DNA of 42,123 nt from Eubacteriales bacterium (GTDB taxonomy: Bacteria; Bacillota; Clostridia; Saccharofermentanales; UBA5734), in contig JAQUEY010000006.1 in assembly GCA_028684955.1 (NCBI GenBank), positions 1-42,123 on the forward strand. Direction: 5' to 3'. Shown here piece by piece: positions 1 to 42,123 of this stretch. The notes beneath the pieces are model-generated. The model did no database searches. It had not been told where the DNA came from and worked only from the letters and a program-made list of their open reading frames with translations. Both the position numbers and the translations under genes were made by a program. Position 1 is the stretch's first letter. Every line of letters starts with the position of its first letter.

Positions 1-698
1 TCGTTAAGGACAGGGATGACTTGAAGTTCACCAGCCTCGTTTTTGGCCATGACGCCCTCGACATCGGTCAGGGTCATCAGCTTTTCCGCCTGCAGCGCAG
101 CGGCGATTTCGCTGGCTACGGTGTCAGCATTGATGTTGTAGGTTTGCCCGTCGGCACCGATCCCGATGGGAGCGACAACAGGAATGTATTCGTCATTGGC
201 CAAGGTTTCGAGAACCTTGGTGTTGATGTGTGTGATTTTGCCGACATAACCGATATCGAGCGGTTCGCCAGCATCGTCGGTTGTGATTTTTTCACATTCG
301 ATCAGGCCGCCGTCAATGCCACTGATGCCGATTGCCTTGGCCCCCAGCTGGCCGAGCCGTGAAACGATTTCCTTGTTGGTCTTGCCAATCAGGACCATCT
401 GGGCCACCGACATGGTTTCGCTATCCGTGACTCGCAGGCCCTTGCGGAACTCTGAAGGAATGTCGAGGCGTTTGAGCATCGCACTGATGTCCGGGCCGCC
501 GCCATGGACGAGCACCGGGTTGATCCCGATGTATTTGAGCAAAGTGACATCTTCCATGACGTCTGTCTTGAGATCCTCATTGATCATGGCGTTGCCGCCA
601 TACTTGATGACGACGGTCTTGCCAGCCAGGCGCTGGATGTAGGGCAGGGCTTCGATCAGGATCTCGGCTTTGTTGATGATGGACTGGATATCTTTCAT
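1..698 (-). CDS. argB: Acetylglutamate kinase, 3' end cut by window edge
   Basis: ArgB phosphorylates N-acetyl-L-glutamate with ATP, the second committed step of arginine synthesis, in the cytoplasm. Reading the minus strand from an ATG at 698 gives 232 uninterrupted codons that run off the left edge. The family's signatures are present: VIKYGGNAM near residue 32 (phosphate-binding glycines), [10 protein letters not shown] near residue 62, and the late block [14 protein letters not shown] followed by LTDVEGVM. About 60 residues should lie outside the window, given a usual length near 295. A GGAGAGA ribosome-binding site precedes the ATG. It follows argC on the same strand after 58 nt, so the two are probably co-transcribed. 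No argJ lies between them, as it does in many Firmicutes. Identification is from recognised conserved motifs. Confidence 0.95.
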
Positions 699-756
699 GG
701 ATTATGTCTCTCCATTCGATTCTTTCTCAGTGGTGGGCGGACCTTGGAATTGAATA

Positions 757-1815
757 TCAGATCGAGCCGCCGGCGGCGATGAGTCCTTCACGTTCATCGA
801 GGCCAGCCATGAGGTTGATCGCCTGCAAAGCCTGGGCGGCAGCACCCTTGCCCAGGTTGTCAATGGCGGAAAAGACTTTGACTTTGCCCGTGCGACTATC
901 AGCTGTGACGGCAATGTCACAGAAATTGGTATAGGCAACATGGCGCGTCTCGGGCAGCTGCCCGGCCGGCAGGACGCGGACAAAATACTCATGGCTGTAG
1001 AATCGTTCGTAAAGCTCGTGCAGACCTTGTGGATCGACGGAAGGCATCAGATCGGCGTAAATGGTGGCCAGCATGCCGCGCTTCATCGGGGCCAGGTGGG
1101 GTGTAAAGGTCAGAGCCAAAGGTTCCGTCTGGCCACTCAGAAAGGCAGCTTCCTGTTCGATTTCACTGGTGTGACGGTGGCCAACAGCCCCATACGCCTT
1201 GTAGCTTGATTCGGTTTCGCAGAAGGAAAAGGCGAGGTCGGCTTTGCGCCCGGCCCCGCTGACTCCAGACGTGGCATCGATGATCAGCCCGCCTGTATAG
1301 ACGAGGCCAGCCTTGAGCAGGGGCGCCAAGCCGAGCAAGGAACAGGTCGGGTAACAGCCTGGGTTGGCCACCAGCCGTGCTGTGGCGATTTCGTCGCGAT
1401 AGAATTCCGGCAGTCCATAGACTGCCTCGGCCAGGAGGTCCGGCCGGGGATGTTCCAGCTTGTAAGCTTTTTCGTAAACAGAGACATTCTTGTACCGGAA
1501 GTCGCCACTGTGGTCAAGCACGCGCACGCCGCGGTCGAGCAATTCCGGAACCACAACGGAGGAGACCCCGTGGGGCAGTGCGGTCACGACAATGTCGCAG
1601 TCAGTGGCCAGCTGGTCGAGGTCGAGGTCTGAAAGTTTGAGGTCAGTCAAATGGCGGAATGCTGGGTAGACGTCAGCATACGTTTTGCCAGCGTAACTTT
1701 GGGAGACCAGGGTTGTCATTTCCAGGCCCCGGTGGGGTGCCAGCAGCCGGACCAGCTCCATGCCTACATAACCGGTCGCGCCGACAATCCCGATGCGTGT
1801 CTTGGTATGACCCAT
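757..1815 (-). CDS. argC: N-acetyl-gamma-glutamyl-phosphate reductase
   Basis: ArgC reduces N-acetylglutamyl phosphate to the semialdehyde with NADPH, the step after ArgB. The 352-residue product has the usual family length. It shows the N-terminal nucleotide-binding GATGYVGMELVRLL (residues 12-25), the catalytic cysteine C154 in ANPGCYPT and the conserved histidine region GHRHTSEIEQE (212-222). An AAAGGAGAG ribosome-binding site sits just before the ATG at 1815. It is the first gene of a leftward argC-argB unit. The promoter 40-70 nt upstream contains a symmetric 18-bp element resembling an ARG box, so arginine-dependent repression is likely. The gene diverges from the ABC ATPase gene on the other side of a 405-bp spacer. 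Confidence 0.97.
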   Translation of the reverse strand: MGHTKTRIGIVGATGYVGMELVRLLAPHRGLEMTTLVSQSYAGKTYADVYPAFRHLTDLKLSDLDLDQLATDCDIVVTALPHGVSSVVVPELLDRGVRVLDHSGDFRYKNVSVYEKAYKLEHPRPDLLAEAVYGLPEFYRDEIATARLVANPGCYPTCSLLGLAPLLKAGLVYTGGLIIDATSGVSGAGRKADLAFSFCETESSYKAYGAVGHRHTSEIEQEAAFLSGQTEPLALTFTPHLAPMKRGMLATIYADLMPSVDPQGLHELYERFYSHEYFVRVLPAGQLPETRHVAYTNFCDIAVTADSRTGKVKVFSAIDNLGKGAAAQALQAINLMAGLDEREGLIAAGGSI

Positions 1816-1850
1816 GTCACTCTCTCCTTTGTTCCCTGAAATCTAATAAA

Positions 1851-1868
1851 TATGCATAATAGTGCATA
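1851..1868. promoter_or_regulatory. Candidate ArgR (ARG box) operator
   Basis: TATGCATAATAGTGCATA is a perfect 6+6 inverted repeat with a 6-bp A/T-rich centre. Total length (18 bp) and layout match the ARG boxes bound by ArgR/AhrC hexamers in Bacillus and E. coli. It overlaps the -10 of the predicted argC promoter, the position expected for repression. The half-site TATGCA differs from the canonical TGAAT half-site, so the assignment rests on symmetry, length, position and gene context. Confidence 0.55.
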
Positions 1869-1884
1869 AAAAACCAAAACGCAA
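1856..1884 (-). promoter_or_regulatory. argC promoter, sigma-A type
   Basis: On the minus strand TTGCGT (1884-1879), a 17-bp spacer and TATTAT (1861-1856) fit a housekeeping promoter. Initiation would fall near 1849, about 34 nt before the argC ATG. The -10 lies inside the ARG-box-like palindrome. Confidence 0.6.
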
Positions 1885-1890
1885 GTCGTT

Positions 1891-1917
1891 GCACAAATTC
1901 TCAGGGCAAATTTGTGC
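1891..1917. promoter_or_regulatory. 27-bp inverted repeat in the argC/ABC ATPase divergent spacer
   Basis: GCACAAATT (1891-1899) and AATTTGTGC (1909-1917) are perfect 9-bp inverted arms around 9 bp. The element lies just upstream of the argC -35 and some 300 bp before the ATPase gene. It could be an operator for a dimeric regulator or a hairpin. Besides it and the argC promoter, the 405-bp spacer (1816-2220) holds only a weak promoter candidate for the ATPase gene. Confidence 0.45.
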
Positions 1918-2128
1918 CATTGGCTGATTTTTCATGCTTCGACCCTATTATACCGCCCTTTCCAACCGGCTTGAAAGTCAATCTTATCAAAAGAAAGGCC
2001 CAGAAACTGGGCAAATAACAAGTAAAAAGTCAAACTGTCTAAAGATGGTGGTGAAACCTTGTTGCGAATGCCAGAACCCTGCCGGAAATAGCCAAATCTG
2101 GCCGGAAAGTTTTGGTGATTTTCGCGAC

Positions 2129-2157
2129 TGGAGAATGCATAAAGTCAATGGTATAGT
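2129..2157 (+). promoter_or_regulatory. Weak promoter candidate for the sugar ABC ATPase gene
   Basis: TGGAGA (2129-2134), 17 bp and TATAGT (2152-2157) form the best sigma-A-like match before the ATPase gene. This gives a leader of about 55 nt. The -35 is poor, so this is tentative. Confidence 0.35.
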
Positions 2158-2220
2158 CGGGCATAGGGTCGGTTAACGGCCCACTACAGCAAGTGACCCG
2201 ACAGGGTGGAGGTAAGATCA

Positions 2221-3333
2221 ATGGCCAGTGTTGCTCTGAAAAATGTCTACAAACGTTACGAAGGTAATGTGATCGCCGTTAGCGATTTCAACATCGAAAT
2301 CGCTGATAAAGAATTCATCATCCTGGTCGGACCATCCGGCTGCGGCAAGTCGACCACCCTGCGCATGATCGCCGGTCTCGAAGAGATCAGCGATGGTGAA
2401 TGCTACATCGGTGACCGTCTGGTCAATGATGTCCAGCCCAAAGACCGCGACATCGCGATGGTTTTCCAGAACTACGCTTTGTATCCTCACATGTCTGTCT
2501 ATGACAACATGGCTTTCGGTCTCAAACTCCGTAAATTCCCGAAAGACGAAATCAAGCGCCGCGTGACCGAGGCTGCCAAGATCCTCGACATCACCCACCT
2601 GCTCGAAAGAAAACCCAAGGCCCTCTCCGGTGGCCAGCGCCAGCGCGTTGCCCTCGGCCGTGCCATCGTCCGTGACCCGAAGGTCTTCCTGATGGACGAG
2701 CCGTTGTCCAACCTCGACGCCAAGCTCCGCGTCCAGATGCGTGTTGAGATCTCCAAGCTGCACCAGCGCCTGAACACGACCTTCATCTATGTTACCCACG
2801 ACCAGACGGAAGCCATGACCATGGGTACCCGCATCGTCGTCATGAAGGACGGCTTCATCCAGCAGGTTAACAGCCCGACCGAGCTGTACATGCACCCGGT
2901 CAACACCTTTGTCGCCGGCTTCATCGGCATGCCCCCGATGAACTTCATCCCGGCCAAACTCACCGTTGCAGGTGATGCAGTCAGCCTCGCCTTCTATGGA
3001 TTCACCATCACCCTGCCGGAGAAATATTCCGTACCGGAAGTCAAGGCTTACGACGGCAAAGACGTCATCATGGGTGTTCGTTCCGAAGCCATTTCGGACG
3101 AGGCCAGCTTCGTCGAGGCCAACAAATCCTGCTCTTTCAAAGCCCATGTCGATGTTGTCGAAATGCTCGGCGCAGAAACCTACCTGTATGTCACCCTCGG
3201 TGACATGAGCATCACGGCCCGTGTCGACCCGACCGAGAAGCATTCCCATGTCGGCGACAATGCCACCTTTGCCATCGACGGCAAGCGCATCCACCTCTTC
3301 GACAAGGAAACCGAGCGCGCCATACTCAACTGA
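2221..3333 (+). CDS. msmX: MsmX/UgpC-type sugar ABC transporter ATPase
   Basis: This is the ATP-hydrolysing subunit of carbohydrate ABC importers (MalK/UgpC/MsmX group), a cytoplasmic dimer that docks onto permease pairs. The 370-residue protein has Walker A GPSGCGKST (37-45), signature LSGGQRQR (135-142), Walker B VFLMDEPLSNLD (155-166), an H-loop histidine in YVTHDQTEAMTMG, and a C-terminal TOBE-like region. The ATG at 2221 is chosen because GGAGG lies 8 nt upstream; the frame also extends back to a GTG at 2206 that overlaps this site. No permease or binding-protein gene is adjacent. That resembles B. subtilis MsmX, one ATPase shared by several sugar importers; this role is inferred. A hairpin follows the stop codon. 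Confidence 0.93.
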   Translation: MASVALKNVYKRYEGNVIAVSDFNIEIADKEFIILVGPSGCGKSTTLRMIAGLEEISDGECYIGDRLVNDVQPKDRDIAMVFQNYALYPHMSVYDNMAFGLKLRKFPKDEIKRRVTEAAKILDITHLLERKPKALSGGQRQRVALGRAIVRDPKVFLMDEPLSNLDAKLRVQMRVEISKLHQRLNTTFIYVTHDQTEAMTMGTRIVVMKDGFIQQVNSPTELYMHPVNTFVAGFIGMPPMNFIPAKLTVAGDAVSLAFYGFTITLPEKYSVPEVKAYDGKDVIMGVRSEAISDEASFVEANKSCSFKAHVDVVEMLGAETYLYVTLGDMSITARVDPTEKHSHVGDNATFAIDGKRIHLFDKETERAILN

Positions 3334-3356
3334 TCCTGCACGTCACACGCAAAAGC

Positions 3357-3395
3357 AAGGGCTGCACCAGGACGTATCTGTCCTGGGCAGCCCTT
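3357..3395 (+). terminator. Terminator-like hairpin after the ABC ATPase gene
   Basis: AAGGGCTGC (3357-3365) pairs with GCAGCCCTT (3387-3395; the G at 3387 opposes A3366) and CCAGGAC (3367-3373) pairs with GTCCTGG (3380-3386) around a GTATCT loop. The stem is about 15 bp with one mismatch, 23 nt after the stop. Only three T residues follow directly, so termination may be incomplete. Confidence 0.6.
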
Positions 3396-3550
3396 TGATC
3401 GTGGCTTGTTTGCGAACTGCCAGGCGGACATTTGTTAAAAAAGTTGTCATCAGGCAGAAACATGCATTCGACTTTCCTGAGTTATGATAAAATAAGGCGT
3501 AATAATCGGGATCGATTCATCATTCCCGCAGTAAAGAGGGGTTCATAAAA

Positions 3551-4660
3551 ATGGAAGAGCTGAAACGAGTCATGCGCGAAGCCGCGGCGATCCTTGACAA
3601 GACTTCCGGCGTCCTGAATGCAGACGGCACGATCCTGGCCTGCACGGACGAAAGATTGGAAGGCACCGAGGACCTCGCAGCACGTGCGGTTGTCCTGTCC
3701 GATGAAACCACGGTCCTGTCTGCTGGCAAGATCTACCAGAAACTGGTCACTACCGAGAAGCCAGACCTGATCACCTTCATCGAGGGCACAGATACAATCG
3801 CCCGGAGCTATCTTGATTTGCTCAGTCACTGGATCCTGTCCGAACTCCGCGAGCCAGATACAGATGTCGAGCGCGATGCCTTCCTGAAAAATGTCCTGCT
3901 GGAAAATGAGCTGCCCGGCGATGTTCCACTCAAGGCACGCGAATACAAGATCCAGTACACGACTCCGCGCCTGGCATTCCTGATCAAGATCGACCAGGCT
4001 GAAGAGGTTGATTGCCTTGAGATCATCCAGAATCTGTTCCCTGACAAGCGAACCAGTTTTGTCCTGGCCATGGACGAGGAAACCATCGTCCTCCTGACGG
4101 ATTTCCCACGAGATGACAGTGAATTCATCGACCGTACAGCTGCTATCATCATGGACACCATCAACGCCGAGTCTCTGGCCAAGGTCCGGATCGGCATCGG
4201 CATGGTCGCCGAGTCTTTGAAAGATGCAGCCAAGTCCTACCGCGAAGCCTCGCTGGCCTTGACTGTCGGCAATATTTTCGAGACGGAAACCTACATCATG
4301 CGTTATGACAAGCTCGGTCTCGGTCGTCTGATCTACCAGCTCCCGCCGACACTGTGCCACATGTTCCTGGATGAGGTTTTCCCCAAAGGGGCTTATGAGT
4401 CGCTCGACAGTGAAACCCTGCTGACGATCCAGAAATTTTTTGAAAACAACCTCAATGGTTCCGAGACCAGCCGCCAGTTGTTTGTCCACCGCAACACCCT
4501 CGTCTACCGCCTGGACAAGGTCCAGAAAATCACAGGTCTGGATTTGCGCAGCTTTGACGATGCAGTTTTATTCAAGCTGGCTTCGATGGTCAGGAAATAC
4601 CTGGAGAAGCAGGAAAAAGGCTCACTCAAGACCGCTGCGAACAAATGGTGGCACAGCTGA
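3551..4660 (+). CDS. PucR/CdaR-like transcriptional regulator
   Basis: A predicted DNA-binding regulator of 369 residues. The C-terminal ~60 residues (TIQKFFENNLNGSETSRQLF then VHRNTLVYRLDKVQKITGLDLRSFDDAVLFKLA) are the typical PucR/CdaR C-terminal helix-turn-helix. Residues ~130-240 resemble the degenerate GGDEF-like domain of this family, and the first ~100 residues may form a small sensory domain. The ATG at 3551 follows AGAGGGG by about 8 nt. Relatives such as E. coli CdaR respond to sugar diacids, but no such substrate is indicated here. It lies 31 nt before ftsE on the same strand, so it is probably co-transcribed with the ftsEX cluster, an unusual partner. Alternatively it may control the upstream sugar ATPase gene. 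Confidence 0.8.
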   Translation: MEELKRVMREAAAILDKTSGVLNADGTILACTDERLEGTEDLAARAVVLSDETTVLSAGKIYQKLVTTEKPDLITFIEGTDTIARSYLDLLSHWILSELREPDTDVERDAFLKNVLLENELPGDVPLKAREYKIQYTTPRLAFLIKIDQAEEVDCLEIIQNLFPDKRTSFVLAMDEETIVLLTDFPRDDSEFIDRTAAIIMDTINAESLAKVRIGIGMVAESLKDAAKSYREASLALTVGNIFETETYIMRYDKLGLGRLIYQLPPTLCHMFLDEVFPKGAYESLDSETLLTIQKFFENNLNGSETSRQLFVHRNTLVYRLDKVQKITGLDLRSFDDAVLFKLASMVRKYLEKQEKGSLKTAANKWWHS

Positions 4661-4691
4661 GGCGAGACGATAGCAACGAGGAGGGCTCGTC

Positions 4692-5450
4692 TTGATCGAA
4701 TTCAGACGTGTGACCAAGACTTATTCGACCGGCACGACGGCCCTTCGTGACGTCTCCTTTACGATCGAGAACGGAGAATTTGTCTTCATCATCGGCCGCA
4801 GCGGCGCCGGCAAATCCACCTTGATCAAGCTTTTGACCTGTGAAGAGAGACCTTCGACAGGCCAAGTCCTGATTGACAGATTTGACGTATCCAAAATCAA
4901 GCGCCGCTATGTTCCCTACCTGCGGCGCAACATTGGCATGGTGTTCCAGGATTTCCGCCTGATCCATACCAAATCAGTGTTCCAGAATGTGGCGTTTGCG
5001 ATGGAGATCGTCGGTTCATCCATGAAGGCGATCAAGCGACGCGTGCCCATCGTCTTGTCCATTGTCGGCTTGCGTGACAAAGCACTGGTCAGGCCCCGGA
5101 TGCTGTCTGGCGGTGAACAACAGCGCGTTGCCATTGCCCGGGCCATGGTCAACAATCCGATGTTGCTTCTGGCCGACGAACCGACCGGCAATTTGGACCC
5201 AACCAATTCCGAAGCGATCATGGCTCTGCTCGAACAGATCAATCGCAGCGGCACAACGATCATCATTTGCACCCATGACCGCGATCTGGTCGACCGGATG
5301 AAAAAGCGTGTCATCGAAATCGATGATGGCAACCTGGTCCGCGACGACTGCCAGGGCGGCTATGCCCAGACCAATCCAGCCTGCCCTGCTCATCAAAGTC
5401 AAACGGAAAGGCCGGCCGATGACCTGTTCCGGCCGGAAGCTGTTTCATGA
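4692..5450 (+). CDS. ftsE: Cell division ATP-binding protein FtsE
   Basis: FtsE is the cytoplasmic ATPase of the FtsEX complex, which transmits division signals across the membrane to peptidoglycan hydrolases. Its 252 residues contain Walker A GRSGAGKST (35-43), Q-loop FQDFRLI, signature LSGGEQQR (138-145) and Walker B LLLADEPTGNLD (158-169). It starts with TTG at 4692, supported by GAGGAGGG seven nucleotides upstream; no better start exists before the conserved IEFRRVTKTY. The C-terminus is about 20-25 residues longer than usual, hydrophilic and without a recognised domain. Its stop overlaps the ftsX start in ATGA, showing translational coupling. Confidence 0.95.
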   Translation: MIEFRRVTKTYSTGTTALRDVSFTIENGEFVFIIGRSGAGKSTLIKLLTCEERPSTGQVLIDRFDVSKIKRRYVPYLRRNIGMVFQDFRLIHTKSVFQNVAFAMEIVGSSMKAIKRRVPIVLSIVGLRDKALVRPRMLSGGEQQRVAIARAMVNNPMLLLADEPTGNLDPTNSEAIMALLEQINRSGTTIIICTHDRDLVDRMKKRVIEIDDGNLVRDDCQGGYAQTNPACPAHQSQTERPADDLFRPEAVS

Positions 5451-6337
5451 GGACAACCCTGTTGCGCCACTCCCTGTCAGAGGGATTCAATAATCTGGTC
5501 CGCCATCCCCTGGTGACCCTGGCTTCCATCACAACGATTGCCCTGATGCTTTTCCTGCTTGGAGCTTTCACCCTGTTTTCGGTCAATGCCCGCCAGATGA
5601 TGGCCCGGGCCGGCGAACAACCGCCGGTTGAAATCACCCTCGAGATTGGTGTGACCGCTGAGGAAATCTCAGCCATCGAAGCGGACCTTGCCAGTAACCC
5701 GAACATCCGCGAGTATACATTGTTCACACCGGAACAGAACTTCGAGACTTTCAAGGCGAACTTGGGCAAAGATGAGTTGTTCGCCGATTTTTCAGCAGAC
5801 TACATCCCGCATACGTATGCGATCCGCCTGCATGATCCTGCCGGCAGCGAAGACTTCAAGTCTCATATGGAGGGGCTGCCCGGGGTCCGAAAAGTGGACC
5901 TGGAGCTCAAGGTGATGGAGTTTTTGAGCAAGGCCATCGTCTGGGTCAATTATGCCACCCTGACCGCTTTCGCAGTTCTTGGTGTCGTGGCATTTTTCAT
6001 CATTTCCAATATGGTCCGGGTGGCAGTTTTTGCCCGCGGTGATGAAATCAACATCATGAAATATGTCGGTGCCACCAACTGGTACATCCGGATTCCCTAC
6101 ATCCTGGAGGGGGCAGTGACGGGTCTTCTGGGCGGTGGCCTGGCCTGGCTGACGGCTTATGTCATCTATACACGGTTGTATGAGACCGTTGCAGCCAACA
6201 CCGTGCCCACGGATGTCCTGGCCATGATTGCCCCGTCTGAACTGGCATCCACGGTGTTGCTCCTGAATGTCGGACTGGGAATCGGTATCGGTGCCCTGGG
6301 CAGTGCTGTTTCGGTTCGCCGCTACATCAAGGTTTAG
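5447..6337 (+). CDS. ftsX: Cell division protein FtsX
   Basis: FtsX is the membrane subunit partnering FtsE. The 296-residue sequence has four predicted membrane spans: roughly 22-45 (LASITTIALMLFLLGAF), 165-190 (TAFAVLGVVAFFIIS), 215-240 (YILEGAVTGLLGGGLAW) and 265-290. An extracellular domain of about 115 residues lies between spans 1 and 2. The block DEINIMKYVGATNWYIRIPYI is characteristic. The start overlaps ftsE by 4 nt and the M23 hydrolase gene follows 12 nt later. By analogy with FtsEX-PcsB and FtsEX-CwlO, the extracellular loop would engage and activate that hydrolase. Confidence 0.95.
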   Translation: MRTTLLRHSLSEGFNNLVRHPLVTLASITTIALMLFLLGAFTLFSVNARQMMARAGEQPPVEITLEIGVTAEEISAIEADLASNPNIREYTLFTPEQNFETFKANLGKDELFADFSADYIPHTYAIRLHDPAGSEDFKSHMEGLPGVRKVDLELKVMEFLSKAIVWVNYATLTAFAVLGVVAFFIISNMVRVAVFARGDEINIMKYVGATNWYIRIPYILEGAVTGLLGGGLAWLTAYVIYTRLYETVAANTVPTDVLAMIAPSELASTVLLLNVGLGIGIGALGSAVSVRRYIKV

Positions 6338-6349
6338 AGGAGTCCAGGT

Positions 6350-7579
6350 ATGCGATTGAATGGAAAAACTTCAAGAGAAGAGGCTGTGCGTAGCCGAGCC
6401 ATCAGCCTGATTGTGATCCTGGCCCTGATCCTGGCCTTGCTCCCCTGGCAGCCGGATTCCACCATTCTGGCCGCCTCGACCAAAGAACAGCTCGATGCTG
6501 CCGTTGCCCAGCAAAGCTCGATTGCTAAAAAGCTGGACCAGATCGAAAAGCAGCGTGACAAGCTGAACAAAGAGAAACTGAATTTGACGGGTGATCTGGC
6601 CTGGCTCAAAACTCGTTCCAGCCAGCAGCAGGACTTGTATGAAGAAAAGACCAACCAGCTGCATGCGGCCCTGGAGGCTCTTAATGAGGCCTATCAGGAA
6701 TACATTGCTGCAGAACAGCGTCTGACCGACAAGCGTGCCCAGTATGTTGAACGTTTGCAGGTCATGTATGAGCACCAGCAGCATTCCATGCTGGAACTTT
6801 TCCTCGAATCCGGCAGCATCCAGGGTTTCTTCACGACCTTGCAGTTCATGTCGATTGTCGAAGACACCGACGAGCAGATGATCGAAGACCTGCAGAATGC
6901 CAAAGATGAAGCGACGCTGGCCAGGGATCATGCCGACCAGAAAGCTCAGGAAATGAAAGCTGTGGTTGAGCAGGTCGAAGCAGACTTGGCCAAGATCAAG
7001 GCCGATGCAGCTGCCTTGGCAACCGATCTTAAGGAAGTCCAGGCCGATCTGGCCGCCCAGGAAAAAGCCGAAGATGAACTGAACAAAGAGGCCGAGCGGA
7101 TCAGTTCTACCATCTACCAGCTGCAATTGAAACTGGCTGCTGAAAATGCAGCTCGCAAGACAGGCGGCAGCTGGACGTGGCCCGTGCCAGGCTATACCAA
7201 AATCACTTCAGCTTTTGGCTGGCGCATCCATCCGGTGTACCGGTACAAAAAGTTCCACTCCGGGATCGATATCGCTGCCCCGCTCGGGGCCAAGGTGGTC
7301 GCGGCCCGCTCAGGCACAGTCATCCTCGTCAGTGCCCCGGTCCAAGGCCGCAACTATGGTGGCTCAGGCTATGGCAACTACATCGTCATCGACCATGGTG
7401 ACGGCAAAGCGACTTTGTATGGGCATCTCAAGCAGACCGAGGTCAAGGTTGGCGAGGAGGTCAATGCGGGAGACCGCATCGGTCTGATCGGCAGCACGGG
7501 CACATCGACCGGGCCACATCTCCATTTCGAGGTCCGGGTCAAAGGCGCGACGGTCAATCCCTCCGACTACGTCGGTTGA
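6350..7579 (+). CDS. Secreted coiled-coil M23 peptidoglycan hydrolase (PcsB/CwlO/EnvC-like)
   Basis: A cell-wall hydrolase or hydrolase activator probably controlled by FtsEX. Residues 1-42 form a long signal peptide (basic start, hydrophobic LIVILALILALLPW, AAS near the cleavage site). Residues ~43-265 are a Gln/Glu/Lys/Ala-rich coiled coil. Residues ~275-409 are a LytM/M23 domain with the zinc-ligand block HSGID (H303, D307) and HLH (H390, H392). All the expected metal and catalytic residues appear, so it is likely an active zinc endopeptidase rather than a degenerate EnvC-type activator; that is inference. In streptococcal PcsB the catalytic domain is CHAP, so the architecture here is closer to EnvC with M23 retained. 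A strong terminator hairpin follows the gene. Confidence 0.92.
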   Translation: MRLNGKTSREEAVRSRAISLIVILALILALLPWQPDSTILAASTKEQLDAAVAQQSSIAKKLDQIEKQRDKLNKEKLNLTGDLAWLKTRSSQQQDLYEEKTNQLHAALEALNEAYQEYIAAEQRLTDKRAQYVERLQVMYEHQQHSMLELFLESGSIQGFFTTLQFMSIVEDTDEQMIEDLQNAKDEATLARDHADQKAQEMKAVVEQVEADLAKIKADAAALATDLKEVQADLAAQEKAEDELNKEAERISSTIYQLQLKLAAENAARKTGGSWTWPVPGYTKITSAFGWRIHPVYRYKKFHSGIDIAAPLGAKVVAARSGTVILVSAPVQGRNYGGSGYGNYIVIDHGDGKATLYGHLKQTEVKVGEEVNAGDRIGLIGSTGTSTGPHLHFEVRVKGATVNPSDYVG

Positions 7580-7590
7580 TACACTCGTTG

Positions 7591-7630
7591 CAGGCTGCCA
7601 GATCGAACCCTGGCAGCCTGATACTTTTTT
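7591..7630 (+). terminator. Intrinsic terminator between the M23 hydrolase and ctp
   Basis: CAGGCTGCCAG (7591-7601) and CTGGCAGCCTG (7610-7620) form a perfect 11-bp stem with an 8-nt loop, followed by ATAC and six T residues. The next gene's ribosome-binding site begins within a few nucleotides, leaving no room for a promoter in between. Confidence 0.85.
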
Positions 7631-7645
7631 GACAAGGAGACTGAC

Positions 7646-8992
7646 ATGAACGAACCCAATCAAACAACCGGCTTGCCGGACCTGTCCCATCAGCCAACCA
7701 AAGCAGACACAGGCAGGCCGCATAGCCATCTGGGCCGGACCATCCTGGTGGTCTTGATCACCATGGCCTTGACATTCACCCTGACAGTCAGTGGCGGTGT
7801 CTTTGTCCTGTTGCAAGCAGGCGTGTCGCTGTTGCCTGGCCAAAATGACCAATCCCTTGGTATCCAGTTTGGCGGGGACGAGGAAACCCGGACCGCGTTG
7901 AACAAGCTCCGCTCTGTTTACGACACCTTGGACAAGAACTACTACAAAGACCTGACCGATGCCGAGATGCTGGCGGCCATGACCAGTGGCCTGGTCAACG
8001 AAATGGACAGTCCCTACACGATGTACCTTGATGCTGAGCAGACACAGCAAATAGCTGAGTCCATGAGTGGCAATTATGTCGGCATCGGTGCCATTGTGGC
8101 CTTCAACACCGCTATGCAGGTGGAAATCACCGAGGTGATCGAAGACAGCCCAGCCGAAGAGGCTGATTTGCGCGCCGGTGATATTTTTATTGCAGTGGAC
8201 GGTGAGTCCGTCGAGATGATCCAGGACATCACTCAGCTGGCCATTCTGGTCCGCGGTACAGAAGGGACTCTGGTGGAACTGGAAATGTATCGCCCTTCAG
8301 CAAACAGGCAGTTCAAGATCCAGGTGGAACGCCGCTCGATCACTTCGGCCAGCGTCAGCCACCGCATGCTCGATCCCGAGATCGGTTATGTCCGGATATC
8401 GGAGTTTTCGACCGGGGTGGCTGACCTTTTCATCCGTGCAGTTGAGGACCTGAAGTCTCAGGGCGCTCGCCACATTGTGTTTGATTTGCGCAACAACAGT
8501 GGTGGCCTCGCCAATGAAGTCATTGCAATGCTCGATTACGTGCTGCCCAAGACCGAAATCGCCCGGATAGAAGGGCGCCAGGACGGGAAGCTTTTCACTC
8601 AGGAATGGACATCTGATGCCAGCATGGGTGTGCCAGCCGACATGCGGTATGCCATCCTGATCAATGAGTTTTCGGCCAGTGCTTCGGAACTGTTCACCGG
8701 GTGCCTGCGCGACCTTGACCTCGCGGAGGTCATTGGCATCCAGTCATTTGGCAAAGGATCTGGCACACTGACCTTCAACCTGGCCGATGGGTCTTCGGTC
8801 AATGTCACCAATTTCCTGTATTATCTGCCAGGTGGCTCCAGCATCGAAGGCGTCGGCCTCGAGCCAGACCGGATCGTCGAACTGCCGGAACAGGCAGCGG
8901 GAAAATCGATTCCCCAGCTGACTGCTGAGGAAGACACCCAGCTGGCGGCAGCAGTCACCTATCTTGAATCCCTGCCCGGCGACGCATCCTGA
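7646..8992 (+). CDS. ctpA: Carboxy-terminal processing protease (S41 family, PDZ)
   Basis: A membrane-anchored extracytoplasmic serine protease of 448 residues. After ~30 polar residues comes one membrane span (ILVVLITMALTFTLTVSGGVFVLL, ~34-57). A PDZ domain follows (~135-225, with GNYVGIGAIV and DSPAEEADLRAGDIF), then the S41 core. The catalytic serine is probably S345 in FSASASE and the lysine K370 in FGKGSG; their 25-residue spacing equals that of known CtpA enzymes. AAGGAGA precedes the ATG. The PDZ carries VAFNTAMQVEITEV between its strands. Its partners are unknown; proximity to FtsEX and a wall hydrolase suggests processing of surface or division proteins. Expression must pass the terminator just upstream or use a promoter inside the preceding gene. 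Confidence 0.93.
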   Translation: MNEPNQTTGLPDLSHQPTKADTGRPHSHLGRTILVVLITMALTFTLTVSGGVFVLLQAGVSLLPGQNDQSLGIQFGGDEETRTALNKLRSVYDTLDKNYYKDLTDAEMLAAMTSGLVNEMDSPYTMYLDAEQTQQIAESMSGNYVGIGAIVAFNTAMQVEITEVIEDSPAEEADLRAGDIFIAVDGESVEMIQDITQLAILVRGTEGTLVELEMYRPSANRQFKIQVERRSITSASVSHRMLDPEIGYVRISEFSTGVADLFIRAVEDLKSQGARHIVFDLRNNSGGLANEVIAMLDYVLPKTEIARIEGRQDGKLFTQEWTSDASMGVPADMRYAILINEFSASASELFTGCLRDLDLAEVIGIQSFGKGSGTLTFNLADGSSVNVTNFLYYLPGGSSIEGVGLEPDRIVELPEQAAGKSIPQLTAEEDTQLAAAVTYLESLPGDAS

Positions 8993-9010
8993 GAGGACTT
9001 CTTCACCATC

Positions 9011-9793
9011 ATGTCTGACGGATATGAACTGCTGGCCAGTCATTATGACGATTTGCAGCAGGCAGTGGATTACCCTGCCTGGGCTGATTTCGTCTTCCAG
9101 CTCGACCGGCACTACAATCAGAGGAAAAGATCAGGTGATGGTCACGAAGGACGTCCGATTTTATTGGACCTTGGCTGTGGCACCGGAACGTTTGCCCTGG
9201 AGATGGAACAGCACGGCTTTGACGTGATCGGGATCGATAATTCCGCCGCCATGCTGCAAGCTGCGCGGGAAAAAGCGCAGGACAGCGGCAGTGCAGCCTT
9301 GTTTTTGCAACAAGACATCAGCCGTTTTGAGTTGTATGGCACGGTCGACCTTGCGACATGTCTCCTTGACACCCTGAACCACTTGGTCCAGCCAGAAGCC
9401 GTGCGGCGACTGTTTCGCCTCCTTGCCAATTACCTCAACCCGGGAGCCCTGTTTGTTGCCGATGTCGGAACCCGGCGCCATTTTTCCAAGACCCGCGGCA
9501 ATCGAACCATTATCCAAGACCATGAAAACCTGACGCTGGTCTGGCAAAACCATTACCGGCCGCAAAGCCAGATCTCGCGGGCCAGCCTGACTTGGTTTAC
9601 CCGTACAGATGAAGGTTGCTACGAACGATTTGACGAAGAAGTGGTTGAGCGGTATTATGACCACACTTTTTTACAGAAATCGGCCCAGAGTGCCGGTCTG
9701 GAATTTGTTGCCCGGACAGGTGAATTAACCTTGGCCCCTGCCTGCGGCTCAAGCGAACGCCAATTCTATATTTTCCGCCGGAGGATCTCCTGA
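9011..9793 (+). CDS. Class I SAM-dependent methyltransferase
   Basis: A predicted cytoplasmic methyltransferase of 260 residues, substrate unknown. Motif I is LLDLGCGTGTFALEM (~51-65), motif II DVIGIDNSAAML follows, and later come the ATCLLDTLNHL acidic/strand region and ALFVADVGTRRHF. The N-terminal YELLASHYDDLQ is common in the YbaJ/Cfa-like SAM-binding group often annotated as methyltransferase domain 25/11. It begins 18 nt after ctp with a weak AGAGGAC site and its TGA overlaps the hslO ATG by one base, so ctp, this gene and hslO probably form one transcript. No feature allows a specific substrate to be named. Confidence 0.88.
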   Translation: MSDGYELLASHYDDLQQAVDYPAWADFVFQLDRHYNQRKRSGDGHEGRPILLDLGCGTGTFALEMEQHGFDVIGIDNSAAMLQAAREKAQDSGSAALFLQQDISRFELYGTVDLATCLLDTLNHLVQPEAVRRLFRLLANYLNPGALFVADVGTRRHFSKTRGNRTIIQDHENLTLVWQNHYRPQSQISRASLTWFTRTDEGCYERFDEEVVERYYDHTFLQKSAQSAGLEFVARTGELTLAPACGSSERQFYIFRRRIS

Positions 9794-10731
9794 TGAACGA
9801 CTCAGCCCATGCAATTCCTTCCCAGCCTGATGCGACTGCTGGTGATTACATGGTCAGCGCCCTTGCCCTGAATGGCCAGGTGCGCGCCTTTGCCTGCCGG
9901 ACGACTCGTCTGTGCCAGGAAGCCCAGAACATCCACCAGATGTCGCCGGTTGCTGCGGTTGCACTGGGGCGATTGATGACAGGGGTATTGCTGATGGCCG
10001 AACAGGGATTGAAGAACACCACTGACACAATCAGCATGATCATCCGCAGTAATGGCCCTCTCCAGGGCATGACTGTCGTCGGATCTGGTCACCAGACGGT
10101 GCGCGGCTATTGTTACCAGCCTGTGGTCGAGACGTTGTACAAGCGGCCTGGAAAACTCGACATCGGCCAGGCCGTCGGGGAAGGGACCCTGACCGTCATC
10201 AAGGATCTCGGCCTCAAAGAACCCTACATGGGCAAAGTCGAACTGGTTTCCGGTGAAATTGCCGAAGACATCACCTATTACCTGGCCTCCTCAGAACAGA
10301 CTCCCTCTGCTGTCGGCCTCGGGGTGCTTGTCGATGCCAACGGCATCAGCCATGCAGGTGGCTTCATGGTCCAGATGCTGCCAGATGCGACGGAAGAAAC
10401 AATCCAGTACCTGGAAACACGGTTGAGTGGATTTCCGGAAGTCACCTACTGGATGCAGGAGGGGTTTAATCCGGACCAGATCCTCGATTTGCTGTTTGGC
10501 GATCCACAGATCCGGTATTTTCCCCACAAGCCTCTGGCTTACACCTGTACGTGTTCGCGCGAACGGATGGAGCAGAATTTGATCGCTCTGGGCGCACGTG
10601 AGATCTCCGAGCTGGCCCAAGACCCGGAAGGCATCAACTTGGAATGCCATTTTTGTGCCAAGCATTACCGTTTCAGCCAGCAACAGTTGCAAAACTTGCT
10701 CGCTGAAATGGTCAAACCAAGGCCCGACTAA
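9793..10731 (+). CDS. hslO: Redox-regulated chaperone Hsp33
   Basis: Hsp33 is a cytoplasmic holdase switched on by oxidation of a zinc-bound cysteine tetrad. The 312-residue protein carries the required C-terminal cysteines as CXC (C252, C254, in YTCTCSRERM) and CXXC (C285, C288, in LECHFCAKHY). The core includes VAALGRLMTGVLLMA and GGFMVQMLPDATEE, typical of the family. The N-terminus is extended by about 15 residues before the conserved DYMVSALALNGQVRAF. The ATG overlaps the methyltransferase stop (TGATG), indicating coupling. In a hydrogen-producing anaerobe it would serve oxygen or bleach stress. No terminator is visible before the S10 promoter. Confidence 0.96.
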   Translation: MNDSAHAIPSQPDATAGDYMVSALALNGQVRAFACRTTRLCQEAQNIHQMSPVAAVALGRLMTGVLLMAEQGLKNTTDTISMIIRSNGPLQGMTVVGSGHQTVRGYCYQPVVETLYKRPGKLDIGQAVGEGTLTVIKDLGLKEPYMGKVELVSGEIAEDITYYLASSEQTPSAVGLGVLVDANGISHAGGFMVQMLPDATEETIQYLETRLSGFPEVTYWMQEGFNPDQILDLLFGDPQIRYFPHKPLAYTCTCSRERMEQNLIALGAREISELAQDPEGINLECHFCAKHYRFSQQQLQNLLAEMVKPRPD

Positions 10732-10768
10732 GGTGGCAGACCGGCCCCTGTCGTCATGGCTGCAAAGC

Positions 10769-10831
10769 TTGAAAAAAATTGTTGAAAATTGCTTGAAAAA
10801 GCTTGCATTCCCATAAAGATTATACTATATT
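10769..10831 (+). promoter_or_regulatory. S10 operon promoter with A-tract upstream region
   Basis: TTGCAT (10803-10808), a 17-bp spacer and TATATT (10826-10831) form a strong sigma-A match. Three TTGAAAA copies (10769-10775, 10782-10788, 10793-10799) lie at 13- and 11-bp steps just upstream, as expected of an UP element contacted by RNA polymerase alpha. Transcription would start near 10838, leaving a leader of about 300 nt. Confidence 0.8.
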
Positions 10832-10837
10832 AGTTGT

Positions 10838-11134
10838 TGCGCGACTTTGCCGGGCGTATTCTACGTTGGCAAAGCTCGACAGACGATGATATCGGAGATT
10901 GCCGTCACGGCCGCTGCGGCCGCTAAACGGGTAACTTCGGAGGAGTCAGTCCGATTCATGAGAAATTGGGCGGCAGTTCATTGACGATCGCAGCGTATGC
11001 CTCACCGGCATGGGCCCAGCGCGACAGCCTCCACAGATTCGAGGCGTTTAGACTGGGTTTTCTGTTGGAAGAGAATGAAACGCCCGGCAAGGTTGATGAC
11101 TGACCAGCAGCAAACCAAGGAGGAACCACAGACC
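10838..11134 (+). other. Structured ~300-nt leader of the S10 operon
   Basis: The leader contains several inverted repeats: CTTTGCC/GGCAAAG (10845-10851/10868-10874), CGGCCGCTGCGGCCG (10908-10922), ATGCC/GGCAT (10997-11001/11007-11011) and GGCGTTT/AAACGCC (11043-11049/11078-11084). A possible 8-codon peptide starts at 10958 after GGAGGAG, though the spacing of about 13 nt is long. In E. coli, L4 regulates this operon through its leader; whether an equivalent operates here is unproven. Together with the promoter it fills the 403-nt gap after hslO. Confidence 0.5.
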
Positions 11135-11446
11135 ATGGCCGCAAACCAGAAAATCCGTATCCGACTCAAGGCATTTGATCACCAGATCCTCGACGAGAGC
11201 GCCGAGCGCATCGTTGATACCGCCAAGCGCACCGGCGCCAGCGTATCCGGCCCGATCCCGCTGCCGACTGAAAAGGAAATTGTCACCATCCTGCGCTCTC
11301 CGCACAAGTACAAAGACTCCCGTGAGCAGTTCGAGATCCGCACCCACAAGCGCTTGATCGACATCCTTGCTCCCAATGCCAAGACGGTCGAAGCTCTGAT
11401 GAAGCTCGAAATGCCGGCTGGCGTCAACATTGAGATCAAGCTGTAA
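11135..11446 (+). CDS. rpsJ: 30S ribosomal protein S10
   Basis: S10 is a small-subunit head protein and, with NusB, part of antitermination complexes. The product has 103 residues, a normal length, with [22 protein letters not shown] at the start and the signature region [23 protein letters not shown]. The ATG at 11135 is chosen because AAGGAGGA lies 8-9 nt before it and translation from there starts right at the conserved N-terminus; the frame stays open further upstream into the leader. It is the first gene of the superoperon. Two hairpins separate it from rplC. Confidence 0.97.
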
Positions 11447-11458
11447 GGCTTGTCATAG

Positions 11459-11523
11459 ACGACAACACGACAGACCAAGCCGTGTTGTCGTTCTGGTCAT
11501 GTTCACCCGGGACACGGGCGAAC
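11459..11523 (+). promoter_or_regulatory. Tandem hairpins between rpsJ and rplC
   Basis: ACGACAACACG (11459-11469) and CGTGTTGTCGT (11481-11491) form a perfect 11-bp stem with an 11-nt loop. GTTCACCCG (11501-11509) and CGGGCGAAC (11515-11523) form a second stem with one A-C mismatch. No U-tract follows either, so they look like processing, attenuation or protein-binding structures rather than terminators. The spacing to the rplC ribosome-binding site is about 10 nt. Confidence 0.6.
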
Positions 11524-11546
11524 CAATAACCAAGGAGGTTTAGAGA

Positions 11547-12170
11547 ATGGAAAAGTACATGCTTGGCAAAAAAGCAGGGATGACCCAGCTTTTTGACGAC
11601 AAAGGCAATTCAATTCCGGTCACGGTCATTGATTGCGGTCCCCTCTTCGTCGTCCAGAACAAGACAGCTGAAAATGACGGCTACAAGGCAGTCAAGGTCG
11701 GCTACGGCGCAGTCAAGAATGCCAATCGCCCCCACAAAGGCCAGTTTGCCAAAGCGGGAGTCGAGACCAAGAAGGTCTTGCGCGAATTCAAGTCCGAAGC
11801 TGACTACACCCTCGGTCAGGAAATCCGGGTCTCCGACATGTTCGCCGTTGGCGATGCAGTCGATATCAGCGGTGTCTCCAAGGGCAAAGGCTTTGCTGGC
11901 AACATCAAGCGTCACGGCCAGTCCGGTGGACCGGAATCCCACGGTTCCATGTACCACCGTCGCGTTGGCTCGATGGGCCCGAACACCGACCCTGCCCGTG
12001 TTTTCAAAGGCAAGAAGCTGCCTGGTCACATGGGTGCAGTGAATGTAACCGTACAGAACCTCGATGTCATGATGGTTGACGGCGAACGCAACATTATCGT
12101 CATCAAGGGCGCTGTCCCCGGACCCAAAGGCGGCCTGGTCGAGATCAAGTCGTCTGTCAAGTCCAAGTGA
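11547..12170 (+). CDS. rplC: 50S ribosomal protein L3
   Basis: L3 is an early-assembly large-subunit protein reaching toward the peptidyl transferase centre. The product has 207 residues. It opens with MLGKKAGMTQLFDDKG and contains the diagnostic loop KGKGFAGNIKRHGQSGGPESHGS followed by RRVGSMG. AAGGAGGTTT precedes the ATG. It lies 100 nt after rpsJ, the widest spacing in this half of the operon, and 25 nt before rplD. Confidence 0.98.
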   Translation: MEKYMLGKKAGMTQLFDDKGNSIPVTVIDCGPLFVVQNKTAENDGYKAVKVGYGAVKNANRPHKGQFAKAGVETKKVLREFKSEADYTLGQEIRVSDMFAVGDAVDISGVSKGKGFAGNIKRHGQSGGPESHGSMYHRRVGSMGPNTDPARVFKGKKLPGHMGAVNVTVQNLDVMMVDGERNIIVIKGAVPGPKGGLVEIKSSVKSK

Positions 12171-12195
12171 GATGGCGTAAAGGAGGAGCATAACA

Positions 12196-12819
12196 ATGGC
12201 ACAAGTTGATGTATACAACATGGATGGCGTCAAGACGGGCAGTCTTGAACTATCCGACGCCATCTTCGGCATCGAGCCGAACCAGGACGTGCTGCATCGC
12301 GCCGTTCTCAATTACCTGGCCAATCGTCGCCAGGGTACCCATTCCACCAAGACCCGGAGTGAAGTCACCGGTGGTGGTAAAAAGCCCTATCGTCAGAAGG
12401 GTACCGGCCGCGCCCGCCAGGGTTCGTCCCGTTCTGCCCAGCATGTCGGCGGCGGCATCATCTTTGGTCCCAAACCGCGTGATTACAGCTACAGCCTGCC
12501 CAAGAAGGTCCGTCGTCTGGCCATGAAATCGGCTTTGTCGTCCAAGGTTGCCGCCGGCAGCGTGGTGGTCATTGACAAGCTGGAAATGGCTGAGATCAAG
12601 ACCAAGCGCATGACTGAAGTCCTCGGCAAGCTCGGCGTCGACAAATCCGCCCTGCTCGTCACCCTGACCCGCGATGAGAAGATCGAGAAATCGGCCAGAA
12701 ACATCGTTGGCATCAAGACCGCCCTGGTCAACACGATCAATGTCTTTGACATTCTCAAGTTCGACAAATTCGTTGTGACCCAGGAAGCGATCCTCAAAGT
12801 CCAGGAGGTGTACGTATAA
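12196..12819 (+). CDS. rplD: 50S ribosomal protein L4
   Basis: L4 lines the exit tunnel and in enterobacteria also represses the S10 operon. The product has 207 residues. The tunnel loop is recognisable as GTHSTKTRSEVTGGGKKPYRQKGTGRARQGS (split here across two family blocks), with IIFGPKPRDYSYSLPKKVRRLA following. An AGGAGGAG site precedes the ATG at 12196. The stop codon overlaps the rplW start by one base (TAATG). Confidence 0.98.
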   Translation: MAQVDVYNMDGVKTGSLELSDAIFGIEPNQDVLHRAVLNYLANRRQGTHSTKTRSEVTGGGKKPYRQKGTGRARQGSSRSAQHVGGGIIFGPKPRDYSYSLPKKVRRLAMKSALSSKVAAGSVVVIDKLEMAEIKTKRMTEVLGKLGVDKSALLVTLTRDEKIEKSARNIVGIKTALVNTINVFDILKFDKFVVTQEAILKVQEVYV

Positions 12820-13172
12820 TGAGCACCGCACACGAGATCATCAAACGTCCGGTCATCACTGAGAAGAGCACCACCGACGCCGCTTTGGGCAAGTACACCT
12901 TTGAAGTAGCTGTCGGCGCGACCAAGACTGAGGTCCGCAAGGCTGTTGAGCAGCTGTTCGATGTCAAGGTCCTCAAAGTCAACACCGCCAACTATGACGG
13001 CAAGACCAAACGCCAGGGTGTCCACGTCGGCCAGACCGCCAGCTGGAAAAAAGCTGTCGTGACGATCGACACCGATCCAAAAGCTGAGTCCTACCTGCAG
13101 AAGGGCGGCAAATCCGCCACAGCCAGCAAGAAGTACAAAAATACCATCGAGGAATTCGGGTTCGGCCAGTAA
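12819..13172 (+). CDS. rplW: 50S ribosomal protein L23
   Basis: L23 sits at the tunnel exit and docks trigger factor and SRP. Its 117 residues include IIKRPVITEKSTTDAALGKYTF and EVRKAVEQLFDVKVLKVNTANY, which are typical. A C-terminal extension of about 20 residues (YLQKGGKSATASKKYKNTIEEFGFGQ region) is longer than in the ~95-residue Bacillus protein. The start overlaps rplD by one base; CAGGAGGTG supplies the ribosome-binding site. Confidence 0.97.
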   Translation: MSTAHEIIKRPVITEKSTTDAALGKYTFEVAVGATKTEVRKAVEQLFDVKVLKVNTANYDGKTKRQGVHVGQTASWKKAVVTIDTDPKAESYLQKGGKSATASKKYKNTIEEFGFGQ

Positions 13173-13205
13173 TGCCGGGCGCCCTAGAAGAAGGAGTGAA
13201 ACAAG

Positions 13206-14039
13206 ATGGCAGTCAAAAGCTATAATCCGACTTCTCCCGCCAGAAGGCAGATGACCGTGGCTGATTTCTCGCAAATCACCGCCAAAGCGCCTGAAAAATC
13301 TCTTCTGGCTCCAAGAAGCAACACCGGTGGCCGTAACGCCTATGGCCGCATCACCGTCCGCCACCATGGTGGTGGTAACCGCCGCAAGATCCGGATCATC
13401 GACTGGAAGCGCAACAAGACCGGTATGAAGGCCGAAGTCGTTGCGATCGAGTATGATCCGAACCGCACCGCCAATCTCGCACTGATCCAGTATCTCGATG
13501 GTGCCAAGGCTTATATCCTGGCTCCTGAAGGTCTGAAGGTCGGCGATCATGTCGAAAGCGGTCCGCAGTCTGATATCGTCGTGGGCAACGCCCTCCCGAT
13601 CGATGCCATTCCGGTTGGTACCGTGATCCATAACATCGAGCTCAAGCCTGGCAAAGGCGCCCAGATGGTCCGCACCGCTGGTGCGGGTGCCCAGCTGATG
13701 GCCAAAGACAGTGCTTATGCCCAGGTCCGCCTGCCCTCTGGTGAAGTCCGCATGGTCTCGATCCTCTGCAAAGCCACCATTGGTTCTGTCGGCAACAGCG
13801 AGCACGAGAACATCAACATCGGCAAGGCTGGCCGCAAACGCCACATGGGTGTCCGCCCGACCGTTCGCGGTGTCGTCATGAATCCTTGCGACCATCCGCA
13901 CGGTGGTGGTGAAGGCAAGTCGCCGATCGGCCGTCCCGGCCCGGTCACGCCCTGGGGTGTTCCGACCCTTGGCAAGAAGACCCGTGACCGCAAGAAGCCT
14001 TCTGACAAGTTCATTGTCAAGAGAAGGAACCAGAAGTAA
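13206..14039 (+). CDS. rplB: 50S ribosomal protein L2
   Basis: L2 is needed for subunit joining and peptidyl transfer. The product has 277 residues, the standard length. It begins [16 protein letters not shown] and carries [34 protein letters not shown] (containing the conserved histidine essential in E. coli L2) and a basic tail. AGAAGGAG precedes the ATG; rpsS follows after 19 nt. Confidence 0.98.
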
Positions 14040-14058
14040 GCGACAGGAGGCTTAAAAG

Positions 14059-14340
14059 ATGAGTCGGTCTACCAAAAAAGGCTTTTTCGTTGCCGAACCG
14101 CTGATGAAGAAAATCACAGCGATGAACGAAAAGAATGAAAAGAAAGTCATCAAGTCCTGGTCTCGCGCCTCGACCATTTTCCCGGAAATGGTCGGACACA
14201 CGATTGCTGTCTATGATGGCCGCAAACACGTGCCGGTCTATGTCACAGAAGAAATGGTCGGCCACAAGCTGGGCGAGTTCGCTCCCACCCGGACCTTCAA
14301 GGGCCATGCCGGATCCGAGAAATCCTCGGGTTCGCGCTAA
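14059..14340 (+). CDS. rpsS: 30S ribosomal protein S19
   Basis: S19 forms a heterodimer with S13 in the 30S head. The 93-residue product begins [19 protein letters not shown] and contains [33 protein letters not shown] and [16 protein letters not shown], all diagnostic. The ribosome-binding site is AGGAGG 10 nt upstream. It lies between rplB and rplV as in nearly all bacteria. Confidence 0.98.
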
Positions 14341-14371
14341 TGACGGTCGATAGCGAAGGGAGGAAATAAGA

Positions 14372-14848
14372 GTGGAAAAGAAGGTTATGAGCAAGGAATA
14401 CTTGCTGGAAAACCGTGAGGAAATCCTCGCAACCTACAATCAGGAATCACGCCGTTTCCAGAAGTCAGCGCTGCTGACCAAAAAGGAAAAGAAAGTTCTC
14501 GGCATCGGCAAGGACGAAGGTCGTGCCATCGCCAAGAATGTCCGGGTGACACCGCGCAAAGTCAACATCGTGGTCGACCTGATCAAGGGCAAATCCCTTG
14601 ATGAAGTTTATGCGATCCTGCGCTACACCCCCAAGGCGGCCTCACCGGTTCTCGAGAAACTCGTGAAATCGGCCGAAGCCAATGCCGTCAACAACAACAG
14701 CCTGTCCCGCGACGCACTCTACGTTGCTGACTGCTATGCCAACCAGGGGCCGGTGCTCAAACGCATCATCCCGAAGGCTCGTGGCAGTGCGGCACGTATC
14801 CACAAGAGAACCAGCCACATCACGGTCGTTCTCAAGGAAAGAAATTAA
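14372..14848 (+). CDS. rplV: 50S ribosomal protein L22 with N-terminal extension
   Basis: L22 contributes a hairpin to the exit tunnel. The family core (about 110 residues) starts near residue 50 with GRAIAKNVRVTPRKVNIVVDLIKGKS and ends with ARGSAARIHKRTSHITVVLKE. It is preceded by ~48 lysine- and glutamate-rich residues, giving 158 in all. The GTG at 14372 is chosen because GGGAGG lies 8 nt upstream; the in-frame ATG at 14387 would be 23 nt from that site. Even from that ATG the extension would exceed 40 residues. The function of the extra part is unknown. Confidence 0.95.
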   Translation: MEKKVMSKEYLLENREEILATYNQESRRFQKSALLTKKEKKVLGIGKDEGRAIAKNVRVTPRKVNIVVDLIKGKSLDEVYAILRYTPKAASPVLEKLVKSAEANAVNNNSLSRDALYVADCYANQGPVLKRIIPKARGSAARIHKRTSHITVVLKERN

Positions 14849-14860
14849 GGAGGGCAGCGA

Positions 14861-15532
14861 ATGGGCCAGAAAGTCAATCCCCATGGCTTGCGCGTTGGTG
14901 TCATCAAAGATTGGGACACCCGCTGGTACGCCGACAAGAAAGATTTCAGCAAATTCCTCGTTGAAGACAAGAAGATCCGCGATTTCGTGAAGGCCGAGTG
15001 CTTCAAAGCTGGCGTTTCCCGCATCGAGATCGAGCGCAAGGGTGAAGAAAAGACCCTCGTCCAGATCTCTGCTGGCAAACCTGGCATCATCATCGGCCGC
15101 CAGGGTGCCGGGATCGAAGATCTCAAGAAGAAACTTGTCGCCAAATTTGGCCGCCAGTTCTTCATCAACATCAACGAAATCAAATCGGTTGACACCGAAG
15201 CTCAGCTGATCGCTGAAAACATCGCCAAGCAGCTCGAGGAACGCGTTTCCTTCCGCCGCGCCATGAAACAGGCGATGGGCCGCGCCATGAAAGGCGGAGC
15301 CAAAGGTATCAAGACTGCGGTGAGTGGCCGTCTCGGCGGCGCCGAAATCGCCCGCAGCGAACACTACCACGATGGCACGATCCCGCTGCAGACCCTGCGC
15401 GCCAACATCGAGTATGGTTTTGCCGAAGCCAAGACCACCTATGGCCGCATCGGTGTCAAAGTCTGGATCTACAAGGGTGCAATCTACAAGGCACCCCGCA
15501 AAGTGAAAGTATCGGAAGGAGGCGAAGCCTGA
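14861..15532 (+). CDS. rpsC: 30S ribosomal protein S3
   Basis: S3 lies at the mRNA entry site and has helicase-related basic residues. The product has 223 residues. It starts [27 protein letters not shown] and contains the KH-domain block [19 protein letters not shown] and the C-terminal [36 protein letters not shown] precedes the ATG. The TGA overlaps the rplP ATG by one base. Confidence 0.98.
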
Positions 15533-15966
15533 TGCTGCTTCCCAAACGTGTCAAACGCAGAAAACAGCACCGCGGTCGCATGACCGGCAAAGCCACCCGT
15601 GGCAACGTCGTCGTCTACGGCGAATACGGCCTGCAGGCGATGGAACCTGTCTGGATCACCAGCAACCAGATCGAAGCTGCCCGTATCGCGATCAACCGTT
15701 TTATCAAGCGTGGCGGTCAGGTCTGGATCAAGATCTTCCCGGACAAGCCCGTCACCTCCAAGCCTGCTGAAACCCGAATGGGTTCCGGTAAAGGCTCACC
15801 CGAGTATTGGGTAGCTGTCGTCAAGCCCGGCCGTGTCCTCTTTGAGATCGCCGGCGTCAGTGAAGAAGTCGCCCGTGAAGCCCTGCGCCTGGCCGCACAC
15901 AAACTGCCGTGCCAGACCAAGTTCATCGCCCGTGAAAAGGAAGGTGACGTCAATGAAGTCCAGTGA
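15532..15966 (+). CDS. rplP: 50S ribosomal protein L16
   Basis: L16 organises the A-site region of the large subunit. The 144-residue product begins [25 protein letters not shown] and contains [24 protein letters not shown] and [13 protein letters not shown], all typical. Its start overlaps rpsC by one base (TGATG) and its 3' end overlaps the rpmC start by 14 nt, so three genes are translationally linked here. Confidence 0.98.
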
Positions 15967-16156
15967 AATCCGTGACAAATCCTTTGACGAGCTGAACAAG
16001 GAACTCGCTTCCCTGCGCGAAGAACTGTTCAAGCTCCGTTTTGCCCATGCCACCAATCAGCTCGAAAACCCCTTAAAGCTCAAAAGCGTCAAGCGGGACA
16101 TCGCGCGTGTCATGACCATCCTGCGTGAGCGTGAGCTCCAGGGAATGAAGAAGTAA
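15953..16156 (+). CDS. rpmC: 50S ribosomal protein L29
   Basis: L29 flanks the exit tunnel next to L23. The product has 67 residues: [19 protein letters not shown], then [23 protein letters not shown], the family signature, and a helical basic end. The ATG at 15953 lies inside the rplP 3' end (14-nt overlap), with GGAAGGTGA 6-8 nt before it. The same frame stays open much further upstream inside rplP, but the conserved N-terminus fixes this start. Confidence 0.96.
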
Positions 16157-16168
16157 GGGGGATTATCC

Positions 16169-16426
16169 ATGAGTGAACGTAATCTCAGAAAAACCCGTGT
16201 TGGCCTGGTCGCCAGCGACAAAATGGATAAGACCATCGTCGTAGCTGTCACCGAGCATGTCCGCCATCCGCTATACAAGAAAATTGTCAAGCGGACCTAC
16301 AAGCTCAAAGCCCACGATGAAAACAATGAATGCCACATCGGAGACAAGGTCAAAGTGATGGAGACCCGCCCCTTGAGCCGCGACAAGCGCTGGAGACTGG
16401 TCGAGGTCATTGAGAAGGCCAAGTGA
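16169..16426 (+). CDS. rpsQ: 30S ribosomal protein S17
   Basis: S17 is an OB-fold primary 16S rRNA-binding protein. Its 85 residues begin [26 protein letters not shown] and contain [19 protein letters not shown] and [20 protein letters not shown], which are diagnostic. It starts 12 nt after rpmC; AAGGGGGAT precedes the ATG. Confidence 0.98.
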
Positions 16427-16457
16427 TCCTTAACCGGTTACTGGAAGGAGGAAGACA

Positions 16458-16826
16458 ATGATCCAGGTACAATCTAGACTCAAATCCGCCGACAACACCG
16501 GTGCCAAAGAACTGATGTGCATCAAGGTTCTCGGAGGATCCTGGCGCAAGTACGCCAATATCGGAGACATCATCGTTTGTTCGGTCAAAGAAGCAACACC
16601 CGGTGGTGTTGTAAAAAAAGGTGAGGTCGTCAAGGCTGTTATCGTCCGCTCCAAGCGTGGCGTGCGCCGTTCAGATGGCTCCTACATCAAATTTGACGAA
16701 AATGCAGCTGTCATCATCAAGGAAGACAAGAATCCACGCGGTACGCGTATCTTTGGGCCCATCGCCAGGGAACTTCGTGACAGGGACTACATGAAAATCC
16801 TGTCTCTGGCTCCCGAAGTCCTGTAA
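16458..16826 (+). CDS. rplN: 50S ribosomal protein L14
   Basis: L14 contacts the 30S subunit and is the docking site of RsfS. The product has the invariant bacterial length of 122 residues. It starts [27 protein letters not shown] and includes [29 protein letters not shown] and [26 protein letters not shown] lies upstream, 31 nt after rpsQ. Confidence 0.98.
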
Positions 16827-16841
16827 GGAGGCACACGTAAC

Positions 16842-17180
16842 ATGAAAGTACATGTGAAAAAAGATGATTCCGTTTACGTGCTGTCGGGCAAAGACGCTGG
16901 CAAGACCGGCAAAGTCCTGAAAGTTTTCCCGGTCACTGGCCGGGTCATCGTCGAAGGCGTCAACATGTCCGTCAAGCACCAGAAACCGCGTGGCCGCTAC
17001 CAGCAAGGTGGCATCATCCACCAGGAAGCCCCGGTTTCCAGCTCCAACGTCATGGTCGTCTGCAGCAAATGCAAGCGCCCGAGCAAGATGGGGCACAAGG
17101 TCATGGCCAATGGTGACAAAGTCCGCGTCTGCAAGGCCTGCGGTGCCGAAATCGATACCATCGCAGCAGCCAAGAAGTAA
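16842..17180 (+). CDS. rplX: 50S ribosomal protein L24 with zinc ribbon
   Basis: L24 starts large-subunit assembly at the 5' end of 23S rRNA. The 112-residue product opens with a KOW motif (VKKDDSVYVLSGKDAGKTGKVLKVFP) and contains NMSVKHQKPRGRYQQGGIIHQEAP. A C-terminal four-cysteine ribbon has C74 and C77 (VCSKCKRP) and C97 and C100 (VCKACGAEI), predicted to bind zinc. TAAGGAGGC precedes the ATG. Confidence 0.97.
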   Translation: MKVHVKKDDSVYVLSGKDAGKTGKVLKVFPVTGRVIVEGVNMSVKHQKPRGRYQQGGIIHQEAPVSSSNVMVVCSKCKRPSKMGHKVMANGDKVRVCKACGAEIDTIAAAKK

Positions 17181-17201
17181 TCGGCGAGGAGGATTTTAGA
17201 T

Positions 17202-17741
17202 ATGGCCAGACTGAAAGACAAATACCAGAAGGAAGTCGCACCAGCCATGATGTCGACTTTCAAGTACAGTTCGTCGATGCAGGTCCCGAAGCTTGAGAAG
17301 ATTGTTCTCAACATGGGTGTCGGTGAAGTCAAGGACAACCCTAAAGCGATTGAAAATGCTGCCCGTGACATGGGTCTGATCGCCGGCCAGAGACCGGTCA
17401 TCACCAAGGCCAAGAAGTCCGTTTCAGCATTCAAGCTTCGCGAAGGCATGAACATCGGCTGCAAAGTGACCCTGCGCGGCGAAAAGATGTACGAATTCCT
17501 CGATAAGCTGATCAGCGTGGCCCTGCCGCGTGTGCGCGACTTCCGCGGGATCAACCCCAACTCCTTTGACGGCCATGGCAACTATGCTTTTGGTGCCAGG
17601 GAGCAGCTGATTTTCCCGGAAATCGACTATGACAAAATCGACAAGATCCGCGGCATGGACATCATCATTGTCACGACCGCAAACACCGACGAAGAAGCAC
17701 GCGAGCTTTTGAAACAGCTCGGCATGCCGTTTTCCAAGTAA
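17202..17741 (+). CDS. rplE: 50S ribosomal protein L5
   Basis: L5 binds 5S rRNA and forms bridge B1b with S13. The product has 179 residues. It starts [17 protein letters not shown] and carries the signature [15 protein letters not shown], then [23 protein letters not shown] and [35 protein letters not shown] precedes the ATG. The spacing to rpsN is 16 nt. Confidence 0.98.
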
Positions 17742-17757
17742 GCGGGAGGTACGTTAA

Positions 17758-17943
17758 ATGGCTAAGAAGTCAATGATCCTGAAACAGCAGGCAGAGCCGA
17801 AATTCTCGACACGTGCCTACAATCGCTGCAAACTCTGTGGCCGTCCGCATGCTTACATCCGCAAGTATGGCATCTGCCGTCTGTGCTTCCGTGAACTGGC
17901 CTACAAGGGACAGATTCCCGGCATTCGCAAGGCCAGCTGGTAA
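17758..17943 (+). CDS. rpsN: 30S ribosomal protein S14, zinc-binding type
   Basis: S14 is a late-assembly protein of the 30S head. This is the short 61-residue type Z form with zinc ligands C24, C27 (CKLCGR) and C40, C43 (CRLCFRE) and the ending [11 protein letters not shown]. The zinc form is typical of Gram-positive bacteria and of thermophiles. Zinc-limited bacteria often encode a second, cysteine-free S14 elsewhere, not visible here. GGGAGGTACG precedes the ATG. Confidence 0.98.
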
Positions 17944-17969
17944 GCGTACCAGAGGAAGGAGGAAGTTTC

Positions 17970-18365
17970 ATGCAGATTACAGATACCATCGCCGATATGC
18001 TCACCCGCATCCGCAATGCCGGCACCGCCGGACACGCGACCTGTGAAATCCCGGCGTCCAATGTCAAGAAAGCCATCGCCCAGATTCTTCTCGACGAAGG
18101 CTATATCAGCAAAGTTGACCTGATCAACGACGACATGCAGGGCAAGATCAAGGTCACCCTCAAGTATGCCGCCAAGAAACCGGTCATCTCAGGCATCAAG
18201 CGCATTTCCAGACCCGGTTTGCGTGTCTATGCCAACACCGAGAACTTGCCAAAAGTGCTCGGCGGCCTTGGCATCGCAATCATTTCTACCTCAAAAGGCA
18301 TCATGACCGACAAAGTAGCCCGCAAAGAGGGTGTCGGCGGCGAAGTTCTCGCCTATGTCTGGTAA
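17970..18365 (+). CDS. rpsH: 30S ribosomal protein S8
   Basis: S8 is a primary 16S rRNA-binding protein and the spc-operon repressor in E. coli. Its 131 residues begin [18 protein letters not shown] and end with [33 protein letters not shown], the diagnostic C-terminus. The site AAGGAGGAAG lies before the ATG. A 101-nt spacer follows, containing only a long-loop inverted repeat GCATCCC/GGGATGC (18392-18398/18426-18432). Confidence 0.98.
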
Positions 18366-18466
18366 ATCAAACTAAACTCTGAAACGGAGCAGCATCCCGG
18401 AATTGACACCCAGTCACATCACAGAGGGATGCCATCCTTAATCTCAAGAGCAGGAGGTCCACAACC

Positions 18467-19024
18467 ATGTCCCGAATTGGCAGAATGCCGATCATTGTTC
18501 CGGCCAACGTCGATGTCAAAGTTGAAAACAACGTTGTCACCGTTAAATCCGGTTCCACGATCCTGACCCAGGTGATCCATCCGGATATCACCGTCACGGT
18601 CGAAGACAAGACCATCACGGTCACTCGTCCGAGTGACAACAAAGAACATCGCGCCCTGCACGGCCTCTCCCGGTCCCTGGTCAACAACATGATCGTTGGC
18701 GTTTCCCAGGGCTTTGCCAAGAACCTCGACATCAATGGTGTCGGTTTCAAGGCCCAGAAGCAAGGCAAGAAGCTCGTCCTGAACCTGGGTTTCTCCCATC
18801 CGATCGAGCTCGAAGAACCCGCAGGCATCACTATCGAAGTCCCCGCCCCGAACAAGATCATTGTCAAGGGCGCTGACAAGCAGATGGTCGGTGAAACCGC
18901 GGCCAAAATCCGTGCCTTCCGTCTGCCGGATCCTTACAAGGGCAAGGGCGTCAAGTATGACTTTGAAGTCTTGCATCTCAAAGAAGGTAAGACAGGCGCC
19001 AAGGGCGGCAAAAAAGGCAAATAA
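18467..19024 (+). CDS. rplF: 50S ribosomal protein L6
   Basis: L6 sits near the factor-binding site of the 50S. The 185-residue product begins [17 protein letters not shown] and contains two repeated domains, ending with the signature region [22 protein letters not shown]; a Lys/Gly-rich tail follows. GCAGGAGGTC precedes the ATG. The 101-nt gap before it is larger than its neighbours' spacing. Confidence 0.98.
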
Positions 19025-19040
19025 GAAAGGGTGAGATGAC

Positions 19041-19409
19041 ATGATTAGCAAAACTCGCAGGAACGAGATTCGCAAGCGGAAACACGAGCGGGTGCGCAGC
19101 AAAGTCTCCGGCACGGCAGAACGTCCGAGACTGTGTGTCTTCCGCAGCCTTTCCCAGATCTATGCCCAGGTGATCGATGACACCACCGGCCGCACGCTGG
19201 TGAGCGCTTCGTCCCTGGAAAAGGAAATCAAAGACACGCTTGCCTTCGCTGGCAACGTCGAGGGCGCCAAAGTCGTCGGTACGCTGGTCGCACAGCGCGC
19301 CCTGGCCAACGGCATTGAAACGGTCGTGTTCGACCGCGGTGGCTATATCTACCATGGCCGTGTCGCGGCTCTGGCAGAATCGGCTCGTGAAGCCGGACTG
19401 AAGTTCTAA
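19041..19409 (+). CDS. rplR: 50S ribosomal protein L18
   Basis: L18 binds 5S rRNA with L5. The 122-residue product has the basic N-terminus [42 protein letters not shown] and the ending [30 protein letters not shown], both family signatures. AGAAAGGGTG is the ribosome-binding region. rpsE follows after 15 nt. Confidence 0.98.
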
Positions 19410-19424
19410 GCAGGAGGAATAGCC

Positions 19425-19919
19425 ATGCGCATTGATGCAAGCAAACTGGATCTGAAAGAAAAAGTCATCCATATCGGCCGCGTCTCCAAGACCGTCAAAG
19501 GTGGCCGCAACTTCCGTTTCGCCGCCCTCGTCATCGTGGGTGACGAGAATGGCCACGTTGGCAAAGGTCTCGGTAAAGCTGCCGAAATTCCGGATGCCAT
19601 CCGCAAAGGCATTGAAGATGCCAAGAAGAACCTGATCGAAGTCCCGCTCAAGGACTCCACGATCCCGCATGAAACCATCGGCCTGTTTGGTGCCGGTAAA
19701 GTCCTTCTGAAGCCAGCCGTTGGCGGTACCGGTGTCATCGCTGGTGGTCCTGTCCGTGCCGTTCTCGAACTGGCCGGCATCAAGGACATCCGCACCAAGT
19801 CCCTGGGTACCAACAATCCGAATAACATGGTCAATGCGACCATCGCCGGTCTTGCCAGCCTCAAGTCACTGGAACAAGTGGCTCGTCTACGCGGCAAATC
19901 CGTCGAAGACATTCTTTAA
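19425..19919 (+). CDS. rpsE: 30S ribosomal protein S5
   Basis: S5 acts in decoding accuracy and at the mRNA entry channel. The product has 164 residues. The signature [29 protein letters not shown] is near the N-terminus, followed by [40 protein letters not shown] precedes the ATG. Normal gene order (rplR-rpsE-rpmD) is kept. Confidence 0.98.
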
Positions 19920-19933
19920 GGAGGAGCGCGACG

Positions 19934-20113
19934 ATGTCTAAAGTCAAGATCACGCTCACCAAGAGCACCAACAATGCAACCCATAAGCACAAGGCAACCA
20001 TCCAGGCCTTGGGTCTGCGCAAGATCGGACAGACTGTCGAACTGGAATCCAATCCGGCTCTCCAGGGCATGCTCCGTCTCGTTGCTTACCTGGTCAAGGT
20101 TGAAGAAGCTTGA
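19934..20113 (+). CDS. rpmD: 50S ribosomal protein L30
   Basis: L30 is a small peripheral large-subunit protein. The 59-residue product reads SKVKITLTKSTNNATHKHKA, then TIQALGLRKIGQTVELESNPALQGMLRLVAYLVKVEE, a standard bacterial L30. AAGGAGGAG lies 9-10 nt before the ATG at 19934. It sits between rpsE (14 nt) and rplO (15 nt) as expected. Confidence 0.97.
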   Translation: MSKVKITLTKSTNNATHKHKATIQALGLRKIGQTVELESNPALQGMLRLVAYLVKVEEA

Positions 20114-20128
20114 GGAAGGTGTAAGACT

Positions 20129-20578
20129 ATGAAAATCAACGAATTGAAAGCCTCCCCCGGCGCTCGCCAGACCCCTTTCCGCAAAGGCCGCGGTGTTGGT
20201 ACCGGCAATGGCAAGACGTCAGGCCGTGGCCACAAAGGCCAGAACGCCCGTGCCGGCGGCGGTGTCCGTCCCGGTTTTGAAGGTGGCCAGATGCCCCTTT
20301 ACCGTCGTCTGCCCAAGCGCGGATTCAACAACAAGCGCTTCGCACTGGCCTACATCGAAGTCAGCCTGTCATCCCTGAACAAGTTTGACGATGGAACCGT
20401 GGTCGATGTTGCAGCCATCAATGCTGCCGGCATTGCCAATGTTCCGAAAGTCAACGACGGCATCAAAATCCTCGGCAATGGTGAACTGACCAAGAAGCTG
20501 ACTGTCAAGGCCAGCGCTTTCACCGCCAGCGCCAAAGAGAAGATCGAAAAAGCTGGAGGCAGCGTCGAGGAGGTCTAA
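20129..20578 (+). CDS. rplO: 50S ribosomal protein L15
   Basis: L15 contributes to late large-subunit assembly. The 149-residue product has the glycine-rich N-terminal extension [20 protein letters not shown], then [20 protein letters not shown], and a C-terminal domain ending [24 protein letters not shown]. It ends 3 nt before the secY ATG, so secY translation is probably coupled to it. Confidence 0.98.
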
Positions 20579-20581
20579 AGC

Positions 20582-21874
20582 ATGGGCAGCATGATCGAAA
20601 CCCTGAAAAATGCCTTCAAGATCCCGGACCTGCGTAAAAAACTGCTGTTCACGATCGGTATCCTGATCGTGTACCGTCTCGGCATCCGTGTCCCCGTCCC
20701 AGGCATCGATCAGGAGGCTTTCACTGCCCTGATCGAACGTTTTGGCCAGCTGGGCAGTTTCCTGGACATCATTTCAGGCGGTGCTTTCAAGCAAGTCTCG
20801 ATCTTCGCCATGGGCATCACCCCTTATGTCAACGCTTCCATCATCATGCAGCTGCTCACGGTGGCCATTCCGGCCCTCGAGCGTCTGCAGAAGGAAGGCG
20901 AAACCGGCCGCAAGAAAATCCAGCAGATGGTCCGTTATTTGACGGTTGGCCTGGCCATGATCCAGGCGATCGCCTACTGGTACGCCACCCGCATGGCATC
21001 GTCTTCGACCTTGCCGGGATTCCTCAATGCCATTCTGGTTGTCGTCAGTTTCACAGCCGGCACCGCCTTCATCATGTGGCTGGGTGAACAGATCAATGAA
21101 AAGGGTATCGGCAACGGTATTTCACTGATCATTTTCGCCGGCATCATCACCGGTGGCCCGAATGCTCTGAAAATGCTCTTCGGTTACTTCCAGAACTGGT
21201 CTGTGACCGCAAACATTTTTGTCTCCATCTTCGCAACGGTTGCTGTCGTAGCTGTTTTTGTGGTGATCATTGCCCTGGTCGTCTTTGTCCAGAGTGCTGA
21301 GCGTCGCATTCCAGTCCAGTACGCCAAGAAAGTGGTCGGTCGCAAGATGTATGGTGGCCAGAACACCTACCTGCCAATCAAAGTCAACCAGGCAGGTGTC
21401 ATCCCGGTCATCTTCGCGATCTCGATCGTCTCATTGCCGTCCACACTGGTTTCCCTGTTTGGCGGTACAGGACCGGTCGCCGAGTGGTTCATGAACTTCT
21501 CGGGTAACCCGTTCTACTACATTTTCTACGCTTTGCTGATTCTGGGCTTTACCTTTTTCTACTCGATGGTTCAATTCAATCCTATTGAAATTGCCAACAA
21601 TCTGCAGAAAAACGGTGGTTTCATCCCTGGCATCCGTCCCGGCCGGCCGACATCGGACTTCATCTCCCGTACCGCTCGCCGCCTGAACTGGATCGATGGC
21701 CTTTTCTTGATCGTCATTGTCCTGTTCCCGGTTCTTCTGTCAGGAGTGACCAAAGCACAAGGTATCTGGTTTGGCGGTACGGCGGTCTTGATCGTCGTCG
21801 GTGTTGCCATTGACCTTGTCAACCAGCTCGAATCCCAAATGGTCATGCGCCATTACAAAGGATTCCTTGACTGA
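20582..21874 (+). CDS. secY: Preprotein translocase channel SecY
   Basis: SecY forms the protein-conducting pore of the Sec translocon in the cytoplasmic membrane. The 430-residue product shows the ten-span pattern. Signatures include GIRVPVPGID, plug-region SGGAFKQVSIFAMGITPYVNASIIMQLL, and the cytoplasmic loop VQSAERRIPVQYAKKVVGRKMYGGQNTYLPIKVNQAGVIPVIFA. GGAGGTCTAAAGC upstream, inside the end of rplO, serves as ribosome-binding site. A long hairpin separates it from adk. Confidence 0.98.
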   Translation: MGSMIETLKNAFKIPDLRKKLLFTIGILIVYRLGIRVPVPGIDQEAFTALIERFGQLGSFLDIISGGAFKQVSIFAMGITPYVNASIIMQLLTVAIPALERLQKEGETGRKKIQQMVRYLTVGLAMIQAIAYWYATRMASSSTLPGFLNAILVVVSFTAGTAFIMWLGEQINEKGIGNGISLIIFAGIITGGPNALKMLFGYFQNWSVTANIFVSIFATVAVVAVFVVIIALVVFVQSAERRIPVQYAKKVVGRKMYGGQNTYLPIKVNQAGVIPVIFAISIVSLPSTLVSLFGGTGPVAEWFMNFSGNPFYYIFYALLILGFTFFYSMVQFNPIEIANNLQKNGGFIPGIRPGRPTSDFISRTARRLNWIDGLFLIVIVLFPVLLSGVTKAQGIWFGGTAVLIVVGVAIDLVNQLESQMVMRHYKGFLD

Positions 21875-21890
21875 TCACAAGCGATGTTAG

Positions 21891-21935
21891 CTTGCAAAAG
21901 GGTGTCCGGCTTAGCCCGGATGCCCTTGTTGCAAG
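21891..21935 (+). promoter_or_regulatory. 19-bp hairpin between secY and adk
   Basis: CTTGCAA (21891-21897) pairs with TTGCAAG (21929-21935), and AAGGGTGTCCGG (21898-21909) pairs with CCGGATGCCCTT (21916-21927), allowing two G-U pairs. There is a single bulged G at 21928 and a 6-nt loop. No U-tract follows; the adk ribosome-binding site AGGAGG starts 5-7 nt after the stem. It may be an RNase site, a stabiliser of the upstream mRNA or an attenuator. Confidence 0.65.
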
Positions 21936-21957
21936 TCACGCAGGAGGACTAGAAGAC

Positions 21958-22608
21958 ATGAGACTGATTTTACTGGGGGCGCCAGGGTCCGGCAAAGGGA
22001 CAATGGCGGCCGACCTCGCGCGGGAATACCAGATTCCCCACATATCGACCGGTGATATCTTTCGCCAGAACATCAAGGCCAACACACCACTGGGTCAAGA
22101 AGCCAACCAATACATCCAGAATGGCGCCCTCGTCCCTGATTCCCTGACCATCGCCATGGTGGCAGACCGCCTGGAGCAGGCAGATTGCCAGCGTGGATTC
22201 CTGCTCGATGGTTTTCCGCGCACAGTCGCCCAGGCTGAAGCGTTGGCTGAGCTCCTGGAGAAGCGCCAGTTGAGACTCAATGCAGTGATCGAACTCGAAC
22301 TTTCTGATGAATCCATCTTATCGCGTCTCTCAGGCCGCCGTGTTTGTGCCACATGCGGCCGGACCTACAACATCGACTCCTGTCGTCCCAAGCAGGATGG
22401 CATTTGTGATATCTGTGGTGGAACCTTGTATCAGAGAGATGATGACAAACCAGAAACCATCCGGCAGCGCCTGGCGAATTATTACCGCCAGACACTTCCA
22501 TTGTCAGATTATTACGAACAGAAAAATATACTGGTACGGATCAACAACGAAGGTGAAGTGGGCTCATCGTTGCCTGCTGTACTTTCAGCTCTCAAAGAAC
22601 GGTCCTGA
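21958..22608 (+). CDS. adk: Adenylate kinase, zinc-lid type
   Basis: Adk interconverts ATP, ADP and AMP. The 216-residue product has the P-loop GAPGSGKGT (8-15 region), the AMP-binding stretch ISTGDIFRQNI, LLDGFPRTVAQAEAL, and a long lid with C130, C133, C150 and C153 (CATCGRTY, CDICGGTL) for structural zinc, as in Gram-positive homologues. The ATG at 21958 follows CAGGAGGACT; the frame continues upstream through the hairpin, but that part is not conserved. map begins 5 nt after the stop. Confidence 0.97.
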   Translation: MRLILLGAPGSGKGTMAADLAREYQIPHISTGDIFRQNIKANTPLGQEANQYIQNGALVPDSLTIAMVADRLEQADCQRGFLLDGFPRTVAQAEALAELLEKRQLRLNAVIELELSDESILSRLSGRRVCATCGRTYNIDSCRPKQDGICDICGGTLYQRDDDKPETIRQRLANYYRQTLPLSDYYEQKNILVRINNEGEVGSSLPAVLSALKERS

Positions 22609-22613
22609 TATCC

Positions 22614-23369
22614 ATGGTCTACTTGAAAACAAAAGAAGAAATCGCACGCATCCGCAATGCAGGCCGAATCGTCGCCCAAGTTCTGGAAGCGATGGCACAG
22701 ATGGTCCGGCCAGGCATTTCAACCCTCGACTTGGACAGGGAAGCGGAAACGATCATCCGCCAGGCTGGTGCTGTCCCATCTTTCAAAGGTTATGGTGAAC
22801 CACCGTTTCCAGCCACTATCTGTGCATCCATTGATGCTGAAGTTGTCCATGGCATTCCGCTGGCAACAAGGATCCTCAAGTCCGGTGAAATCATCTCTGT
22901 AGATGTGGGTGCTTATCTGGACGGCTATCATGCCGATGCTGCCCGGACTTTTGCTGTTGGTGAAATTTCAGCTGAAAAGGCAGAGTTGGTGCGCGTCACA
23001 GAAGCCGCCTTCTGGGCTGGGCTTGACAAAGCAGTGATCGGGAACCGGTTGGGAGACGTTTCGGCCGCCGTCCAGAAAACGGCGGAAACCCATGGCTACG
23101 GGGTTGTCCGCGAACTGACTGGTCACGGTGTAGGCCGCCGGTTGCATGAAGATCCGGACTTGCCCAATTATGGCCACGCCGGGCGAGGCATGCGTCTGGA
23201 AGAAGGACTCGTCCTGGCCATGGAACCCATGATTACCCTGGGCAGCCGTCACATCGCCATTCTTGAAGATGGCTGGACGATCGTCACCACAGACCGCAAA
23301 CCGGCCGCCCATTACGAAAACACCTTCGCCATCACAGCGCAGGGCCCGGTCATCCTGACTGCATTATGA
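22614..23369 (+). CDS. map: Methionine aminopeptidase type I
   Basis: Map removes the initiator methionine from nascent proteins. The 251-residue product carries the full dinuclear metal site at D97, D108, H171, E204 and E235, plus H79, the same numbering as in the E. coli enzyme, and no N-terminal SEC-C zinc domain. Its ribosome-binding site is weak; with a 5-nt gap after adk it probably depends on translational coupling. Its TGA overlaps the next start in ATGA. Confidence 0.98.
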   Translation: MVYLKTKEEIARIRNAGRIVAQVLEAMAQMVRPGISTLDLDREAETIIRQAGAVPSFKGYGEPPFPATICASIDAEVVHGIPLATRILKSGEIISVDVGAYLDGYHADAARTFAVGEISAEKAELVRVTEAAFWAGLDKAVIGNRLGDVSAAVQKTAETHGYGVVRELTGHGVGRRLHEDPDLPNYGHAGRGMRLEEGLVLAMEPMITLGSRHIAILEDGWTIVTTDRKPAAHYENTFAITAQGPVILTAL

Positions 23370-23695
23370 ACCAGGCTGTGACTGCGTTCCAGGCCATGCA
23401 GAACCGGGGCCTGGCCAAGGGACAGCTTGTTGTTTCAAAAGCTGGACACGACACGGGCAGAGTCTACCTGATCGTTGATGTCATGGAGCACTTTGTATCG
23501 TGTGTCGATGGCGATCTACGTGGCCTTGACAAGCCCAAGCGCAAGCGCTGGCGCCACGTGAAGCCACTGGGCGAGCTGGAACCAGGCTGGGATGACCGGC
23601 TGGCAGCGCTCAAGGACCTCGGGCAGAAAAATGCGCTGGTCCGTAAACTGATTGCTGATCATTCAGGCTGGATTTCAAAAATGAACGCCAGCTGA
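23366..23695 (+). CDS. KOW-domain RNA-binding protein (L14e-like)
   Basis: A 109-residue protein with a KOW/L14e-like fold: GQLVVSKAGHDTGRVYLIVDV and VSCVDGDLRGLDKPKRKRWRHVKPL. Small proteins of this kind occur between map and infA in many Firmicutes (B. subtilis ybzG position). The role is probably in RNA or ribosome binding but is not defined. The start is set by ATGA overlap with map; this leaves about 17 residues before the conserved core, so an internal start is possible. The C-terminal ~35 residues are helical and carry no recognised motif. Confidence 0.88.
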   Translation: MNQAVTAFQAMQNRGLAKGQLVVSKAGHDTGRVYLIVDVMEHFVSCVDGDLRGLDKPKRKRWRHVKPLGELEPGWDDRLAALKDLGQKNALVRKLIADHSGWISKMNAS

Positions 23696-23759
23696 GCCGT
23701 AACCACTCACCACACTGGCCTTGCGAGCACACACAGGCCGACCCTACAGGAGGAAAACC

Positions 23760-23978
23760 ATGAGTAAGGAAGAAGCCATTGAAGTTGAGGGCATCGTCGT
23801 AGATGTTTTGCCGAATGCAGTCTTCAAAGTCCGTCTTGAAAACGGACATGAAGTGACGGCACACATATCCGGCAAACTGCGCCAGCACTATATCAAGATC
23901 CTGACCGGCGACCGTGTCACCGTCGAACTGTCCCCTTATGATGTCACGCGCGGCCGGATCACCTGGCGCGCCAAATAA
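23760..23978 (+). CDS. infA: Translation initiation factor IF-1
   Basis: IF-1 occupies the A site during initiation. The 72-residue OB-fold protein reads [19 protein letters not shown], then [46 protein letters not shown], the canonical sequence. The ATG at 23760 is preceded by CAGGAGGAAAA; an upstream in-frame ATG at 23721 has no such site and would add non-conserved residues. It is 64 nt after the KOW gene. Confidence 0.98.
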
Positions 23979-24003
23979 ACTTTGTAAAATCACCGCCAGA
24001 CCC

Positions 24004-24031
24004 TTGATTTATAAAATCAATCTGGTAAACT
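24004..24031 (+). promoter_or_regulatory. Promoter candidate before rpmJ with a palindrome over the -35
   Basis: TTGATT (24004-24009), 16 bp and TAAACT (24026-24031) fit a moderate sigma-A promoter serving rpmJ-rpsM-rpsK-rpsD-rpoA-rplQ. TTGATTT-ATA-AAATCAA (24004-24020) is a perfect palindrome that covers the -35 and could be an operator or chance A/T symmetry. It lies in the 123-nt infA-rpmJ spacer. Confidence 0.5.
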
Positions 24032-24053
24032 ACTTTAGCATGCGCCCTTATGA

Positions 24054-24215
<162 letters not shown>

Positions 24216-24360
24216 TCCGGTTCACGGATTAGCCAGAAGTCAACCGCACGTGTTAAGGGATGCGGCTGCCGACTGAACCCATCAGGGTCTTTCGGTCATC
24301 CTGATCGTGTTTACTAGATAGAGATTCTTTGAGAGCCTTTCACTTTACGGAGGTAAGAAA
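24216..24360 (+). other. rpmJ-rpsM spacer, possible alpha-operon leader
   Basis: The 145-nt spacer is long for this operon. It contains short complementary pairs such as CCGCA/TGCGG (around 24245-24268) and ATCAGG/CCTGAT (around 24279-24304). In E. coli the S4-binding pseudoknot lies immediately before rpsM, which is why this stretch is flagged; no homology to it can be shown by eye. Confidence 0.25.
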
Positions 24361-24729
24361 ATGGCACGTATTGCCGGAGTCGATCTGCCGAACGATAAGC
24401 GCGTTGAAATTGCGCTTTGCTATATTTTTGGTGTCGGCAGAACACTTTCGAACAAGATTCTTGCAACATGCGGCATCGATCCCGATACCCGTGTCAAGAA
24501 TCTGACAGAAACAGAAGTATCCAAAATCAGGGACACCATTGAAAACGGCTATACCGTTGAGGGTGACCTGCGGCGTGAAATCGCCATGAATATCAAGCGC
24601 CTGACGGAAATTGGCTGCTATCGCGGCCGTCGCCACAGGATGGGCCTGCCGGTCCGCGGACAGCGCACAAAAACCAATGCCCGCACCCGCAAGGGACCGA
24701 AGCGCACCATGGCTAACAAGAAAAAGTAA
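24361..24729 (+). CDS. rpsM: 30S ribosomal protein S13
   Basis: S13 forms the head bridge to L5. The 122-residue product starts [27 protein letters not shown] and has the ending [37 protein letters not shown], with the basic tail that touches P-site tRNA. ACGGAGGTAAG precedes the ATG. rpsK follows after 12 nt. Confidence 0.98.
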
Positions 24730-24741
24730 GGAGGACAGAAC

Positions 24742-25146
24742 ATGGCTAAAGCGTCTGCTAAGAAAACGGCTGTTCGGCCGAAAAAAAGAGAACGCAAGAA
24801 CATTGACCGTGGCTCTGCCCACATCCACTCTTCGTTCAACAACACGATTGTCACCATCACCGACCCCAATGGCAACGCCATTTCCTGGGCCAGTGCAGGT
24901 GGCATGGGCATGAAAGGTTCCCGCAAAGGTACGCCCTTTGCCGCTCAGATGGCAGCTGAATCCGCTGCCAAGACCGCTGTCGACCATGGCATGCGTACCG
25001 TGGAAGTCTTTGTCAAAGGTCCGGGTGCCGGCCGCGAAGCTGCGATCCGTTCGCTGCAGGCCGCCGGTCTTGATGTCACGATGATCAAAGACGTCACACC
25101 GATCCCGCACAATGGTTGCAGACCGCCCAAAAGAAGAAGAGTCTGA
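24742..25146 (+). CDS. rpsK: 30S ribosomal protein S11
   Basis: S11 lines the mRNA exit channel. The 134-residue product contains [45 protein letters not shown] and the ending [18 protein letters not shown], including the asparagine-glycine site where isoaspartate forms in E. coli S11. TAAGGAGGAC precedes the ATG. Confidence 0.98.
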
Positions 25147-25163
25147 TCCCGGAGGAATAGAGA

Positions 25164-25778
25164 ATGGCTAGATATACAGAAGCAGCCTGCCGGCTCTGCC
25201 GCCGCGAAGGCGAAAAGCTTTTCCTTAAAGGGCAGCGTTGCTACACCGGCAAATGTGCCATCGCCCGTCGGAGCTTTGCTCCCGGCCAGCATGGTCAAGG
25301 CCGCAAGAAAATTTCCGAATATGGTTCCCAGCTGCGTGAGAAGCAGAAGGCCAAGCGTTTCTATGGCGTTCTTGAAGGCCAGTTCCGCAAGACTTTCGAT
25401 TCCGCCAGCCGCATGAAGGGCAAATCCGGTGAGAACCTGCTGCAACTCCTTGAACTGCGTTTTGACAATGTTGTCTACCGCATGGGCTTTGCAGCCTCTC
25501 GCGCCCAGGCCCGCCAGCTGGTTACCCATGGCCACTTCACCATCAATGGCAAGAAGGCCAATATCCCCTCGATGACACTCCATGCCGGCGACGCCGTCGC
25601 TGTCTGCGAAGCATCCCGCAAATCACCGAAATTCCAGGATCTTGCGACCCGTCCTGTTCCGTCCTGGCTGACGTTCAATCCGGAACAGCTCAGCGGTACA
25701 GTTGCCCAGATTCCGGCCCGCGCCGATGTCGACATCGATGTCCGCGAGACGCTCATCGTCGAACTTTATTCGAAGTAA
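25164..25778 (+). CDS. rpsD: 30S ribosomal protein S4, zinc-binding type
   Basis: S4 nucleates 30S assembly and proofreads decoding. The 204-residue product is the C+ form with C9, C12, C26 and C31 near the N-terminus. The S4 RNA-binding domain is RLDN-like [51 protein letters not shown] precedes the ATG. In B. subtilis rpsD is a separate autoregulated gene; here it is between rpsK and rpoA, as in E. coli and many Clostridia. Confidence 0.98.
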
Positions 25779-25786
25779 TCCTCACC

Positions 25787-25811
25787 AGGCTGCCTTCATA
25801 ACTCGCAGCCT
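25787..25811 (+). promoter_or_regulatory. Hairpin between rpsD and rpoA
   Basis: AGGCTGC (25787-25793) and GCAGCCT (25805-25811) are perfect inverted arms around 11 nt, in the 71-nt spacer. No U-tract follows, so it may tune rpoA relative to the ribosomal genes or mark a processing site. Confidence 0.45.
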
Positions 25812-25849
25812 ATGTGAATGAGCGTTGAGTCGTAATTAGGAGGAACAGA

Positions 25850-26803
25850 ATGATTGAGATCAAAAAGCCAGTGATCGAATGTCTGGAACAAAATGAAGAA
25901 CGTTCCTATGGCAAATTCGTGATCGAACCGCTCGAGCGGGGCTATGGCATCACACTGGGCAATTCGCTGCGCCGTGTGCTGCTTTCCTCACTGCCTGGTG
26001 CGGCGGTGACGGCGATTCGCGTGGAGGGTGTCTTCCATGAGTTTTCAACGGTCAAGGGTGTCGTTGAAGACATGACCGAAATCATCCTCAATGTCAAAGG
26101 CATCCGGGCTGATCTGCATGTGGATGGACCGAAAACGGTCTACATCAGCACAGAAGAAGGCCGGACCGGTGTCGTGACGGCGGGTGATATCGTCCGTGAC
26201 GATGAAGTCGAAGTGATGAATCCGGATCATCCGATCGCTACACTGAATGGCGAGGGCCGCCTCTTCATGGAACTGACCTTCAACGGCGGACGAGGATACA
26301 ACACCGCTGACCGCAACAAATGGGTCAGCCAGCCGATTGGTGTCATTCCGATTGATTCGATTTTCACTCCAGTCAAAAAGGTCAACTATTCGGTCGAAAA
26401 CACTCGTGTCGGACAGTTTACAGATTATGACAAGCTGACCATAGAGGTCTGGACCGATGCAACCATCGGGGCATCCGAGGCGCTGAGCGTCGGTGCCAGC
26501 ATCCTGACTGAACATCTCAACTTGTTTGTTGCGTTGACCAGCAGTGTGACCAGCACGAATTTTTCCAATCAGGAATTTGATGGGAAAGCTCCGACCGTCC
26601 TGGGTACCGCGATCGAAGACCTTGACTTCTCTGTCCGCACCTACAACTGCCTCAAGCGCGCCGGCATCAATTCGATCGGCGACCTCGTGGCCCGTTCAGA
26701 AGAAGACATGATGAAAGTCAGAAACCTCGGCAAGAAATCGCTTGAGGAAGTCATCCAGAAACTTGAAGAAATGGGACTGTCACTCGCGGCACTTGACGAG
26801 TGA
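25850..26803 (+). CDS. rpoA: RNA polymerase alpha subunit
   Basis: Alpha dimerises to start RNA polymerase assembly; its C-terminal domain binds UP elements and activators. The 317-residue product has the N-terminal block [35 protein letters not shown] and a C-terminal domain (~250-317) with [55 protein letters not shown] precedes the ATG. A-tract repeats upstream of the S10 promoter are a plausible target of its own C-terminal domain. Confidence 0.98.
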
Positions 26804-26837
26804 GGGGACCGTTCCCGATCATTAGGAGGGTATTAAC

Positions 26838-27362
26838 ATGCCTGCACGTAGAAAACTCGGACGCGCCTATGACATGCGTCTGTCGATGCTGCGGGGGATG
26901 GTCACCACGCTGATCCTCACCGGCAAAATCGAAACCACCGAGGCTCGCGCCAAGGAAGTCAAACGGATCGCTGAACAGCTGATCACCATGGCCATCAAGG
27001 AGAAGGACAACTTCACCACCAAGGAAGTGACCGTTTCTGCCGCCAAACTCGACGGCAAGGGCAAAAAGGTCCTCAAATCCGCCACTTCCAAAAATGGCAA
27101 CAAGTATGACGTTGTCGAACGCGAGATGAAAAAGGAAATGGTCCAGGTTGACAGCCCGGCCCGCCTGGCCGTCCGTCGCCAGCTGATGCTGTGGCTGAAC
27201 AAGAGCCATGACGAAAAAGGCAACACCGTCAATCCGGTCAATATCCTGTTCGATACGGTTGCTCCGAAATATGTCGGACGCACCGGTGGCTATGCTCGCA
27301 TCATCAAGCTCGGCGCGCGCCGTGGTGATGCTTCAGAAATGGCACTCCTCGAGCTTCTCTGA
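26838..27362 (+). CDS. rplQ: 50S ribosomal protein L17 with internal insertion
   Basis: L17 sits near the exit tunnel. The family fold is clear: RKLGRAYDMRLSMLRGMVTTL and IETTEARAKEVKRIAEQLI at the start, and LFDTVAPKYVGRTGGYARIIKLGARRGDASEMALLELL at the end. At 174 residues it is much longer than the usual ~115-125. About 50 residues (roughly 54-106, with KKVLKSATSKNGNKYDVVER) interrupt the core before the conserved RLAVRRQL. I believe long L17 forms occur in some Clostridia, so this may be lineage-specific. TTAGGAGGGT precedes the ATG. A terminator follows. Confidence 0.96.
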   Translation: MPARRKLGRAYDMRLSMLRGMVTTLILTGKIETTEARAKEVKRIAEQLITMAIKEKDNFTTKEVTVSAAKLDGKGKKVLKSATSKNGNKYDVVEREMKKEMVQVDSPARLAVRRQLMLWLNKSHDEKGNTVNPVNILFDTVAPKYVGRTGGYARIIKLGARRGDASEMALLELL

Positions 27363-27410
27363 GTCAGCTTCGCGGAAGACCTGCCACCCTATCCAAAACC
27401 ATGTGCCATC

Positions 27411-27445
27411 ACGGGGACAGGACCATCCTGTTCCCGTTTTCTTTT
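27411..27445 (+). terminator. Intrinsic terminator after rplQ
   Basis: ACGGGGACAGG (27411-27421) pairs with CCTGTTCCCGT (27427-27437), allowing one G-U pair, around ACCAT. TTTTCTTTT-like residues follow directly. It ends the ribosomal superoperon, but the ecfA ribosome-binding site starts only a few bases later. Confidence 0.85.
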
Positions 27446-27463
27446 GAAGGGGATTATTTGACC

Positions 27464-29275
27464 ATGGACCTGGAAAACCACGCCGGACGTCCGCCATTCG
27501 CCAACATTGATAATGTCAGTTTCTTGTACCAGCAGCATGGCCATGATCCGATCCAGGCGTTGTCACACGTTACGCTGGATTTGAAAAAGGGTAGCCACAC
27601 GGCCATCCTGGGCCGCAATGGGTCGGGGAAGTCTACCCTGGCCCGACTGATCAATGCGCTCGAATTGCCTTCAGAAGGAACCATCATCGTCGCTGGATAT
27701 GATACTCAGGATGACCAGAATATCTGGGAAGTCCGGCGTCAGTGTGGCATGGTGTTCCAGAATCCGGACAATCAGATCGTCGGCACCACCGTCGAGGAAG
27801 ATGTGGCTTTCGGTCCGGAGAACCTGGGATTTCCCCAGCCAGAGATCCGCCTGTCTGTCGACAAAGCGCTGGTCCGGGTCAATATGCTCGCCCTGGCCGA
27901 GCGTCCGCCTCATCTACTATCGGGTGGTCAGAAGCAGAAGCTGGCGATCGCCGGGATTCTGGCCATGCAGCCATCCTGCCTGATCCTTGATGAAGCAACG
28001 TCCATGCTGGATCCAGCGACTCGGACTGATTTTATGGCTCTGGTCGCAGAACTGATCCAGGAACAAGGCTTGACGGTCATCAACATTACCCACCATATGG
28101 AAGAGGCTTTGCTGGCAGACCGTGTGGTGATCATGAACGATGGTCATGTCATTCTGTCTGGTTCTCCATCAGAGGTCTTCGACCGTGTCCAGTTGGTTAA
28201 AAGTCAGGGATTGGATGTGCCTGTCCATGGTGAAATCCTCAACCGGATTGCGGAATTGACGGCGCAAAAACCTCAACCATTTGAAAGCTCTGAATGGGAA
28301 TCAGCCAGGAAAGCCGTGGTCAGGCTGCTCAAATCCGCTGCTCCTGAAAAGCTTCTTTCAGTACTCCGGGAACATCAGCGCCGCCAAGCCTCTGCCCATA
28401 CCTTAGCGTCCTTGGGTGAACCCGTGATCCGGGTCGAAAACCTGTCCTTTACTTATTCTTCTGGTACGACGCTGGAATCCAAAGCCTTGCAGAACGTCAG
28501 TTTTGATGTCCGTAAAGGGGAGTTGCTCGGGATCATAGGCCATAGTGGTTCTGGTAAATCAACGTTGATCCAGCATCTGAATGGCTTGTTGCGCACTCAG
28601 TCGGGCAAGGTAACCGTGCTTGGCCATGACGCATCGGAAAACCAGGCGATCCGGCGTATCCGCCGCCATGTCGGTCTCCTGTTCCAATATCCGGAACACC
28701 AGCTTTTTGAAGAAACCGTCTTCCAGGATATCGCTTTCGGTCCACGCAGGCTTGGTCTCGACGCGGCAGAAGTGGAGAAAAGAGTCCTCTGGGCGGCCCG
28801 GATTGTCGGTTTGACGGATGAGGAACTCGAACGTTCACCCTTTGAATTGTCTGGCGGCCAACGCCGGCGGGCGGCCATCGCGGGCGTGATTGCCATGCGT
28901 CCGGAAGTCCTGATCCTGGATGAACCGGCTGCTGGCCTGGATCCAGCCGGGCGAGAAGAAATCCTCGGCTATGCAGCCCGTCTGCGCGATGAGGGGTCGA
29001 CGGTTATCCTGGTTTCCCACAGCATGGAAGATGTCGCCCGTCTCTCGGACCGTGTCCTCGCGCTCAAGGATGGTGCTGTCCTGTTGTTTGGCACTCCAGC
29101 GGAAGTTTTTGCCCAGACGGAGACACTCGTTGCGGCAGACCTGTCTGTGCCCCGGACGGCTGTTTTTCTGCGTGACATGAAAGCAGATTTCCCGGACATA
29201 TCAGACCAGTTCTACACGGTGGAATCTGCAGCATTTGAATTAATCCGGGCAGCGGTGGGGAGGTGTGAATCATGA
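27464..29275 (+). CDS. ecfA: ECF transporter ATPase, fused EcfA1-EcfA2
   Basis: This protein supplies both ATPase subunits of an energy-coupling-factor transporter for vitamins. The 603 residues hold two full ABC domains. Domain 1 has Walker A GRNGSGKST (50-58), LSGGQKQK (152-159) and Walker B CLILDEATSMLD (172-183). Domain 2 has Walker A GHSGSGKST (359-367), LSGGQRRR (462-469) and VLILDEPAAGLDP (482-494). FQNPDNQIVGTTVEEDVAFGPENLG and FQYPEHQLFEETVFQDIAFGPRRLG are the ECF-specific Q-loop regions. A linker of about 60 residues joins them. Start ATG at 27464 follows AGGGG by 11 nt. In most Firmicutes ecfA1 and ecfA2 are separate neighbours here. Its TGA overlaps ecfT in ATGA. A single unbroken frame makes an assembly fusion unlikely. 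Confidence 0.95.
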   Translation: MDLENHAGRPPFANIDNVSFLYQQHGHDPIQALSHVTLDLKKGSHTAILGRNGSGKSTLARLINALELPSEGTIIVAGYDTQDDQNIWEVRRQCGMVFQNPDNQIVGTTVEEDVAFGPENLGFPQPEIRLSVDKALVRVNMLALAERPPHLLSGGQKQKLAIAGILAMQPSCLILDEATSMLDPATRTDFMALVAELIQEQGLTVINITHHMEEALLADRVVIMNDGHVILSGSPSEVFDRVQLVKSQGLDVPVHGEILNRIAELTAQKPQPFESSEWESARKAVVRLLKSAAPEKLLSVLREHQRRQASAHTLASLGEPVIRVENLSFTYSSGTTLESKALQNVSFDVRKGELLGIIGHSGSGKSTLIQHLNGLLRTQSGKVTVLGHDASENQAIRRIRRHVGLLFQYPEHQLFEETVFQDIAFGPRRLGLDAAEVEKRVLWAARIVGLTDEELERSPFELSGGQRRRAAIAGVIAMRPEVLILDEPAAGLDPAGREEILGYAARLRDEGSTVILVSHSMEDVARLSDRVLALKDGAVLLFGTPAEVFAQTETLVAADLSVPRTAVFLRDMKADFPDISDQFYTVESAAFELIRAAVGRCES

Positions 29276-30078
29276 TCAGCAACATCTCACTGGGCCGTTA
29301 TTACCCTGCTAAATCCATTCTGCATCGCCTGGATCCGCGGACCAAGATCCTGTCTGCCTTCCTGATGATGGCAGTGATCTTCTTGTCCCGGGACTTGCTG
29401 TCCATGGGTTTACTGGGTCTTGTAACCTTGGCTTTGATTGGGTTGTCGCGGGTACCGGTCAAGCAAGTCCTGGTCAGTCTGAGACCGATGCTTTTCATCC
29501 TCCTGTTTGCGGTTGTGCTCAACATCCTGACCATCAGCGGTGATCCGCTGCTTAAGATCGGGCCGGTCATCATCAGCGAACAAGGGTTGATCACCGCGTT
29601 GCGCATGGGATCGCGCCTGATCTTGCTGATTCTTAACACCACCTTGCTTCTGACACTGACCACGACCCCGATCCATGTTTCTGATGCATTGGAAAACTTG
29701 CTCGGACCTTTCCGGAAAATAGGTTTCCCTGCTCATGAAATGGCCATGATGATGTCGATTGCCTTGCGGTTTGTCCCAACCTTGCTCGAAGAAACCGACA
29801 AGATCATGAAAGCACAATCGTCGCGCGGAGCTGATTACGACACAGGTGGTCTCATCGCCCGGGCCCGCGGCCTGGTTTCTGTCCTGATCCCGCTTTTCGT
29901 CAGTGCTTTCAAACGAGCCGAAGACTTGGCCGTGGCAATGGAGGCTCGCTGTTACCGGGGCGGTGAATCCAGAACTCGCCTGCGTGTGATGAAATACCAA
30001 ACCCGGGATGCCCTTTTCGGAATCGGAATCGGCCTATCTTCGCTGACTATCCTGAGTGTGCGCTTCTGGCCCCTCTGA
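29272..30078 (+). CDS. ecfT: ECF transporter transmembrane subunit EcfT
   Basis: EcfT couples the ATPases to exchangeable substrate-binding S components in the membrane. The 268-residue product begins SNISLGRYYPAKSILHRLDPRTKIL, has several membrane spans in the first ~130 residues, and carries the two Ala-Arg-Gly-like coupling motifs SSRGAD (~183) and EARCYRGG (~224). No S component is encoded nearby, so this is presumably a group II module shared by several S proteins. The start overlaps ecfA by 4 nt. Confidence 0.95.
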   Translation: MISNISLGRYYPAKSILHRLDPRTKILSAFLMMAVIFLSRDLLSMGLLGLVTLALIGLSRVPVKQVLVSLRPMLFILLFAVVLNILTISGDPLLKIGPVIISEQGLITALRMGSRLILLILNTTLLLTLTTTPIHVSDALENLLGPFRKIGFPAHEMAMMMSIALRFVPTLLEETDKIMKAQSSRGADYDTGGLIARARGLVSVLIPLFVSAFKRAEDLAVAMEARCYRGGESRTRLRVMKYQTRDALFGIGIGLSSLTILSVRFWPL

Positions 30079-30090
30079 ACTTGGGATGAT

Positions 30091-30107
30091 CCCGGACAGT
30101 TTCCGGG
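30091..30107 (+). terminator. Small GC hairpin after ecfT
   Basis: CCCGGA (30091-30096) and TCCGGG (30102-30107) form a 6-bp stem with a 5-nt loop shortly after the ecfT stop. It has no U-tract, so it is at best a weak terminator. Confidence 0.35.
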
Positions 30108-30108
30108 C

Positions 30109-30137
30109 TGGTGATGCAACCGGTTGCCAGTTATAAT
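30109..30137 (+). promoter_or_regulatory. Promoter candidate for the ROK kinase gene
   Basis: A perfect TATAAT (30132-30137) follows TGGTGA (30109-30114) with 17 bp between. The -35 is poor. Initiation would be near 30144, about 33 nt before the ATG. Confidence 0.5.
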
Positions 30138-30176
30138 AAAGGTCACAGAATTGCCAGAATATTTGGAGGATGCGCC

Positions 30177-31160
30177 ATGAAACATTATATTGGCATTGAC
30201 TTGGGTGGGACCAATATCAAGGTCGGGCTGGTGGACGAGGCTGGCACGATGATCCATAAAAAGAGCATCAAAACCCAGGCAGAACGTTCAGGTGAGGCGA
30301 TTGTTGCCGACATGGCCCGCGTGACTCTGGAAGTCATCGCCGAAGCAGGCTACAAGGAAAGTGATGTCGAATCAATCGGCATCGGTTCTCCGGGTACACC
30401 AAACAACAAGACGGGCGAACTCATTGTGGCCTACAATCTGCCATTCCGGCACATGCCGATGCGCCGTGAAATGAAAAAAGTCGTCACCCTGCCAGTTTAC
30501 ATTGATAATGATGCCAATGTTGCTGCATTGGCAGAGAGCGAATTTGGTGCCGCACGCGGCAGCTCCTCGAGCGTGACCATCACCCTCGGCACCGGTGTGG
30601 GGGGTGGCATTGTCATCAACAACCGTATTTTCAGCGGCTTTAACAATGCTGGTTCCGAGATCGGCCATATGGTCATCAAAAGTGGTGGCGAAGCCTGCAC
30701 GTGTGGTCGCAAAGGCTGCTTCGAAGCGTATGCTTCTGCCACCGCCCTGATCCGTGACACCGAACGGGCAGCAGCAGAAAATCCCAGTTCGATCCTCAAT
30801 GCCATGATCGCTGACAATGGTGGCAAGGCCAGCGGTCGCTCGGCTTTTGATGCCATGCGCCAAGGTGATGCGGTTGCCGCATCCGTGGTGGACAACTACA
30901 TTGATATGCTCTCCGAAGGTTTGGCCAATGTGATCAATACTTTCATGCCGGAAATCATCGTCATTGGAGGCGGTGTCTGCAATGAAGGCGACGCCCTGAT
31001 GGTTCCCTTGCTGGAAAAAACTTTTGCCAAAGCCAAATCTTTCCTGGCAGAAGGAGTCCCAGCTCCCAAGATTCGCATTGCAGAAATGGGCAATGATGCC
31101 GGCATCGTCGGTGCAGCCATGATGGGACGCCGCTGCCTCGAAGATGGACTGCCAGGCTGA
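30177..31160 (+). CDS. glk: ROK-family sugar kinase, probable glucokinase
   Basis: A cytoplasmic kinase phosphorylating glucose or a related hexose with ATP. The 327-residue product has the ATP-binding IGIDLGGTNIKVGLVDE at the start, the catalytic region YIDNDANVAALAESEFGAARG, TLGTGVGGGIVINN, EIGHM and the ROK zinc motif CTCGRKGCFE. No N-terminal DNA-binding domain is present, so it is an enzyme rather than a NagC-type repressor. The ATG at 30177 follows TTGGAGGAT. It stands 5 nt before truA, in the place where ecfT is normally followed directly by truA. Glucose is inferred; another hexose is possible. Confidence 0.88.
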   Translation: MKHYIGIDLGGTNIKVGLVDEAGTMIHKKSIKTQAERSGEAIVADMARVTLEVIAEAGYKESDVESIGIGSPGTPNNKTGELIVAYNLPFRHMPMRREMKKVVTLPVYIDNDANVAALAESEFGAARGSSSSVTITLGTGVGGGIVINNRIFSGFNNAGSEIGHMVIKSGGEACTCGRKGCFEAYASATALIRDTERAAAENPSSILNAMIADNGGKASGRSAFDAMRQGDAVAASVVDNYIDMLSEGLANVINTFMPEIIVIGGGVCNEGDALMVPLLEKTFAKAKSFLAEGVPAPKIRIAEMGNDAGIVGAAMMGRRCLEDGLPG

Positions 31161-31165
31161 AAAAC

Positions 31166-31951
31166 ATGCCGGACTGCCGCCGCATCGCCCTGCTTCTGGA
31201 ATATGACGGCTTTGACTTCCACGGTTTCCAGGACCAGGGTGACTTGAGAACCGTCCAGCAGGTTGTCCAGGATGCCCTGCGCGACTTGAGCGGTGAGAGC
31301 GACCTCCAGATTGTCAGCAGCAGCCGGACTGACCAGGGGGTGCACGCCCGCGGTCTGGTCTGCCACCTGGATACGACCCTGGCTGTTCCGCTGGATCGTC
31401 TGCCGCTGGCCCTGAACAACCGTCTGCCCGACGATGTCGCCTTGCTTGCCGCCACAGAGGTTCCACCCGGTTTCCATGCCCGCTATGATGCTGTCGGCAA
31501 GATCTACACGTACCGCTATTATCTATCGCCGACCCGGCCGGTCCTTTCCCGCCATCTGGCACCCCATGTCTTTGGACCGGTTGATCAGGACCGTATGCGC
31601 GAGGCCTTGCCGTACTTGTGTGGCACCCATGACTTCTACGCATTCATGGACCAGAACAACAACCCTAAACACACGACCATCCGCACCATCCACCAACTGG
31701 ACCTGGCATTCGATCCACCTTTCCTGACTTTGCAGGTGCGCGGCAATGGCTTCCTCTATCACATGGTCAGGATCCTGGCGGGCACTGTCCTGGCTGTCGG
31801 CCAGGGCAAGATCGAGCCGCAGGCCATCCCGCAGATTCTTAGCTCGCGCGACCGCAAGCTGGCCGGAAAGACCATGCCGCCCCAGGGCTTATGCCTGGAG
31901 TCCGTCCTGTACCCATTCCCCTTGTTTAAGCCAATGGAGGCCCCGTTATGA
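31166..31951 (+). CDS. truA: tRNA pseudouridine(38-40) synthase TruA
   Basis: TruA converts uridines 38-40 of the tRNA anticodon stem to pseudouridine. The 261-residue product has the catalytic aspartate D56 in SSSRTDQGVHARG, the N-terminal ALLLEYDGFDFHGFQ and NGFLYHMVRILAGTVLAVGQGK near the C-terminus. No clear ribosome-binding site is seen in the 5 nt after the ROK kinase gene, so coupling is likely. Its stop overlaps pncB in ATGA. Confidence 0.96.
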   Translation: MPDCRRIALLLEYDGFDFHGFQDQGDLRTVQQVVQDALRDLSGESDLQIVSSSRTDQGVHARGLVCHLDTTLAVPLDRLPLALNNRLPDDVALLAATEVPPGFHARYDAVGKIYTYRYYLSPTRPVLSRHLAPHVFGPVDQDRMREALPYLCGTHDFYAFMDQNNNPKHTTIRTIHQLDLAFDPPFLTLQVRGNGFLYHMVRILAGTVLAVGQGKIEPQAIPQILSSRDRKLAGKTMPPQGLCLESVLYPFPLFKPMEAPL

Positions 31952-33411
31952 CAAAGATTCGCTGGACCGACCGGACCAACATGACCCTGCTGACTGATTT
32001 CTATGAACTGACCATGTCCAAAGGCTACCTCGACAATGACATGTCCGAAACCGTGGCGTATTTCGATTTGTTCTTCCGTCAAGTTCCCCAGGACGGCGGG
32101 TTCGCGATCATGGCCGGTGTGGAACAGATGATCGAATATTTGAGGGACCTGACATTTACAGAGGAAGATCTCGCTTATCTGGGCAGCCACGAGGTGTTCG
32201 ATGACCGGTTCATCGAATTCCTGCGCCAGTTCAAATTCACCTGTGATGTCTGGGCCATCCCGGAGGGAACGCCGATCTTCCCCAATGAGCCGATTGTCAA
32301 GGTGCGCGGTCCGATCATCCAAGCCCAGATGATTGAAACGATGCTCCTGGTTACCATCAATCACCAGAGTCTGATCGCCACCAAGACCGCCCGGATCGTA
32401 CGCGCCGCCAAAGGCCGCCCCGTGCTCGAGTTTGGCTCGCGCCGGGCCCAAGGCTATGATGCAGCCGTCCTCGGGGCCAGGGCTGCCTACATCGCTGGCG
32501 CTGCCGGTACTTCCTGCACTCTGTGTGGCGAGCATTTCAATATTCCCGTGCTCGGGACCATGGCTCACAGCTGGATCCAGGCTTTCCCGGACGAATTCGC
32601 GGCTTTTGCCGCTTATGCCCGCTCGTTTCCCTCCGACACGGTTCTGCTGGTCGATACCTATAACACCCTGCATTCAGGAATCCCCAATGCCATCCGGACA
32701 GCCCGAGAAGTGCTCGAACCGATGGGATACCGTTTACGCGGGATCCGGATTGACAGCGGTGACCTGGCGTATTTGACCGTCAAGGCTCGTGAAATGCTGG
32801 ACCAGGCTGGTCTTTCGGACTGCAAGATCACCATCAGCAATGCACTGGACGAGTACATCATTCGTGACCTGATCGTGCAAGGCGCAGCAGTCGATTCGTT
32901 TGGCGTCGGCGAACGCCTGATCACCTCCAGGGCTGAACCAGTCTTTGGCGGCGTCTACAAACTGGCCGCCATCGAGGACCAGGGGCAGGTCATCCCACGG
33001 ATGAAATTCTCGGAAAATGCCACCAAAATCACCAATCCAGGCAATAAATCTGTCTGGCGCTTCTATGACAAAAGCAGTGGCAAAGCCATTGCCGATGTCA
33101 TCGGACTGGCCGAGGAAACCATCACCGAAGATCACCCTTATGAGATTTTCGATCCACTCCATACTTGGAAACGCAAGACCCTGACCAACTTCACCGTCCG
33201 CTCCCTGCTGGAACCCGTTTTCGTTGCGGGTGAACTGGTCTATCCGCACCGTTCCATTGAAGAGATCCGCAAAGACTGTGCCCATGAGCTGGACCGGCTC
33301 TGGGAATCCCTCAAACGGTTCGAAAATCCACAGAGCTACTATGTTGACCTGACCTTGGCCCTTTGGGAAACCCGCAATCACCTGCTCATCCAGGCGGAGA
33401 ATCCCTCCTGA
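31948..33411 (+). CDS. pncB: Nicotinate phosphoribosyltransferase
   Basis: PncB makes nicotinate mononucleotide from nicotinate and PRPP, the entry to NAD salvage. The 487-residue product has MTLLTDFYELTMSKGYLDN at the start, EFGSRRAQGYDAAV, GTMAHSWIQAFPDE with the conserved histidine H207 (phosphorylated in characterised enzymes), and GIRIDSGDLAYL. Its length matches the longer Firmicutes-type enzymes. AATGGAGGCCCC precedes the ATG, which overlaps truA by 4 nt. Confidence 0.96.
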   Translation: MTKIRWTDRTNMTLLTDFYELTMSKGYLDNDMSETVAYFDLFFRQVPQDGGFAIMAGVEQMIEYLRDLTFTEEDLAYLGSHEVFDDRFIEFLRQFKFTCDVWAIPEGTPIFPNEPIVKVRGPIIQAQMIETMLLVTINHQSLIATKTARIVRAAKGRPVLEFGSRRAQGYDAAVLGARAAYIAGAAGTSCTLCGEHFNIPVLGTMAHSWIQAFPDEFAAFAAYARSFPSDTVLLVDTYNTLHSGIPNAIRTAREVLEPMGYRLRGIRIDSGDLAYLTVKAREMLDQAGLSDCKITISNALDEYIIRDLIVQGAAVDSFGVGERLITSRAEPVFGGVYKLAAIEDQGQVIPRMKFSENATKITNPGNKSVWRFYDKSSGKAIADVIGLAEETITEDHPYEIFDPLHTWKRKTLTNFTVRSLLEPVFVAGELVYPHRSIEEIRKDCAHELDRLWESLKRFENPQSYYVDLTLALWETRNHLLIQAENPS

Positions 33412-33476
33412 CAGATTCGTGTCCCAGTCGACTGCCCTGTGGTAAAATGAAAAAAACACATTGAAAGGACATGCCA

Positions 33477-33968
33477 ATGGCTATCTACGCGAACATAACG
33501 ATGGAGTCCGGCAAGAAAATCCGGCTCAAGCTCGACCCCGACAATGCCCCCCAGACTGTCAAAAACTTCACGGACCTTGCAGAAGCTGGTTTCTATAATG
33601 GTTTGATTTTCCACCGGGTCATCAGCGGGTTCATGATCCAGGGTGGTTGCCCCCAAGGCACAGGCACAGGTGGTCCCGGCTACCAGATCAAAGGCGAGTT
33701 CTCCAGCAATGGCGTCACAAACCAGCTCCGCCACACCCGCGGCGTCATTTCGATGGCCCGGTCCATGCATCCTGATTCAGCAGGGTCACAGTTTTTCATC
33801 ATGCATGCAGCAGCGCCCCATCTCGATGGCCAATATGCCGCTTTCGGCCAGGTTGTCGATGGGATCGAGGTTGTTGATGAGATTGCAGCAGTCAAGACAG
33901 ACCGTGGAGATCGTCCACAAATTGAACAGAAAATGGCTGCAATAGAGATCGAACGGGACGATACGTGA
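33477..33968 (+). CDS. ppiB: Peptidyl-prolyl cis-trans isomerase, cyclophilin type
   Basis: A cytoplasmic cyclophilin that catalyses proline isomerisation during folding. The 163-residue product contains FHRVISGFMIQGGCPQGTGTGGPGYQIKGEF, GVISMARSMHPDSAGSQFFIM and LDGQYAAFGQVVDG, including the active-site arginine of FHRV and the QFFI block. The second ATG (33477) is chosen because AAAGGA ends 7 nt before it, whereas only 1 nt separates it from the ATG at 33471. A TAAAAT at 33443-33448 might be a -10, without a clear -35. Confidence 0.95.
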   Translation: MAIYANITMESGKKIRLKLDPDNAPQTVKNFTDLAEAGFYNGLIFHRVISGFMIQGGCPQGTGTGGPGYQIKGEFSSNGVTNQLRHTRGVISMARSMHPDSAGSQFFIMHAAAPHLDGQYAAFGQVVDGIEVVDEIAAVKTDRGDRPQIEQKMAAIEIERDDT

Positions 33969-34039
33969 TGCAATATGCACAAAAAATAGCCTGAGAATCG
34001 TCAGATTGCCAGACTATTGCGTGCCAAAACCCGATTGGC

Positions 34040-34068
34040 TTGCCAGACGACACGGGCTATGGTACGAT
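34040..34068 (+). promoter_or_regulatory. Promoter candidate before the zinc-ribbon gene
   Basis: TTGCCA (34040-34045), 17 bp and TACGAT (34063-34068) fit a sigma-A promoter. TTGCCAGAC occurs twice (34006-34014, 34040-34048), the second copy overlapping the -35. GGCTATGG (34055-34062) and CCATAGCC (34107-34114) are perfect inverted arms 44 bp apart, partly inside the spacer. These elements account for most of the 235-bp gap 33969-34203. Confidence 0.45.
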
Positions 34069-34203
34069 TGCACAAGGTCATGCTCTAATCTGTACGCACA
34101 AGGATCCCATAGCCTGCTTTGAACCATCGGACAGGTCAATTGGCGAGAACCTTCAAGGTCGTCGATAGAAAATGCCCGAAAAATTTGAAGGAGGCACACC
34201 ATC

Positions 34204-34380
34204 ATGCCGGACAAAACACTCAATTGCAAAGACTGCGGAGTCGAATTCATCTTCAGCGAAGGCGAACAGGCTTTCTACGCTGAAAAGGGCTTCACCAATG
34301 AGCCCCTCCGCTGCCCAGATTGCCGCAGAGCCAGAAAGCAGCAGCGCAACAACGAGCGCTACAACAACAACAGCTGGTAA
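34204..34380 (+). CDS. Small zinc-ribbon protein (zf-trcl-like)
   Basis: A 58-residue protein, MPDKTLNCKDCGVEFIFSEG, then EQAFYAEKGFTNEPLRCPDCRRARKQQRN, ending in Asn-rich NERYNNNSW. Two CXXC pairs (C8/C11 and C37/C40) predict one zinc site. The sequence FYAEKGFTNEPLRCPDCR is characteristic of the zinc-ribbon family often labelled probable zinc-binding domain (zf-trcl), whose function is not established; the basic Arg/Asn tail suggests nucleic-acid binding. GAAGGAGG lies about 10 nt before the ATG. It has its own promoter candidate and terminator, so it is a one-gene unit. Confidence 0.88.
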   Translation: MPDKTLNCKDCGVEFIFSEGEQAFYAEKGFTNEPLRCPDCRRARKQQRNNERYNNNSW

Positions 34381-34405
34381 TCAGCCGAAGCATCGCTTCA
34401 CCCAG

Positions 34406-34437
34406 GACCGTCTCCCGCGAGGGGGACGGTCTTTTTG
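34406..34437 (+). terminator. Intrinsic terminator after the zinc-ribbon gene
   Basis: GACCGTCTCCC (34406-34416) pairs with GGGGGACGGTC (34421-34431) through 11 pairs including one G-U, with a GCGA tetraloop and TTTTTG after it. Confidence 0.92.
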
Positions 34438-34456
34438 TATCCAATTTTCTGAATGT

Positions 34457-34480
34457 CATTTGACCATAATATGTCAAATG
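34457..34480. promoter_or_regulatory. Perfect 24-bp inverted repeat upstream of the sugar-binding protein gene
   Basis: CATTTGAC (34457-34464) and GTCAAATG (34473-34480) flank 8 A/T-rich bases about 70 bp before the gene. TTGACC (34460-34465) within it could be a -35, with weak A/T-rich -10 options near 34484. Size and symmetry suit an operator for a dimeric regulator. The downstream AraC-type response regulator or the IS630-type HTH protein are candidates to bind it; neither is shown. Confidence 0.55.
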
Positions 34481-34549
34481 GAATATTCGATAAAATTTGT
34501 GGAATTTCGTGTAAAGACAAAAAGCAGACAAGCTTGCTAAGCTTACGAC

Positions 34550-35488
34550 ATGAGTACAAAAGCACACATCAAATCCATCCTGCTGGTCATCTTGCTCACC
34601 TTGGTGCCGACACTGGCATTAACAGGTTGCTCGGAGAAAGGCCAGCCGCGCTATGCTCTCTGCATGAGCCATCTGACCAATCACTTCACAAACACCCTGG
34701 CCTCGGCGGCACGCGCCCGGGCCAACGAACTGGATGTGGAACTGATCGTGATGGATGCCCAGCAAGACACGGCTCGCCAGGCTGGACAGATCGAAACCTT
34801 GCTCCAGGATGGCATCGACGGTCTAATGATCGAACCTGCAGCTGCAGCTGGACTGGAGTCTGTCCTCAGGCAGGCGATGGCCAGCGGGCTGCCAGTTGTT
34901 CTCGTCACCCAGCGGGTGGACGATCCAACGCTTTACGACTGCTATGTCGGGACGGATGCCCGTGTAAGCGGCCAGCTCGAATTGTCGGCCTGCCTCGAGG
35001 CCATCGAGTATCAGGGGGATCTGGCTGTCTTGCGCGGACCTGTCGGATCCCAGGCAGCCGATGCACGTTATCAGGGTTACCGCACAGAGCTTATTGGCCA
35101 GCCAAATGTCCGGATTGTTGCCGAGCTCAATGCCGACTGGAATGCAGACCGGGCAGAAACCATAGTCTCCAACTGGCTCCTGGCTGGCAAACAGATGGAT
35201 GCCATCGTCGCCCAGAATGACGAGATGGCGATCGGTGCAATCAAAGCCCTGCGCACGGCCGGCCTGACTGGTTCTGTCCAGGTATTTGGTATTGATGCAT
35301 CGGACCAGGCGCTGCAGGCCATCCGGCAGGGCGAAATGACTGCTACGATTTCCCAGCAGACAGCCCTCCAGGGCAGTATGGCCATGGACATCTGCATCGC
35401 CCTCTCGCGTGAAGAGTCATTTCCGGACGAGGTTCTGGTCCAGCAAATTGTCATCAACCAACAAAACATCGAGACGAACTGGAACTAA
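34550..35488 (+). CDS. Lipoprotein sugar-binding protein (RbsB-like), probable sensor subunit
   Basis: A 312-residue periplasmic-binding-protein-like lipoprotein. Residues 8-26 form a lipoprotein signal ending in the lipobox LTGC (C27), so it is tethered outside the membrane. The mature part resembles type I sugar-binding proteins (RbsB/XylF): ARANELDVELIVMDAQQDTARQAGQIETLLQDGIDGLMIEPAA, then GLPVVLVTQRVDD, DAIVAQNDEMAIGAIKAL and VFGIDASDQALQAI. No ABC permease lies nearby. Instead a histidine kinase and response regulator follow, as with XylFII-LytS-YesN in Clostridium. No Shine-Dalgarno sequence is visible before the ATG; AAGCTT repeats occupy that place. The ligand is unknown. Confidence 0.88.
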   Translation: MSTKAHIKSILLVILLTLVPTLALTGCSEKGQPRYALCMSHLTNHFTNTLASAARARANELDVELIVMDAQQDTARQAGQIETLLQDGIDGLMIEPAAAAGLESVLRQAMASGLPVVLVTQRVDDPTLYDCYVGTDARVSGQLELSACLEAIEYQGDLAVLRGPVGSQAADARYQGYRTELIGQPNVRIVAELNADWNADRAETIVSNWLLAGKQMDAIVAQNDEMAIGAIKALRTAGLTGSVQVFGIDASDQALQAIRQGEMTATISQQTALQGSMAMDICIALSREESFPDEVLVQQIVINQQNIETNWN

Positions 35489-35502
35489 AGGAGGAGTTTG
35501 CC

Positions 35503-35970
35503 ATGCCTATCATCAAATACCGTGTGAACCTTTCGCCTGCCGAACGAGCCAGACTGGAAGCCATGCTGATTCATGGACGACTCGACCGCAGAGCCAGCAT
35601 GCATGTCCGCGTCCTGCTTCTGGCAGATGAGCATCGTCCCGGCAAGAAACTGAGTGAACAGGCCATTGCGCAGGAAATTGGAATCAACTCCCAGACGGTC
35701 CACACCATTCGGCGCCGTTATTCATTGCTGGGCCTGGAGGCAGCCATCAATCGTAAACCGAGGTCCAGAACAACCACTGGCATGAGAATTACACCGGATG
35801 TCCGCACCCGGATCATCGCTCTCAGCCAGACGGTTCCACCTGCCGGCAAAAACCGCTGGACTTTGCGTCTCCTGGCCCACCATGCCATCGCCCAGCATAT
35901 AGTCGACCGCATTTCCCACGAGACTGTCGGACAAGTCTTAAAAAGTTCCGGACAACAAGGTATAATCTGA
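35503..35970 (+). CDS. Stand-alone IS630-type transposase HTH domain protein
   Basis: The 155-residue product matches the N-terminal DNA-binding half of IS630-family transposases: LSEQAIAQEIGINSQTVHTIRRRYSLLGLEAAINRKPRSR is the first helix-turn-helix, and NRWTLRLLAHHAIAQHIVDRISHETVGQVLK is the second winged region. The catalytic DDE domain that should follow is missing; the frame stops nine residues later and the kinase promoter begins inside it. AAAGGAGGAG gives a strong ribosome-binding site, and the frame has no internal defect. It could be a decayed orfA or a domesticated regulator of the surrounding sensory genes. It lies 14 nt after the binding-protein gene. Confidence 0.8.
   Translation: MPIIKYRVNLSPAERARLEAMLIHGRLDRRASMHVRVLLLADEHRPGKKLSEQAIAQEIGINSQTVHTIRRRYSLLGLEAAINRKPRSRTTTGMRITPDVRTRIIALSQTVPPAGKNRWTLRLLAHHAIAQHIVDRISHETVGQVLKSSGQQGII
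35938..35966 (+). promoter_or_regulatory. Histidine kinase promoter
   Basis: TTAAAA (35938-35943), 17 bp and a perfect TATAAT (35961-35966) lie over the 3' end of the HTH gene. Initiation would be near 35973, about 26 nt before the kinase ATG, so the kinase and regulator can be made independently of the binding protein. Confidence 0.7.
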
Positions 35971-35998
35971 TCATCCTGTCTCTGAAAGGCATAACGGC

Positions 35999-37753
35999 AT
36001 GCGCAACAGCATCAAGAACCGATTGCTGAAAACCTTCGCCTTGATGGTTGTTTTGCCTGTTCTTGCGCTTTTCATCCTGTTGAACTTCATTTACTGGATC
36101 ACCTCTTACTGGACCATTGTCGACCAGGCGGGGTCCGTCCTTGATGAAGCAGAAAATGCCGTCACGACCAAGTTCGACCGCTATGAGGCCTTGCTTTCCT
36201 TTCTGGAAAAAGATCTGGACTTGATCGCAGCCGGCGATTTCCATTCCAGCCAGTTGATTCCCCAGGCCGACTTGAAAAACCTCCAGATCCTGATTGGTGG
36301 TTATGCGTCTTCGATTGACAGCATCAGCCATTTGACCGTCCTGTATCAGAATGAGCTGTTCCTGTGCACACACACTCATCCCCAGCCGCCGGATCGGACA
36401 CTCCTGGCTGACTGGTATGAGGCCTCACTGGACCAACCGGAACAAACGCACTATTTCATCTACAATGCGGGGGAAAACCCACTTTTGGCAGGTGAACCGC
36501 ACTACGCCAGCAGCCTGTCAGTCAGCAGGGCCATCTGTGACCCGGATGGCAAACCCGTGGCAGTGGCCAACCTGACCATCCAGGGAGAGGATCTTGGCAA
36601 CCTGTTAACAGCCGCTTACGGTCAGCAGGGCGGCCAGACCTACCTGGTCACTCCAGGTGGTACGCTGGTCAATTCGCCGTTGCGCTATGATGAACTGGCT
36701 GGCACCGACAACCGCAACTACCTGAAATCTGAACGCAATTTGACAGATATCCCCTTGACCATCGTCAATTTCATGCCATTGCGGCCCTTTTTCACCCAGC
36801 AATACCTGACCCTCTCTCTGGGCGTCCTGAGTAGCCTGGTTTTCATGTTGTTCTTTGTGGCCCACTCCCGTTATACGATCCAGCAATTTGTCAAGCCGAT
36901 CGAGGATCTGCGCCGGTTGATGTCTGAAGCCCAGCATGGCAATCTGCTGGTTTCCTACCAGCCAGACACGCAGGATGAGTTCGAGGATCTGGCAGAGAGC
37001 TTCAACCAGATGGTTGCTGAGCTCAGGCGCCTGATCGACCAGGTCTATATCGAACAGTCCAGCAAACGCAAGGCAGAGGTCAAAGCCCTGCTGGCTTCGA
37101 TCAAGCCCCATTTCCTGTACAATACCCTGGAAACCATCCATTGGATGGCACGACGCTATGGTGCCAATGATATTGTCGAAGCTGTGGATGCTTTGTCAGA
37201 CCTGTTCCGGGTTGGATTTTCCGCCAATCACGAACTGGGCACAGTGGAAACAGAAGTTTCGCACGTCGAAAGTTACCTCAAAATCCAGAAATTACGCTAC
37301 CGGGATATACTCGATTACCAGCTGGAGATCGACCCGGAGGTGCGCCATTTGCCGGTCATGCAGACCATTTTGCAGCCGATTGTAGAGAATGCCTTGTACC
37401 ATGGCATCAAGGAAAGTGGCAATCCCGGCCAGATCGTGATCCGTGCCAGAATGGAAGCGGATCTCCTGCTGATTGTTATTCGCGACAACGGCCGCGGCAT
37501 AGCCAAAGAAAAGCTCGAACAGCTTATGCAGAGCCTCACCGAGAAAAGCGACCTGGACCCAGCACGCGGGCATGGCCTGAGCAACGTCCAGCAGCGTTTG
37601 ACCATGAGCTATGGCGGTCGCTACGGCATGACCATTGCGAGCGAACCAAACCAGGGCACCGAGGTGACCCTGCGTCTGCCTGTTTTGCCTGCCAGAGATG
37701 ATCCGTCCAGCCAGCGATTCAACCCGGGAGGAGACAACACCGATGCCCTATAA
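35999..37753 (+). CDS. YesM/LytS-type membrane sensor histidine kinase
   Basis: A 584-residue sensor kinase. One membrane span is at ~15-42 (LMVVLPVLALFILLNFIYWI), an extracellular sensory domain of ~230 residues follows, and a second span is at ~270-292 (YLTLSLGVLSSLVFMLFFV). A HAMP segment precedes a His_kinase-type domain with the phosphorylated histidine H371 in IKPHFLYNTLETIHWM. The ATPase domain has the N box IVENALYHGIKE, G box VIRDNGRGIAKEKL and GHGLSNVQQRL. The extracellular part (with ADWYEASLDQPEQTHYF) resembles Cache-type sensors but could equally dock the neighbouring sugar-binding lipoprotein. GAAAGG lies 11 nt before the ATG. The 3' end overlaps the regulator gene by 11 nt. Confidence 0.95.
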   Translation: MRNSIKNRLLKTFALMVVLPVLALFILLNFIYWITSYWTIVDQAGSVLDEAENAVTTKFDRYEALLSFLEKDLDLIAAGDFHSSQLIPQADLKNLQILIGGYASSIDSISHLTVLYQNELFLCTHTHPQPPDRTLLADWYEASLDQPEQTHYFIYNAGENPLLAGEPHYASSLSVSRAICDPDGKPVAVANLTIQGEDLGNLLTAAYGQQGGQTYLVTPGGTLVNSPLRYDELAGTDNRNYLKSERNLTDIPLTIVNFMPLRPFFTQQYLTLSLGVLSSLVFMLFFVAHSRYTIQQFVKPIEDLRRLMSEAQHGNLLVSYQPDTQDEFEDLAESFNQMVAELRRLIDQVYIEQSSKRKAEVKALLASIKPHFLYNTLETIHWMARRYGANDIVEAVDALSDLFRVGFSANHELGTVETEVSHVESYLKIQKLRYRDILDYQLEIDPEVRHLPVMQTILQPIVENALYHGIKESGNPGQIVIRARMEADLLLIVIRDNGRGIAKEKLEQLMQSLTEKSDLDPARGHGLSNVQQRLTMSYGGRYGMTIASEPNQGTEVTLRLPVLPARDDPSSQRFNPGGDNTDAL

Positions 37754-38951
37754 AGTCCTGATAGCCGATGATGAACGGGTGATCCGGGAAGGCATGGCCA
37801 CGCTGATCGACTGGAGCCAGTATGGCTTTGCAGTCTGCGGCCTGGCCGCCAATGGCCTGGAAGCCCTGGACATGATTTCCAAAACCATGCCTGACCTGAT
37901 GTTGGTTGACATTCAGATGCCCCAGCTTTCTGGTCTGCTCCTGATCGAAAAAGCCAAGGTGATTGCCCCGGATTTGGAATTCATCATCGTTACCGGACAT
38001 GATGAGTTTGACTTTGCCAGGCAAGCGATCAACCTAGGTGTGCGTGACTACCTGCTTAAGCCCGTCAAAGAGCATCGCCTGCTCGAATCAGTGGAGCGAA
38101 TCCGCAAGGAAATGGATCGCCAGCGGCGCAGCAAGGAACAATACGATTTTGCAATAACCCAGCTCCATAAAAACATGACTGTGCTCAGGGAACAGTTTCT
38201 CCAGCAGCTGATCCAGGGAAAGCTTGTCCAGGAAGAAATCGACGAAATGCTCGGATTTCACAAGTTGCAGAACGGGTATGACCATTTTTGCCTGTTGCGC
38301 CAGAGCCGCCAGAGCAGGCTGGGGAGTAATGGTGAATGGGACCGTCAGCTGCTGCGATTTGCGATCCAGAACATTTTCGAGGAGAAATTGGCGGAGTGTG
38401 GGCCTTTTGTCTGCACCGCAGATAGCCAGTACAATTTGTTTGCCCTCGTTAAAGTGGAGAATCCAGGGGTCTGGCAGCAATTGCCCCGGGCTGTGGCAGA
38501 GGCGATGCGCCAGACGCTCGACTTGGACATCAAGTTGGACCAGGACCGTTTCGGACGGGACTGGACGCTGATCCCGGTTCGCTATGACAACTGGACCCAT
38601 GAACAAGTCCGCCCTGTCAATCCGCTGACAGAGCGGGCTGTCACCTACATAGCCGACCACTACAGCGACCCCGATCTGTCTTTTCGCCGGATCTGCGAAG
38701 CTCTATTTGTCAGCTCGAGTTATTTGAGCAAAATTTTCAAGCAGGACACCAACGAAACGTTTGTCGATTACCTGGCCAAGTACCGGATCCAGAAATCACT
38801 CCAGCTCCTGGCCAAACCGGAGATCCGGATGTATGAGATCGCCAGCCAGGTTGGCTACAAATCCCAGCAATACTTCTCAGCTGCTTTCAAGAAAATCCTG
38901 GGTGTATCCCCTTCAGAGTACCGCACCCGCGAATTTGGCACGGGTAATTGA
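37743..38951 (+). CDS. YesN-type response regulator with AraC DNA-binding domain
   Basis: The cytoplasmic partner of the kinase. In 402 residues it has a receiver domain (1-120) with acidic D9 and D10, phosphoacceptor D56 in LVDIQMP and K109-region LLKPVKE. A variable middle part (~130-290) follows. The C-terminal AraC/XylS domain (~300-397) has two helix-turn-helix motifs, LSFRRICEALFVSSSYLSKIFKQ and MYEIASQVGYKSQQYFSAAFKKILGVSPSEYR. The ATG at 37743 follows GGGAGGAG by 9 nt; a frame extension to 37698 lies inside the kinase gene and is not conserved. Related pairs control sugar ABC transporter genes; no such genes lie in this window. No terminator is visible before the convergent hydE. Confidence 0.96.
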   Translation: MPYKVLIADDERVIREGMATLIDWSQYGFAVCGLAANGLEALDMISKTMPDLMLVDIQMPQLSGLLLIEKAKVIAPDLEFIIVTGHDEFDFARQAINLGVRDYLLKPVKEHRLLESVERIRKEMDRQRRSKEQYDFAITQLHKNMTVLREQFLQQLIQGKLVQEEIDEMLGFHKLQNGYDHFCLLRQSRQSRLGSNGEWDRQLLRFAIQNIFEEKLAECGPFVCTADSQYNLFALVKVENPGVWQQLPRAVAEAMRQTLDLDIKLDQDRFGRDWTLIPVRYDNWTHEQVRPVNPLTERAVTYIADHYSDPDLSFRRICEALFVSSSYLSKIFKQDTNETFVDYLAKYRIQKSLQLLAKPEIRMYEIASQVGYKSQQYFSAAFKKILGVSPSEYRTREFGTGN

Positions 38952-38979
38952 CAAGCCCTGTCATGCGGATCTGACAACC

Positions 38980-40113
38980 TTACGGATTGTAAGTCAGGTG
39001 ATCGCCGCGCGAGAGGTCAATGTCAAAACCGACGCTGCGAATCCGGCTTTCGATGCAGATGCGGCATTCGGCCGCTTCATCCCCCGTGCAGATTTTCCCG
39101 TCATAGAGACTGTAATCCTTGCGGTTGACTGTTGGCGTCAGATTGGGCATGACAACATTGGCGCCGGCTTTGAGGCCTTTTTCCCGCCCCTTGTGATCGA
39201 GTGAGCCGAGTGCGGTGGTGGCTGGAATCAAGGCTGCGGGCAGGGTCAGGCGCGTGAGGGCAACCATGATCAGGGTGTCCTCGACACTACCAGCCGGTTC
39301 ATTGGCAAAAGGGGTGTTGCTGGCTGGCATGAAGGGCCCGATGCCGACCATGTGTGGCTGGAGTTCGCGCAGGAAAATCAGATCGTTGGCCAGGTGTTCG
39401 GCAGTCTGACCGGGTGGTCCGACCATGAACCCGGCACCGGTCTGGTAGCCTATGTCCATGAGATCAAACAAACAGCGCTTGCGGTTCAGAAGGTCGAGTT
39501 CGGCTGGGTGGAGCAGGGCGTAATGCTCAGGTGTCGCACTTTCATGGCGCAACAGGTAACGGTTGGCCCCGGCATCAAAGAATCGCTGGTAGCTGACCCT
39601 GTCTTTTTCACCGAGGGACAGCGTGATCGCACAGTCGGGATAACGGTTATGGATATCCTGGATGATTGCGACCATGCGGTCGTCTGTGAAATAGGGGTCT
39701 TCACCACTCTGAAGGACAAACGTCCGGTAGCCAAGCTCATAACCGGTCTGGCAGCTCGCGAGAATCTCATCCTGGCTCAGGCGATAGCGGTTGACGGTAC
39801 CATTCCCCGCCCGGATGCCACAATAGTAGCAATCGTTGGCGCAAAAATTGGAAAATTCGATCAGCCCGCGGAAAAAGACACGGCGGCCATAGATCCGGTC
39901 ACGCAGGTCAGATGCTGTCTGGCAGAGGTTTTCACGCAGCTTTGCGTCAGCCCGGGCTGTTTCGATGATTTGAACCAGCTCAGAAGCGTCGAGAGCGATG
40001 CCAGAGGCCAGCTTCGCAAGCCTGCGCAGGAATTCCGGTGCAGACAGGATCAATGTTGAAAGGGCGGTTGTTTCAGGACTGGTTACCAAGAGATGGGTCG
40101 CTGGCAGGCTCAT
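38980..40113 (-). CDS. hydE: [FeFe]-hydrogenase maturase HydE
   Basis: HydE is a radical-SAM enzyme needed to build the H-cluster 2Fe subcluster, acting after HydG on its iron-CO-CN-cysteine product. The 377-residue sequence has the cluster motif CANDCYYCGI (C91, C95, C98), YRLSQDEILASCQTGYELGYRTFVLQSGED and MVGIGPFMPASNTPF, all typical of HydE. It differs from the related BioB and PylB by these blocks and by its gene context. The first ~25 residues are not conserved in memory, but the ATG overlaps the hydG stop (ATGA), which supports this start. Cysteines in ICTGDEAAECRICIE near the end could ligate an extra cluster. Confidence 0.94.
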   Translation of the reverse strand: MSLPATHLLVTSPETTALSTLILSAPEFLRRLAKLASGIALDASELVQIIETARADAKLRENLCQTASDLRDRIYGRRVFFRGLIEFSNFCANDCYYCGIRAGNGTVNRYRLSQDEILASCQTGYELGYRTFVLQSGEDPYFTDDRMVAIIQDIHNRYPDCAITLSLGEKDRVSYQRFFDAGANRYLLRHESATPEHYALLHPAELDLLNRKRCLFDLMDIGYQTGAGFMVGPPGQTAEHLANDLIFLRELQPHMVGIGPFMPASNTPFANEPAGSVEDTLIMVALTRLTLPAALIPATTALGSLDHKGREKGLKAGANVVMPNLTPTVNRKDYSLYDGKICTGDEAAECRICIESRIRSVGFDIDLSRGDHLTYNP

Positions 40114-41525
40114 AAATATTTGTCCCGTTCTCCCACTTTGATTTTGGCGATGTTCTTTTTCGTCAATTCCTGGATATCCGGGCGAGTGATTCGTTCCATT
40201 TCCTTGTCAATCAGGTTAAAACCTTTATCGCGGAGATCATCATCACCGTAGTCAAGCAAGTATTCAGCCAGCGTAGCCAGGGCATTGGGCTGGCAGACGT
40301 TTTTGATCTGGCCGCTCTTGGCCAGCTGCATGAAACGGTCGCCTGTCCGGCTCATCCGGTAGCAGGCGGTGCAATAGCTGGGAATCAGGCCTTCACTGAT
40401 CATCCAGCCGATGATTTCGCCGGCGCTGCGTTCGTCGCTGAGCGCAAACTGGATGGCTGCTGATTTCTTCTTGATTTTGTTGACTGCATAGCCACCCACC
40501 CCGACGGCCGATTCAGCGCTCATCTGGGTGATGCCGCAGTCGATCAGATCCTTGCGCATGTTGGCGGACTCGCGCGTAGAAATGATAATGCCAGTGTAAG
40601 GGACGGCAATGCGGATGATCGCCACGAGTTTTCTAAACAGTTCATCATCGATGGCATAGGGGTAAGGCTGGTTTTCGGTGCCCTTGGCTGGGCGGATGCG
40701 TGGCACGGAAATGGTGTGGAAACCGACTTTCCAGGTTTTTTCCAGGTGTTCATTGTGCAGCATCAGTGCCAGCGTCTCGAAAAGCGGATCGCCCAGGCCG
40801 AACAGCACGCCGCCGCCGACATCGTCGATGCCGCCCTGCTGGGCGCGGTCAAACGCCGTGGTATGCCAGGCATAATCGCTCTTGGGTCCCGACGGGTGGT
40901 AATAGGCATACACCTCAGGATCGTAGGATTCCTGGAACAAGATGTAGGTGCCAATATTGGCTGCCTTGAGTTTTTCGTAATTTTCAACCGAAGTGGCGGC
41001 GATGTTGACATTGATACGGCGGATTTCGCCATTATCCACCTTGGAGTCATAAACGGTTTTGATGCAGTCGAGGATGTAGTTGATATCACACTTTTCGTCA
41101 TCTTCACCAGCTTCAAGAGCGATGCGCTTATGCCCGAGCCGGATGATGGCCTCAGCCTCGGTGCGGACCTCCTCCTGGGACAACTGGCGGCGATTGAAAT
41201 CATTGCCGCACTGGTAACCACAATAGCGGCATTCATTGACACAATGGTCGCTGACATACAGCGGTGCGAAAATGACGATGCGCTGGCCGTAGATGGTTTC
41301 CTTGATTTTGCGGGCAATGTGGAACAGCCGTTCCTCGTGTTCAGGCTTGGTCATTTTCAGCAGAACAGCTACCTCATGATGGGTCAGGCCGGCAAAAGAC
41401 GCTGCCTTCTCAAAGATGCGATTGATTTCCTGCTCACTGGCTGTCTTTGCATCTTGCAAGGTCTTTCGGATGTAATCGGGATCGATGAAGCTGACGGACT
41501 GCAATTTGGTTTCCTCGACTGGCAT
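40110..41525 (-). CDS. hydG: [FeFe]-hydrogenase maturase HydG (tyrosine lyase)
   Basis: HydG splits tyrosine into p-cresol, CO and cyanide and delivers an iron-CO-CN unit for the H-cluster. The 471-residue product has the radical-SAM motif CVNECRYCGY (C95, C99, C102) and the C-terminal cluster motif CTACYRMSRTGDRFM (C385, C388) with C411, a CX2CX22C spacing specific to HydG versus ThiH. ESYDPEVYAYYHPSGPKSDY is also diagnostic. The start at 41525 follows AGAGGAG. It lies 17 nt after the TM1266-type gene and overlaps hydE, so the three form one operon. Confidence 0.97.
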   Translation of the reverse strand: MPVEETKLQSVSFIDPDYIRKTLQDAKTASEQEINRIFEKAASFAGLTHHEVAVLLKMTKPEHEERLFHIARKIKETIYGQRIVIFAPLYVSDHCVNECRYCGYQCGNDFNRRQLSQEEVRTEAEAIIRLGHKRIALEAGEDDEKCDINYILDCIKTVYDSKVDNGEIRRINVNIAATSVENYEKLKAANIGTYILFQESYDPEVYAYYHPSGPKSDYAWHTTAFDRAQQGGIDDVGGGVLFGLGDPLFETLALMLHNEHLEKTWKVGFHTISVPRIRPAKGTENQPYPYAIDDELFRKLVAIIRIAVPYTGIIISTRESANMRKDLIDCGITQMSAESAVGVGGYAVNKIKKKSAAIQFALSDERSAGEIIGWMISEGLIPSYCTACYRMSRTGDRFMQLAKSGQIKNVCQPNALATLAEYLLDYGDDDLRDKGFNLIDKEMERITRPDIQELTKKNIAKIKVGERDKYL

Positions 41526-41542
41526 GGTTCTCCTCTTTCAAA

Positions 41543-41794
41543 TCAAACGGATTTACGGGAAATGGCAGCTTTGACCTGAACGCCGGGGATCGACCCCAAT
41601 TTGCCCGTCAGGCTGTTGATACGGTCAACTGGACCCACAAGGGTCAGGCTGATCACGGCCATCTGATGTTCATCAAACGGGATCCCCATCCGCCCACGAA
41701 CGATGTCGTGGTAAGCGGAGACCACATCATTGAACAGATGCTGGCTGGACCCTGGATTTTCCAAAATGGCACTGATCACGGCGATGCGATTCAC
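41543..41794 (-). CDS. TM1266-family iron-only hydrogenase system putative regulator
   Basis: An 83-residue ACT/NikR-like small protein: NRIAVISAILENPGSSQHLFNDVVSAYHDIVRGRMGIPFDEHQMAVISLTLVGP, split over two conserved blocks, then LTGKLGSIPGVQVKAAIS. Members of this family are found next to hydrogenase maturation genes and are presumed to be regulatory; no mechanism is established. It starts with GTG at 41794, seven nucleotides after AGGAGG. It is the first gene of the leftward unit with hydG and hydE and follows a leader with competing hairpins. Confidence 0.9.
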   Translation of the reverse strand: MNRIAVISAILENPGSSQHLFNDVVSAYHDIVRGRMGIPFDEHQMAVISLTLVGPVDRINSLTGKLGSIPGVQVKAAISRKSV

Positions 41795-41801
41795 GGTTCG
41801 A

Positions 41802-41861
41802 CCTCCTGGTGCCCTGTGACCAGGGCTTTTCTCGGCGCTGCAGCGGGCGTCAAAAAAGCCC
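41802..41861 (-). promoter_or_regulatory. Candidate switch-like leader RNA of the hyd maturation genes
   Basis: Read on the minus strand, three stems share bases. Stem 1 is GGGCTTTT/AAAAGCCC (arms 41861-41854 and 41830-41823) enclosing the self-complementary CGCTGCAGCG (41845-41836). Stem 2 is GCCCTG/CAGGGC (41826-41821 and 41816-41811). Stem 3 is CCTGGT/ACCAGG (41824-41819 and 41810-41805). Stem 3 would pair part of AGGAGG (41807-41802), the ribosome-binding site of the TM1266-type gene. All three cannot form together. I recognise no known riboswitch consensus. Confidence 0.45.
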
Positions 41862-41889
41862 TTCCTGCCTTAGCGTGATGATCAGACGC

Positions 41890-41917
41890 CAAAGCAAAAA
41901 GGGCCCCGTATGCCCTG
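41890..41917. terminator. Weak bidirectional terminator-like hairpin upstream of the hyd genes
   Basis: AGGGC (41900-41904) and GCCCT (41912-41916) flank 7 nt. TTTTTGCTTT follows on the minus strand and GTTTT on the plus strand. The 5-bp stem is short. On the minus strand it would either end an upstream gene or attenuate the hyd transcript. Confidence 0.4.
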
Positions 41918-42026
41918 TTTTCGATGAGCGTCCCCTTCTGCCTGAAACACCAGAGCGGTCCTTGCAGCATCAGGTTTCGAGTTGTGAATCAATTCGCCGG
42001 GATGGCTGGGTGCCAATCCGGAAAAC

Positions 42027-42122
42027 TCAATCGGATTGTTTCAAAATCCTGCTGTCATGATGGACCATAAACGTTTCCGAGTCAATAGCCATGGCTACGA
42101 AAATGGGCGCGGCCGGGCGCGA
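42027..42122 (-). CDS. Possible 3' end of an unidentified upstream gene
   Basis: On the minus strand one frame runs from the window edge for 31 codons to a TGA at 42027. It includes PAAPIFVAMAIDSETFMVHHDSRIL. It is not recognised and too short to judge. An inverted repeat CAATCCG/CGGATTG (42014-42020/42032-42038) surrounds the stop. Between this and the TM1266-type gene no other gene is seen in the 329 nt 41795-42123. Confidence 0.2.
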   Translation of the reverse strand, partial: SRPAAPIFVAMAIDSETFMVHHDSRILKQSD

Positions 42123-42123
42123 G

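Follow-up and report, generated by a model that had tools for sequence, protein, structure and literature searches.

The stretch of DNA analysed here (the window, 42,123 nucleotides) holds four genes in a row, coding for a lipoprotein sugar-binding protein (SBP), an HTH protein, a YesM-type sensor histidine kinase and a YesN-type response regulator (Table 1), and on balance we favour reading them as a three-component system for sensing alone, into which a fourth member, the HTH protein, has been co-opted. The gaps between the genes are short (14 bp from SBP to HTH, 28 bp from HTH to kinase) and the kinase and regulator genes overlap; a single, tight operon is therefore likely, and no transporter adjoins it. 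Profile searches confirmed all four reading frames of the row given in a preliminary description (a lipobox-bearing SBP, an HTH protein, a two-span kinase and an AraC-type regulator), the domain assignments being firm for the SBP, the kinase core and the regulator and good for the HTH protein. Two starts required correction: the SBP gene begins at 34550 rather than 34457, and the regulator most likely starts not at 37698 but at the ATG at 37743, which overlaps the kinase stop. The hydrogenase maturation genes named as neighbours are indeed present, with HydE, HydG and a TM1266-like protein encoded at 38980-41794, convergent with the module. On its other side, a 58-aa treble-clef protein (PF13451, 34204-34436) is encoded between a cyclophilin gene and the SBP operon, with a terminator-like hairpin 3' of its gene at about 34408-34440.

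Table 1. Features of the four-gene module and its upstream region (window coordinates)
Feature	Position	Strand	Basis or remark
Candidate operator, two 21-bp units TGGAATATTCGATAAAATTTG / TGGAATTTCGTGTAAAGACAA, common core TGGAA-N8-AAA	34479..34520	+	conserved in five species
Possible promoter: AAGACA 34514-34519, 18-nt spacer, TAAGCT 34538-34543	34514..34543	+	read from sequence
SBP (lipoprotein sugar-binding protein, RbsB-like, Peripla_BP_4)	34550..35488	+	312 aa; profile matches
HTH protein, IS630 OrfA-type DNA-binding region without DDE domain	35503..35970	+	155 aa; profile matches
A5 tract, where three related IS630 elements have A7	35940..35944	+	sequence comparison
YesM-type sensor histidine kinase	35999..37753	+	584 aa; two membrane spans, Cache-like extracellular region, HAMP
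YesN-type response regulator (receiver and AraC-type HTH)	37743..38951	+	402 aa; profile matches

The SBP, HTH and kinase genes occupy the same position, in the same order, in each of the five genus genomes available (the window, G017:C8, G018:C42, G019:C384 and G020:C33), each a draft in many contigs, and the regulator gene is present in four of them, the G019 contig ending inside the kinase gene. The co-occurrence of lipoprotein and kinase on which the preliminary description leaned is thus found in 5/5 genomes, and its four-gene order in every genome whose contig reaches the regulator (4/4). The SBP gene adjoins, and is inherited together with, the kinase and regulator genes, as in a three-component system. 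The upstream neighbours (27401-33968) and the downstream HydE, HydG and TM1266-like genes are largely common to the genus as well, where the contigs reach. We considered whether HydE is broken in G020 and rejected this, as the gene is intact at 81% identity. Among the 23 genomes of the family, only the five of the genus gave orthologue-level matches to SBP, HTH protein and kinase; the one additional HTH match, in G001, belongs to an IS630 element, and the one additional SBP match is to the binding protein of a transporter. In the 188 genomes of the order the kinase has no match at E<=1e-70 outside the genus, and HTH matches outside the genus, sought in these genomes and in 391 sampled genomes of the class, are few in number and reach at most 43% identity, the search thresholds being strict enough that distant versions of the module may have been missed.

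The SBP matches Peripla_BP_4 (E=5e-54) and carries a lipobox, LTGC, at residues 24-27. Across the genus the lipobox is kept, and the invariant residues include N44/F46, R173, N223-D224, D249 and Q269-Q270, which we take to belong to the regions lining an RbsB-type pocket. The ligand is probably a sugar or a sugar-like compound, sensed outside the cell without import. No ABC permease or ATPase of the RbsA/RbsC type lies beside the module in the window genome or its four relatives, as far as the contigs reach, in keeping with the permease-free arrangement first described; neither of the two conditions named in advance as refuting that description (sugar permease genes beside the lipoprotein gene in close relatives, or kinase and lipoprotein failing to co-occur) was observed. 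We think it unlikely that the SBP instead serves, as substrate-binding subunit, a CUT2 transporter whose genes lie elsewhere and are controlled by the two-component system, with sensing by the SBP secondary. Such a role would suit its closest relatives outside the genus (27-35% identity), which mostly adjoin RbsA/RbsC genes, and the window genome has about ten RbsC-like permease genes, two of which, on C15 and C251, lie at contig ends with unreadable flanks and leave room for an orphan permease. However, each CUT2 permease whose flanks can be read has an SBP of its own nearby (C147, C129, C210, C121, C18, C157, C117 and C182, the last with an SBP_bac_1 protein), and the SBP of the module stands away from permeases in five species.

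Elsewhere in the window genome, an SBP and a YesM-type kinase are paired beside transport genes on C129, C95 and C182. The order on C129 is regulator-kinase-SBP-RbsA-RbsC, while C95 (L047:3973-10919, G000) encodes a membrane-anchored Peripla_BP_4 protein, a YesM-type kinase, a YesN-type regulator, a second SBP and, directly adjoining, a PTS EIIC/EIIB gene, so that this sensor group is associated with a PTS and not with an ABC transporter. The groups on C129 and C95 make the three-component arrangement an ordinary one in this organism; what distinguishes the module from the other copies is its separation from transporters and its HTH gene.

In the kinase, HAMP is followed by His_kinase (PF06580, E=1.5e-22) and HATPase_c, the architecture of the YesM/LytS group, and an extracellular region of about 230 aa is flanked by a hydrophobic span on each side (near residues 13-31 and 270-288). 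The regulator combines Response_reg (E=3e-26) with a C-terminal AraC-type HTH (HTH_18, E=3e-22), as YesN-type regulators do, and catalytic motifs are retained in both proteins. A profile of the kinase ectodomain found no relative among solved chains, LytS included, the two matches at E of about 1 being spurious, and the AlphaFold model of this N-terminal part has a pLDDT of 40.

The sensing part of the module is of a known kind. XylFII-LytS-YesN is reportedly a D-xylose three-component system of Clostridium beijerinckii in which an SBP co-sensor, a LytS/YesM-type kinase and a YesN-type regulator are clustered, and the module shares this set of clustered genes. The preliminary description called the module related to but distinct from that system, and the relation holds for the way of working, but not as close kinship: against solved structures the SBP matches 2ioy (E=2e-55) and dozens of others, many of them transport SBPs, ahead of XylFII (5xsd, E=2.5e-20), and the kinase ectodomain, as noted, could not be matched to that of LytS. 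The module differs further in its extra HTH gene and in adjoining no transporter cluster. CuaDSR, the cellobiose three-component system of Ruminiclostridium cellulolyticum, includes CuaD, an acylated 410-aa cellobiose binder that binds the kinase ectodomain and improves detection at low ligand concentrations, and controls cuaABC-cbpA (PMC10384115). Compared by description only, it resembles the module in that the gene for an acylated SBP adjoins those for a sensor and an AraC-type regulator, and differs in the ligand-binding protein, in its targets and in having no HTH gene among the components described (PMC10384115). By analogy, the module appears to be a variant of SBP-dependent three-component systems with a putative SBP-kinase contact; its new element is the HTH gene.

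The same comparison bears on a further reading, in which the kinase would sense the ligand alone through its Cache-like region and the SBP would serve as an accessory scavenger or ligand buffer. CuaSR still responds to cellobiose when CuaD is missing (PMC10384115), and residues 112-232 of the kinase give a dCache_1 match that remains below threshold (29.8 bits against a cut-off of 45). We regard this reading, too, as improbable, given that the SBP gene heads the operon and is inherited together with the kinase gene in every genome of the genus.

The HTH protein had been described as IS630-derived, and its origin can now be narrowed to an OrfA without the DDE part by profiles, by comparison with the element in L012 and by the junction between the two frames. 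It matches HTH_32 (E=8e-15) and aligns to positions 4-109 of the 299 of an IS630 transposase model, that is, to its N-terminal third; its relatives outside the genus, where annotated by function, are IS630 transposases. The nearest one in the family is the OrfA of an IS630 element in G001 (L012:941-1935, G001:C50; 43% identity), with which the HTH protein shares the HTH_32/HTH_29 region and the length up to the frameshift point, its own length being that of an unshifted OrfA product. In this element OrfA and the DDE ORF lie in different frames joined at an A7 tract, as they do in L044 and L045: the OrfA product stops a few residues past VLKK, and the DDE_3 ORF continues in the other frame. By contrast, the junction point reads A5 in the window, L013, L015 and L016 (L014, which reads LKT there, was left out of the count), the HTH gene of the operon ends nine residues past VLK, and the 28 bp between its stop and the kinase start hold no DDE_3 remnant in any frame. 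A PDB sequence search with the HTH protein gave no match, and a Foldseek search with its model (usable for about residues 4-84) gave no significant one.

Unlike the IS630 elements, the HTH gene is fixed in a host operon and occurs once per genome (at E<=1e-8). It is open and of equal length in five species, is better conserved than the adjoining SBP gene, and has pairwise dN/dS values of 0.10-0.21, at dS up to about 2, in a range like that of SBP and kinase; AGGAGG immediately precedes its ATG. These features are strong evidence that the gene is kept, coding, non-transposing and under purifying selection, and they make it very improbable that it is a neutral transposon remnant sitting in the operon by chance and without function, even though its recognisable relatives are IS630 transposases. 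Judged by sequence, the protein has the look of a transposase DNA-binding domain that was domesticated and became fixed in a three-component system. We infer that it regulates the sensor operon, and put forward, tentatively, that the OrfA domain was domesticated as a fourth component of extracellular sugar sensing, one that would either assist or oppose the YesN-type regulator at their common operon; its retention could also have nothing to do with the kinase. From eukaryotes, transcription factors derived from transposases are well known. Our literature search returned such eukaryotic cases and, in the titles and abstracts covered, no IS630-derived bacterial regulator. If our proposal is right, a mobile element supplied a signalling operon with a new regulatory layer, and the HTH protein offers a compact, genus-wide candidate for DNA-binding and deletion experiments.

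The region 5' of the SBP gene (34472-34520) is strongly conserved in the genus, the divergent G020 included. Here TGGAA-N8-AAA occurs twice at a spacing of 21 bp, ending on a -35-like box. The self-match at offset 21 is 11/16, a value reached in 6/300 shuffles, so the repeat by itself is modest evidence and its conservation is the stronger. Direct repeats two helical turns apart beside the -35 box are a usual feature of the sites of AraC-type activators, and this makes the YesN-type regulator the favoured binder, with autoregulation as one output. The direct repeat is a plausible operator, and its position suggests that the operon is autoregulated. Downstream, the TAAGCT box is conserved in 5/5 species and ends 6 nt before the SBP ATG, with no clear ribosome-binding site between box and start (34538-34549); the mRNA of the operon may therefore be leaderless.

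Taken as a pathway, the SBP, anchored outside the membrane, would bind a sugar or sugar-like ligand and offer it to the kinase at the extracellular region of the latter. The kinase would then phosphorylate the regulator, which would bind at the -35 region, to the direct repeat, and raise expression of the operon, and the HTH protein, its catalytic half lost, would most likely serve as a DNA-binding modulator of the operon or its regulon. The module represents a natural SBP-kinase-regulator set with no transporter attached, and lends itself to the question of what is controlled by systems of this sort that do not control an importer of their own.

The regulon was sought by pattern scans. A 28-bp operator pattern (<=3 mismatches) was found once per genus genome, always upstream of the SBP operon. 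Near flgB, on G000:C150 and G018:C57, another operator-like site (3 mismatches) was weighed as a flagellar target and rejected as a chance match, because it lies directly 5' of a c-di-GMP-I riboswitch aptamer, overlaps a TTGACA/TATAAT-like promoter region, is oriented the other way round and is not conserved in G017, the nearest relative. The riboswitch itself, 5' of flgB, scores 68 bits in each of the two genomes (L061:192-275 in G000:C150 and L060:639-722 in G018:C57).
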